From contig CAKTGS010000005.1 of assembly GCA_934561485.1 (NCBI GenBank), positions 1 through 45,811 of the forward strand: 45,811 nucleotides of DNA, read 5' to 3'. This document shows positions 1-45,811 of the stretch, piece after piece. The stretch comes from an uncultured Faecalibacterium sp. Its GTDB lineage: Bacteria; Bacillota; Clostridia; Oscillospirales; Ruminococcaceae. The translations under genes and the position numbers were made by a program. Under the pieces are notes generated by a model. It made no database searches. It was not told the DNA's origin and saw nothing but the letters and a program-made list of their open reading frames with translations. Each line of letters starts with the position of its first letter. The stretch's first letter is position 1.

Positions 1-295
1 AGGAAAGTCCGGGCCTCACAGAGCACGGTAACTGCTAACGGCAGCCGAGGGTGACCTCAGGGAAAGTGCAACAGAAAACAAACCGCCGCAGCAATGCGGT
101 AAGGATGAAACGGCGAGGTAAGAGCTCACCAGCGCATGGGTGACCATGCGGCTTTGTAAACCCTACCGGAAGCAACGCCTATATGGGACGTACAGCGCTG
201 CTCGCGTGTCCCGAAGGCGGCACGAACCTGTCAGCAATGGCAGGTCTAGACAGATCGTCGTTTAATACAGAACCCGGCTTACGGTCCATCTCATT
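1..295 (+). ncRNA. rnpB: RNase P RNA, bacterial type A, 5' end outside the window
   Basis: This is the catalytic RNA of RNase P, which removes 5' leaders from tRNA precursors. The window opens on the conserved AGGAAAGTCCGGGC block, which normally lies about 50 nt into the RNA, so the 5' part is missing. Further conserved blocks follow in order: ACAGAAA near 70, the purine-rich stretch around 105-135, and ACAGAACCCGGCTTAC near 268-283, which closes the core. The 3' end is set by eye just after that block; a terminator follows. An open reading frame running through 183-473 lies on this RNA and its terminator and is not a gene. The identity is certain; the exact 3' end is uncertain by about 10 nt. 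Confidence 0.95.
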
Positions 296-316
296 TTCCG
301 CTTTTGGATTTTTCAG

Positions 317-350
317 GCTCCTGCACAATGCCTTGTGCGGGAGCTTTTTT
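317..350 (+). terminator. Intrinsic terminator of rnpB
   Basis: An 11-bp stem (317-327 with 334-344, one G-U pair) with a 6-nt loop is followed directly by six T. It ends the RNase P RNA transcript and separates it from the NAD synthetase promoter. Confidence 0.9.
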
Positions 351-383
351 ATCTTTGTTACAGTTCTTTTACTAAGCTGTTAC

Positions 384-412
384 TTTCCGTTTGCGTCCAT
401 TTGTGGTATACT
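384..412 (+). promoter_or_regulatory. Probable sigmaA promoter of the nadE operon
   Basis: TTTCCG (384-389) and TATACT (407-412) are spaced by 17 bases. The -10 box is good and the -35 box weak. Transcription would start about 50 nt before the nadE ATG. No closer promoter-like sequence was seen after the rnpB terminator. Confidence 0.5.
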
Positions 413-469
413 ATGGGCACTGCAATGCCTTGCAGTCAACATTGAAAGACAGGATGTGAAAATCCTCCG

Positions 470-2395
470 ATGAAAGATGGTTTTTTGAAAGCAGCCGCCT
501 TCTCCCCCGCCCTGCGGGTGGCGGACTGCACCTATAACGCCCAGCAGATCCTGGCAGCGCTGCGCGATGCTGCGGCCCGCGGGGTCAAGCTTGCCGTATT
601 CCCCGAGTTCTGCCTCACCGGCTACACCTGCGGCGATCTGTTTTTGCAGCGCCCCCTGCAGCAGGGCGCGCTGACCGCACTGCAGACGCTGCTGGACGAG
701 AGCCGGGAGCTGGACACCGTGGCCCTGGTAGGTCTGCCGCTGCTGGTGCACGGCAAGCTGTACAACTGCGCTGCCGTGCTGTGCCATGGGCAGCTGCTGG
801 GCCTTGTGCCCAAGACCTATCTGCCCAACTACGGCGAATTTTACGAGAAGCGTCAGTTCACCCCCGGCAGCACCGAGGTGGAAGTGATCTCCGTCTGCGG
901 CCAGCAGGTGCCTTTTGGCACGTCCCTGCTGTTCCGCTGCCGCCAGATGCCCAGCTTTGTACTGGGGGTGGAGCTGTGCGAAGATCTGTGGAGCGCACTG
1001 CCGCCGTCCACCTTCCACGCCCTGGCCGGGGCCACCGTCATTGCCAACCTTTCGGCCAGCGATGAAACCGTAGGCAAAGCCGAATACCGCCGGGCACTGG
1101 TGGCAAACCAGTCCGCCCGCCTGCTGTGCGGCTACCTGTACGCTTCCGCCGGGCACGGCGAAAGCACCCAGGACATGGTGTTTGCCGGGCACGATCTGAT
1201 CGCAGAGAACGGTACGCTCCTGGCCGAGACCGCTCCCTTTGCGGGCGGCACTGCCGAAACGGAGATCGACTGCCAGCGCATGGAGGCCGAACGCGCCCGC
1301 AACACCAGCTTTGAGCTCAGCACAGAGGGCTACACCACCGTGGAGTTCGATCTGCAGCCTGCCGAAACGGTGCTGACCCGCTGGATCGACCCGGCCCCCT
1401 TTGTGCCCAGTGACCCCAAGCGCCGAGCCGAGCGCTGCGAGCTGATCCTGAAGATGCAGGCAGACGGCCTGGCCAAGCGGCTGGAGCACGCCCACGCCAA
1501 AACGGCGGTCATCGGCATTTCCGGCGGACTGGACAGCTGCCTGGCCCTGCTGGTGGCCGTGCGCGCCATGAAGCAGCTGGGCCGCCCCACCACGGACGTG
1601 CTGGCCGTGACCATGCCCTGCTTCGGCACCACCCACCGCACCCGCAGCAACGCCGAGATCCTGTGCGAGGAGCTGCAGGTTTCCTTTCAGGAGATCGACA
1701 TCGCCAACACGGTGCACAGCCACTTCAAGGATATCGGCCAGGACGAAAGCGTGCTGGACGTGACCTTTGAAAACGGCCAGGCCCGCGTGCGCACCCTGGA
1801 GCTGATGGACACCGCCAACCGCACCGGCGGCCTTGTGGTGGGCACCGGCGATCTTTCTGAGCTGGCACTGGGCTGGGCTACCTACAACGGCGATCACATG
1901 AGCATGTACGGCGTGAATGCCGGTGTGCCTAAAACGCTGGTGCGCCACCTGGTGCAGTACGAAGCTGACATTGCCGCCACCGCCGCCCTGCGCACCGTGC
2001 TGCTGGACATTCTGGACACCCCCGTTTCCCCGGAGCTGCTGCCCGCCAAAGACGGCGAGATCGCGCAGAAAACCGAGGACCTGGTGGGGCCCTACGAGCT
2101 GCACGATTTTTACCTGTACCAGGTGCTGCGTTTCGGCTTTGGCCCGGCCAAGATCTTCCGTTTGGCAAAAGCCGCCTTTGCAGGCCGCCCCGAATACCCG
2201 GACAGCGTGCTGTACAAGTGGCTGCGCAACTTCTATTGGCGGTTCTTTGCCCAGCAATTCAAGCGCAGCTGCCTGCCGGACGGCCCCAAAGTGGGCAGCG
2301 TGACCCTTTCGCCCCGCGGCGATTGGCGTATGCCCAGCGATGCCTGCGCAGCTTTGTGGCTGGCCGAACTGGAACAGCTTTTGATCAAGGACTGA
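470..2395 (+). CDS. nadE: Glutamine-dependent NAD(+) synthetase
   Basis: This 641-residue enzyme catalyses the last step of NAD synthesis: ATP-dependent amidation of nicotinate adenine dinucleotide with ammonia released from glutamine. The N-terminal half is a nitrilase-type glutaminase domain with the expected triad: Glu46 (in PEFCLTGY), Lys115 (in PKTYLPNYGEF) and Cys170 (in GVELCEDLW). The C-terminal half is the synthetase domain with PP-loop SGGLDS at 351-356. Length and domain order fit the two-domain glutamine-dependent form rather than the short ammonia-dependent form. The Shine-Dalgarno is poor (AGGATG about 15 nt upstream), so the ATG at 470 is chosen because it gives the full glutaminase N-terminus. 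The stop is 4 nt before the next gene, indicating an operon. Confidence 0.97.
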   Translation: MKDGFLKAAAFSPALRVADCTYNAQQILAALRDAAARGVKLAVFPEFCLTGYTCGDLFLQRPLQQGALTALQTLLDESRELDTVALVGLPLLVHGKLYNCAAVLCHGQLLGLVPKTYLPNYGEFYEKRQFTPGSTEVEVISVCGQQVPFGTSLLFRCRQMPSFVLGVELCEDLWSALPPSTFHALAGATVIANLSASDETVGKAEYRRALVANQSARLLCGYLYASAGHGESTQDMVFAGHDLIAENGTLLAETAPFAGGTAETEIDCQRMEAERARNTSFELSTEGYTTVEFDLQPAETVLTRWIDPAPFVPSDPKRRAERCELILKMQADGLAKRLEHAHAKTAVIGISGGLDSCLALLVAVRAMKQLGRPTTDVLAVTMPCFGTTHRTRSNAEILCEELQVSFQEIDIANTVHSHFKDIGQDESVLDVTFENGQARVRTLELMDTANRTGGLVVGTGDLSELALGWATYNGDHMSMYGVNAGVPKTLVRHLVQYEADIAATAALRTVLLDILDTPVSPELLPAKDGEIAQKTEDLVGPYELHDFYLYQVLRFGFGPAKIFRLAKAAFAGRPEYPDSVLYKWLRNFYWRFFAQQFKRSCLPDGPKVGSVTLSPRGDWRMPSDACAALWLAELEQLLIKD

Positions 2396-2399
2396 CCCT

Positions 2400-2756
2400 A
2401 TGAAACAACACAAAAAGCTCTGGACGAACCTGGTGTTTGCCGCGGTGATCCTGGCCATAGCCGCCGTGCTGCTGGTGGTGCGCAATGCACATGCAGGCAG
2501 CAGCGCGCTGCGGGCCGAACTGATCTACGGCGACAGCAACACCACCCTGTACATTCCCTTGGACAAAAATGATACCTATGACGTGGACACCGGTTACTAC
2601 ACGGTGCACATCGAGGTGCAGGACGGCGCAGCCCGCTTTGTGGATTCTCCCTGCCCGGATCACATCTGTGAAGGCTTTGGCTGGATTTCCCACGAAGATC
2701 AGACTGCAACCTGTCTGCCCGCCCGCGCGGTGCTGACCATTGTTCCTGCTGCCTGA
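2400..2756 (+). CDS. Small membrane-anchored NusG domain II protein
   Basis: A 118-residue protein. Residues about 10-30 form one hydrophobic segment after a lysine-rich start, so the remainder is predicted to be extracytoplasmic. The remainder contains YTVHIEVQDGAARFVDSPCPDHICEGFGWIS and resembles the stand-alone NusG domain II family found in Firmicutes, including its CPDHIC and trailing cysteine pattern. The molecular role of this family is not established. The gene starts 4 nt after nadE, with AAGGA in the end of nadE as ribosome site, and its stop is 19 nt before the LCP protein gene. It is therefore co-transcribed with NAD synthesis and cell-wall ligase genes. The family call comes from memory of the motif pattern. 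Confidence 0.8.
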   Translation: MKQHKKLWTNLVFAAVILAIAAVLLVVRNAHAGSSALRAELIYGDSNTTLYIPLDKNDTYDVDTGYYTVHIEVQDGAARFVDSPCPDHICEGFGWISHEDQTATCLPARAVLTIVPAA

Positions 2757-2775
2757 GCAAAAAGGAGAATTTTCC

Positions 2776-4458
2776 ATGAAGGATGAAAACAACCGTTCCC
2801 TGCGGCGCATTCACCGCAGGGCTGATGACACGGGCAACCGCACCGTTGAGGTGGATAGCTCCGCCTTTTTCTCGGAAACGCCGCCGGCCCCCGCTCCCCA
2901 CAGACAGGCCGAGCCGCCCCGCAAGCAGCCGGGCAAGGCCCCCCATGGCCATCGCCCTGTTTCCGGCAGCGGTGCCGCCGCCCCCACCACCTTCGGCCGG
3001 GTGCTGCTGGCTGTGCAGGCGGTGCTGAGCGTGGCCGCTTTGATACAGCTCTGGCGCACCCAGATGCTGCCGGTGCTGTATCTTGTGGTGCTGGCCGCCC
3101 TGCTGGCGCTGCTGTGGCTGCTGGTCAAGCGCTGCCAGGAATACAAGGTGCCTGGCACCGTGTCCCGCGTGTTCTCGGTGTTTCTGTGCGCCGCCATGGC
3201 GCTGGGCTGCGTCTGGGCGCAGCAGGGACTTTCGGCCCTGGGCAACATGACTTCCGGCCTGCTGACGGGTGCAGAAGCCAATAAGATCACCAAGGAGCCG
3301 TTCGCAGTCTACCTGAGCGGCGTGGACACCCGCGGCGAGCTGACCGAAAAGGCCCGCAGCGATGTGAACATTCTGGCCGTGGTAAACCCCCAGACCAAGC
3401 AGGTCGCGCTCATCAACACTCCCCGCGACTACTACGTGGATCTGGCCGGTACCAACAGCAAGGACAAACTGACCCATGCCGGCCTGTACGGCGTAGAGAC
3501 CAGCATGGCCACCCTGGGCAACCTCTACGGCATCACCGTAGACCACTACATCCGCATCAACTTTTCCGGCTTTATGAACATCGTGGATGCGCTGGGCGGC
3601 GTGGATGTTTACTCCGACTACGCCTTTACCTCGGTGGGCAGCCCCGGCTACTACGACCCCACCACCTTTGTGGAAGGCTGGAACCATCTGAACGGGCAGG
3701 CCGCCTTGGCCTTTGCCCGGGAGCGCCACGCCTTTGCGTCCGGCGATATCCAGCGCGGCATCAACCAGATGAAGGTGATCGATGCCATGCTGAACAAGAT
3801 CAAATCCCCCGCCCTGCTCATGGGCTTTTCCAAGATCATGGACGCCGCAGCGGACTGCTTTGTGACCAACTTCTCCCAGGATCAGATCAGTGCGCTGGTG
3901 CGGATGCAGCTGAGCGACCTGGCCGACTGGGACATTCAGAGCTACACCGTGACCGGTTCCTCCGCCACCAGCACCCAGTGCTACTCCGCCAAGGGGCAGA
4001 AACTCTACGTGATGAAGCCGGATGACGCTGCCGTGGCCAAGGCCAAGGAGATGATCGCGGCAGTTCTGGGCGGTGAGGGCACGGTCAGCTCCACCAGCCA
4101 GTCCCCGGAAAAGACGGAGGTCTACACCCCCAGCACCAACCCCAATGCCGCTGTATCGGTGCCGGAAGAATCCGCTGAAAGCGTGATCGTGGAGACCCCG
4201 GCGGAAGAGGTTCCGGCGGATGAGACGCCTGCCGAGGAGCAGCCTGCAGAAGAACCCGCTGCCACCGAGCCGCAGGAACCGGAAACCCCGGCCGAGACCC
4301 CCGCAGAGGGCGGTGAGACCGGCGGGGATGCGGAAGCTCCTTCCCTCTCCATGCCCACGCAGGAACAGGTGGAACAGGCCGCATCCTCCATTTACAATGC
4401 CGCTTCCACCATTCTGGGAGCCATTATGGATGCTGCTTCCCAGAGCCAGGCTTCCTGA
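2776..4458 (+). CDS. LCP-family (LytR-CpsA-Psr) cell-wall glycopolymer ligase
   Basis: A 560-residue protein of the family that attaches teichoic-acid-like or capsular polymers to peptidoglycan, acting on the outer face of the membrane. The ATG at 2776 is used because AAAGGAG lies 9 nt before it; an upstream in-frame ATG at 2740 lacks this. Residues 1-75 are a basic, Pro-rich cytoplasmic tail. Two to three membrane segments follow (about 75-155). The LCP domain follows, with the arginine-containing motifs RSDVNILAVVN, LINTPRDYYVDL and FARERHAF...GDIQRGINQ that bind polyprenyl pyrophosphate substrates. Residues about 455-530 form a low-complexity Pro/Glu/Ala/Thr tail, unusual in length and probably a wall spacer. 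The polymer transferred cannot be told from the sequence. Confidence 0.93.
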   Translation: MKDENNRSLRRIHRRADDTGNRTVEVDSSAFFSETPPAPAPHRQAEPPRKQPGKAPHGHRPVSGSGAAAPTTFGRVLLAVQAVLSVAALIQLWRTQMLPVLYLVVLAALLALLWLLVKRCQEYKVPGTVSRVFSVFLCAAMALGCVWAQQGLSALGNMTSGLLTGAEANKITKEPFAVYLSGVDTRGELTEKARSDVNILAVVNPQTKQVALINTPRDYYVDLAGTNSKDKLTHAGLYGVETSMATLGNLYGITVDHYIRINFSGFMNIVDALGGVDVYSDYAFTSVGSPGYYDPTTFVEGWNHLNGQAALAFARERHAFASGDIQRGINQMKVIDAMLNKIKSPALLMGFSKIMDAAADCFVTNFSQDQISALVRMQLSDLADWDIQSYTVTGSSATSTQCYSAKGQKLYVMKPDDAAVAKAKEMIAAVLGGEGTVSSTSQSPEKTEVYTPSTNPNAAVSVPEESAESVIVETPAEEVPADETPAEEQPAEEPAATEPQEPETPAETPAEGGETGGDAEAPSLSMPTQEQVEQAASSIYNAASTILGAIMDAASQSQAS

Positions 4459-4475
4459 CCGCACAACCACAACCA

Positions 4476-4513
4476 AAAACTCCCGGTCTGCAGTGCAGAC
4501 CGGGAGTTTTTTT
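4476..4513. terminator. Bidirectional terminator between the LCP gene and deoB
   Basis: A 17-bp perfect inverted repeat (4476-4492 with 4494-4510) has a single-base centre, a T run on the right and an A run on the left. It can terminate the rightward LCP transcript and the leftward deoB transcript. Confidence 0.9.
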
Positions 4514-4525
4514 GTTTGAGAGTCC

Positions 4526-5704
4526 TTATGCCTTGATCTCGTTCCAGACGCTCTTGCCGTCCAGAGAAGAAGCATCCACGTCCAGATACTCGCAGATGGT
4601 CTGGGCAATGGTGCCGAAGCACAGGTGGGTGCCCAGGTCCGTGCCGGGCTTGACACCCTTGCCGCAGATCAGATACGGCACATACTCACGGGTATGGTCG
4701 GTGGTTTTGGTGTAGGAGGGGTCGCAGCCGTGGTCGGCGGTGACCATCAGCAGGTCGCCTTCCCGCATACCGGGGATAAAGTCCGCCAGGAAGCGGTCAA
4801 ACTCGGCGGCGGCAGCCGCGTAACCCGCCACATCGCGGCGGTGGCCGTACAGCATATCAAAGTCCACCAGGTTGACAAAGGCCAGGCCCTCAAAGTCACG
4901 GGTCTGCAGGGCCTTGGTAAAGGCAATGCCGTTGGTGTTGCCGGTGGTCTTGATCTTTTCGGTCACGCCCTCGCCGTCAAAGATATCAAAGATCTTGCCC
5001 ACTGCGATCACATCCTTGCCGGCATCTTTCAGCAGATCCAGCATGGTGGCGCGGGGCGGCTTCAGGCTCAGGTCGTGGCGGTTGGTGGTGCGGTAGAAGG
5101 TGTCGGCAGTATGGCCCAGGAAGGGGCGCGCGATGACACGGCCCACGCCGTACTCGCCCTTGAGCATCTCACGGGCGATCTCGCAGTAGCGGTACAGCTC
5201 GTGCACCGGCACCAGTTCCTCGTTGGCCGCCACCTGGAACACGCTGTCGGCACTGGTGTACACGATCAGGGCGTTTTCCTTCATGGCCTGCTCGCCATAG
5301 TCCTTCAGCACCTGGGTGCCGGAATAAGGCTTGTTGCACAGCACCTTGTGGCCGGTCTTTTCCTCAAACTCGTGGATGAGTGCATCAGGGAAGCCATTGG
5401 GGAAGGTGGGCAGCGGCTTGGGGCTGACCACACCGGCGATCTCCCAGTGGCCGATGGTGGTGTCCTTGCCCATGCTCTGCTCCTGCAGGCGGGCAAAGGC
5501 ACCGATGGGGGCTTCGGCCTTTTCGCCGGCCGTCACGCCGTCAATGTTGAACATCCCCAGCCTGCGCAGGTTGGGGCAATTAAAGTTGGGGTGCTTTGCA
5601 ATGGCCCCCAGCGTATTGGTGCCTTCATCGCCAAAGGCAGCGGCATCCGGCTCTGCGCCAATGCCAAAGCTATCCAGAACGATCAGAAAAACACGTTTTT
5701 CCAT
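4526..5704 (-). CDS. deoB: Phosphopentomutase
   Basis: A 392-residue metalloenzyme of the alkaline-phosphatase superfamily. It interconverts ribose-1-phosphate (or deoxyribose-1-phosphate) and the 5-phosphate, linking nucleoside salvage to the pentose phosphate pathway. Diagnostic segments are VFLIVLDSFGIGAEPDA at the N-terminus (metal ligand and nucleophile region), GKDTTIGHWEIAG, and TADHGCDPSYTKTTDHTREYVP near the C-terminus, which carries the Asp/His metal ligands. The ATG at 5704 is preceded by AGGAG and gives the normal N-terminus; the reading frame stays open 37 codons further upstream but runs through the promoter. It is a single-gene transcript without the usual deo neighbours. Confidence 0.97.
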   Translation of the reverse strand: MEKRVFLIVLDSFGIGAEPDAAAFGDEGTNTLGAIAKHPNFNCPNLRRLGMFNIDGVTAGEKAEAPIGAFARLQEQSMGKDTTIGHWEIAGVVSPKPLPTFPNGFPDALIHEFEEKTGHKVLCNKPYSGTQVLKDYGEQAMKENALIVYTSADSVFQVAANEELVPVHELYRYCEIAREMLKGEYGVGRVIARPFLGHTADTFYRTTNRHDLSLKPPRATMLDLLKDAGKDVIAVGKIFDIFDGEGVTEKIKTTGNTNGIAFTKALQTRDFEGLAFVNLVDFDMLYGHRRDVAGYAAAAAEFDRFLADFIPGMREGDLLMVTADHGCDPSYTKTTDHTREYVPYLICGKGVKPGTDLGTHLCFGTIAQTICEYLDVDASSLDGKSVWNEIKA

Positions 5705-5764
5705 ATAGGTCACTCCTTTTTCTCCGGGAAGCATTCTCCCGGAATAGTGATACTTCCTGTTCCT

Positions 5765-5793
5765 ATTATAAGCAAAACGCACACTGGATGCAA
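5765..5793 (-). promoter_or_regulatory. sigmaA promoter of deoB
   Basis: On the minus strand TTGCAT (5788-5793) and TATAAT (5765-5770) are separated by exactly 17 bases, about 50 nt upstream of the deoB ATG. It is one half of the divergent deoB/pyk control region (5705-6138). Confidence 0.85.
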
Positions 5794-5954
5794 GGCCCGT
5801 TTGCCCCGGACGCACACTGTCCGCCGGGGTAGAATCTTAGCCATTTCTTTAACGATCCCGGTCGGTCCAGCTCTTCAAAACGCGCGAAAGACCGCTTGTT
5901 TTTGTTGATACGGCCGAATCTGCCAAAAAAGTTGTATTCAACCTAAAATTTCTC

Positions 5955-5983
5955 TTGCTCTCTTGCACAGGAGCGATTATAAT
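5955..5983 (+). promoter_or_regulatory. sigmaA promoter of pyk-luxS
   Basis: TTGCTC (5955-5960), a 17-base spacer and TATAAT (5978-5983). The predicted start near 5990 leaves a leader of about 150 nt before pyk. I saw no recognisable riboswitch in that leader. The rest of 5705-6138 holds no gene. Confidence 0.85.
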
Positions 5984-6138
5984 AGTAGTTGGTAAAGTTT
6001 CGGATTTTTGCTTTGCCAGTGATCTCAACCCACTGTATGGGGGCGTTCTGCCCCTGTTGGTCGTGCGCAGCTTGTCTGCAGGACAGCGGACGGCTTGCCG
6101 CAAAATAGAGCGTGAGAATGTAGACGGAGGTATTTTGA

Positions 6139-7896
6139 ATGAGAAAAACGAAAATCATCTGCACCCTGGGTCCTTCCACGGACAAAGAGGGCGTTCTGTG
6201 TGAGCTGGTTGCCAACGGCATGAACGTGGCCCGCTTCAACTTCTCCCACGGCTCCCACGAGGAGCACCAGGGCCGCCTGGAAAAGCTCAAGGCCATCCGT
6301 GAGGAGCTGGGCCTGCCCGTGGCTGCTCTGCTGGACACCAAAGGCCCCGAGATCCGCCTGAAGGACTTCAAAAACGGTGTGGAAATGCTGGAAGCCGGCC
6401 AGCTCTTTACCCTGACCACCCGTGACGTGGAAGGCACTAAGGAGATCTGCTCCATCACCTACAAGGACCTGCCCCAGGACGTGCAGCCCGGCGGTGCCAT
6501 TATGCTGGACGATGGCCTGATCAAGCTGCAGGTCCAGACCGTGAACGACACCGACATCGTGTGCAAGGTGCTGAACAACGGCAAGATCAAGAACAAGAAG
6601 GGCGTCAATGTGCCCGGCGTGCATCTGTCCATGCCGTATATGAGCCAGCGCGACCGCGATGACATCATCTTCGGCGTGCAGCAGGGCTTCGACTTCATCG
6701 CCGCTTCCTTTGTGCGCACCGCACAGGACGTGTACGACATCCGCAACCTGCTGAACGAGTACGATTCCGACATCCGCATCATCGCCAAGATCGAGAACCG
6801 CGAGGGCGTGAACAACATCGACAGCATTCTGGCTGCCGCCGATGCCGTCATGGTTGCCCGCGGCGACCTGGGCGTGGAGATCGACTTCACCGAGCTGCCC
6901 GGCATCCAGAAAACCATCATCGACCGCTCCTTCTCCTTCGGCAAGCCCATCGTAACGGCCACCCAGATGCTGGACAGCATGATGGTCAACCCCCGCCCCA
7001 CCCGCGCCGAGATCTCGGACGTGGCAAACGCCATCTACGATGGCACCTCTGCCATTATGCTGTCCGGTGAGACCGCTGCCGGTGCCTACCCCGTGGAGGC
7101 TCTCAAGACCATGTCCGCCATTGCAGAGCGCACCGAACAGGAGAGCCACTACCTGCGCGGCCGCCTGGTGGAGGCCAACAACGGCAAGATCAGCGTGAGC
7201 GATGCAACCGCACATGCTGCCTGCCTGACCGCCAAGGACGTGAACGCCGCCGCCATCGTCACCGTGTCGGAGTCCGGCACCACTGCCCGCCTGCTGAGCA
7301 AGTACCGCCCGGAGCAGCCCATCATTGCCTGCGTGATGAAGGAGCAGGTGCAGCGCCAGCTGGCCCTGAGCTGGGGCATTACCCCGCTGATGATGCCCCT
7401 GGCCCACAGCACCGATGAACTGATCGAGATGTCCACCTCTCTGGCCAAGGAGAACGGCTACCTGCACAACGGCGAGCTGGCTGTTGTGACCGCCGGCGTG
7501 CCGGTGGGTGTGTCCGGCACCACCAACATGATCAAGATCCACATGGTGGGCAACTGCCTGGCCACCGGTGTGGGCGTGGGCCGCGAGGGTGCCGATGTTA
7601 CCAGCGCCACCGGCAAGGCCTGCGTCTGCCGCACACTGGAAGAAGTGCGCGCCAAGTTCAAGCCCGGCATGGTGCTGGTGGTGCCTTCCACCACCAATGA
7701 GATGCTGAGTTATGTGCGTGACGCTGCCGCTCTGATCGTGGAAGAGCCGGGCCTGAACAGCCATGCTGCCATTGCCGGCAAGGCCCTGCTGAAGCCCACC
7801 GTGGTGGGTGCTGCCGGCGCCACCAGCCACATCCGCGATGGCCTGATGATCGCTGTGGACTGCGCACACGGCAGTGTGCAGAGCCTGCAGGCTTGA
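6139..7896 (+). CDS. pyk: Pyruvate kinase with C-terminal PEP-utilizer domain
   Basis: A 585-residue glycolytic enzyme that makes pyruvate and ATP from phosphoenolpyruvate and ADP. The N-terminus (RKTKIICTLGPSTDKEG), the substrate and metal segment (IIAKIENREGVNNIDSI, VARGDLGVEI) and GKPIVTATQMLDSM are typical. After the allosteric C domain the protein continues through about 100 extra residues ending in GLNSHAAIAGKALLKPTVVG. This is the PEP-utilizing phosphohistidine-like domain found in Bacillus-type pyruvate kinases of the same length; here the Ser-His pair is present. The start has GGAGG with good spacing. The luxS coding sequence starts 14 nt after its stop. Confidence 0.97.
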   Translation: MRKTKIICTLGPSTDKEGVLCELVANGMNVARFNFSHGSHEEHQGRLEKLKAIREELGLPVAALLDTKGPEIRLKDFKNGVEMLEAGQLFTLTTRDVEGTKEICSITYKDLPQDVQPGGAIMLDDGLIKLQVQTVNDTDIVCKVLNNGKIKNKKGVNVPGVHLSMPYMSQRDRDDIIFGVQQGFDFIAASFVRTAQDVYDIRNLLNEYDSDIRIIAKIENREGVNNIDSILAAADAVMVARGDLGVEIDFTELPGIQKTIIDRSFSFGKPIVTATQMLDSMMVNPRPTRAEISDVANAIYDGTSAIMLSGETAAGAYPVEALKTMSAIAERTEQESHYLRGRLVEANNGKISVSDATAHAACLTAKDVNAAAIVTVSESGTTARLLSKYRPEQPIIACVMKEQVQRQLALSWGITPLMMPLAHSTDELIEMSTSLAKENGYLHNGELAVVTAGVPVGVSGTTNMIKIHMVGNCLATGVGVGREGADVTSATGKACVCRTLEEVRAKFKPGMVLVVPSTTNEMLSYVRDAAALIVEEPGLNSHAAIAGKALLKPTVVGAAGATSHIRDGLMIAVDCAHGSVQSLQA

Positions 7897-7910
7897 GCGA
7901 GGGACTGCTG

Positions 7911-8363
7911 ATGGAACGCATTGCAAGCTTTTGCGTGGACCATACCAAGCTGAATCGCGGCATGTACCTGAGCCGCCAGGACGGCGATGTGCTGACCTGG
8001 GACATCCGCATGAAAAAGCCCAACCAGGGCGATTACCTGTCCACCGGCGCGGCGCATACGCTGGAGCATCTGTTTGCCACCTACGCCCGCAACAGCGCCG
8101 TGAAGGACGGTGTGATCTACGTTGGCCCCATGGGCTGCCGCACCGGCTTTTACCTGCTCACCCGGGGGCTGACCCCGGCGCAGGCGCTGCAGCTGACGGT
8201 GGATGCCTTCCGCTTCATGGCCGCTTTTGAGGGCGCTGTGCCCGGTGCCAGCGAGGTGGAGTGCGGCAACTACCGCGACATGGACCTGCCCGCCGCCAAG
8301 GCGGAAGCAGCCGCCATGCTGCCCGTGCTGGAAGCACTGACCGCAGACGACCTGCACTACTAA
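7911..8363 (+). CDS. luxS: S-ribosylhomocysteine lyase (autoinducer-2 synthase)
   Basis: A 150-residue iron/zinc enzyme that splits S-ribosylhomocysteine into homocysteine and DPD, the precursor of AI-2, as part of the activated methyl cycle. The metal ligands His49 and His53 (HTLEH) and Cys118 (EVECGNYRDMDL) and the catalytic Cys76 (GCRTGF) are all present. The ATG at 7911 follows GAGGGA by 7 nt. A TTG six codons earlier overlaps the pyk stop but has no better ribosome site. Its position directly behind pyruvate kinase suggests growth-linked expression; no pfs/mtnN gene is adjacent. Confidence 0.96.
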   Translation: MERIASFCVDHTKLNRGMYLSRQDGDVLTWDIRMKKPNQGDYLSTGAAHTLEHLFATYARNSAVKDGVIYVGPMGCRTGFYLLTRGLTPAQALQLTVDAFRFMAAFEGAVPGASEVECGNYRDMDLPAAKAEAAAMLPVLEALTADDLHY

Positions 8364-8377
8364 AATTCATTCCTATC

Positions 8378-8415
8378 AAAAAAGCACCTGCAATTGGTTT
8401 TGCAGGTGCTTTTTT
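8378..8415. terminator. Terminator after luxS
   Basis: A 16-bp stem (8378-8393 with 8400-8415) is flanked by A6 on the left and T6 on the right. It is active rightward for pyk-luxS and possibly also leftward for the HAD/LacI transcript. Confidence 0.9.
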
Positions 8416-8475
8416 CAACCCTTTCCGTCATCACTGCGGGATGCCTGCTCCCATGAAAGGGGATCTTTTTGCGAT

Positions 8476-8540
8476 AAAAAAAAAAAAAACTCTCCCTTTC
8501 GGGAGAGGTGGATCTGCCCAGCAAAGACGGAGAGGATTCG
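8476..8540. repeat. A13 tract and a half-copy of a MITE-like palindromic repeat
   Basis: Thirteen consecutive A (8476-8488) run into a short inverted repeat CTCTCCC-TTTC-GGGAGAG and then GACGGAGAGG. This matches one end of the palindromic repeat seen complete at 41479-41613. No second terminal arm is found, so it looks like a truncated copy abutting the 3' end of the HAD gene. Confidence 0.55.
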
Positions 8541-8543
8541 TCC

Positions 8544-9389
8544 TTAAATCAGGCCCAGCGCCGCAAACTCTCTGGCAATGCCATCGTCATACACCGAGGG
8601 AGCAATGCGGTCGCAGAGCTTTTTCAGGTGTTCCGAGCCATTGCCCATGCACACGCTGACGCCCACGACATCTGTCATCTGCAGGTCGTTGTCGCTGTCG
8701 CCAAAGCCAATGGTGTCGGACAGCGGCTTGCCCAAATAACGGCAGACCGCCCGGATGCCGGTACCCTTATCAAACTTCCGGTTGATGAGTTCCCCGTTCA
8801 CCATTTCGGCTCCCAGTGCGTCCAGCTTGCTCTCGCAGAATACGAACCGGTCTCCATACAGGCGCTTGGCCTCGTCCAGGTCCTGTTCCTGTTCCGCAAT
8901 GAACACGATCTTGTAGATCGGCTGCCCCCGGTAGTCGCTCAGCGGCTGGATGCTCATGCCGTCCTGCATGGCCTTGCGCCAGCGCTCAGCTTCGCTGTTC
9001 ACAGCCCCCGCCGGCTTTTCGGTAAAGTTCCAGCGCTGGATCATCTGCATTCCGCCAAAGGTCTCGTCTTTGGCTTCCAGCGTGCACTCCACGCCATGGC
9101 GCTCCAGCGCCGCCTGCACCCCGGCAGCCAGCTCCGGCTCCATGGGAATATCCACCAGCACCTGCCCGTCACACAGCACATAGCCGCCTGCGCTGCACAC
9201 CGCACCGTCAAAGCAGTCGTGGCCCAGCAGGGGCGCGGTCATACGGTGGTTGCGCCCGGTGCACAAAAACAGTTTGTGCCCGTTGGCCTTGGCACGGTAC
9301 AGCGCCTCCAGCGTGCTCTGGGGCACCAGCATATCGCCCGGCGGCAGCAGAGTGCCGTCAATGTCCAGAAAAATCAGTTTTTGCTCCAT
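8544..9389 (-). CDS. Cof-type HAD-superfamily phosphatase
   Basis: A 281-residue HAD IIB hydrolase that dephosphorylates small phosphorylated metabolites. Motif I is LIFLDIDGTLLPPGD at the N-terminus, with the nucleophile and the acid/base Asp. Motif II lies in LFLCTGRN. Motifs III/IV are in the lysine-containing GTGIRAVCRYLG and IGFGDSDNDLQM. The large insert between motifs II and III is the type IIB cap that sets substrate choice, and it cannot be read from sequence. AGAGGAG precedes the ATG. The gene follows the LacI-type regulator by 12 nt, so the substrate is probably tied to whatever sugar-like effector the regulator senses. Confidence 0.92.
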   Translation of the reverse strand: MEQKLIFLDIDGTLLPPGDMLVPQSTLEALYRAKANGHKLFLCTGRNHRMTAPLLGHDCFDGAVCSAGGYVLCDGQVLVDIPMEPELAAGVQAALERHGVECTLEAKDETFGGMQMIQRWNFTEKPAGAVNSEAERWRKAMQDGMSIQPLSDYRGQPIYKIVFIAEQEQDLDEAKRLYGDRFVFCESKLDALGAEMVNGELINRKFDKGTGIRAVCRYLGKPLSDTIGFGDSDNDLQMTDVVGVSVCMGNGSEHLKKLCDRIAPSVYDDGIAREFAALGLI

Positions 9390-9401
9390 CGTTTTCTCCT
9401 C

Positions 9402-10391
9402 TCAGATGGAGCCGCGCTCCACCACACTGTAGCCAAGGGTCATCTGCCGCACCGGGCCGCGCTGTTCCGGCTGTTCCAGCATCTGCAGCAGCATTCGGGC
9501 CGCTTCGGCCCCCACCTGCTTCTGATAAAACCGCACTGTGGTCAGCCCCGGCTCGATCACGCTGCCCATCCAGCTGTCCCCAATGCCGGCCAGGCTCACA
9601 TCCTGGCCCACACGGCGGCGGGCGGCCCTGAGGGCGCGCATGGCCCCCAGCGCCACAGTATCGGTCACGCAGACCACACCATCCAGCTCGGGGCAACAGG
9701 CCAGCAGTTCCACCATGCAGCGCTCGCCTTCCTCCATGGTAAAGGCATTGCAGCAAAGGCGCGGCAGGCTCTCGGCCGGCTGGCCTGCAGCCTGCAAAGC
9801 ATCCTGCACACCCAGGCGGCGGGCCAGACCGGCGGCCTGGTCCCGCTCGGTGCCGCCAATGTACACCAGCTTTTTGCGGCCGCGGGCCAGCATCCGCTGT
9901 GCCAGCTCCCGGGCCGCGCTGCGGTCATCGTTGTACACGCAGGGCACCTCGGGGAAGTGCTGGCCCGTGACCACCAACGGCACCCTGCAGGTCTGAAAAG
10001 CCTGCGCCAGCTGCGGGCTGTAGTAGCTGCCCATCAGGATGATGCCCGCCACGTGGTTGTGCTGCATGGCGGCAAGGTAGCCCAGCTCCCGCTGCTCGTC
10101 CAGTTCTGTGTTGCCCAGCAGCATCAGGTAATTGCGGGTATCCAGCTCTTCGGCAATGCCCGCTGTGATCTGCCCCACAGACTGGGAGCTGATGCTGGGG
10201 GCGATCACGCCCACCTGATGCATCCGCCCGGTGCGCAGGGTCTGTGCAGCTGCATCCGGCCGGTAGCCGGTCTTTTCCACTACGGCATGGATCGCTGCGC
10301 GCTTCTGCTCGCTGAGCGGCCCGCCGTTGAGGTACCGGCTGACCGCCGCACTGGATACCCCTGCCATTCTGGCAATATCACTGATGGTCAT
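9402..10391 (-). CDS. LacI/GalR-family transcriptional regulator
   Basis: A 329-residue repressor. The N-terminal helix-turn-helix and hinge helix read TISDIARMAGVSSAAVSRYLNGG...RPDAAAQTLRTGR, the standard LacI DNA-binding head. The rest is a periplasmic-binding-protein-like sensor domain (VGVIAPSIS, MLLGNTELDEQRELGYL, VPLVVTGQHFPEVPCVYNDD) that usually binds a sugar or nucleoside. It is first in an operon with the HAD phosphatase and no transporter or catabolic gene is adjacent, so the ligand is unknown. A LacI-type palindrome sits just downstream of its own promoter, which points to autoregulation. Confidence 0.93.
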   Translation of the reverse strand: MTISDIARMAGVSSAAVSRYLNGGPLSEQKRAAIHAVVEKTGYRPDAAAQTLRTGRMHQVGVIAPSISSQSVGQITAGIAEELDTRNYLMLLGNTELDEQRELGYLAAMQHNHVAGIILMGSYYSPQLAQAFQTCRVPLVVTGQHFPEVPCVYNDDRSAARELAQRMLARGRKKLVYIGGTERDQAAGLARRLGVQDALQAAGQPAESLPRLCCNAFTMEEGERCMVELLACCPELDGVVCVTDTVALGAMRALRAARRRVGQDVSLAGIGDSWMGSVIEPGLTTVRFYQKQVGAEAARMLLQMLEQPEQRGPVRQMTLGYSVVERGSI

Positions 10392-10425
10392 GGCTTTGCT
10401 TGCTCCCTCTGTGCTGTGCTTTTGG

Positions 10426-10439
10426 TGTAAACGATTTCA
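10426..10439 (-). promoter_or_regulatory. LacI-family/cre-type operator in front of the LacI regulator
   Basis: On the minus strand the site reads TGAAATCGTTTACA, which fits every position of TGWAANCGNTNWCA with the central CG. It lies just after the predicted transcription start (about +8 to +21), where a bound repressor would block elongation. The binder may be the regulator itself or a CcpA-like protein. Confidence 0.75.
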
Positions 10440-10452
10440 GCTTCTCCGCTTT

Positions 10453-10481
10453 ATTATACGTCCCTTTGGCACATCCTTCAA
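10453..10481 (-). promoter_or_regulatory. sigmaA promoter of the LacI-HAD operon
   Basis: Minus-strand TTGAAG (10476-10481), a 17-base spacer and TATAAT (10453-10458). It sits between the HEPN-like gene and the regulator and is followed by the operator. Confidence 0.88.
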
Positions 10482-10561
10482 GGGGCTTTATTCCCGTTTT
10501 GTCCCGGGATGCTCCCCGCATTTTTATTGCTTGTGCACAAGAAGCCGCAAATTCCGTCCTG

Positions 10562-11326
10562 TTACTGCGCCCCGCCCATGGTAACTGCCCGGAACAGCAG
10601 CCCCAGCACCAGCACAACCAGCAGAACCGCCAGAATGGTCCGATCCTTTGCGGCTCTTTTCTTCTGCTGCCGGCCGCGGGCCGTGCTGCGGCTCCGGGTG
10701 CCGGGATCTGCCCGGCTGCCGGAGCGGGAAGCCGACCCGCTCTTGGCGGTGCGGGGCTTTGCGGTGCGGGCGGCAGCCTTTGCTTCCGGTGCGTGGCTGC
10801 GCCCGGCCGAAGGCTCCCGTGCGCCGCACCGCTCCAGGAACTGCTCGGCTTCCCGGTAATACTGCGCCAGCTCCGTCTCCCGGAAAGCGGTGCCCGCATA
10901 CCCTTCTTCCAGGCTCTCGACCGCCTCGTTGAACAGCAGTGCAGCCTGGGCTGCATCCTGCACATCCGCCGCGTGGGCCGCCGCATTGCGGGCCGTGCGC
11001 ACAGCGTTGCAGGCGCGGCGGGCCGCTGCCGGGCGGGCAGTGTTCCCCAGCAGATCCAGGGGCCGGGCTGCGTCCTTTTCGGGGTCCAGCAGCACCCGCA
11101 TACACAGGGTGGTATCCAGCTGCTGCCAGCTGTTTTTGCCGCTCAGGTCCGGCATCCGGTCGTAGTAATCCGGGCTTTCCTTCTGGCGCTGCGCTATATG
11201 CCGGAGCAATGCATCCAGGCTGTGGCTGCCCGGCTTTTGCTCCCAATGCCAGCGCAGCAGCCTGCGGCTGATCTCATCGCAGGCTGCCTTGATCTCAAAT
11301 GCAGCTTGTAATGCTTCGTCCTGCAT
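10562..11326 (-). CDS. Membrane-anchored HEPN-like protein
   Basis: A 254-residue protein that I do not recognise as a named gene. The ATG at 11326 follows AGGAGA; the frame stays open upstream only through a terminator. Residues 1-145 are helical and contain WQQLDTTLCMRVLL and then RTARNAAAHA. The Arg113-Asn114-x3-His118 pattern matches the RX4-6H motif of HEPN domains (Swt1-like/DUF4145-like), many of which bind or cut RNA. Residues 170-228 are a very basic Arg/Lys/Ser/Ala linker, and 230-247 form one hydrophobic helix near the C-terminus, so the domain would face the cytoplasm as a tail-anchored protein. The gene lies downstream of the zinc-ribbon membrane protein, past a terminator. The HEPN assignment is by motif and is moderately certain; the function is unknown. 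Confidence 0.6.
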   Translation of the reverse strand: MQDEALQAAFEIKAACDEISRRLLRWHWEQKPGSHSLDALLRHIAQRQKESPDYYDRMPDLSGKNSWQQLDTTLCMRVLLDPEKDAARPLDLLGNTARPAAARRACNAVRTARNAAAHAADVQDAAQAALLFNEAVESLEEGYAGTAFRETELAQYYREAEQFLERCGAREPSAGRSHAPEAKAAARTAKPRTAKSGSASRSGSRADPGTRSRSTARGRQQKKRAAKDRTILAVLLVVLVLGLLFRAVTMGGAQ

Positions 11327-11355
11327 AATGGTTCTCCTTTGCCTTTCTGTCTGTG

Positions 11356-11388
11356 CAAAAAGCGGAGGAAGCGTTTTGCCTCCTCCGC
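11356..11388 (-). terminator. Intrinsic terminator after the zinc-ribbon gene
   Basis: On the minus strand an 8-bp GC stem (11381-11388 with 11362-11369) and 11-nt loop are followed by five T (11357-11361). It lies between the zinc-ribbon gene and the HEPN-like gene, so the latter depends on read-through or on a promoter I could not identify. Confidence 0.85.
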
Positions 11389-11402
11389 CCAAGCGGTTGT
11401 TA

Positions 11403-12440
11403 TTACAGCAAGAACTGGTAGTAGATGAAGCCGCACAGGGCCACACCGGCGCACACAATGGCGGTAATGGGCGGTACCCAGCGGATCAGCGTTTCGGCCA
11501 CACCATCGCGCTCATCCTCATCGTCCTCATCTTCGTCCTCGTAATATTCCTCGTCCGGCTCTTCCCGCACCGGCTGTGCGCGGCGGGAAACCGGCGGAAT
11601 GATCCGGGTGCCTTCCTCTTCTTCATCGGCTTCTTCCGCAGCCGAGCCGGTGCTTGCGCCGCCCAGCACACGGGTGTGCCCGGCGTCATCGGCCAGCGGC
11701 GGGGTCAGCACAGGGCCGGCGGGGCGTGCATCCCCTGCCCCCACGATGCGGGTCGGCTCCTCCTGGGAGGCACCCACAATACGGGTCGGCTCTTCTTCCG
11801 GCACCAGCGGCGTATCCAGAGCGCTGTCGTCCGGGGTCTCCTTCTGCGGCTGCAGCAGGGTGTTCAGGGCGTTTTGCAGCAGGATGCGGTCACAGCCGCA
11901 CTCCGAGCAGTACACCGTATCCTCTTCCTTCGGGTGGAAGGCACCGCAGGCGCAGTACCAGCCGTTTTCAAACACCTGGGGCTGATACTTCAGGTCGGTG
12001 CGGTTCATGCGGCTTTCCAGCGCCTTCTGCAGTTCCGGGGTCAGGCGGCGGGGGGCCGGCAGACGCACACGCTTGATGCCGTCCAAATGCACCACCCGCT
12101 TGCCGTTGTACACGTTGTACAGCGACACATCTACGCTGGTAATGGCCTTGGCCGTGATGAACACGGCATCGTCCATGCCAAACAACTCCCCGGGCTTTAC
12201 TTCCAGGTCGCGGTACTCAAACTCGTCCTCGCACAGGATCACTCCGTCCACGCCTTTGCACTTGAAGTGGACCTCCAGAGCAGTCAGGGTCACGCGGGAA
12301 ATATTCTTAAAGGTCAGGCAGACGGCGTTTTCGCCGCTGACATCGCCCCGCAGCAGCTCCACGCAGACAAACTGCACCGGGCTGCCGGGGGTATAATAGT
12401 TGGCACGGGTTCTGGCCACCGGGTTAAAATTTTCCTCCAC
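11403..12440 (-). CDS. Zinc-ribbon membrane protein with acidic linker and TR[IV] repeats
   Basis: A 345-residue protein of unknown function. Translation starts at GTG (12440), 8 nt after AAAGGAG. Residues 20-125 look like a beta-rich domain. Residues 161-185 form a zinc ribbon (WYCAC...YCSECGCDR; Cys163, 165, 178, 181/183). Residues 200-315 are disordered and acidic, with four short repeats: EPTRIVGA at 217 and 228, HTRVLGG at 255 and GTRII at 277. A poly-Asp/Glu patch precedes a C-terminal membrane helix (about 322-342). The Thr-Arg-hydrophobic repeats in an acidic context resemble sites phosphorylated by Ser/Thr kinases and bound by FHA domains, but that is inference. The gene is the last of the dnaB-tilS-hpt-ftsH run, 21 nt after ftsH. 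Confidence 0.85.
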   Translation of the reverse strand: MEENFNPVARTRANYYTPGSPVQFVCVELLRGDVSGENAVCLTFKNISRVTLTALEVHFKCKGVDGVILCEDEFEYRDLEVKPGELFGMDDAVFITAKAITSVDVSLYNVYNGKRVVHLDGIKRVRLPAPRRLTPELQKALESRMNRTDLKYQPQVFENGWYCACGAFHPKEEDTVYCSECGCDRILLQNALNTLLQPQKETPDDSALDTPLVPEEEPTRIVGASQEEPTRIVGAGDARPAGPVLTPPLADDAGHTRVLGGASTGSAAEEADEEEEGTRIIPPVSRRAQPVREEPDEEYYEDEDEDDEDERDGVAETLIRWVPPITAIVCAGVALCGFIYYQFLL

Positions 12441-12461
12441 GACACTCGCTCCTTTCAGCGT

Positions 12462-14591
12462 TTAATCCTCAGCTTTCGGGGTTTCCTCTGCCGGAGCATC
12501 CACCGGCATCTGCTCGGCCTGCTGGGCAGGTTCGGCAGGCTGCGCCTGCTCTGCCGGCTCTGCAGCTTCCGCCTGTTCTGCAGTTTCGGCCTGCACGGTC
12601 CGGGCCGGTTCCTCACCTTCACGCAGGGGCAGTTTGCCGCCAGCCATAATGGTGTTGAACTCCTGCTCGTTGAGCTTCTCGCGCTCCATCAGAGCCTGGG
12701 CCAGCGCGTGCAGCTGGTCAATGTGCTCGGTCAGGGTGCGGCGGCAGGTCTCATAGGCTTCGTCAATGATATCCCGCATTTCGCCGTCAATTTCGGCTGC
12801 GGTGGTCTCGCTGTAGCCTTTGCCCTGGCCAATGTCACGGCCCAGGAAGGTCTCCTCCTGCGAGGTGCCGTACACCACGGGGCCGAGCCGCTCCGAGAAG
12901 CCATACTTGGTGATCATCTGGCGGGCAATGTTGGTAGCCTGCTGCAGGTCGTTGGAAGCACCGGTGGAGATGTCGTCCAGGATCAGCTGCTCGGCCACAC
13001 GGCCGCCCAGGCTGGACACAATGTCCTCGAACATTTCGCCCTTGGTCACATAGCTGCGGTCTTTTTCAGGCAGGTACATGGTGTAGCCGCCGGCCTGGCC
13101 GCGCGGAATGATGGTGATCTCATGCACGCGGGGGTGGTGCTTGCAGTAGAAGCCCGCCACCGCATGGCCTGCCTCGTGGTAGGCGGTGAGCTTTTTCTCT
13201 TCCGGGGTGACCACGCGGCTCTTCTTTTCGGGACCGGCCATCACCTTCATAGATGCTTCCTCAATGTCCTCCATGGTAATGGCCTTGCGGCTGCGGCGGG
13301 CAGCCAGCAGAGCGGCCTCATTGACCAGGTTTTCCAGGTCAGCACCGGCAAAACCGGCGGTACGCTGGGCAATCACCTTGAGGGACACATCCGGTGCCAG
13401 AGGCTTGTTCTTCGTGTGGACACGCAGGATCTCTTCGCGGCCCTTCACATCCGGCAGGCCCACATACACCTGGCGGTCAAAACGGCCGGGACGCAGCAGA
13501 GCCTTATCCAGGATATCTGCACGGTTGGTGGCAGCCATGACAATGATGCCATCGTTGGCTTCAAAGCCGTCCATTTCCACCAGCAGCTGGTTCAGCGTCT
13601 GTTCCCGTTCATCGTGGCCGCCGCCCAGGCCGGCACCGCGCTGACGGCCCACTGCATCAATCTCATCAATGAAGATGATGCAGGGCATCGTCTTTTTGGC
13701 TTTGTCGAACAGGTCACGCACACGGGATGCGCCCACGCCGACATACATTTCCACAAAGTCCGAGCCGGAGATGGAGTAGAACGGCACACCGGCCTCACCG
13801 GCACAGGCACGGGCCAGCAGGGTCTTGCCGGTACCCGGAGGGCCTACCAGTAGCACGCCGTGGGGGATGCGGGCACCCAGAGAGTTGAACTTGTCGGGGC
13901 TTTTCAGGAACTCCACAACTTCCTTCAGCTCTTCCTTTTCTTCGTCCTCACCGGCCACATCGGCAAAGGTAGCCGTCTTTTTGTTTTCGTGCTCGTCCTT
14001 CACCTTGGCCTTGCCCACGTTCATGATGCCGCCGCCGGCACCGCCGCCGCGCATCATGGAGAACAGCAGGAAGCCGGTGCAGCCCAGCATGGCCAGATAG
14101 AACAGGATCTCCATCCAGGGGATGCTCTCCTTGACCGGGGTATAATCATACTCCATGGGAGCGTCCGGATTTGCGGCATCGTAGGCCTGGATATAATCGT
14201 TGACATACTTGACGAACATAGAGGCATAGGGCAGGCGGTAGCGCACTGTCACCGTGCCATCGCTGTTTTTCTGGGTGCTGGTGCTGTCTGTAGAAGAAGA
14301 GGACAGCATTCCGCTCAGCAGCCCGCCGGTGGACTGGGTCGTGCTCTGGGCTGTGGTGTCCGGCAGCGCGATCTTGCCCTCCTTCAGGTTCATGGTCAGC
14401 ACGCCGGTGTTGAGGTCCAGCGTGAACTTGGTCACCTGCAGGTTTTCAAAGTACTGCACCGCTGTGGAATAGGCCATGGAGGACGAGCTGCTGCTGTCGC
14501 CGCTGCCGCCCAGCACCGACCACACCATCAGCACGGCGGCCAGCACCAGTGCCAGGATCAGCGGGTTCAAGCGAGGTTTCTTTGGTTGCAA
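12462..14591 (-). CDS. ftsH: ATP-dependent zinc metalloprotease FtsH
   Basis: A 709-residue membrane AAA protease that removes misassembled membrane proteins and short-lived regulators. There is a membrane helix at about 10-28, an extracytoplasmic domain with a Ser-rich stretch, and a second helix at about 160-180. The AAA module has Walker A GPPGTGKT (250-257) and Walker [12 protein letters not shown], and the zinc site is HEAGH (472-476). The C-terminal 45 residues are a low-complexity Ala/Glu/Gln/Pro tail longer than usual. Translation starts at TTG (14591) with GGAG upstream; no ATG gives the first membrane helix. It follows hpt by 40 nt in the conserved tilS-hpt-ftsH order. Confidence 0.97.
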
Positions 14592-14631
14592 AAAAAATCA
14601 ACTCCAGTTCTGGATGAAATTTGGTGGAAAC

Positions 14632-15180
14632 TTACTTTGCGTAAATTTCGGGTTTCAGAACGCCCACGTAGGGCAGATTGCGGTATTTTTCATCGTAGTC
14701 CAGGCCATAGCCCACCACGAACTCGTCCGGCACCTGGAAGCCCTCGTAGTCGGGCTGGATGTCGGCCTTGCGGCGGCTGGGTTTGTCCAGGATGGTGCAG
14801 ATCTTGACGGAATTGGGATTGCGCATCTTGAGCATGGGCACCAGTTTCGAGAGGGTCACACCGGTGTCCAGGATGTCCTCCACGATCAGCACGTCCTTAC
14901 CGGACAGGTCACCGTCCAGGTCCTTGATGATCTTGACCAGGCCGCTGGTGGTGGTGTTGCTGCCGCCGTAGCTGGAAACGACCATGAAGTCGATGCTGCA
15001 GGGAATGGTCACAGCGCGCATCAGGTCGGCCATAAAAACCACCGACCCTTTCAGGATGGACACCAGCACCAGGTTGGTGCCTGCATAGTCCTTGCTGATC
15101 CGGGCACCCAGCTCAGCCACCTTTGCCTTCAGCTCTTCTTCCGAGACCAGAACGGTCTTGATATCATCATTCATGCTCAT
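14632..15180 (-). CDS. hpt: Hypoxanthine phosphoribosyltransferase
   Basis: A 182-residue purine salvage enzyme that makes IMP (and usually GMP) from hypoxanthine/guanine and PRPP. The PRPP-binding loop is VLIVEDILDTGVTLSKL; the flexible-loop segment is VVSSYGGSNTTTSG. The C-terminus VVGYGLDYDEKYRNLPYVGVL is typical. The ATG at 15180 is chosen because GGAGG lies 9 nt upstream. It overlaps the end of tilS by 14 nt, indicating translational coupling. Confidence 0.96.
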   Translation of the reverse strand: MSMNDDIKTVLVSEEELKAKVAELGARISKDYAGTNLVLVSILKGSVVFMADLMRAVTIPCSIDFMVVSSYGGSNTTTSGLVKIIKDLDGDLSGKDVLIVEDILDTGVTLSKLVPMLKMRNPNSVKICTILDKPSRRKADIQPDYEGFQVPDEFVVGYGLDYDEKYRNLPYVGVLKPEIYAK

Positions 15181-16627
15181 GATTGTTTTCCTCCATGTTT
15201 TCAATTTCCATCCGCAGGATCTGCGTGGTCATGCTGTCCGGGGCAAGGCCTTCTGCAAAGCCTGCACCGCAGACCCATAGCACCTCACTGCCCGCCGCCA
15301 GCAGCGGCAGTGTGTCCCGCTGCTGTGCCGGAACGCCCGCTTCGTTCATCCATTTGCGCAGCCGGTTGTGCACCTGCCGCCCGGCGGGGCGGTAGATATC
15401 TCCCGGCTGGCGGGTGCGCAAAGCAAGGCCAGCATACAACGTAGTTATTCTAGCATAATCTGCCAGATTTTTTAAGTCTTTTTTATGAACGACCTGTATT
15501 TTTTCTTCAAAATTCCCCAAAAGCACCGCTGCCGTCAGCTTTTTGCCCTCCGGCAGGGCAATTTCGGCCCTGCCGGTGCGCTGCAGCCGGGTACAGAAGT
15601 CCGCCGCTGCTGCGGCATTCCACGCCGCCGGTACGGGCTGCGTCTCCTGCCACAACAAGCCGTTCCCCGCGCAAAAGCGCACCGTTCCAGTCAGCTGCAC
15701 CGCACCGCTGCCGCGCCGCACCAGGCCGCACAGCAGCTGCACGTATTTTTCCTCCGGGTCCCGCACAGGCGCGACCAGCCCATGCAGCGCCGTTTCCAGC
15801 ACAAAGGGGTCTGCCGCAGCCAGCGGCTCCAGCCGCCAGGCTGCCTGCACCGGGGGCCGCAGTGCATCCGAAGGCTGCACCGCCCCCGCCAGCAGCCGGG
15901 CCGCCTGCGCCGCCGCATACTGCTGCGCCCGCTGCGCTTTTTCGCAGAAGGCAGCCAGGTTTTCCACAGCGGCTTCGTTCACGCTCTGCAGTGCCGGCAC
16001 CGCGTGGTGGCGCAGCCGGTTGCGGGCATAATCGTCCGTTTCGTTGGTCTCATCCTGCACCCAGGCCGCACCGCACGCCCGGCAGACTTCTTCGGTCTCC
16101 GCCCGGGTCAGGCAGAGCAGCGGGTGCAGATACCAGCCGTTTTCCGGCCGGATGCCCCCTGCCCCCTGCAGCCCGGTGCCCCGGGCCAGCCGGAACAGCA
16201 GCGTTTCGGCCTGATCATTTGCAGTATGGGCGGTTGCAAGGGCGTCTATCCCCTCTGCGTGCAGCCGTGCAAAACAGGCATGGCGCAGGCGGCGCGCCCA
16301 GTCCTCACTGGCATGGGGCGGCGGTGCACCCACCTCTCCGGCCAGCTCGGCGGCGCGGAACACCCGCAGCGGCACCCCCAGCCCGGCGCAGGCATCCCGC
16401 ACAAAGGCTTCGTCCCGGTCTGCCGCCGCGCCCCGCAGGCCGTGGTTGACGTGGCAGGCCGAGAGGGTGTAGCCGAATTCCGGCTGCAGCGCCTGCAGGA
16501 TGTGCAGCAGGGCCATGCTGTCGGCCCCGCCGGAAACTGCCGCCGCCAGCCGCAGCGGCCGCCCGGGGCAGAGGAGCCGGTTCTGCAGGCAGTAGGCCCG
16601 CACCCGGCCAAAAATATCTTCTTTCAT
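15167..16627 (-). CDS. tilS: tRNA(Ile)-lysidine synthetase
   Basis: A 486-residue enzyme that joins lysine to C34 of the CAU-anticodon isoleucine tRNA, which is essential for reading AUA. The N-terminal PP-loop is AAVSGGADSMALLH. CHVNHGLRG and THTANDQAETLLFRLARGTGLQG are family motifs. The C-terminal domain includes LRTRQPGDIYRPAGRQVHNRLRKWMNEAGVPAQQRDTLPLL (shown in part by RPAGR and KWMNE). The ATG at 16627 sits 4 nt after the dnaB stop; the ribosome site lies inside the dnaB end and is weak. The open frame continues 91 codons upstream inside dnaB but is not coding there. Confidence 0.95.
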   Translation of the reverse strand: MKEDIFGRVRAYCLQNRLLCPGRPLRLAAAVSGGADSMALLHILQALQPEFGYTLSACHVNHGLRGAAADRDEAFVRDACAGLGVPLRVFRAAELAGEVGAPPPHASEDWARRLRHACFARLHAEGIDALATAHTANDQAETLLFRLARGTGLQGAGGIRPENGWYLHPLLCLTRAETEEVCRACGAAWVQDETNETDDYARNRLRHHAVPALQSVNEAAVENLAAFCEKAQRAQQYAAAQAARLLAGAVQPSDALRPPVQAAWRLEPLAAADPFVLETALHGLVAPVRDPEEKYVQLLCGLVRRGSGAVQLTGTVRFCAGNGLLWQETQPVPAAWNAAAAADFCTRLQRTGRAEIALPEGKKLTAAVLLGNFEEKIQVVHKKDLKNLADYARITTLYAGLALRTRQPGDIYRPAGRQVHNRLRKWMNEAGVPAQQRDTLPLLAAGSEVLWVCGAGFAEGLAPDSMTTQILRMEIENMEENNHEHE

Positions 16628-16631
16628 CGGA

Positions 16632-18032
16632 TCAGCGCTTGAAATCCACATCCATAAAGCGGGTATGGGCACCATCCCAGCCCAGCGGCACCGTGCTGGT
16701 CTCGCCGTGGCGGTTCTTGGCCACGATGCACTCGGCGGTGTCGGCGTCCACCTCAGCACCGTCCGGGTTCTGGCTGGCATAATAGGAATCGCGGTACAGG
16801 AACAGAACGCAGTCGGCATCCTGTTCGATGGAGCCGGAATCACGCAGGTCGGACAGCTGGGGCCGGTGGCTGGAGTTGTTGCCCTGCTTTTCCACTGCAC
16901 GGGACAGCTGGCTCAGCGCAATGATGGGCACGTTCATTTCCTTGGCCATGATCTTGAGGTTCCGGGTGATGGAGCTGATCTCCTGCACACGGTTCTCGGA
17001 GCGCTGGCCGGTGGTCATCAGCTGCAGATAATCGATGACGATCAGGCCCACGTTGGGTCGAGCAGGGTCCTGGTTCACCCGGCGGATCTTGGCCTTCATC
17101 TCGGTGATGGTAATGCCGGAAGTATCGTCCATATAAATCGGTGCATCGTGCAGTTTTTCCGTTGCCAGGGCCAGATACTCCCAGTCCTCGGCGCGCAGGG
17201 CACCGGTGCGAAAAGCCTGGCTGTCGATACCGGCTTCCGCCGACAGAATGCGGTTGGTCAGCTGTTCCTTGGTCATTTCCAGGCTGAAAATGGCCACCGG
17301 CACCTTTTGCTGCATGGCTACGCGGGTGGCAATGTTCAGCGCAAAACTGGTTTTGCCCATACCGGGGCGGGCAGCCAGAATGATCAGGTCGCCGCGGCCC
17401 AGGCCGGTCAGCACCGTATCCAGCAGGCGGAACCCGGTGGGAATGCCCTTGTACTTGTCGGCATCCGGGCCGCTGATCTTCTGCAGGTTGGTCAGGGTCT
17501 CCACCATGCTGGAAGAAAGCGGCGTCAATGCGCTGGAATCCCGCCCGGAGCGGATCTCGTAAATGCGCTGCTCGGCGTTTTCCAGCAGCAGGTCTGCGTC
17601 CGGCTCATCGTTTGCGTCCTGTAGAATGTCCTTGGCCACATCCATCAGCTGGCGCACCTGGTATTTTTCCTGCACGATCTGGGCGTAAGCCTTTACATTG
17701 GAGATGCTGGGCACCGTTTCGGCCAGGCCGGTCAGGTACACCTTGGCCTCGTCCGCACTGGGGAACACGCCATCTGAGATCACGGCGTCCAGCAGGGTGA
17801 CAAAGTCGATGGTCTGATCGTTGGTGAACAGGCGCAGCATCTCGGAGTAGATCTGCGCGTTCTGCCGGGTGTAGAACATCTCCGGCCGGATGATCTCTAC
17901 CAGGTCGGTGAGGGTGTCGGGCTTGAGCAGCACTGCGCCCAGAACGCTCTGTTCGGCCTGCATGTTGAACGGCTGGTTGATGCCTACGCTCTCCAGATTC
18001 AGTTCATTGGAATAATGTCGTTCGTTCGGCAT
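16632..18032 (-). CDS. dnaB: Replicative DNA helicase DnaB
   Basis: A 466-residue hexameric 5'-3' helicase of the replication fork. The N-terminal helical domain starts at QPFNMQAEQSVLGAVLLKPD. The RecA-like domain has Walker A ARPGMGKTSFALN, Walker B LIVIDYLQLM and the DLRDSGSIEQDADCVLFLYR region. The start has AAGGAT about 9 nt upstream. It lies after rplI, the order usual in Firmicutes, but a strong terminator separates the two. Confidence 0.97.
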   Translation of the reverse strand: MPNERHYSNELNLESVGINQPFNMQAEQSVLGAVLLKPDTLTDLVEIIRPEMFYTRQNAQIYSEMLRLFTNDQTIDFVTLLDAVISDGVFPSADEAKVYLTGLAETVPSISNVKAYAQIVQEKYQVRQLMDVAKDILQDANDEPDADLLLENAEQRIYEIRSGRDSSALTPLSSSMVETLTNLQKISGPDADKYKGIPTGFRLLDTVLTGLGRGDLIILAARPGMGKTSFALNIATRVAMQQKVPVAIFSLEMTKEQLTNRILSAEAGIDSQAFRTGALRAEDWEYLALATEKLHDAPIYMDDTSGITITEMKAKIRRVNQDPARPNVGLIVIDYLQLMTTGQRSENRVQEISSITRNLKIMAKEMNVPIIALSQLSRAVEKQGNNSSHRPQLSDLRDSGSIEQDADCVLFLYRDSYYASQNPDGAEVDADTAECIVAKNRHGETSTVPLGWDGAHTRFMDVDFKR

Positions 18033-18065
18033 GGTCTTTATCCTTATGCATTATTTGCTGAAAAG

Positions 18066-18096
18066 CCAAAAAGCGCCCCCTGCCATGAGGGGGCGC
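18066..18096 (-). terminator. Intrinsic terminator between rplI and dnaB
   Basis: Minus-strand 9-bp perfect GC stem (18088-18096 with 18073-18081), six-base loop, then five T and a T-rich tail. No convincing promoter was found between it and dnaB, so dnaB expression may depend on partial read-through. Confidence 0.88.
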
Positions 18097-18118
18097 AGAC
18101 AGGCTATGGGGGGTCTGA

Positions 18119-18574
18119 TCAGGCCTGTTCCACTTCCACCTGGATCTTGAAGGACGCAGCTACGCCCACATGCAGGCGCACCTTGGCGTTGAACACACCG
18201 GCATCCTTGATATCCTTGGTTTCCAGCTCGATTTTTTTCTTGTCGATGGGGGCACCGGCCAGCACGGCCAGCGCTTCGGCTACTTCCTTGCCGGTCACCT
18301 TGCCGTGCAGACGGCCGGATGCGCCGCCCTTGGCCTTGATGACCACGGTCTTGCCCTCGATCTTGGCAGCCAGTGCCTTGGCAGCAGCCACGGTCTCAGC
18401 CTCGTGGAAGTCGGCAGCAGCTTCCTTGCTGCGGGCCACGTTCACAGCGCTGGCATCGGCCACAGCCGCCAGCTTGCGCGGGAACAGATAGTTGCGGGCA
18501 TAGCCGTCCGAGACCTCGTGGATCTCGTCCTTTTTGCCAATGCCCTTGATATCCTGCTTGAGAATCACTTTCAT
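18119..18574 (-). CDS. rplI: 50S ribosomal protein L9
   Basis: A 151-residue ribosomal protein that binds domain V of 23S rRNA and protrudes from the L1 stalk region. The N-terminal domain [18 protein letters not shown]...[12 protein letters not shown] is diagnostic. A long Ala/Lys-rich connecting helix and a compact C-terminal domain ([12 protein letters not shown]) follow. The ATG is preceded by GTGAGGGA. A small ACCGG-TTTT-CCGGT hairpin lies about 20 nt upstream of the ATG. Confidence 0.97.
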
Positions 18575-18624
18575 GTTTATCCCTCACTTTTCACCGGAAA
18601 ACCGGTGCAGTTCTTGTAGTTTAT

Positions 18625-18653
18625 AGTATAGCGCATTTGTCGCTTTTGAGCAA
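18625..18653 (-). promoter_or_regulatory. sigmaA promoter of rplI
   Basis: Minus-strand TTGCTC (18648-18653), a 17-base spacer and TATACT (18625-18630), about 50 nt upstream of rplI. It probably drives the whole rplI-dnaB-tilS-hpt-ftsH-zinc-ribbon run apart from internal termination. Confidence 0.82.
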
Positions 18654-18669
18654 GAGGAAGCGCCTGACC

Positions 18670-18794
18670 ATTTAAAATGGCCGCCGCTTTGCTCTGGCCA
18701 TTTTCAGCGGAAATTTTATTTTTAACTTGTAAATCAGAAAAATCTGCGGATTTTTCTGATTTACTTTTTCACGGGAGAGGTCGTAACAGCAAAC
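18670..18794 (+). repeat. Two-hairpin structured repeat, copy 1
   Basis: About 125 nt that recur at 39747-39872. Hairpin 1 is 9 bp (18674-18682 with 18696-18704). A conserved AT-rich linker follows, then hairpin 2, a perfect 16-bp stem (18729-18744 with 18749-18764) capped by C(TGCG)G and followed by five T. The sense is taken as + because TGCG is a UNCG-type tetraloop and the T run follows the stem only on this strand. Flanking genes (rplI and glf) both run leftward, so this copy would be transcribed on its own or act against antisense transcription. Confidence 0.8.
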
Positions 18795-19071
18795 AGCATT
18801 TGCTGCTGTCGGCCTGTGACCGTCGCGCAGCGACTTCAAATCGGAGAAGCGAGAAAAAAGCGTTAAGCGCAGCGGCTAGCTTTTTTCCGGTTCGACTTCT
18901 TCTTTGGGATCATCAAGGGCGAGCAGCCCTTGATTCGTGGGTCCAGCGCGTCGAAATCGCTGGTGGTTTTCTGGTTCTCTTTTGCCATCAAAAGAGAACA
19001 TCCCCGGCGGAAATGCTGTTGGCAAAAGCCATCAAAATCTGCTCCACTCGAAAACGCTCTTGCAGGAAGCA
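18795..19071. other. Gene-free stretch with a chain of hairpins
   Basis: With 18575-18794 this completes a 497-base gap between rplI and glf. Successive inverted repeats are: 18854-18861/18879-18886 (8 bp), 18912-18920/18926-18934 (9 bp, loop GAGCA), 18943-18948/18958-18963 (6 bp) and 18974-18984/18989-18999 (11 bp, loop CCAT). No open frame has a ribosome site. It may be a structured RNA, an extended terminator region for glf, or the remains of a dispersed repeat. Confidence 0.5.
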
Positions 19072-20175
19072 TTACTCCAGCTCTTTTGCCGCCACGCTCA
19101 GCGCCGCCTCGATGACCTTGTCCATATCGTAGTACTTGTACTCGCCCAGGCGGCCGCCGAAGATCACATTCTGCTCGGCATCGGCCAGCTTCTTGTACTC
19201 GGCGTACAGGGCGCCGTTCTTTTCGTCATTGACGGGGTAGTACGGCTCATCGCCCTTTTTCCACTCAGCGCTGTACTCGCGGCTGATGACCGTTTTGGGC
19301 TGGGTGCCAAATTCAAAGTGCTTGTGCTCAATGATGCGGGTGTAGGGGGTCTCGGCATCGGTGTAGTTCACCACGGCGTTGCCCTGGTAATTGTCGGTGT
19401 CCAGCACCTCGGTCTCAAAACGGACGCTGCGGTACTGCAGGGCACCCAGCTTGTAATCAAAGTAGGCGTCCACCGGGCCGGTGTAAACCACCTTTTCGGC
19501 CAGAGCGTTCAGTGCTTCACGGTCCGCCAGGTAGTCCACGCCCAGGCGCACCTCCGTGTCGCCCAGCATTTTTTCCACCATGGCAGTGTAGCCGCCGTTG
19601 GGGATGCCCTGATACAGTGCATTGAAGTAGTTGTCATCGTAGGTGAAGCGCACCGGCAGGCGCTTGATGATAAAGGCCGGCAGCTCGGTGCAGGGGCGGC
19701 CCCACTGCTTGCCGGTGTAGCCCTTGACGAGCTTTTCGTAAATGTCGGTGCCCACCAGGCTGATGGCCTGCTCTTCCAGGTTTTGCGGGTCGGTAATGCC
19801 GGCCTCTGCCTTCTGCTGCTCGATCTTGGCCTTGGCCTCGGCCGGGGTCACCACGCCCCACATCTTGTTAAAGGTGTTCATGTTGAAGGGCAGGTTGTAG
19901 ATCTCGCCATGGTAGTTGGCCACCGGGCTGTTGGTATAGCGGTTGAACTCTGCAAACTGGTTCACATACTGCCACACAGCCTTGTTGTTGGTGTGGAAGA
20001 TGTGGGCACCGTAGCGGTGCACATTGATGCCTTCCACAGGCTCGGTGTAAATGTTGCCGGCAATGTGGTTGCGCTTGTCGATGACAAGGCACTTTTTGCC
20101 GGCCTTTTTGGCTTCGTGTGCAAACACGGCACCGTACAGGCCTGCGCCTACGATCAGATAATCATACTGTTTCAT
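19072..20175 (-). CDS. glf: UDP-galactopyranose mutase
   Basis: A 367-residue flavoenzyme that converts UDP-galactopyranose to UDP-galactofuranose, the donor for galactofuranose-containing surface polysaccharides. The FAD-binding N-terminus is YDYLIVGAGLYGAVFAHEAK. HIAGNIYTEPVEGINVHRYGAHIFHT, GKQWGRPCTELP, TYDDNYFNALYQGIPNGGYTAM and FGGRLGEYKYYDMD are family segments. The ATG at 20175 follows AAAGGG; a TTG eight codons earlier touches the gdpP stop. No glycosyltransferases lie next to it, unusual for a gene normally found in polysaccharide clusters. Confidence 0.96.
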   Translation of the reverse strand: MKQYDYLIVGAGLYGAVFAHEAKKAGKKCLVIDKRNHIAGNIYTEPVEGINVHRYGAHIFHTNNKAVWQYVNQFAEFNRYTNSPVANYHGEIYNLPFNMNTFNKMWGVVTPAEAKAKIEQQKAEAGITDPQNLEEQAISLVGTDIYEKLVKGYTGKQWGRPCTELPAFIIKRLPVRFTYDDNYFNALYQGIPNGGYTAMVEKMLGDTEVRLGVDYLADREALNALAEKVVYTGPVDAYFDYKLGALQYRSVRFETEVLDTDNYQGNAVVNYTDAETPYTRIIEHKHFEFGTQPKTVISREYSAEWKKGDEPYYPVNDEKNGALYAEYKKLADAEQNVIFGGRLGEYKYYDMDKVIEAALSVAAKELE

Positions 20176-20195
20176 CTTCAAAACCCTTTCTGTGT

Positions 20196-22175
20196 TCAAG
20201 CATCCTCGACTGCGCTCTTTTTTTGCGATGCCCAGTACTGGTCAATCGCAGACTCAATGCGGGCGCGTGCCGCCTGCGGGGTAATATGTTTGAGCTGTAC
20301 CGCCGCCATGGTCTGATGGCCGCCGCCGCCCATGGATTCCATAATGATCTGTACGTTCACAGCGCCCAGGCTGCGGGCCGAGATATTCACCCCGGTGCCC
20401 ACCTGTACCGCCACAAAGCTGGCATCCACGTTCTGAATGGTCAGCAGGTCGTTGGCAGCCTGCGCCACCGCCACCCGGGCTTCGGGTGCCACCTCACTGC
20501 CCACCGAAATGGCACAGTTCTTGTACATCTGTGCCGCTTCCACCAGGGCCGCCTTGGCATTGTACTCCACCATGGTCACATCAAACAGCTGGCGCACCCG
20601 CTCCGTCTCGGCACCGTAGCGGCGCAGAGCTGCCGCCGCTTCAAAGGTGCGCACACCGGTATGCAGGGTAAAATCGCGGGTATCCAGCATAATGCCGGAC
20701 AGCAGGCCCTCGGCCTCCACGCGGTTGGGCTTGTCATCCCGCTCACCCACGTACTGCAAAAGCTCGGTGACCAGCTCGCTGGCCGAAGAGGAATACGGCT
20801 CGTGGCAGACCAGCGCCGGGTTCTCGATGTACCCCACGCCCTTGCGGTGATGGTCAATGACAGCCACCTTGCCACATTTTTCCAGAATGTCCTTGCTTTC
20901 CACCAGGCCTACCTGGTATGTATCCACTACGATGCACAGCGTCCGTTTGGAGATGATGGGCAGTGCATCCTTCGGGTCAATAAAATCATCCTTCTGGCCC
21001 GCTTTGCACAAAGCATCGATCAGGCTGCCCGCCAGGGTGGCGTCCCGCCGGACGGCGATCACTGCCGGAACATCGCAGATCTTGCAAATGCGCAGTACAC
21101 CCTCGGCAGAGCCAATGGCGTCCAGATCGCTCATGCGGTGACCCATGATGACCACATGGTCCGCTTCCTTGATCAGCTTGACCAGCTGATCCGCCACGAT
21201 GCGGCTGCGCACCTTGCTGCGCTTTTCCACGCCGTGGCTCACACCGCCGTAAAAGGTAAAGCCGTCCGGCGTCATTTCGGCCGCCTGGTCACCGCCGCGC
21301 CCCTGCGCCATATCCAGCGCCTGCACGGCCATATCCTGGGCTTCCCGCAGGGTCTTGGCTCCGCGCCCGATGCCGATGGACAGCGACAGATTCACGCTGG
21401 GGTCCAAGGAACGGATCTTGTCCAGCACATCGTAGCCGCGTTTGGCAAACTGCTCCAGCTGGCGCTCTTCCACCACAGCAATGTAGCGGCCGCTGGCCAC
21501 ACGGCGCAGAAAGCCGCTGCCCCGGCCGATCATATCTTCCAGAATGCGGTTGATGCCCTCCAGCAGGCGGGCACGCTCGCTGTCCAGCATGTCGCCGAAC
21601 ACATCATCGTAGCCGTCCACCAGGAACACCAGGTACCCCGGGCGGCTGGCCTTATACTCCGCTTCCACCCGGCGCAGCGCAGTCTCTTCGTTCAGCACCA
21701 GCAGGGTCATGCTCTCGGCATTGCCGGGCACCGTGGAGCTGTGCACGCTCCAGGCACCCTCTGCCAGGGTCAGCAGCTGGCCCGCCTGGGTGCGGCACTG
21801 CTGCAGGTCCAGCCCGGGCAGCACCTTTTGCACCCGGCTGGTCAGCAGGTCGGTGCCGCCCAGAATGCGGGTGCGGAACTGCGCGTTGTACCACAGCACC
21901 GTCTCGCCGGAAAGCATGGCCGCCGGCTGCGAGAGCGGTTCCAGGCTGAATTTTGTTTTGGATTTTTCAAAGGTTCCGCCGCACATCCAGCGAGCCACCC
22001 AGCGGCGCAGCCGATAGCGGAACGCCGCCATGCAGATGCCCCACGCCACCACCAGTGCCAGCAGCACCGGCCAGATGCTGGGCCGCTGGATCAGCAGGAC
22101 CAGCGTGAGCAGGGCGCAAAGCACCGCCAGCGCTGCGGTCAGCATCTCCATGGTCCATCTTGGTTTCTGTTTCAT
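20196..22175 (-). CDS. gdpP: Cyclic-di-AMP phosphodiesterase GdpP
   Basis: A 659-residue membrane enzyme that hydrolyses c-di-AMP to pApA and so controls osmotic balance and wall stress responses. Two membrane helices lie near residues 9-52. A PAS-like region follows, then a degenerate GGDEF-like domain (GYLVFLVDGYDDVFGDM...SIGIGRGAKTLREAQDMA). The catalytic DHH part has GHRMSDLDAIGSAEG, CIVVDTYQ and VAVIDHHRKG, and the DHHA1 part ends with MESMGGGGHQTMAAVQL. AGGAGG precedes the ATG. It lies between RNase J and glf in one transcript; gdpP commonly sits beside rplI/dnaB in Firmicutes, and here it is one gene away. Confidence 0.96.
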   Translation of the reverse strand: MKQKPRWTMEMLTAALAVLCALLTLVLLIQRPSIWPVLLALVVAWGICMAAFRYRLRRWVARWMCGGTFEKSKTKFSLEPLSQPAAMLSGETVLWYNAQFRTRILGGTDLLTSRVQKVLPGLDLQQCRTQAGQLLTLAEGAWSVHSSTVPGNAESMTLLVLNEETALRRVEAEYKASRPGYLVFLVDGYDDVFGDMLDSERARLLEGINRILEDMIGRGSGFLRRVASGRYIAVVEERQLEQFAKRGYDVLDKIRSLDPSVNLSLSIGIGRGAKTLREAQDMAVQALDMAQGRGGDQAAEMTPDGFTFYGGVSHGVEKRSKVRSRIVADQLVKLIKEADHVVIMGHRMSDLDAIGSAEGVLRICKICDVPAVIAVRRDATLAGSLIDALCKAGQKDDFIDPKDALPIISKRTLCIVVDTYQVGLVESKDILEKCGKVAVIDHHRKGVGYIENPALVCHEPYSSSASELVTELLQYVGERDDKPNRVEAEGLLSGIMLDTRDFTLHTGVRTFEAAAALRRYGAETERVRQLFDVTMVEYNAKAALVEAAQMYKNCAISVGSEVAPEARVAVAQAANDLLTIQNVDASFVAVQVGTGVNISARSLGAVNVQIIMESMGGGGHQTMAAVQLKHITPQAARARIESAIDQYWASQKKSAVEDA

Positions 22176-22232
22176 GAGCGTTCTGCCTCCTGGTCAAATG
22201 CTGTGCTGCCGCCCGGCGGCGGGGTGCCCGGG

Positions 22233-24050
22233 TCAGACCTCCATCAGAATGGGAAGGATCATCGGGCTGCGCTTGGTGCGCCGGTAAATATAGCTGCTCA
22301 GTGCCTCACGCACCCGGGTCTTGACGCTGTTCCAATCCCGCACGTGCTCTTCCACGCAGCGGTCCAGGGCGTTTTCCACAATGCTCTGGGCACCGTCCAT
22401 CAGGCTCTCGTTCTCACGCACGTACACAAAGCCGCGGCTCACCAGGTCTGGCCCGGCCAGCACCTTGCCGGTCTTGCTGTCCACGGTGGCCACAATGATC
22501 ACCAGGCCGTCCTCCGACAGGTGCTTGCGGTCCCGCAGGACCACATTGCCCACATCGCCCACGCCCAGGCCGTCCACCATGACGGCACCGGCGGTCACCG
22601 GCTCGCCCAGCTTGATCTCGTCCCGGCTCAGGATGACATTGGAGCCGTTCTCCGCGATCAGGATATTACTGGTGGGAATGCCCAGGCTGGCCGCCGTGAG
22701 GGCGTGCTTTTTGAGCTGTTTGTACTCGCCGTGCACCGGCAGAAAATACTTGGGGTTGGTCAGGGTGAGCATCAGCTTCTGCTCCTCCTGGCAGGCGTGG
22801 CCGGACACATGCACATCGTACATGCTCTCGTAGATCACCTCTGCGCCCAGCAGCAGCAGACCGTTGACGATCTTGGTCACGCTCTTCTCGTTGCCGGGGA
22901 TGGGGTTGGCCGAAATGATGATGAAGTCTCCGGGGCCGACCCGCACCTGGCGGTGGCTGCAGGAAGCCATACGGGAAAGCGCGCTCAGCGGCTCTCCCTG
23001 GCTGCCGGTGGTGATCAGCACCACCTGCTCCGGCGGGTACTGGTTCAGCTCGTCCACGCTGATCAGGGTGCCCTCCGGGATGTGCATATAGCCCAGTTCC
23101 TGGGCCATGGCCGTGTTGTTGACCATGCTGCGGCCGCTGAAAGCCACCTTGCGGCCATCCTCTACGGCCAGATCAATGATCTGCTGCACGCGGTAGATGT
23201 TGGACGCAAAGGTTGCAATGATGATGCGCTTGTTGCGGGCGCGGGCAAACAGGCTGCGCACACCGGCGGCCACCTTCTGCTCGGTCGCCGTAAAGCCCGG
23301 GCGCTCGGAATTGGTGGAGTCGCTCAGCAGGGCCAGCACGCCGCGCTGACCATACTCGGCCAGGGTGGCCAGGTCGGTCACGCCGCAGGCCAGCGGGGTG
23401 TAGTCGATTTTAAAGTCGCCGGTCTGGATGATGGTGCCCGCCGGGCTGTCGATGGCAAAGGCCACGGCATCCGGGATGGAGTGGTTCACATGGATCGGCT
23501 CCACGGTAAAGCAGCCCAGCTTGATCTTCTGTTTGGGGGTGATCTCCACAAATTTGGTCTTGCCTGCCAGGCCGAACTCTTCCAGCTTGTTCTTGATCAG
23601 GCCGCAGGTCAGGCGGGTGCCGTAAATAGGCAGGTCGATCTTCTGCAGCAGATACGGAATGCTGCCGATGTGGTCCTCGTGGCCGTGGGTGATGAGCAGG
23701 CCCTTGATCCGGTCCTTGTTCTGCACCACAAAGGCAAAATCCGGAATCACCATGTCCACGCCGTACATGTCGCTGTCCGGGAACACCAGGCCGCAGTCCA
23801 CAATGATCATGTCGCCGTTGCACTCGTACACTGTCATGTTCTTGCCCACTTCGCCCAGGCCGCCCAGCGGATAAATGTGGATGGGCACAGCGGCCTCCTT
23901 GGGCTGCTGCGGACGGCGGGGGCGCCGGTTATAATACGGGCGGCGGGTGGTGCGGGGGCGTTTTTCCCCTGCCGGAGCATTGGCTGCGCCGGATGCTGCA
24001 TTCTGCTTGGTTTGTGCCGCTTCGCGGGTGTTTTCTTTTGTCTGAGCCAT
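22233..24050 (-). CDS. rnj: Ribonuclease J
   Basis: A 605-residue metallo-beta-lactamase/beta-CASP nuclease with endonuclease and 5'-3' exonuclease activity, central to mRNA decay and rRNA maturation in Firmicutes. The zinc site is THGHEDHIGSIPYLL, with further ligands in HVNHSIPDA and HVSGHACQEEQ. The C-terminal domain ends in RTKRSPMILPILMEV. The ATG at 24050 follows GGAGG by 6 nt. The first 55 residues are an extra Arg/Pro/Gln-rich basic tail absent from the shorter classical enzyme, likely an RNA-binding extension. First gene of the rnj-gdpP-glf transcript. Confidence 0.96.
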   Translation of the reverse strand: MAQTKENTREAAQTKQNAASGAANAPAGEKRPRTTRRPYYNRRPRRPQQPKEAAVPIHIYPLGGLGEVGKNMTVYECNGDMIIVDCGLVFPDSDMYGVDMVIPDFAFVVQNKDRIKGLLITHGHEDHIGSIPYLLQKIDLPIYGTRLTCGLIKNKLEEFGLAGKTKFVEITPKQKIKLGCFTVEPIHVNHSIPDAVAFAIDSPAGTIIQTGDFKIDYTPLACGVTDLATLAEYGQRGVLALLSDSTNSERPGFTATEQKVAAGVRSLFARARNKRIIIATFASNIYRVQQIIDLAVEDGRKVAFSGRSMVNNTAMAQELGYMHIPEGTLISVDELNQYPPEQVVLITTGSQGEPLSALSRMASCSHRQVRVGPGDFIIISANPIPGNEKSVTKIVNGLLLLGAEVIYESMYDVHVSGHACQEEQKLMLTLTNPKYFLPVHGEYKQLKKHALTAASLGIPTSNILIAENGSNVILSRDEIKLGEPVTAGAVMVDGLGVGDVGNVVLRDRKHLSEDGLVIIVATVDSKTGKVLAGPDLVSRGFVYVRENESLMDGAQSIVENALDRCVEEHVRDWNSVKTRVREALSSYIYRRTKRSPMILPILMEV

Positions 24051-24316
24051 TCTTGACCTCCAAAATAATAATGGCAGCGCCCGCCGTTCCCCTGCCGGGG
24101 CCAGCTGCGCTTTGCACGGGGAAGCACCTTGAACCAATCGCATCGGCTCCCCTTGGATGCACCGTATAGAATTTTTTTGTCAGCGTGCTTTTTGCACGGC
24201 TGTTTGTTCCGTAAGAATCTGTCTGCCCGTACCAGTCCATCTGCTCGATGCGACCGCGGCTTTTCTGCGGGAACCCCTGAGCGCACGCCTATGGTGCGCC
24301 CCTATACGCATTTTGT
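24051..24316 (-). promoter_or_regulatory. Long 5' leader of RNase J
   Basis: From the predicted start near 24316 to the rnj ATG the leader is about 265 nt. It contains a GCGCAC/GTGCGC hairpin, a GTGC-AAAAA-GCAC hairpin, and a GC-rich structure (24074-24078 with 24104-24108, inner CCCC-GGCA-GGGG) just upstream of the ribosome site. No known riboswitch signature was recognised. Confidence 0.5.
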
Positions 24317-24323
24317 TACAACA

Positions 24324-24352
24324 AGTATAGTATTTCCCGGCCTTTTTGTCAA
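24324..24352 (-). promoter_or_regulatory. sigmaA promoter of rnj-gdpP-glf
   Basis: Minus-strand TTGACA (24347-24352, perfect -35), a 17-base spacer and TATACT (24324-24329). One of the strongest promoters in the window. Confidence 0.92.
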
Positions 24353-24394
24353 TTCCAAGGTTTGGCAGGCAGGTCCTGCGCTATACATTGGCTC

Positions 24395-24424
24395 TTGACA
24401 TCCCAGCCAAAATGGCGCTAAATA
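24395..24424 (+). promoter_or_regulatory. Probable promoter of rnhA
   Basis: TTGACA (24395-24400) with TAAATA (24419-24424) at an 18-base spacing. The start would be about 22 nt before the rnhA ATG, giving a very short leader. It diverges from the rnj promoter. Confidence 0.6.
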
Positions 24425-24453
24425 AAGGTACTATCTTTCCAAAGGAGAACCCC

Positions 24454-24918
24454 ATGAAGCAGGTTGAAGTCTACACCGATGGTGCGTGCAGCGGCAACCC
24501 CGGCCCGGGCGGCTGGGGGGCGGTGCTGCGCTACCGTTTCAATGGCAAGGTCTACGAAAAGGAGCTGAGCGGCGGCGAGGCCAGCACCACCAACAACCGC
24601 ATGGAGCTGACCGCCTTCATCGAAGCACTGCGCCAGCTCAAGGAGCCGTGCGAGGTGCGGCTGTGCTCCGACAGCCAGTATGTGATCAACGGGCTGGAAA
24701 AGGGCTGGGCCAAAGGCTGGAAGCGCCGCGGCTGGAAAAAGTCCGATGGCTCCCCTGCCCTGAACCCGGACCTCTGGGAGCAGGCATTGCAGCAGGAAGC
24801 CCGGCACAAGATCACCTATGTCTGGGTCAAAGGCCACGCAGGCCACCCGGAAAACGAACGCTGCGACCAGCTGGCCGTGGCACAAAGCAAAGCACATGGC
24901 GGGAGGCAGGGAACATGA
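24454..24918 (+). CDS. rnhA: Ribonuclease HI
   Basis: A 154-residue nuclease that cuts RNA in RNA-DNA hybrids during replication and R-loop removal. The metal-binding residues are Asp9 ([17 protein letters not shown]), Glu51 ([13 protein letters not shown]), Asp73 ([11 protein letters not shown]) and Asp138, with His128 in [24 protein letters not shown] precedes the ATG. Length equals the E. coli type, with the basic [12 protein letters not shown] handle. Its last codons overlap the next gene by 4 nt (ATGA). Confidence 0.97.
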
Positions 24919-25445
24919 ACGACACATTTTTGCCCGGCAGCGGGTTTGACACTTACGAGAGCCAGGACAAGGTCCTGGTGCAGATGGACGGCAGCACGGC
25001 CTGCGCCGTGGCGGTGCGCATTTTGCAGCAGCAGGGGTTTGCGGTGGCCGGTGCTGCCGTGCGCCTGGCCGCAGAGCAGGCCGCACAGGTCGAAGCCGCC
25101 AAAAAGGCTGCAGAGGCCCTGGGCATCGAGTGCATCGTGCTGAACGCCGAAGCACTGGCCGGGCAGGAGGCCGATTCCCTGGGCGAGGGCGGCACGCCGC
25201 TGTTTGCTGCCCTGCTGACGGCTGCCGACAAGCTGGGAATGCAGTATGTGGCAACGGCCCACCGCGCCCGGATCGAGACCGGTGCGGACGGGGTGCACAC
25301 CGTCTGCCCCGCCGTAGATGCCGCACAGGACGAGAGCGCACAGCTTTCTGCTCTGCCGCAGGAAACGCTGGCCCGCCTGCTGCTGCCGCTTGGCGAATTT
25401 ACCGCCGCCGATGTGCAGGAGATGGCCGAGGAGTTTGAGATCTGA
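24915..25445 (+). CDS. Degenerate MnmA-like (tRNA 2-thiouridylase-related) protein
   Basis: A 176-residue protein that aligns by eye with the N-terminal half of MnmA, which thiolates U34 of tRNA. The order of segments is preserved: [24 protein letters not shown] at the PP-loop position, [46 protein letters not shown], then [38 protein letters not shown]. The catalytic features are gone: MDGSTA replaces SGGVDS, TPLFAAL replaces the TPNPC..CN cysteine motif, and the C-terminal domain with the second cysteine is absent. It cannot be a functional thiolase. It keeps an intact frame with the same codon bias as its neighbours and is coupled to rnhA by ATGA, so it is likely expressed. Role unknown. 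Confidence 0.65.
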
Positions 25446-25480
25446 CGCTTCCCGGCGGTCTGCATCCACATCGTTCGCCT

Positions 25481-25660
25481 TGAACAATGTGAAGGATGTT
25501 ATCTTCTATGATTCCTTTTTATATTGGAACAGTGTGTAAAAAGCAACGAACCTATATTGTATTTTCACATTGTTCAGCCTGAACAGTGTGCGTATATAAC
25601 GTACACATTGTTCATTTCATCTGTGTATCATAGGACCATAAGATTCTGCTGAACAATGTG
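25481..25660. repeat. Array of six TGAACARTGTG motifs in both orientations
   Basis: In an AT-rich 290-base gap between converging genes the motif occurs at 25481-25491 (+), 25527-25536 (+, GAACAGTGTG), 25566-25576 (-), 25580-25590 (+), 25604-25614 (-) and 25650-25660 (+). Copies three and four form an inverted pair around GCC. The first and third extend to perfect 13-base inverted arms, and the fourth and fifth can fold as a hairpin. The spacing is irregular and no spacers of equal size exist, so it is not a CRISPR. A weak TTGTTC-17-TATATA (25571-25576, 25594-25599) lies inside. Confidence 0.8.
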
Positions 25661-25690
25661 TCGGTCCTTTCCGCAGTCTCACAAGCAAAA

Positions 25691-25726
25691 GGCGCTGTAT
25701 CGTTTGCACGATACAGCGCCTTTTTT
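25691..25726. terminator. Convergent terminator next to mgsA
   Basis: A 12-bp perfect stem (25691-25702 with 25709-25720) and six-base loop are followed by T6 rightward, with A4 on the left. It serves the leftward mgsA transcript and anything transcribed rightward through the repeat array. Confidence 0.9.
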
Positions 25727-25733
25727 ATGATCT

Positions 25734-26138
25734 TCAGTTCTGCGGATGGACGATATCGCGCCAATCCAGGTCGCCGCGCTCCAGGCCGTGGATCAGCACC
25801 TCAGCCGTGGCAATGTTGGTGGCCATGGGAATGTTGTGCACATCGCACAGGCGCAGCAGGGTCATTTCGTTCGGCTCGCTGGGCTTTGCATTGATGGGGT
25901 CGCGGAAGAACAGCAAAAGGTCGATTTCGTTGCAGGCAATGCGGGAAGCGATCTGCTGGTCGCCGCCCTGCACACCGGCCAGGAAACGCTGCACCTGCAG
26001 CCCGGTCGCTTCCGCAATCAGCTTGCCCGTTGTACCGGTCGCTACCAGCTTATGCTGGCTCAGAATACGGCAGTAAGCCGTACAGAACTGAACCATCAAC
26101 TCCTTTTTGGAGTCATGCGCAATCAGTGCAATCGTCAT
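25734..26138 (-). CDS. mgsA: Methylglyoxal synthase
   Basis: A 134-residue enzyme that converts dihydroxyacetone phosphate to methylglyoxal, a bypass used when phosphorylated sugars accumulate. The N-terminus [17 protein letters not shown], the phosphate loop GTTGKLI, the [13 protein letters not shown] segment with the catalytic Asp region, and [34 protein letters not shown] are all typical. GAGGAGAGGG lies upstream of the ATG. The gene follows PBP2 after 174 bases and has its own promoter. Confidence 0.97.
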
Positions 26139-26198
26139 CCGTTACCCTCTCCTCTGCTGAAACGATTTCCATAAAAAGCAAAAAGTCCTTTGTAAAAA

Positions 26199-26227
26199 AT
26201 AATATCACAAAAACCGATCTTTTACAA
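26199..26227 (-). promoter_or_regulatory. sigmaA promoter of mgsA
   Basis: Minus-strand TTGTAA (26222-26227), a 17-base spacer and TATTAT (26199-26204), in a strongly AT-rich gap downstream of PBP2. Confidence 0.78.
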
Positions 26228-26312
26228 CTGGTTTTTATACATATTATTCAATTTTGTTTTTAAATTCCGCCGCCAGTCATTCAAATTGACGTTCGTGCGT
26301 TCTTCCAGCCGC

Positions 26313-28496
26313 TCACTCGGCTGCCTGTTCCGCATCCGGCTGTTGCGCTGCAGCATCCTCCGCCGCAGCATCGGTGCCATCCTCTGCCGTGTCGGCTGTG
26401 CCGGCGGCATCCTGTGCCGCCGTGAGCGGATTGACGTAGGGTTCCACTTCCAGCGTGCCGTCCTTCATGGCAAAGTAGGCGTTGGCAATGTCCACCACCA
26501 GGTCGCCGGTGCGGGCACCGTAACCGCCGTACTCAATGCTGATGCCAATGGCGATCTGCGGGTCGTCTGCCGGAAGATACGCAATCATCATCGCGTTCAG
26601 GTAATGCTTGCCCGGGGCATAGGTCTCGCTGCGCTGAGGAGTGCCAGTCTTGCAGGCAATGGCGATGGGATAGCTGGAAATTTTGCCGCTGATGGTGCTG
26701 GCCACCTGGCTCATGCCCTGCCGCACCAGTTCAAAGGTAGTGCCGTTGTCCTCGATCACGTCCATGACCTCGGGCTTGGTCTCCTGCAGCACCTCGCCGG
26801 TGTTGGAGTCCAGAATGGCCTTGACAAAGTGGGTGCGGTACCGCACGCCATTGTTGGCCAGCGTGGCCGCATAGGTTGCCAGCTGAACGGGCGACACCAC
26901 CGTGTTGCCCTGGCCGATGGCGGCCTGCACATCCAGCGAAGCGGTGTAGTTTTTGTCATTCTTGGTGGTCAGGCGGCCCTGTGCCTCGCTTACCTCCACA
27001 CCGGTGCGCTGACCCAGGCCCAGCTTGTAGGCATAGGCATCGTACACATCGCTGGTCAGGCGGCGGCCCACATCGTAGAAGAAGATGTTGCAGCTCCACT
27101 TGATGGCCGTGACCACATCAATATTGCCGCTGTGGCCGTGCCGGGTGCACTTGGGGTGGTAATCTTTATAATAGGTGTACACACCGTTGCAGTACACGGT
27201 GGAATATTGGTTGATCAGGCCGCTGTCCAGTGCAGCCACCGCCACCGAGGGCTTGAAGGTGGAACCGGGCGTGTACAGGCCCTGCAGGGCACGGTTGAAC
27301 AACGGCAGGCTCTCATCCTGGCTGTACTCGGTGTAGTTGGTGGCGTACAGATTCTGATCGTAGCTGGGGTAGTTGGAGGATGCCAGCACGCTGCCGTCCT
27401 TCACATCCAGCACCACCACTGCACCGGCGGCTGCTTTCATGGTGCCGGTGTTGTACACCCGGTTGATCATGTCGATGTTGTCGGCCAGGGCCTTGTCCAC
27501 CGCCCGCTGGAAATCGCTGTTGATGGTCAGCTGAATGGTGTGGCCCGGCTCCGGCACGGTGGTCAGCTGGGTGTCCACGATCACGCCGTCCGAGTTGCGG
27601 GTGATGGTTTCCACGCCGTCCTTGCCGCGCAGCTCGTCCTCGTAGGCCGATTCCAGGCCCGAAATGCCCAGCACATCGTTCATGCTGTAGCCCTTTTCTT
27701 TCAGCGGATAGGTCACCTGGCCGTTTTCATCGGTCACCTTCCACTTTTCGGCGGTGATCTTGCCCACACGCCCCAGCACAGCGGGCACGATGTCCCCCTG
27801 CTCATAGCTGCGGGTGCTGGTTTCCACGATCTCTACGCCGGGCAGCGAAAGGCTGTTTTCCTTGATGGTGGCCACCGTCACATCGCTGACGTTTTCTGCC
27901 ATGACAAAGTTGTTCACGTTGGAAAAAGCCTGCCGGTCCATCTCATAATGGATCCCCGCCAGCACCCGCTGCCAGTACAGCGGCAGACTCTGCAGGTCGT
28001 TCTTTTCCACCAGCATCTCCATCACATCGTTGGCGGTGGCATACTGCTGCAGGCCCAGGTTCTCCTTCATGTCTGTCAGCAGCTTTTGGTCGCTGGTACT
28101 GGACGCATCATCGGTAAAGGTGTAGTTTCCGGCAGCATCCGGCTCGCTGATCAGCAGGGTATCGTTCCAGCTTTCGCCGTTTTTCTGCAGCAGTTCCACA
28201 ATGCGCTGCAGCATTTCGTCCAGATCTTCATCGCCCATCAGCAGCTTGTTGAGCACCAGGTTATGGCTGGTGGTGCTGGACGCGATCCGCTTGCCGTTGC
28301 TGTCCACAATGTCCCCGCGCGCTGCCGTGACCGTGAACTTGTAATCGGTGGTGTTCACCGCAAGGGCCTTGAAGTCATCGCCGTTGACCAGCTGCAAAAA
28401 GATCAGCCGCAGCGCATACAGGCCCATGATCAGTGCCGCCACAGCAATGAGCAGCACCATCCGGCGCATGACCGTTTTCCGTTCGTTTTGGTTCAT
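26313..28496 (-). CDS. mrdA: Penicillin-binding protein 2 (elongasome transpeptidase)
   Basis: A 727-residue class B PBP that crosslinks peptidoglycan during side-wall growth. One membrane helix near residues 10-32 is followed by the PBP dimer domain. The transpeptidase domain has the three active-site motifs STFK (in YTPGSTFKPSVA), SCN (in IKWSCNIFFYDVG) and KTG (in IACKTGTPQRSE). The C-terminal 35 residues are an Ala/Asp/Glu/Gln tail. GGAGG precedes the ATG. It follows mreD by 18 nt, which assigns it to the rod-shape/elongation system rather than the division PBP. Confidence 0.93.
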   Translation of the reverse strand: MNQNERKTVMRRMVLLIAVAALIMGLYALRLIFLQLVNGDDFKALAVNTTDYKFTVTAARGDIVDSNGKRIASSTTSHNLVLNKLLMGDEDLDEMLQRIVELLQKNGESWNDTLLISEPDAAGNYTFTDDASSTSDQKLLTDMKENLGLQQYATANDVMEMLVEKNDLQSLPLYWQRVLAGIHYEMDRQAFSNVNNFVMAENVSDVTVATIKENSLSLPGVEIVETSTRSYEQGDIVPAVLGRVGKITAEKWKVTDENGQVTYPLKEKGYSMNDVLGISGLESAYEDELRGKDGVETITRNSDGVIVDTQLTTVPEPGHTIQLTINSDFQRAVDKALADNIDMINRVYNTGTMKAAAGAVVVLDVKDGSVLASSNYPSYDQNLYATNYTEYSQDESLPLFNRALQGLYTPGSTFKPSVAVAALDSGLINQYSTVYCNGVYTYYKDYHPKCTRHGHSGNIDVVTAIKWSCNIFFYDVGRRLTSDVYDAYAYKLGLGQRTGVEVSEAQGRLTTKNDKNYTASLDVQAAIGQGNTVVSPVQLATYAATLANNGVRYRTHFVKAILDSNTGEVLQETKPEVMDVIEDNGTTFELVRQGMSQVASTISGKISSYPIAIACKTGTPQRSETYAPGKHYLNAMMIAYLPADDPQIAIGISIEYGGYGARTGDLVVDIANAYFAMKDGTLEVEPYVNPLTAAQDAAGTADTAEDGTDAAAEDAAAQQPDAEQAAE

Positions 28497-28514
28497 CCGC
28501 GTATCCTCCGGCGC

Positions 28515-29048
28515 TCAGACCACGCCGTTGTCGATCTTGAATTCGGTGTAGAGCCACCGTACCACAAAAAATTCCGCCAGAGCCGGCGGCACCGTCAGGG
28601 CTGCCGAGGGCAGCACAAACAGCAGGTAGCGCTGCGCCGCGCCGCTGTAGCCCGGCATGTAGTAAAAAAACAGCCAGTCGCAGGAAAGCACCAGCAGCGC
28701 TGCTGCCGCACAGATCACAGCAAAGTTGCCCGGGGCACTTTGCAGGTACAGCTGCACCAGCACGCCCACGGCAAAGCAGACCACCATGATCTCCAGCGCC
28801 AGCATACCCACGGTGCGCCCGGCGGTGTAGTCCCACAGCAGGCCGCACACCATGCCGAACAGCGCCCCGGCAAACTCGCCCTCAAACACGGCCACTGCCA
28901 GGCACAGGGGCAGGATGAACAGCGGTTTTGCTGCGCCAAATTGAAAAAGGCCCGGCGTGGTCTGCAAGGCAGCGCACACAAACAGCGCCAGAACGTAGCA
29001 GATCCACTTCAGGACCTGGCTGCGGCTGCGCTTGCGGCGTGATTCCAT
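28515..29048 (-). CDS. mreD: Rod-shape-determining protein MreD
   Basis: A 177-residue integral membrane protein with a basic N-terminus and five or six hydrophobic helices (starting WICYVLALFVCAALQTTPGLFQF and PLFILPLCLAVAVFEGE). Sequence conservation in this family is low, so the call rests on size, topology, the GLLWDYTAGRT segment and the position between mreC and PBP2. AAGGAGG precedes the ATG. Confidence 0.9.
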   Translation of the reverse strand: MESRRKRSRSQVLKWICYVLALFVCAALQTTPGLFQFGAAKPLFILPLCLAVAVFEGEFAGALFGMVCGLLWDYTAGRTVGMLALEIMVVCFAVGVLVQLYLQSAPGNFAVICAAAALLVLSCDWLFFYYMPGYSGAAQRYLLFVLPSAALTVPPALAEFFVVRWLYTEFKIDNGVV

Positions 29049-29060
29049 ACAAGAGCCTCC

Positions 29061-29891
29061 TTAATAATCGGTAATGATAAAAACATGCTTGACCGTGCGG
29101 GGGTCTGCACCCGGCTTGACCACTGCAATGGAGGACTTGCCGCTTTGTTCCGGCACCACTTCCTGCACGGTGCCCACCAGCAGATCCGGCGGGAACACGC
29201 CGCCCAGGCCGGTGGTGATCACCTGATCTCCCTTGCGGCTTTCGGCGTTGCGGTCCAGGTTGGTCAACGCGCACAGGCCATCTGCCGCGTAGTCCGCACT
29301 GCCGTTGAGGATGCCGTTTTCCCGCGTGCGGGACACCACGACAGCCGCATTGAAGCTGGGGTGCAGAACGGTCATTACCTTGCAGCTGGTGGCATCGGCT
29401 TCCACCACCATGCCCAGCAGGTAGCCCCGGTCGCTGATGATGGCGTCATTCACCGCCACACCGTCCGTTGTGCCTTTGTCCAGGGTAAAACCGCCGAACT
29501 CATCCAGCGGGTCGCGCCCGATGACAAAGCCGGAAACATAGGTCATTTCGGCGTTTTTATCCTGTATGCGGGCCAGCGCCTTGTAGGCTTCATTCTCGGC
29601 CTTCATGCGGTCGTAGTCCACCATCTGCTGGCGCAGCTCAGCGTTTTCTTCTTCCAACAGCTCGTTTTGCGCAATCACGCTGTCCAGGCTGGTGTACTTT
29701 TCCCACACCGAAGCCACCTCGCTGCTGATGGAAGCCGTCAGCTTCTGCAGCGGGGCCAGCGCCACACTGAGCAGCTCCTGCGGGGCAGCCGTCAGGCGGC
29801 CGTTGGCACCGGCATAGGCCATGATGCCCACCAGGAACACTGCCACAACCACCAGGAGCTTGAATTTCCAGGTATCAAAAAAATCTTTCAA
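29061..29891 (-). CDS. mreC: Rod-shape-determining protein MreC
   Basis: A 276-residue elongasome protein that links MreB to PBP2 outside the membrane. A TTG start at 29891 is chosen because AGGAGGGG lies 5 nt upstream and it places the membrane helix (WKFKLLVVVAVFLVGIMAYAG, given in part) at about residues 7-25. A coiled coil follows (residues about 55-105, with NELLEEENAELRQQM), then the two beta-barrel domains with VIGRDP, DRGYLLGMV, GDQVITTGLGGVFPPDLLVG. It lies 12 nt before mreD and 148 nt after mreB. Confidence 0.93.
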   Translation of the reverse strand: MKDFFDTWKFKLLVVVAVFLVGIMAYAGANGRLTAAPQELLSVALAPLQKLTASISSEVASVWEKYTSLDSVIAQNELLEEENAELRQQMVDYDRMKAENEAYKALARIQDKNAEMTYVSGFVIGRDPLDEFGGFTLDKGTTDGVAVNDAIISDRGYLLGMVVEADATSCKVMTVLHPSFNAAVVVSRTRENGILNGSADYAADGLCALTNLDRNAESRKGDQVITTGLGGVFPPDLLVGTVQEVVPEQSGKSSIAVVKPGADPRTVKHVFIITDY

Positions 29892-29938
29892 GGGGTCCCC
29901 TCCTGTCCGGGAGCGCACCTGCACCGATCCTGTGCGAT

Positions 29939-29969
29939 AAAAAAGCGCGGACAGCCGTGCCATCCGCGC
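29939..29969 (-). terminator. Intrinsic terminator between mreB and mreC
   Basis: Minus-strand GCGCGGA (29963-29969) pairs with TCCGCGC (29945-29951), with an 11-nt loop, followed by six T (29939-29944). It lies inside the mre operon; no clear promoter was seen after it. Confidence 0.82.
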
Positions 29970-30039
29970 AAGGAATCTTGTTTGCAGCGGAAAACAGCGC
30001 AGGTGCAACGTAGAAAGCTTTTCCGCAATAGATTGTCAC

Positions 30040-31062
<1,023 letters not shown>

Positions 31063-31157
31063 TGTTCCAAATCTCCTTATAATCTTCCGATAAATCTATC
31101 CCTCAACGCCTGGCAGATGCACGGAATGCACCGCCCTTCGCAGAATAACACGCTATT

Positions 31158-31186
31158 ATTATAGCCCTAAGCGGGCATTTTCTCAA
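31158..31186 (-). promoter_or_regulatory. sigmaA promoter of the mreB operon
   Basis: Minus-strand TTGAGA (31181-31186), a 17-base spacer and TATAAT (31158-31163), between maf and mreB. It allows mreBCD-PBP2 to be expressed apart from dut-maf. Confidence 0.9.
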
Positions 31187-31222
31187 GCGTTTCGCTCAGG
31201 TTTGTTTCATTTTTCTATTTTT

Positions 31223-31777
31223 TCACACAAAACGTTCCAACAGCTGTACAGTACGGCTGAGCGGCAGGCCCATAATAGTGTAGTAATCGCCCTCCATACG
31301 GTCCAGCCACAGGGCGGCGCGGCCCTGAATGGCATAGGCCCCGGCCTTATCGTAGGGTTCCGCCGTTGCGGCGTAGCGGTCGATCTCCTCTTCCGAGATG
31401 GGGAAAAACCGCACCTTGCAGCTGTCCACAAAATGCTCCGCATGGCTGCCGCAGGCAATGCACACCCCGGTATGTACCTCGTGGACGGCACCGGACAGCG
31501 CCCGCAGCATCCATTTGGCTTCCTCCACGCTGTGGGGCTTGCCAAACACCTCGCCGTTCACGTCCACCACGGTGTCGCAGCCGATGACCACCGCACCCGG
31601 ATGGTCCTTGGCCACAGCAAGGCACTTGCCGCAGGCCAGCTGCTCCACCAGCAGAGCCGGGGTGGCGGCAGTCACCGCGCTTTCGTCAAAGTCGCTGACG
31701 CAGACGGTAAAATCGGTGGTGTACAGGGAAAGCAGTTCCCGGCGGCGGGGGCTGCCGGAAGCCAGGATCAGTTCCAT
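31223..31777 (-). CDS. maf: Maf-family nucleoside triphosphate pyrophosphatase
   Basis: A 184-residue house-cleaning enzyme that hydrolyses non-canonical or modified nucleotides (dTTP/UTP-type members of the family). The N-terminal signature LILASGSPRRRELL is intact, followed by DESAV, GCDTVVDVNGEVFGKP and the YDKAGAYAIQG motif. The ATG at 31777 has GAGGAG in front and lies 7 nt after the dut stop. Maf next to the mre genes is the common Firmicutes arrangement. Confidence 0.95.
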   Translation of the reverse strand: MELILASGSPRRRELLSLYTTDFTVCVSDFDESAVTAATPALLVEQLACGKCLAVAKDHPGAVVIGCDTVVDVNGEVFGKPHSVEEAKWMLRALSGAVHEVHTGVCIACGSHAEHFVDSCKVRFFPISEEEIDRYAATAEPYDKAGAYAIQGRAALWLDRMEGDYYTIMGLPLSRTVQLLERFV

Positions 31778-31784
31778 GGTCTCC

Positions 31785-32231
31785 TCACTTTCCCGTAGAG
31801 CCAAAGCCGCCCGCACCGCGGGTGGTGTCATCCAGCTCCTCCGCCTGCACAAAGGCAGCCGTATATACCGGGGCGATGCACAGCTGCGCCACCCGCTCCC
31901 CGGGCTGGATGGTGTAGGCTTCTTTGCCCAGGTTGACCATGGGCACCTTCAGTTCACCACGGTAGTCGCTGTCCACCACGCCCACGCCATTGGCCATGCA
32001 CAGGCCGTGCTTGATGGACAGGCCGCTGCGGGCATACACCAGCGCCACGCTGTGGGCACCGGGCAACTCAATGGCCAGGCCGGTGGGCACCAGCACCCGC
32101 TCCAGCGGAGCCACCGTGAGCGGCTCATCCAGCACGGCGCACAGGTCGGCAGCGGCAGAACCGGGGGTGGCATAGGCGGGCACCTTGGCCCGCGGGTCCA
32201 GTACTTTATATTTTACAGTGATGGGTTCCAT
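31785..32231 (-). CDS. dut: dUTP diphosphatase
   Basis: A 148-residue trimeric dUTPase that converts dUTP to dUMP, preventing uracil incorporation and supplying dTMP synthesis. The five motifs are visible: GSAAADLCA, YARSGLSIKHG, NGVGVVDSDYRGEL with the catalytic Asp, GERVAQLCI and the C-terminal arm RGAGGFGSTG. AAAGAGG precedes the ATG. Paired with Maf, it forms a nucleotide-sanitation unit. Confidence 0.96.
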   Translation of the reverse strand: MEPITVKYKVLDPRAKVPAYATPGSAAADLCAVLDEPLTVAPLERVLVPTGLAIELPGAHSVALVYARSGLSIKHGLCMANGVGVVDSDYRGELKVPMVNLGKEAYTIQPGERVAQLCIAPVYTAAFVQAEELDDTTRGAGGFGSTGK

Positions 32232-32252
32232 AGTATACCTCTTTCCGTTTTA

Positions 32253-32411
32253 TAAGCCTTCCCCCTCGGGGGAAGGTGGCGAGGAGCTTGCAACGAGACG
32301 AATGAGGGGCAGTCATCTTCTGCCAGCGTTTTGACAAAACAGCATCTGGCCACAGCTTCCCCTCATCCGCTTCACTTCGTTCAGCACCTTCCCCCAAGGG
32401 GGAAGGCTTTA
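32253..32411. repeat. Palindromic MITE-like repeat between the U32 gene and dut
   Basis: A 159-base element with imperfect terminal inverted repeats of about 58 bases. The left end begins TAAGCCTTCCCCCTCGGGGG; the right end, read on the other strand, begins TAAAGCCTTCCCCCTTGGGGG (last base omitted on comparison). Both arms end in ATGAGGGG near the middle. Each arm itself contains a short CCTTCCCC/GGGGAAGG hairpin. There is no open frame of note, so it would be moved in trans. It fills the gap between dut and the U32 gene. Confidence 0.75.
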
Positions 32412-32423
32412 CGTCAGTTCATC

Positions 32424-34493
32424 TTAGTTTGTTCCCTTAAAATACAGCCCGCGTGTGAAATCCTCTTCAAAGGGTGCATGAACGCGGATCATGTCCAGGA
32501 TCTTTGCCGCTTCCTCGCGGGATTCCAGCGTGAAGTAGGCCACACCGTAATCCACGGCCAGCGCACCGGGCTTATCGCCCATATAGATGGGCACCGGGTT
32601 GTAGATGGTGCGCATTCCCAGGCCGCACCGCACCGGGAACTTTTTGGCCTTGCGGTCGGTCAGCTCGCCGGTCTTGTCGCAGTGAGCGCAGTCGTGGATG
32701 TTCTGCAGCGGGCAGGCGCGGGTGAGCATAAGGGGCATGTGACCGTAGATCATCACGCCCGTGGGCACCGGCCTGCCATCCTTCACGGGAGCAATGGACG
32801 CAATGTCGCTGTCCTTCACTTCCGGCAGGATGAGCAGGCTGTTCAGGCCCTGATCCGCATAAAACTGCGCAGCCACGTTGTTCGTGATGTTCAGGCCAAA
32901 GCCGCCGGACAGTGGCAGACCCCGGCACAGCCGCAGGTGGGCAATGTTGCCGGCCTCATAGCCCGCAAAGCCCGCGTCCTGGGTGGCCGCAATGCGGCGG
33001 GCGGTATCCTGTTCCAGCGCACCGAACATGGCCCGGGGCAGCTCCAGAATGGTCTTGCTGCGCCACTCCCGGGGCACGCGGTCCGCCTGGGCAATGGGCA
33101 GGATCAGACATTCCACCCCGCTCAGAGCCTGTTCCGGCACCTGGTCCCAGCGCTCGAACCGGGCGCGCAGGGTGCGGCGGGGCGGCAGCGTGCGCTGCGG
33201 CAGGGGCGGCACGTGCTCCTCGGTGGTGGGCCAGGGGCGCAGCACTTCCCGCTTTTGCAGCAGGGCGTCCAGTGCTTCGCGGCGCAGCTCGTTGACCGTG
33301 CTGCCAGGCACAAACCACGGCCCGCCGTCCATTTCCACCGTGATCTCCGCCGCTTCAAAGGGGGTGCCGCCGGTCTTGGCCAGGCTGCGGCGCAGGCTCT
33401 CGGTGGGGTCAGTACGGGCAGGCTGCGGCTCAAAATCGCCGTAGGCAAAGGCCTTGTTGCCGTCTGCATCGGTCACGGTGAGCTTTTCGCCGCCCTCTTC
33501 GATCTCCAGCTTCATCCGCACCGACACCCGGGAACGCTCCCGGCGGTAGAGTTCGCGCAGCAGGGGCAGGGTCTTTTTGGTCAGCTCGGTGTCCGCTTCG
33601 CTGCGCACGCCAAACATGGTGCCGTCAATTTTTCCGTCCAGGTAGCCGGATGTGAACCCGGAGCGGCTGAAAGCGTTCTTCAGCAGATCCCGGTCATAGG
33701 CGCGGCCTTCGCGGCCCGCCAGGCAGGCGCTGACCGCTGCCGCCACATATTCGGGTGTGCGCAGACGTCCTTCGATCTTGGCCGAAGCCACCCCCAGCGC
33801 CTGCAGCTTGTCCAGCTTGTCAATGACCGAGTTGTCCTTGAGGGACAGGTGATGCAGGCGGCCCGGCTTGCCTTCCGGCAGAGCGTTGGCTTCAAACGGC
33901 AGGCGGCAGGGGCCGGCGCAGGAGCCGCGGTTGCCGCTGCGGCCGCCCAGAAAAGCCGACATATAACACTGGCCGCTCATGCTCATGCACAGCGCACCAT
34001 GCACGAAGCACTCGGTCTCAATGCCGCAGTGCTTTGTGATGTGCTCCACCTCAGGCAGGCTCAGCTCACGGGCCAGCACCACCCGGGTAAAGCCCAGTTC
34101 TTTCAGTTCCAGTGCCCCCTGCAGGGTGTGCACGCTCATCTGGGTGGAGCCGTGCCGGGGCAGCTGCGGGGCAATTTTGCCGATCAGGGTCCCCACTGCC
34201 AGATCCTGGCAGATCACGGCATCGGCCCCGCTGGCAGCCACCGCCCGGATAGCCCGTTCCAGATCCTGCAGCTCGGTGCCGTACACGGTGGTGTTCAGCG
34301 CCACATGCACAGCCACGCCCCGGGCATGGCAGAAGCGCACCGCATCCTTCAGGCTCTCTGCATCAAAATTTCCGGCTCCCGTGCGGGCGTTAAAGCCCGA
34401 AAAGCCAAGGTACACCGCATCCGCACCGCTGAACACTGCGGCACGGAGCATCTCTTCACTGCCCACCGGGGCAAGGATCTCGATCTTCGCCAT
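32424..34493 (-). CDS. U32-family protein, RlhA-like
   Basis: A 689-residue protein of peptidase family U32 with a long C-terminal region, the arrangement of RlhA/YdcP, which hydroxylates C2501 of 23S rRNA; other U32 proteins (TrhP) hydroxylate tRNA. The N-terminal barrel starts KIEILAPVGSEEMLRAAVFSGADAVYLGFSGFNAR. The U32 signature ETECFVHGALCMSMSGQCYMS and the following GGRSGNRGSCAGPCRLPFE, with cysteines expected to bind a metal or Fe-S centre, are intact. AGGAGA precedes the ATG. It follows zapA by 34 nt, the usual order in clostridia. The annotation peptidase is historical; rRNA or tRNA modification is the better-supported role. Confidence 0.88.
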   Translation of the reverse strand: MAKIEILAPVGSEEMLRAAVFSGADAVYLGFSGFNARTGAGNFDAESLKDAVRFCHARGVAVHVALNTTVYGTELQDLERAIRAVAASGADAVICQDLAVGTLIGKIAPQLPRHGSTQMSVHTLQGALELKELGFTRVVLARELSLPEVEHITKHCGIETECFVHGALCMSMSGQCYMSAFLGGRSGNRGSCAGPCRLPFEANALPEGKPGRLHHLSLKDNSVIDKLDKLQALGVASAKIEGRLRTPEYVAAAVSACLAGREGRAYDRDLLKNAFSRSGFTSGYLDGKIDGTMFGVRSEADTELTKKTLPLLRELYRRERSRVSVRMKLEIEEGGEKLTVTDADGNKAFAYGDFEPQPARTDPTESLRRSLAKTGGTPFEAAEITVEMDGGPWFVPGSTVNELRREALDALLQKREVLRPWPTTEEHVPPLPQRTLPPRRTLRARFERWDQVPEQALSGVECLILPIAQADRVPREWRSKTILELPRAMFGALEQDTARRIAATQDAGFAGYEAGNIAHLRLCRGLPLSGGFGLNITNNVAAQFYADQGLNSLLILPEVKDSDIASIAPVKDGRPVPTGVMIYGHMPLMLTRACPLQNIHDCAHCDKTGELTDRKAKKFPVRCGLGMRTIYNPVPIYMGDKPGALAVDYGVAYFTLESREEAAKILDMIRVHAPFEEDFTRGLYFKGTN

Positions 34494-34527
34494 AATTCTC
34501 CTTTACCTTTATTATATAAGGTATCCC

Positions 34528-34950
34528 TCAGCTGTTTTCCGGTTCCGCGGCGGCCGCCTGGGCTGCCTGCTCGGCCCGTTCTTCCCGGCGGGTCTCGCGG
34601 CGGCGCTCCTTGGCCAGCTGCTCCCGCAGAGCGGCGGCTTCCCGGCGCAGCACCTCGTTTTCAGCCTTTGCCTTGTCCTCGGCCAGCTTGGCCCGGGTGG
34701 CATCCGCAATGTAATCCTGGATCTGGCTGCGCATGTTCTCGGCGCTGCCGGTGCTCTTGCGGTATTCATCCAGATAGTCCATGGCGCAGAACACCGCCGC
34801 CCTGGTCACCGAAAGGTTTTCGTTCTCGTCCAGCAGTTTTGTAATGTCCTCATCCAGCTTTTTTGCCAGAGAAAGGATGTATTTTTCCGAGTCGGTCGTT
34901 GCAATGGCATACGGCGTCCCCGCGATATTCACCCGTACTTTGTTGACCAT
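34528..34950 (-). CDS. zapA: Cell-division protein ZapA
   Basis: A 140-residue FtsZ-ring-associated protein that bundles FtsZ filaments. The N-terminal domain reads NKVRVNIAGTPYAIATTDSEKYILSLAKKLDEDI (given in part as VNIAGTPY), with the tetramerising helix after TRAAVFCAMDYLDEY. Residues 75-125 form a long coiled coil, and the C-terminus is an Ala/Glu tail. AAAGGGG precedes the ATG. The coiled coil is longer than in E. coli ZapA. Confidence 0.9.
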   Translation of the reverse strand: MVNKVRVNIAGTPYAIATTDSEKYILSLAKKLDEDITKLLDENENLSVTRAAVFCAMDYLDEYRKSTGSAENMRSQIQDYIADATRAKLAEDKAKAENEVLRREAAALREQLAKERRRETRREERAEQAAQAAAAEPENS

Positions 34951-35140
34951 GGTTCAATTCCCCTTTTATCCATTTCCGCCCGGCTGCGGGCGGTTATTTC
35001 CTGTTTTCCGGTAGAAACGGCACCGTTTCCGGGAACGTTTCAGCGTCTTGACGTCTGCCGGAGCGAGTTTCCCGGCACATTTCTCCCGGAGTTACCTGCT
35101 GCAAAGCCGGCCCGGGCCGCAGAGCAGTGCTTTTTTCTCC
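34951..35140 (-). promoter_or_regulatory. Structured leader upstream of zapA
   Basis: Part of the 439-base gap between zapA and glgP. On the minus strand a TATAAT (35145-35150) could be the -10 box, with no good -35. The roughly 190-nt leader holds several inverted repeats: TGCCGG/CCGGCA, CGTC-TT-GACG, GAAACGG/CCGTTTC, and CCGCCCG/CGGGCGG just before the ribosome site. I recognise no known riboswitch class. Confidence 0.5.
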
Positions 35141-35253
35141 CTTTATTATAATATAAACGTGCGCGAAGAAAAAGTGGAATTTTTGAATTTTCAGCATATT
35201 TGTCAGAAAGTTGGTTCAAAAAATGGCAGTTACGGAAAAAAACACCGGATTCC

Positions 35254-35282
35254 TTGCATTTGCCAAATCTTCATATTATAAT
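35254..35282 (+). promoter_or_regulatory. sigmaA promoter of glgP
   Basis: TTGCAT (35254-35259), a 17-base spacer and TATAAT (35277-35282). The predicted start near 35289 gives a leader of about 100 nt. Confidence 0.88.
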
Positions 35283-35389
35283 ATCTTTGTTATGTTGGCA
35301 GCCTGTATCAGAGAGGGAAAGTACCTGCTGCCGTGAAATCGTTCAAGAAACTTAACAATTCATGCACTTATGCGGATAGGAGTACAGTT

Positions 35390-37795
35390 ATGACATCGAA
35401 AGAATTTGGCAAAATTCTTCAGGACAAGCTGACCAGCGAATACGGCGTGGAGCTGAGCGTGGCCTCCAAGCAGCAGATCTACCGGTCCCTTGCGCTGATC
35501 TGCCGCCAGATGATGAGCGAGAACCACAAAAAGTTCCAGTCCAAGGCCATTGGCACCGGTACCAAGCAGGTTTATTACCTCTGCATGGAGTTCCTGATGG
35601 GCCGCAGCCTGAAAACCAGCCTGCTGAACCTGGGCCTGGACGATGTGGCAAAGAAGGCCCTGGCCGATGCCGACATCAGCATCGACAGCATCTTTGAGGA
35701 AGAGCCGGATGCCGGCCTGGGCAATGGCGGTCTGGGCCGCCTGGCTGCCTGCTACCTGGACGGCATGGCCACCACCGGCATCTGCGGCACCGGCTACTCC
35801 ATCCTGTATGAGTACGGCATTTTCAAGCAGAAGATCGTGGACGGCTGGCAGCAGGAGCGTGCTGACAACTGGCTGCCCGGCGGTCAGGTCTGGCTGAAGA
35901 GCCACCCGGACCAGGCCGTGGAAGTGCGCTTTGACGGCGAGATCCGCGAGAACTGGGACAATGGCTTCCATTATATCCAGCACACCAACTACAACAGCGT
36001 CATGGCCATTCCCTCCGATATGTACGTGCAGGGTTATGACGGCAAGGGCGTTGCCAAGCTGCGTCTGTGGCAGGCCAAGGCGCCGGACTTTGATATGTCC
36101 AGCTTCTCTCTGGGCAACTACAACACTGCCATGAGCAAAAACGCCAATGCAGAGCTGATCTCCAAGGTGCTGTACCCCAACGACAACCACGTGGAAGGCA
36201 AGATCCTGCGCCTGCGCCAGCAGTACTTCCTGTCGGCTGCTTCCATCGGCGATATCGTGCAGAACCACCTGTCCAGCTATGCAACGCTGGAGAACCTGCC
36301 CGATAAGGTCGCCATCCAGCTGAACGATACCCACCCCACTCTGGCCATCCCCGAGATGATGCGCATCCTGCTGGATGAGTGCGGCTTTGACTGGGACAAG
36401 GCCTTCGGCATCTGCCAGAAGGTATTCTCCTACACCAACCACACCGTTATGGCCGAGGCTCTGGAGAAGTGGAATGTGGACATCTTCAAGATGACCCTGC
36501 CCCGCATCTATCAGATCGTGGTCGAGATGGACCGCCGCGCCCGCGAAGAGCTGGCCAAGGTGTTCCCTGGCGACCAGGGCAAGATCGACTATATGGCACT
36601 GATCGGTGACAACCAGGTGCGCATGGCCAACATCTGCGCCTACACCGCCAACAGCATCAACGGCGTGTCCAAGCTGCACAGCGAGATCATCAAGGACAGC
36701 GTATTCCACGACTACTACCTGTTCAAGCCCCGGGCCTTCAAGAACGTGACCAACGGCATTGCTTACCGCCGCTGGCTGCTGGCCTCCAACCCGGAGCTGT
36801 GCAAGCTGCTGGACGAGACCATTGGCGAGGACTACAAGCACGATGCTTCCAACCTGTCCAAGCTGAACAAGTTTGAGAACGACAAGACCGTGCTCAAGCG
36901 CCTGAACGAGATCAAGCTGGAAAACAAGAAGAACTTTGCCAACTACCTGTCCAAGAGCACCGGCCAGGTGATCGACCCGGGCTCCATCTTCGACTGCCAG
37001 GTCAAGCGTATGCACGAGTACAAGCGCCAGCACCTGAATGCGCTGAACATCGCTGCCCAGTACCTGTACCTGAAGGAGAACCCCAACGCCGACTTCATCC
37101 CCAAGACTTATATCTTCGGCGCAAAGGCTGCCCCCGGTTACTACATGGCCAAGCAGATGATCCGCATGATCTGCAAGCTGGGCGACCTGATCAACAACGA
37201 CCCCGCCGTGCGCGACAAGCTGCGCGTGGTCTACCTGGAAGAGTACTGCGTGTCCCTGAGCGAGCACCTGATGCCCGCCGCCGAGGTGTCCGAGCAGATC
37301 TCTCTGGCAGGCACTGAGGCTTCCGGTACCGGCAACATGAAGTTCATGCTGAACGGTGCTATCACCCTGGGCACCCTGGACGGCGCAAACGTGGAGATCG
37401 CAGACGCTGCCGGCAAGGAGAACGAGCTGATCTTTGGTATGCTGACCCCCGAGGTGAACAACCTGAAGCAGGTGGGCTACCATCCCAAGGCCTTCATCAT
37501 GGGCGATGATGTTGCCAACAACGCCCTGAACTTCCTGGAGCGCGGCTGGAACGGCGAGAACTTCCACGAAGTGACCGAGAATCTGCGCAGCAGCGACCCG
37601 TATATGGTCATGGCCGACTTTGCGGATTACCGCCGTGCACAGGCCGACCTGCAGAAGCTGTATGCCGACCGTGAAAAGTGGGCACACATGAGCCTGAAGA
37701 ACATTGCCAACAGCGGCATCTTCAGCGCCGACCGCTCTGTGCTGGATTACGCACACGACATCTGGTATGCTTCTCCGGTGCCCATGGGTAAGTAA
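35390..37795 (+). CDS. glgP: Glycogen/alpha-glucan phosphorylase
   Basis: An 801-residue enzyme that releases glucose-1-phosphate from glycogen or maltodextrin with inorganic phosphate. The GT35 fold is recognisable by NGGLGRLAACYLDGMAT, NDTHPTLAIPEMMR, RMHEYKRQHLNALN and the pyridoxal-phosphate segment EASGTGNMKFMLNGA with Lys651. The ATG at 35390 is chosen because AGGAG lies 7 nt before it and the length then equals other GlgP enzymes; a GTG 19 codons earlier has no ribosome site. The strong codon bias suggests high expression. No other glg gene is adjacent. Confidence 0.96.
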   Translation: MTSKEFGKILQDKLTSEYGVELSVASKQQIYRSLALICRQMMSENHKKFQSKAIGTGTKQVYYLCMEFLMGRSLKTSLLNLGLDDVAKKALADADISIDSIFEEEPDAGLGNGGLGRLAACYLDGMATTGICGTGYSILYEYGIFKQKIVDGWQQERADNWLPGGQVWLKSHPDQAVEVRFDGEIRENWDNGFHYIQHTNYNSVMAIPSDMYVQGYDGKGVAKLRLWQAKAPDFDMSSFSLGNYNTAMSKNANAELISKVLYPNDNHVEGKILRLRQQYFLSAASIGDIVQNHLSSYATLENLPDKVAIQLNDTHPTLAIPEMMRILLDECGFDWDKAFGICQKVFSYTNHTVMAEALEKWNVDIFKMTLPRIYQIVVEMDRRAREELAKVFPGDQGKIDYMALIGDNQVRMANICAYTANSINGVSKLHSEIIKDSVFHDYYLFKPRAFKNVTNGIAYRRWLLASNPELCKLLDETIGEDYKHDASNLSKLNKFENDKTVLKRLNEIKLENKKNFANYLSKSTGQVIDPGSIFDCQVKRMHEYKRQHLNALNIAAQYLYLKENPNADFIPKTYIFGAKAAPGYYMAKQMIRMICKLGDLINNDPAVRDKLRVVYLEEYCVSLSEHLMPAAEVSEQISLAGTEASGTGNMKFMLNGAITLGTLDGANVEIADAAGKENELIFGMLTPEVNNLKQVGYHPKAFIMGDDVANNALNFLERGWNGENFHEVTENLRSSDPYMVMADFADYRRAQADLQKLYADREKWAHMSLKNIANSGIFSADRSVLDYAHDIWYASPVPMGK

Positions 37796-37817
37796 TCAGA
37801 ACCCTGTAAAATCCATC

Positions 37818-37852
37818 AGCCCCGGCGGCATTTGGCCCGCCGGGGCTTTTTT
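37818..37852 (+). terminator. Intrinsic terminator between glgP and the GH13 gene
   Basis: An 11-bp perfect GC-rich stem (37818-37828 with 37837-37847) is followed by six T (37847-37852). Its end is only 4 nt from the Shine-Dalgarno of the next gene, so it may also act as an attenuator. Confidence 0.9.
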
Positions 37853-37870
37853 GAGAAAGGACGACCGCTT

Positions 37871-39727
37871 TTGTCTTGTCTGTTCAACAGCTATGATCCC
37901 TATTTCAAGCAGCCCTTTGGTGCTGTGCGTGCCGGGCAGACCGTGCACCTGACCCTGTGCATTCCGGAAGAGCTGGGCTATGTGGACCCGCACCTGGTTC
38001 TCCAAAAGGAGGGCAAGTACGATGTGCCCGTGCACTACCGCATGAAGTTTGACGGCCAGACGCCCAAACAGAACCACTTTTCGGTGGACGTGACCCTGGG
38101 CGATGTGGGCCTGTACTTCTATTATTTTGACCTGTACACCGACTTCCGCCGCATTGTGCGCGGGCCGGACAACTGCGGCGTGGTGAGCTGGCAGGATGGT
38201 GAAAAGTGGCAGATCACCGTATACGATGCCGGGTTCCAGTCCCCCGAGTGCATCAAGGGCAAGGTGTTCTACCAGATCTTCCCGGACCGCTTCTGCGAAG
38301 GCATCGAGAACAAGCCCATGCCTTTTCCGGACCGGCTGTACCAGGCCGACAAGCACGCTGAGCCCTTCTGGCAGCCCAACGAGACCGGCGGCCACCTGAA
38401 CGAGGACTATTTTGGCGGCGATCTGGAGGGCATCCGCATCAAGCTGCCCTACCTGCACGAGATGGGCGTGGACTACATTTATCTCAACCCCATCTTCGAG
38501 GCCCACTCCAACCACCGCTACAACACCGCCGACTACCTCAACGTGGACCCGCTGCTGGGCACCAACGAGGAATTTGAGGTGCTGTGCAAAGAAGCCGCCA
38601 AGTACGGCATTGGCCTTGTGCTGGACGGTGTATTCAGCCACACCGGCTCCGACAGCCGCTACTTCAACCGCGAGGGCCGCTACGGCGAGGGCGGTGCCTA
38701 CCGCGACCCCAATTCCCCCTACCGCAGCTGGTACGACTTTGACCCCAAGTATAAGGGCGGCTACCGCAGCTGGTGGGGCTTCGAGACCCTGCCGGAGGTC
38801 AACGAAGAGAATCCCTCCTATGTGGAATTCATCACCGGCGAAGGCGGCGTGATCGACACCTGGCTGCGCCGCGGTGCCGCCGGCTTCCGGCTGGATGTGG
38901 CCGATGAGCTACCGGACGACTTCATTGAAAAGATCCGCGCTGCCGTCAAGCGGGTCAGCCCGGAAAAGTTCCTGCTGGGTGAAGTGTGGGAGGACGCTAC
39001 CACCAAATACGGCTTTGGCCAGCGCCGCACCTACCTACTGGGCAAAGGGCTGGACAGCGTAATGAACTACCCGTTCAAGAACGCCGTGCTGGATTTTGTC
39101 AAGGGCAAGCCCGCCGACCAGGCCATGGGCGAGATTTTGTCCATCTGCGAGCACTACCCTGCCCCTGCTCTGGACACTGCCCTGAACTTTCTGTCCACCC
39201 ACGACACCGAACGCGCACTGACCGTGATCGCGGACGAACCGGCCAACGGCCGGGGCCGCGAGTGGCAGAGCGGCCGCAGCGTGACCGGCGATGCCTACGA
39301 GGAGGGCATGCTGCGCCTGCGCATGGCCTATGCCATCATCTACACCCTGCCCGGTGTGCCCTGCCTGTACTACGGCGATGAGATTGGAATGCAGGGCTAC
39401 CGCGACCCCTTCAACCGGGCATTCTACTGCTGGGACAGCCACGAAGAGCGCCTGCGCCCGGTGCTTGCCCAGCTGGCCCAGCTGCGCCGCACCTGCGAAG
39501 CCTTCCGCACCGGCGGACTTCGGGTGCTGCGGGCCGAAGGCGGTGTGCTGCACTACCAGCGCGTGGGCGATTTTGAAACTGCCGAGATCATCGTGAACCG
39601 CTCGGAACACATCATTGTGGAGCCGCTGGCCTCCGGCAAGCACACCGAGGTAAACCCCATGGGCTTTACCATTGTGGTGGAAGAAAACGGTCATAATCCG
39701 AACCACAGCTATTACGACATTCAGTGA
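37871..39727 (+). CDS. GH13 alpha-glucan hydrolase (neopullulanase/cyclomaltodextrinase-like)
   Basis: A 618-residue glycoside hydrolase of family 13 that cleaves or rearranges alpha-1,4/1,6-glucans; no signal peptide, so it is cytoplasmic. An N-terminal beta domain (about 1-120) precedes the catalytic barrel, as in neopullulanases. The catalytic residues are Asp342 (GFRLDVADE), Glu371 (LLGEVWEDATTKYG) and Asp445 (FLSTHDTERAL); LDGVFSHTGSDSRYFN and YYGDEIGMQGYRDPFNR are further family blocks. TTG at 37871 is taken as start because AAAGGA lies 9 nt before it; a TTG at 37832 falls inside the terminator stem. Together with glgP it would degrade storage or imported glucans. Exact specificity is uncertain. 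Confidence 0.92.
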   Translation: MSCLFNSYDPYFKQPFGAVRAGQTVHLTLCIPEELGYVDPHLVLQKEGKYDVPVHYRMKFDGQTPKQNHFSVDVTLGDVGLYFYYFDLYTDFRRIVRGPDNCGVVSWQDGEKWQITVYDAGFQSPECIKGKVFYQIFPDRFCEGIENKPMPFPDRLYQADKHAEPFWQPNETGGHLNEDYFGGDLEGIRIKLPYLHEMGVDYIYLNPIFEAHSNHRYNTADYLNVDPLLGTNEEFEVLCKEAAKYGIGLVLDGVFSHTGSDSRYFNREGRYGEGGAYRDPNSPYRSWYDFDPKYKGGYRSWWGFETLPEVNEENPSYVEFITGEGGVIDTWLRRGAAGFRLDVADELPDDFIEKIRAAVKRVSPEKFLLGEVWEDATTKYGFGQRRTYLLGKGLDSVMNYPFKNAVLDFVKGKPADQAMGEILSICEHYPAPALDTALNFLSTHDTERALTVIADEPANGRGREWQSGRSVTGDAYEEGMLRLRMAYAIIYTLPGVPCLYYGDEIGMQGYRDPFNRAFYCWDSHEERLRPVLAQLAQLRRTCEAFRTGGLRVLRAEGGVLHYQRVGDFETAEIIVNRSEHIIVEPLASGKHTEVNPMGFTIVVEENGHNPNHSYYDIQ

Positions 39728-39746
39728 TGCCTGCGGGGCTGTAACG

Positions 39747-39872
39747 ATTTAAAATGCTCTCCGCTTGCGCTCTGAGCATCTATAGTGGAATTTTATTTTT
39801 TATCTGTAAGTCGGGAAGATCTGCGGATCTTCCCGACTTACTTTTTCACGGGGAGGGACGCAACGGCTGACG
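39747..39872 (+). repeat. Two-hairpin structured repeat, copy 2
   Basis: Homologous to 18670-18794 in the same orientation. Hairpin 1 is ATGCTC/GAGCAT (39754-39759 with 39774-39779); hairpin 2 is a perfect 16-bp stem (39806-39821 with 39826-39841) capped by C(TGCG)G and followed by five T. It starts 20 bases after the GH13 stop in the same direction and could end that transcript. The rest of the gap, 39873-40005, holds only a weak CACGG/CCGTG hairpin and AT-rich sequence. Confidence 0.8.
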
Positions 39873-40005
39873 GACCGTTTTTTTCCACACGGCCTTCTTC
39901 CGTGAAAATGCGTTTGTGTCAACTCTGAACGCGGCATTTCTTTCAGGCTTTTTCCCCATTTTAGTCTATATTTTGTTTTCTGCGCAACGTTCCAGTAAAA
40001 AACGC

Positions 40006-40036
40006 TTGACCTTCCCCCAAGGGGATGCCGTATAAT
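40006..40036 (+). promoter_or_regulatory. Probable promoter of the nfeD-SPFH pair
   Basis: TTGACC (40006-40011) and TATAAT (40031-40036) with a long 19-base spacer. The spacer contains CCTTCCCCCAAGGGG, the same string as the terminus of the palindromic repeat at 32253-32411. Confidence 0.6.
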
Positions 40037-40059
40037 AGCAGCATAAGGAGGGACCCGCA

Positions 40060-40509
40060 ATGCAAATCGATCCATTCTTCTGGCTCATCGCCGCCGTGGG
40101 CTTTCTGGTTCTGGAAGCAGCCACGGTCAACATGACCTCTGTATGGTTTGCCATCGGCGCAGCTGCCGCCTTGATCAGCTGCCTGTTCACCGGCTCGTTC
40201 CGGGTACAGGCTGTGATCTTTTTGGTGGTCAGCATCCTGTGCCTGCTGGCATTCCGCCCGCTGGCCGCCCGGCTGCGCACCAAACCTACCGCCACCAACG
40301 GGGACCGTGCCCTGGGCCGGGAAGCCATCGTGCTCACCCCGGTCACCTTCGACACCCCTGGCCGCGTCCGCCTGGACGGCGTGGACTGGAATGCCCGTTG
40401 CGTGACCCCCGGCGATGTTCTGGCACCCGGCAGCCGCTGCCGCGTGACCGAGATCCACAGCACCCTGCTTGTGGTTGAGCCGATCCTGACCGAAAGCCGC
40501 CAGGGCTGA
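40060..40509 (+). CDS. NfeD-like membrane protein
   Basis: A 149-residue protein of the short NfeD type. Two or three hydrophobic helices (PFFWLIAAVGFLVLEAATV, VWFAIGAAAALISCLF, VQAVIFLVVSILCLLAF) are followed by a soluble OB-fold-like domain of about 65 residues (GREAIVLTPVTFDTPGRVRLDG...GDVLAPGSRCRVTEI). NfeD proteins work with the SPFH protein usually encoded beside them, and here that gene follows by 41 nt. They are thought to organise membrane microdomains. AGGAGG precedes the ATG. Confidence 0.92.
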   Translation: MQIDPFFWLIAAVGFLVLEAATVNMTSVWFAIGAAAALISCLFTGSFRVQAVIFLVVSILCLLAFRPLAARLRTKPTATNGDRALGREAIVLTPVTFDTPGRVRLDGVDWNARCVTPGDVLAPGSRCRVTEIHSTLLVVEPILTESRQG

Positions 40510-40550
40510 CGCCTTGCAGCAGACACACCCATTGAAAAAGGAGAAGCACT

Positions 40551-41456
40551 ATGATCCCGTTCTTTCTGATCCTCGCGCTGGTCTTTGTGGTTCTGTTGGT
40601 GGTGATCACCAACATTGTCATTGTTCCGCAGTCCATGGTCTACGTCATCGAGCGGCTGGGCAGCTACTCCGCCACCTGGTCTGCCGGCCTGCATGTCAAG
40701 ATCCCGTTTGTTGAGCGCATTGCCAAAAAGGTAAGCCTGAAAGAGCAGGTCGCCGATTTTCCCCCTCAGCCGGTCATTACCCGCGATAACGTGACCATGC
40801 AGATCGACACCGTGGTGTTCTTCCAGGTCATGGACGCAAAGCTGTATACCTACGGCGTCAACCAGCCCATTGCCGCCATTGAGAGCCTGTCCGCCACCAC
40901 CCTGCGCAACATCATTGGTGAAATGGAGCTGGACCACACCCTGACCAGCCGCGATGTGATCAACGGCAAGATCACCGCCATTCTGGACGAAGCCACCGAC
41001 AAGTGGGGCATCAAGGTGAACCGCGTGGAAGTGAAGAACATCATTCCCCCGCGGGAGATCCAGGAAGCCATGGAAAAGCAGATGAAGGCCGAGCGCGAAA
41101 AGCGCGCCGTCATTTTGAAGGCTGATGGTGAAAAGCAGGCTGCCATCACCGCCGCCGAAGGCGAAAAGGAAGCCGCCATCCTGCGGGCCGATGCCGTCAA
41201 GCAGCAGCGCATTCTGGAAGCCGAAGGCGAAGCCCAGGCCATTCTGGCCGTGCAGAAGGCCAACGCCGATGCCATCCGCCTGCTGAACGAGGCCATGCCC
41301 AGCGACAAGGTGCTGGCCATCCGCAGCCTGGAAGCTCTGGCCAAGGTGGCCAATGGCAAGGCTACCAAGATCATCATTCCTTCGGAGCTGCAGAACCTGG
41401 GCGGCGTGATCCCCAGCATCAAAGAGCTGGTCACCGAGCCGAAGGACGCCGAGTAA
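40551..41456 (+). CDS. SPFH/band 7 (stomatin-like) protein
   Basis: A 301-residue membrane-associated scaffold. One N-terminal helix (FLILALVFVVLLVVITNIVIV) precedes the SPFH domain (VIERLGSYSATWSAGLHVKIPFVERI...FFQVMDAKLYTYGVNQP). A charged Ala/Glu-rich helix that drives oligomerisation follows (about 180-250, KAEREKRAVILKADGEKQAA). The C-terminus is IIIPSELQNLGGVIPSIKELV. AAAGGAG precedes the ATG. The pair with NfeD is the classical stomatin operon; partner proteins beyond NfeD are unknown here. Confidence 0.95.
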   Translation: MIPFFLILALVFVVLLVVITNIVIVPQSMVYVIERLGSYSATWSAGLHVKIPFVERIAKKVSLKEQVADFPPQPVITRDNVTMQIDTVVFFQVMDAKLYTYGVNQPIAAIESLSATTLRNIIGEMELDHTLTSRDVINGKITAILDEATDKWGIKVNRVEVKNIIPPREIQEAMEKQMKAEREKRAVILKADGEKQAAITAAEGEKEAAILRADAVKQQRILEAEGEAQAILAVQKANADAIRLLNEAMPSDKVLAIRSLEALAKVANGKATKIIIPSELQNLGGVIPSIKELVTEPKDAE

Positions 41457-41478
41457 ACACTTTATAAAAGGATACCTT

Positions 41479-41613
41479 CCTCGCCCTCTCAGCCTCACTT
41501 CGTTCGGCAGCTCCCCCAAAGTGGGAGCCTTTGGCAGTCCGGTAAAGTTTCTGTTTCTGCCAAAGCCTCTCCCTTTGGGAGAGGTGTCACGGAACGTGAC
41601 GGAGAGGGCGAGG
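41479..41613. repeat. Palindromic MITE-like repeat upstream of the YhcH gene
   Basis: A 135-base element with terminal inverted repeats of about 58 bases. The left end is CCTCGCCCTCTC (41479-41490), matched by GAGAGGGCGAGG (41602-41613); both arms end at CTTTGGCAG/CTGCCAAAG. Each arm has an inner hairpin CTCCC/GGGAG type. No open frame. It ends about 9 bases before the ribosome site of the next gene, so the YhcH transcript must pass through it or start inside it. Confidence 0.75.
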
Positions 41614-41635
41614 CCGTTTGTGGAGGAACATTTTT

Positions 41636-42112
41636 ATGATCTACGATACTCTGAACAACCTGCCCAACTATCTGGGCGTCAGCGACAATCTGGACACCGT
41701 CATCGAGTACATCATGGCCCGGGATATTACCACCCTGCCCGCCGGGCGCACCCGCATTGACGGCGAAAAAGCCGTGGTCACCGTGAGCACCGTCACGCCC
41801 CAGAGCTCCGACAAGGCGCTGTTCCAGCGCCACGATGCCCACATCGTGCTGGAAACCGATCTGGACGGCAGCGAGCTGTTTGAGGTGAGCCTGGCCGAGC
41901 TGACCCCCACCAAACCCACCGATGAAGCCGCGGATACCACCGTGGGCACCGCCGGCACCAGCATTGCCGGTATGCTGTGCGAGGGCCGTTTTGCCCTGTA
42001 TCTGGCCGGGGAGCCCTACAAATCCGGCCTGAAAGCCCAGGGCTGCGGCAAGCTGAAAAAGGCCGTGTTCACCATTGAACTGGACCCGGACGAAGAAGAG
42101 CCCGAGGAATAA
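41636..42112 (+). CDS. YhcH/YjgK/YiaL family protein
   Basis: A 158-residue protein of the DUF386 family, cupin-like beta proteins associated with sugar or sialic-acid metabolism and related to the beta-galactosidase small subunit. The N-terminus MIYDTLNNLPNYLGVSDNLDTVIEYI and the segment LFQRHDAHIVLETDLDGSE are typical; the His in RHDAHI is a usual metal ligand. The ATG at 41636 follows GGAGG. No sugar catabolic genes are adjacent, so the substrate is unknown. The C-terminal tail is acidic (DPDEEEPEE). Confidence 0.9.
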   Translation: MIYDTLNNLPNYLGVSDNLDTVIEYIMARDITTLPAGRTRIDGEKAVVTVSTVTPQSSDKALFQRHDAHIVLETDLDGSELFEVSLAELTPTKPTDEAADTTVGTAGTSIAGMLCEGRFALYLAGEPYKSGLKAQGCGKLKKAVFTIELDPDEEEPEE

Positions 42113-42127
42113 CCCACACAAACAACA

Positions 42128-42172
42128 CCGCCCCTGCCGGAAAAGCTTTTCCGGCAGGGGCGGCGCATTTTT
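42128..42172. terminator. Strong terminator after the YhcH gene
   Basis: An 18-bp perfect inverted repeat without a central loop (42128-42145 with 42146-42163), then a short spacer and T7. It converges with the end of the ABC operon and the 52-residue protein gene from the right. Confidence 0.9.
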
Positions 42173-42179
42173 TTACACC

Positions 42180-42338
42180 TTACTTTTTATCCTGCGGGTC
42201 ATCCAATCCTTGGAACATCACTATGCCCAGACTTGTAAAGCTGGCGCCCAGCGCAAAACCCACTGTCCCCATCGACACGCTGAACAAAACGCCCATAGCA
42301 ACGCCGAACAGGATGCCCGCGATTTGACTTTTCTTCAT
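42180..42338 (-). CDS. Small 52-residue membrane protein
   Basis: A short protein starting MKKSQIAGILFGVAMGVLFS, with two closely spaced hydrophobic stretches rich in Gly (SVSMGTVGFALGASFTSLGIVMF) and an acidic/lysine end. The ATG overlaps the permease stop region (TAAAATG) and AAAGG lies about 13 nt upstream, so it is translationally linked to the ABC genes. It may be a small partner of the exporter; I recognise no named family. Confidence 0.7.
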   Translation of the reverse strand: MKKSQIAGILFGVAMGVLFSVSMGTVGFALGASFTSLGIVMFQGLDDPQDKK

Positions 42339-42339
42339 T

Positions 42340-42984
42340 TTACTGCTCTGCCTTTCCGTACCATGCAACGGACAGCCGCCAAGAGAGGGCATACAGCACA
42401 AGTGCTGCCGCTGTAATGCCCAGCAGAGCCAGCGGAGGAACGCCCTGCGGCAGAAGATTCCGGGCCAGGCCGTCCTCATTGGCGGACACACCAAACCCCA
42501 TCAGGGCCGCAACCAGGCCAACCATAAGATAAAACGCATATTTTGCCTTTTCGTAGCCAAAACGGTAATTCAGCGGCAGCAGGATGGCACTGTTCAGCAG
42601 CGTTGTCATGCCCACCTGCACCAGCGTGGAAACCACAAACGCACCGTCCACAGCCGTCCAGTGCAGGCTTGCCACGCCAAGGGCTGCGGCGGCGAAGAGT
42701 TCCGCCAGCACCAACCCGCACAGGCCAATGATGTATTTGCAGCCCACCAGCTGTTCTTTCGTCACCGGAAGCACAGCGCTGTACTCGCTGAATTTGCTGG
42801 CCTGATCATACGCCAGCAGGGTCATGGGCATCATGCCCATCAGAAAGCCCGCATATACAATAAAGAAATTTGCACCATTCATGATGGCAACCACGCCTGC
42901 GCCCATCATGACCACGGCGGCCACAATGACACCTTTGGCATAGTGCCATATCTGATAAGCATCCTTCCGCAGCAAGCCTTTCAT
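42340..42984 (-). CDS. ABC-2 type membrane permease
   Basis: A 214-residue integral membrane subunit with six hydrophobic helices, starting MKGLLRKDAYQIWHYAKGVIVAAVV. The FSEYSAVLPVTKEQLVGCKYI segment after the second helix is characteristic of ABC-2 permeases paired with YtrB-like ATPases. The start overlaps the ATPase stop by ATGA. With the ATPase it forms an exporter of unknown substrate; family members respond to cell-wall stress or bacteriocin-like peptides. Confidence 0.9.
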   Translation of the reverse strand: MKGLLRKDAYQIWHYAKGVIVAAVVMMGAGVVAIMNGANFFIVYAGFLMGMMPMTLLAYDQASKFSEYSAVLPVTKEQLVGCKYIIGLCGLVLAELFAAAALGVASLHWTAVDGAFVVSTLVQVGMTTLLNSAILLPLNYRFGYEKAKYAFYLMVGLVAALMGFGVSANEDGLARNLLPQGVPPLALLGITAAALVLYALSWRLSVAWYGKAEQ

Positions 42985-43829
42985 TCTGCACACTCCCCTT
43001 TCACCATCAGCACAAACAATTCTTCGATGCTCACCGGGGAAAGATTGGCCCCGGCAGGCACGGCATCCCGCCGCACCAGCGCCTCGGCCCCGTAGGGCGT
43101 TACCCGTTTGCTGTACACCGCCCCGGCGTCCAGTTCGACCAGCTGCGCCGCCGTGCCGTGCCACAGGGCGTATTCCTCCCGCAGGGCGTCCTTTTCTTCG
43201 CACAGCAGCAGCCTGCCCTTGTGCAGGAATGCAATGGTATCGCACAGCTTTTCCAGGTCGCTGACGATGTGGGAGGAGATGAGGATGGAGTGGTTTTCGT
43301 CCCGGGCAAAATCCAGCAGGATATCCACCACTTCATCCCGCACCACCGGGTCCAGCCCATTGGTGGCTTCATCCAGCAGCAGCAGCTTTGCGTGGTGGGA
43401 AAGCGCCACCGCAATGCACAGCTTCCTCTGCATTCCGGCGGAGTAATCCTTATACTTTTTGTCCGGCGGCAGGTCAAATTTCCGGCAAAACGCCGTGTAG
43501 GCACCGGCGTCCCAGTTGCGGTAGATGCCCGCCATCACCTTGCCCACCTCCACAGCGTTCAGGCACTGCGGAATGCCATCGCTGCCCAGCACCACGCCGA
43601 TCTCCTCTTTGGTGCGCACAAAGCCGGTACGGTTGTCCCTGCCCAGAACGGTCACCGTTCCGCCGTCTCGCCGAACCATGTCCAGGATCAGCTTGATGGT
43701 GGTGCTCTTGCCCGCGCCGTTCTCGCCGATCAGGCCGCAGATGGTGCCGCCGGGCAAGGTCAGGTCCAGCGGGCCAAGGGTAAAGTCCTTATAGTGTTTT
43801 GTAAGCCCCTGCAATTCCAGTGCGTTCAT
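42981..43829 (-). CDS. ABC transporter ATP-binding protein
   Basis: A 282-residue ATPase. Walker A is GLIGENGAGKSTTIKL, the signature is YSAGMQRKL, and Walker B is LLLLDEATNGLD. The C-terminal 70 residues form the accessory domain usual in YtrB/BcrA-like proteins. The ATG at 43829 is chosen because GGGAGGG lies 6 nt upstream; an ATG five codons earlier lies inside the end of the regulator gene. The regulator stop is 2 nt upstream and the permease start overlaps its stop, so the three genes are tightly coupled. Confidence 0.96.
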   Translation of the reverse strand: MNALELQGLTKHYKDFTLGPLDLTLPGGTICGLIGENGAGKSTTIKLILDMVRRDGGTVTVLGRDNRTGFVRTKEEIGVVLGSDGIPQCLNAVEVGKVMAGIYRNWDAGAYTAFCRKFDLPPDKKYKDYSAGMQRKLCIAVALSHHAKLLLLDEATNGLDPVVRDEVVDILLDFARDENHSILISSHIVSDLEKLCDTIAFLHKGRLLLCEEKDALREEYALWHGTAAQLVELDAGAVYSKRVTPYGAEALVRRDAVPAGANLSPVSIEELFVLMVKGECAE

Positions 43830-43831
43830 AT

Positions 43832-44203
43832 TCAGCCCTCCCATAGCAGTTCCAGCATCTCCCGCAGCTCTTCCCTGCCCAGCCCGCAGGACGCGGACAG
43901 GCGCACGGCCTCGGTGAGATGCGCTTCGATCTTTTTCAGGTTCTCTTCCCGCAGCAGCTCGGTGTTCTTCGGGGCTACAAAAAAGCCTTTGGCCGGTACC
44001 GCGTACAAAAAGCCTTCTTTTTCCAGCTCATCATAGGCGCGCTTGGTGGTGATCACACTGATGCGCAGATCCCGTGCAAGCCCCCGGATGGAGGGCATGG
44101 CCTCGTCCGGCTGCAGGTTCCCCTGAATGATCTGATCCTTGATCTGGGTGTAGATCTGATCATAGATGGGTGCACCGCTTTTGTTGTCGATAAACAGCTC
44201 CAT
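43832..44203 (-). CDS. GntR-family regulator, YtrA type
   Basis: A 123-residue repressor. The winged helix domain is IDNKSGAPIYDQIYTQIKDQIIQGNLQPDEAMPSIRGLARDLRISVITTKRAYDELEKEGFLYAVPAKGFFVA (residues 4-75, given here for its key parts IYDQI, MPSIRGLA and GKGFFVA-like AKGFFVA). It lacks a large effector domain and has only a 45-residue C-terminal helix region, as in YtrA. This subgroup represses its own ABC transporter operon. AAAGGGG precedes the ATG. Confidence 0.94.
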   Translation of the reverse strand: MELFIDNKSGAPIYDQIYTQIKDQIIQGNLQPDEAMPSIRGLARDLRISVITTKRAYDELEKEGFLYAVPAKGFFVAPKNTELLREENLKKIEAHLTEAVRLSASCGLGREELREMLELLWEG

Positions 44204-44225
44204 AGCATCGCCCCTTTCCGTTCGT

Positions 44226-44266
44226 CTGTACATGTACAGTATATACAGTAAGCACGATTCTGTCAA
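44226..44266 (-). promoter_or_regulatory. Promoter and palindromic operator of the GntR-ABC operon
   Basis: Minus-strand TTGACA (44261-44266), a 17-base spacer and TATACT (44238-44243). The perfect palindrome CTGTACATGTACAG (44226-44239) overlaps the -10 edge and the start site, the expected place for a YtrA-type repressor. Confidence 0.88.
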
Positions 44267-44298
44267 GTGCTTTTTCCGGCTTTCTGCCCCTGGTACAC

Positions 44299-44339
44299 AA
44301 AAAAACAACACCCGAAGCACGGCTGTGCTCCAGGTGTTG
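44299..44339 (-). terminator. Intrinsic terminator of proS
   Basis: A 15-bp stem (44325-44339 with 44306-44320) is fully paired on the minus-strand RNA only, using two G-U pairs, and is followed by seven T within 44299-44305. It separates proS from the GntR-ABC promoter. Confidence 0.9.
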
Positions 44340-44368
44340 CTTTTTATCCGGCAAGGGGAAGCGGCTGC

Positions 44369-45808
44369 TTAGTATGCCACGCCCCAGTAAACCATCTTCT
44401 GGGCAGGCTTGCCGCAGCAGGGGCACACATCGCTCAGGTGCTCCTGCTCAAAGGGCATGCAGCGGCTGGACAGGCCAGCTTCTTCCTTCATCTTCATTTC
44501 GCAGGCCAGATCACCGCACCACATGGTCTTGATGTAGCCGGTGTTTGCCTTGGCCAGTGCCTTCACCTCGTCCATGGTGGTGGCCGTCCAGGTGCGCTCC
44601 ACGCGGTTCTTCAGCGCACGCTCGTACAGGTCCTTGCGCAGAGCTTCCAGCTGAGCGGGGATCGCGGTCTCCAGCTCGTCCAGGCTCACAAAGGTCTTTT
44701 CACGGGTGTCGCGGCGCACCAGCACGCACTGGTTCTTTTCCAGATCCTTGGGGCCGATCTCCAGGCGCAGGGGCACGCCCTTCATTTCCCACTGGGCAAA
44801 CTTCCAGCCCGGGGCGTTGTCGCTGTCGTCCAGCTTCACGCGGGCGTACTTGCTGATCTTTTCGGCCAGCTCGGCAGCCTTTTCCGAAACGCCGGGCTTG
44901 TGGGCAGCAATGGGCACCACAACCACCTGGATGGGGGCCACTGCCGGGGGCAGGATCAGGCCATCGTCATCGCCGTGGGTCATGATGATGGCACCCACCA
45001 GGCGGGTGGATACGCCCCAGCTGGTCTGGAACGGATGATGCAGCTGGTTGTCGCGGCCGGTAAAGGTCACGTCATAGGCCTTGCTGAACTTATCGCCAAA
45101 GTAGTGGCTGGTGCCGCTCTGCAGGGCCTTGCCGTCCTTCATCATGGCCTCGATGGTGTAGGTAGCCTCGGCACCGGCAAATTTTTCCTTGTCGGTCTTG
45201 CGGCCCTTCACCACGGGAATGGCCAGATCCTGCTCGCAGACGTCTGCGTAGCAGTTCAGCTGCTGCTGGGTCTCAGCCTCGGCCTCGGCGGCAGTCTCGT
45301 GGATGGTGTGGCCTTCCTGCCACCAGAACTCGCGGCTGCGCAGGAAGGGACGGGTGGTCTTTTCCCAGCGCACCACGCTGCACCACTGGTTGTACTTCAT
45401 CGGAAGCTCGCGGTAGCTGTGCAGCACGCGGGACCAGTGATCGCAGAACATGGTCTCACTGGTGGGACGCACTGCCAGGCGCTCTTCCAGCTTGTCGGAG
45501 CCGCCCATCGTGACCCACGCCACCTCCGGCGCGAAGCCATTGACAAGCTCGCCCTCTTTCTGCAGCAGGCTCTCGGGGATCAGCACGGGCATGGCCACGT
45601 TCTCATGGCCGGTGGCCTTGAAACGGGCATCCATGTCCTTCTGGATCAGCTCCCAGATGGCCTGGCCGTAGGGGCGCAGGATGATGAAACCCTTCACACT
45701 GGAATATTCCACCAGCTCTGCCTTCACGCAGATGTCGGTGTACCACTGTGCAAAGTTTTCTTCCTGGCTGGTGATCGCCTGCACGAGCTTCTTGTTGTCT
45801 TTTGCCAT
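44369..45808 (-). CDS. proS: Prolyl-tRNA synthetase, type 3 (archaeal/eukaryotic-like)
   Basis: A 479-residue class II synthetase that charges tRNA(Pro). It is the short type without the editing insertion of the bacterial type. The class II motifs are visible: [36 protein letters not shown] (motif 1 region), [22 protein letters not shown] (motif 2) and [39 protein letters not shown] (shown in part as VPLRLEIGP). The C-terminal zinc-binding domain [18 protein letters not shown] ends in Tyr, as is usual in this type. The ATG lies 3 nt from the window end, so its ribosome site is outside. Confidence 0.96.
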
Positions 45809-45811
45809 TTT

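Follow-up and report, generated by a model that had tools for sequence, protein, structure and literature searches.

Our comparative analysis revealed that a 135-nt structured repeat, here called element A, is dispersed in about a hundred copies through each of several Faecalibacterium genomes. Two of these copies lie in the window, the 45,811-nt stretch of DNA from an uncultured Faecalibacterium that was analysed here. Element A combines high copy number with two covarying hairpins, occurs both as single copies and as convergent inverted pairs, and is present at some orthologous sites and missing from others. These features suggest a non-autonomous interspersed repeat that probably acts as a portable intrinsic terminator, similar to the SPRITE repeats of pneumococcus, and we put the probability of this reading at roughly 0.64. 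An earlier sequence-only reading of the window had proposed a dispersed structured family, possibly of terminators; the comparison indeed brought to light a dispersed family, which has a terminator-like hairpin and differs between genomes in presence and absence.

Structure and distribution of element A

The stretch at 18670..18794 had been reported to recur at a second place in the window, and both copies were found (Table 1). The compensated changes described for them are also there. At positions 5, 8, 10 and 13 of the 5′ arm of stem 2, A is replaced by G and the partner T by C on the opposite arm (copy 1, GTAAATCAGAAAAATC/GATTTTTCTGATTTAC at 18729-18764; copy 2, GTAAGTCGGGAAGATC/GATCTTCCCGACTTAC at 39806-39841), and two pairs of the first stem change together, turning TGGCC/GGCCA of hairpin 1 into TGCTC/GAGCA. 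The segments said to be conserved, C(TGCG)G, TTTTT and CACGGG, are identical between the copies. The two copies and their compensated changes are real and go beyond chance; the pattern from cap to CACGGG matches twice in the window and in none of 100 shuffles, and the RNA folding z-scores of the copies are -6.7 and -7.7. The opposite strand reaches nearly the same values (-6.8 and -7.8), and the fold therefore does not tell which strand is the RNA.

Each unit of element A begins with ACGATTT-AAA and continues with hairpin 1, the motif AGCGGAAA, an AT-rich linker, the 16-bp stem capped by C(TGCG)G, the T run and CACGGG. The consensus of hairpin 1 has five outer pairs, a three-by-three internal loop and two inner pairs. 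Both copies in the window have the shape of a Rho-independent terminator, a hairpin with G-C pairs followed directly by a T run. In the minimum-energy fold of the + strand of copy 2, stem 2 forms and hairpin 1 does not, TCCGC pairing with GTGGA instead; the support for hairpin 1 therefore comes from covariation and not from that fold.

Table 1. Element A, module C and neighbouring genes in the window.
Feature	Position	Strand	Basis and remarks
Element A, copy 1	18667..18801	+	135-nt covariance-model match, 154.2 bits; in the rplI-upstream gap
Hairpin 1, copy 1 (5-bp outer helix, three-by-three internal loop, 2-bp inner helix)	18678..18700	+	Consensus structure and pair counts in 43 copies; sequence
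Stem 2, copy 1 (16-bp perfect palindrome, TGCG loop)	18729..18764	+	Sequence, pair counts
T run and CACGGG segment, copy 1	18765..18775	+	Sequence
Element A, copy 2	39744..39878	+	Covariance-model match, 130.2 bits; 16 nt 3′ of the alpha-amylase-family stop
Hairpin 1, copy 2	39755..39778	+	By alignment; absent from the + strand minimum-energy fold
Stem 2, copy 2 (16-bp perfect palindrome, TGCG loop; terminator-like with T run)	39806..39841	+	
T run and CACGGG segment, copy 2	39842..39852	+	Sequence
Module C (separate, hairpin-rich dispersed repeat of about 165 bp)	18837..19001	+	Sequence comparison
Extra DNA at site 1 (element A, module C and connecting repeats)	18663..19071	.	About 6 nt instead in genomes G019 and G030
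rplI, ribosomal protein L9 gene	18119..18574	-	Pfam PF01281, PF03948; copy 1 upstream and antisense
UDP-galactopyranose mutase-family gene, stop facing site 1	19072..20199	-	Pfam PF03275
Alpha-amylase-family gene, 5′ of copy 2	37832..39727	+	Pfam PF00128
NfeD-family gene, downstream of copy 2	40060..40509	+	Pfam PF01957

The pairing pattern extends across the family. In 43 aligned copies of the 47 listed, 97.8% of cells were paired and 19 of 23 pairs had double changes, which none of 500 shuffles reached; the covariation score was 0.655 compared with 0.174 in shuffles, and three of the five pairs in the outer helix of hairpin 1 had double changes. For stem counts, 129 model matches yielded 103 unique full-length rows, of which 100 could be parsed. 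In these, 1541 of 1600 stem 2 positions are Watson-Crick, stem 2 is perfect over 13 bp in 72 copies, and a T run of at least four stands behind it in 91. The loop reads TGCG in 91 of the 100 and the cap CTGCGG in 90; TTCG, TACG and TCCG loops were absent from the variants listed for these copies, though the parser would have accepted them. The loop thus represents one conserved sequence rather than the UNCG class, which leaves the earlier argument from stable UNCG tetraloops weak. CACGGG, hairpin 1 and AGCGGA are conserved beyond the needs of a terminator, and conservation is high in the internal loop of hairpin 1, the AGCGGA motif and the CTGCGG cap. Pairing of the hairpin 1 loop (TCCGC) with AGCGG was considered as a further structural feature and discarded, since it occurs in the minimum-energy fold of copy 2 but shows no covariation.

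We built a covariance model of element A and ran it on 31 Faecalibacterium genomes. Eight of them are rich in the element, with 77 to at least 107 matches each (six genomes reach at least 106-107, G029 has 92 and G003 has 77; up to 107 candidates were scored per genome, and all counts are lower bounds, except perhaps those of G003 and G029), compared with 0-3 in the other 23, where five genomes have 1-3 matches and 18 have none. The top scores reach 156.6 bits over 135 nt. With 40 candidates scored, BLAST gave at least 42-49 matches per genome in four members of the genus. The 45 kb of the window have mean identities of 83.5-85.6% to the corresponding blocks of eight Faecalibacterium genomes, from which we assign it to this genus. 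A strict pattern search of a species-level genome collection returned eight stretches, six of them Faecalibacterium loci; the other two resemble the pattern only and are read as chance. Among 197 genomes drawn from the taxonomic family, searched with stricter filters and with the best 16 candidates scored, three had a match, two of them genus members and one weak. As far as searched, element A is thus a dispersed repeat confined almost entirely to part of Faecalibacterium. A repeat present about a hundred times per genome in a major group of human gut commensals affects annotation, operon prediction and the design of genetic tools.

The two database comparisons suggested by the earlier reading went different ways: the covariance model recovered a dispersed Faecalibacterium family, and the comparison with Rfam gave no match. 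At gathering and at lax thresholds Rfam gave no family match for element A, the lax matches falling far under the cut-offs, and a comparison of five loci yielded tRNA matches only. Among the titles and abstract openings listed, we found no description of the family in the literature; it may stand unnamed in the supplements of a 2021 survey of structured RNAs in microbiomes (PMC8040213). The word Faecalibacterium is absent from the main text of PMC2267715 and of PMC3733652. Apparently, the repeat has so far remained unnamed.

A search of the virus collection with the strict pattern gave 0 matches. Sixteen unannotated human-fecal records labelled ‘Bacteriophage sp.’ (MT836242-MT839834) carry element A, representing either bacterial DNA or phage carriage. 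Among the matches listed for genome G031, the copies appear unevenly spread and denser at about 2.3-2.8 Mb, which is an impression only.

Placement relative to genes and at orthologous sites

Gene contexts were determined with calls from a hexamer model made in this analysis, for 87 unique copies in loci chosen as strong matches, a biased set in which orthologous copies were counted separately. Seven copies overlap called ORFs and 80 are intergenic; in seven others the 3′ side lacks a gene. Element A has a preference for gene 3′ ends, and its 5′ end often abuts the stop codon. The gene on the 5′ side lies on the same strand in 54 of the 80 intergenic copies, and in 35 of these 54 the element starts between -35 and +33 nt from the stop, five copies overlapping it. 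Where the 5′-side gene lies on the opposite strand, the start of the element is within 33 nt of the gene start in 9 of 26 cases. Compared with gaps of at least 60 bp from the window and the fetched blocks, a background with some redundancy between genomes, the copies are over-represented in convergent gaps (31 of 73 copies versus 100 of 523 gaps, p=3e-5) and under-represented in divergent ones (4 of 73 versus 96 of 523, p=0.004). In tandem gaps, 16 copies run with the genes and 22 against them (p=0.42), indicating no preference for polarity; copy 1, too, lies antisense to its operon. Terminator-compatible copies have a higher G+C content in their stems (6.8 versus 5.5 of 14, p=0.007).

In the portable-terminator reading, the 16-bp hairpin and T run of a copy that lies behind a gene and points the same way would end the transcript of that gene, and a convergent pair would serve two converging genes. 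Such a copy could back up or take over from a native terminator, then sometimes lost, and selection would remove broken stems where termination matters. Use by the host as a terminator is favoured by the higher G+C content of terminator-compatible stems and by the landing of IS200-type elements in the tails of element A (see below).

Orthologous sites differ between genomes: some carry the element, and others are empty or have an ordinary terminator or another repeat instead. Site 1, the position of copy 1, is empty in G019 and G030, contains element A with a short tail and no module C in G031, and contains both in the window and in G002. In G001, G003, G004 and G029 it is filled by different sequence, much of it repeat-like. 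The rplI-upstream gap shows differing repeat-like sequence in several relatives (loci L083, L084, L086 and L088) and is likely a hot spot for unrelated interspersed repeats. At site 2, the position of copy 2, element A is common to the window, G001 and G019, and G031 has another copy of it; among genomes lacking it there, G002, G003 and G029 have ordinary T-tailed hairpins and G004 and G030 a weaker hairpin. Across the 45-kb blocks, 11 occupied intervals represent seven distinct sites of element A, a weak match in G030 (3515) being left out. By eye, a T-tailed hairpin stands in the interval of at least one relative at four of the seven sites (site 2, P44, 6206 and P28).

All three genomes that carry element A at site 6206 (G003, G029 and G031) have, directly behind it, a hairpin whose tail contains T, so the element was added at this site and not exchanged. 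A hairpin of the native terminator type also precedes element A in G017 and in locus L218, and these hairpins kept beside the element argue against general replacement. At other sites of element A, such as site 2 and P28, the native T-tailed hairpin is absent. Furthermore, decayed copies at one site in G001, G019 and G004 retain stem 2 and the T run and have lost hairpin 1. The idea that stem 2 itself derives from a native terminator was rejected, as no resemblance is visible by eye at site 2 or in the P28 pair.

Two further details concern gene ends. In G017, a genome with only three matches to the covariance model, locus L119 (1373-1637) has one convergent pair after a gene, and the gene's own terminator-like hairpin stands directly before the truncated left copy. 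At site 6206 in G003, G029 and G031, the TGA stop of the gene seems to use the first base of the element (...TG|ACGATTT), so that the start of element A may complete the stop codon.

The single clean empty site (G019/G030) showed no target-site duplication, the other sites not being clean. Likewise, there was no clean recent insertion in 251-kb stretches of G003, G029, G031 and G002 (20 clusters), the comparison covering clusters that could be placed by syntenic flanks, and all three sites placed in G003 are common to G029. The lack of a duplication and the three common sites indicate that movement of the element is slow or over.

Origin of the paired stem changes

The compensated changes had been taken to point to selection on an RNA fold. 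Real as the covariation is, it provides no clean proof of RNA selection. Selection on RNA of the + strand should leave more G·U than A·C mismatches, an expectation that the 17 G·T and 20 A·C mismatches in stems of the 100 parsed copies do not bear out. Control hairpins from the same DNA gave 25 G·T versus 13 A·C where at least four of the six bases behind them are T, 10 versus 7 with at least five T, and 13 versus 18 with at most two. The ratio for element A does not differ significantly from that of controls with at least four T (p=0.11), and given this p-value and the small set of wobble pairs the test is no more than suggestive. Over 14 bp, the stem is perfect in 24 of 26 antisense copies, compared with 40 of 52 parsed terminator-compatible copies (p=0.12, with three unparsed terminator-compatible rows left out); perfection of the stem does not track terminator-compatible placement.

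Comparison of orthologous copies revealed changes in stems, loops and pair centres. At site 2, the copies of G001 and the window are distinguished by two stem pairs, each changed on both arms, and G019 has an A·C mismatch. In the convergent pair at P28, the centre is inverted in G031 relative to G003, with G029 identical to G003, and one stem has identical arms and a reversed 4-nt loop. Inversion of the loop, or spacer, together with homogenisation of the arms is described as an outcome of template switching in the account of PMC8604942, and according to that of PMC8794818 template switching can maintain stems. The flipped loop with unchanged arms and the inverted pair centre therefore indicate DNA template switching, and we infer that correction at the DNA level contributes to the matching of the stems. 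Given the lack of a wobble preference, the equally perfect antisense stems, the flipped loop and the inverted centre, the claim that the compensated changes reflect selection on an RNA fold is not established.

Template switching when DNA is replicated may be largely what makes the two arms of stem 2 change together. A more far-reaching version of the terminator reading, which we put forward only tentatively, is that element A is a family of mobile terminators, that template switching at replication both creates their transcription-ending palindromes and keeps repairing them, and that its copies back up or replace native terminators in part of the genus, the strong covariation arising at the DNA level. 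If true, such a template-switch-repaired mobile terminator would show in nature how covariation statistics can exaggerate RNA selection. Element A provides many natural replicates for distinguishing RNA selection from DNA template switching as the source of paired stem changes, since its orthologous copies, flipped loops and antisense copies are all open to comparison.

Mobility, related repeats and alternative explanations

Transposase genes were searched in all 31 genomes, and PF01797 matches occur in six of the eight A-rich genomes compared with five of the 23 others, a skew that is not corrected for kinship. We take the PF01797 loci to be of the IS200 type. The search identified no mobilising enzyme for element A, as PF01797 is absent from the A-rich genomes G019 and G029, and IS110 has matches in two and is absent from six of the eight. 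Of 12 PF01797 loci scanned in A-rich genomes, three (L044, L046 and L218) have a strong copy of element A within about 300 nt of the transposase, one (L219) has a weak copy nearby and eight have none. By eye, L218 and L219 have the left junction of the insertion element after TTCA, behind a T-tailed hairpin, as does L040 with a shorter T stretch, and an IS200-type element sits inside the tail of element A itself in L044 (about 1338) and L046 (about 1941). The IS200-type element may use terminator tails as targets. Its ends are, by eye, unlike element A and its junctions fit landing on tails; we therefore read element A as a landing site and dropped IS200 as its source. A match to a DNA transposon end, named beforehand as a finding that would speak against an RNA element, was likewise not seen in these neighbours. 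The data leave room for a Y1-driven origin of element A. No terminal inverted repeats were seen in a single copy; convergent pairs end in ACGATTT-like...AAATCGT.

The main competitor to a portable terminator is a purely selfish miniature element, whose hairpins would be needed only for its own mobility, through single-strand or transposase recognition, and whose placement at 3′ ends would result from the selective removal of copies in promoters and operons. In the account of PMC3049150, the pneumococcal BOX, RUP, SPRITE and IS elements are likewise reported to be enriched between convergent genes. Stems that are perfect whatever the orientation, the inverted pairs and nested repeats common among copies of element A, and the native hairpins persisting beside it at some sites would also fit. 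We nevertheless regard this explanation as unlikely, because the 5′ ends abutting stop codons (35 of 54), the absence of the native hairpin at site 2 and P28, the decayed copies reduced to the stem and the difference in G+C content exceed passive tolerance; in addition, the PF01797 and IS110 searches of the eight A-rich genomes yielded no enzyme for such mobility.

Among known systems, SPRITE as described in PMC3049150 is closest to element A, a likeness in kind only and without sequence comparison. Both are interspersed repeats with a long duplex (18 bp in SPRITE, 16 bp in element A) followed by a U-rich or T tract, both are enriched between convergent genes, and a target-site duplication is established for neither in that account or in our data. 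Element A differs in its second covarying hairpin, its conserved CACGGG tail, its convergent pairs (one with an inverted centre) and its host, and its 77 to at least 107 copies compare with 30 SPRITE copies in the genome studied there (PMC3049150). The pneumococcal BOX elements are likewise modular and structured and exceed 100 copies (125), but carry terminal inverted repeats and target-site duplications, the latter not seen for element A; the same account gives them a lower transposition rate than IS elements (PMC3049150). REP sequences and BIMEs with their RAYT transposases resemble element A as extragenic palindromes that occur singly or as dimers, but as described in PMC3733652 REPs are 20-40 bp long, with GTAG or CGTC tags and stems of 5-13 bp that often contain GT pairs. 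Element A, in contrast, is about 135 bp long and has a 16-bp stem without G·T excess; no RAYT was identified, and by eye no unpaired GTAG or CGTC tag stands next to either stem of the 135-nt consensus. By size and tag, it does not appear to be a member of the REP/RAYT group. Ordinary Rho-independent terminators share with element A the hairpin and T run downstream of stop codons and take its place at some orthologous sites, whereas the copies of element A form a repeat family and share a long conserved body.

We consider it improbable, more so than a selfish origin, that element A is a regulatory RNA in which hairpin 1 and the linker form a shared 3′-UTR or antisense motif bound by a protein or small RNA, with copies kept for regulation. 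The many copies would supply unrelated genes with a common 3′ UTR, and both the double changes in three of five outer pairs of hairpin 1 and the strong conservation of internal loop, AGCGGA and CTGCGG cap agree with such a role. However, the element is antisense about as often as sense in tandem contexts (22 versus 16), is missing at orthologous sites in several relatives and nearly or wholly absent, with 0-3 matches, from 23 of the 31 genus genomes, its wobble pattern is symmetric, and the loop-to-AGCGG pairing used in the copy 2 fold lacks covariation. Finally, although a 16-bp hairpin with a T run is the normal shape of an intrinsic terminator, independent ordinary terminators are most unlikely to have converged on a similarity that spans 135 nt, includes hairpin 1, linker and CACGGG and scores up to 156.6 bits, with the orthologous site empty in two relatives.

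Module C, the neighbour of copy 1, has a distribution of its own. It is also dispersed in G006 and G015, in which BLAST and the covariance model found no element A, and its stems in relatives lie around ACAAAAAATCC, ATTAAGGGC and GTTCTCTTTTG.
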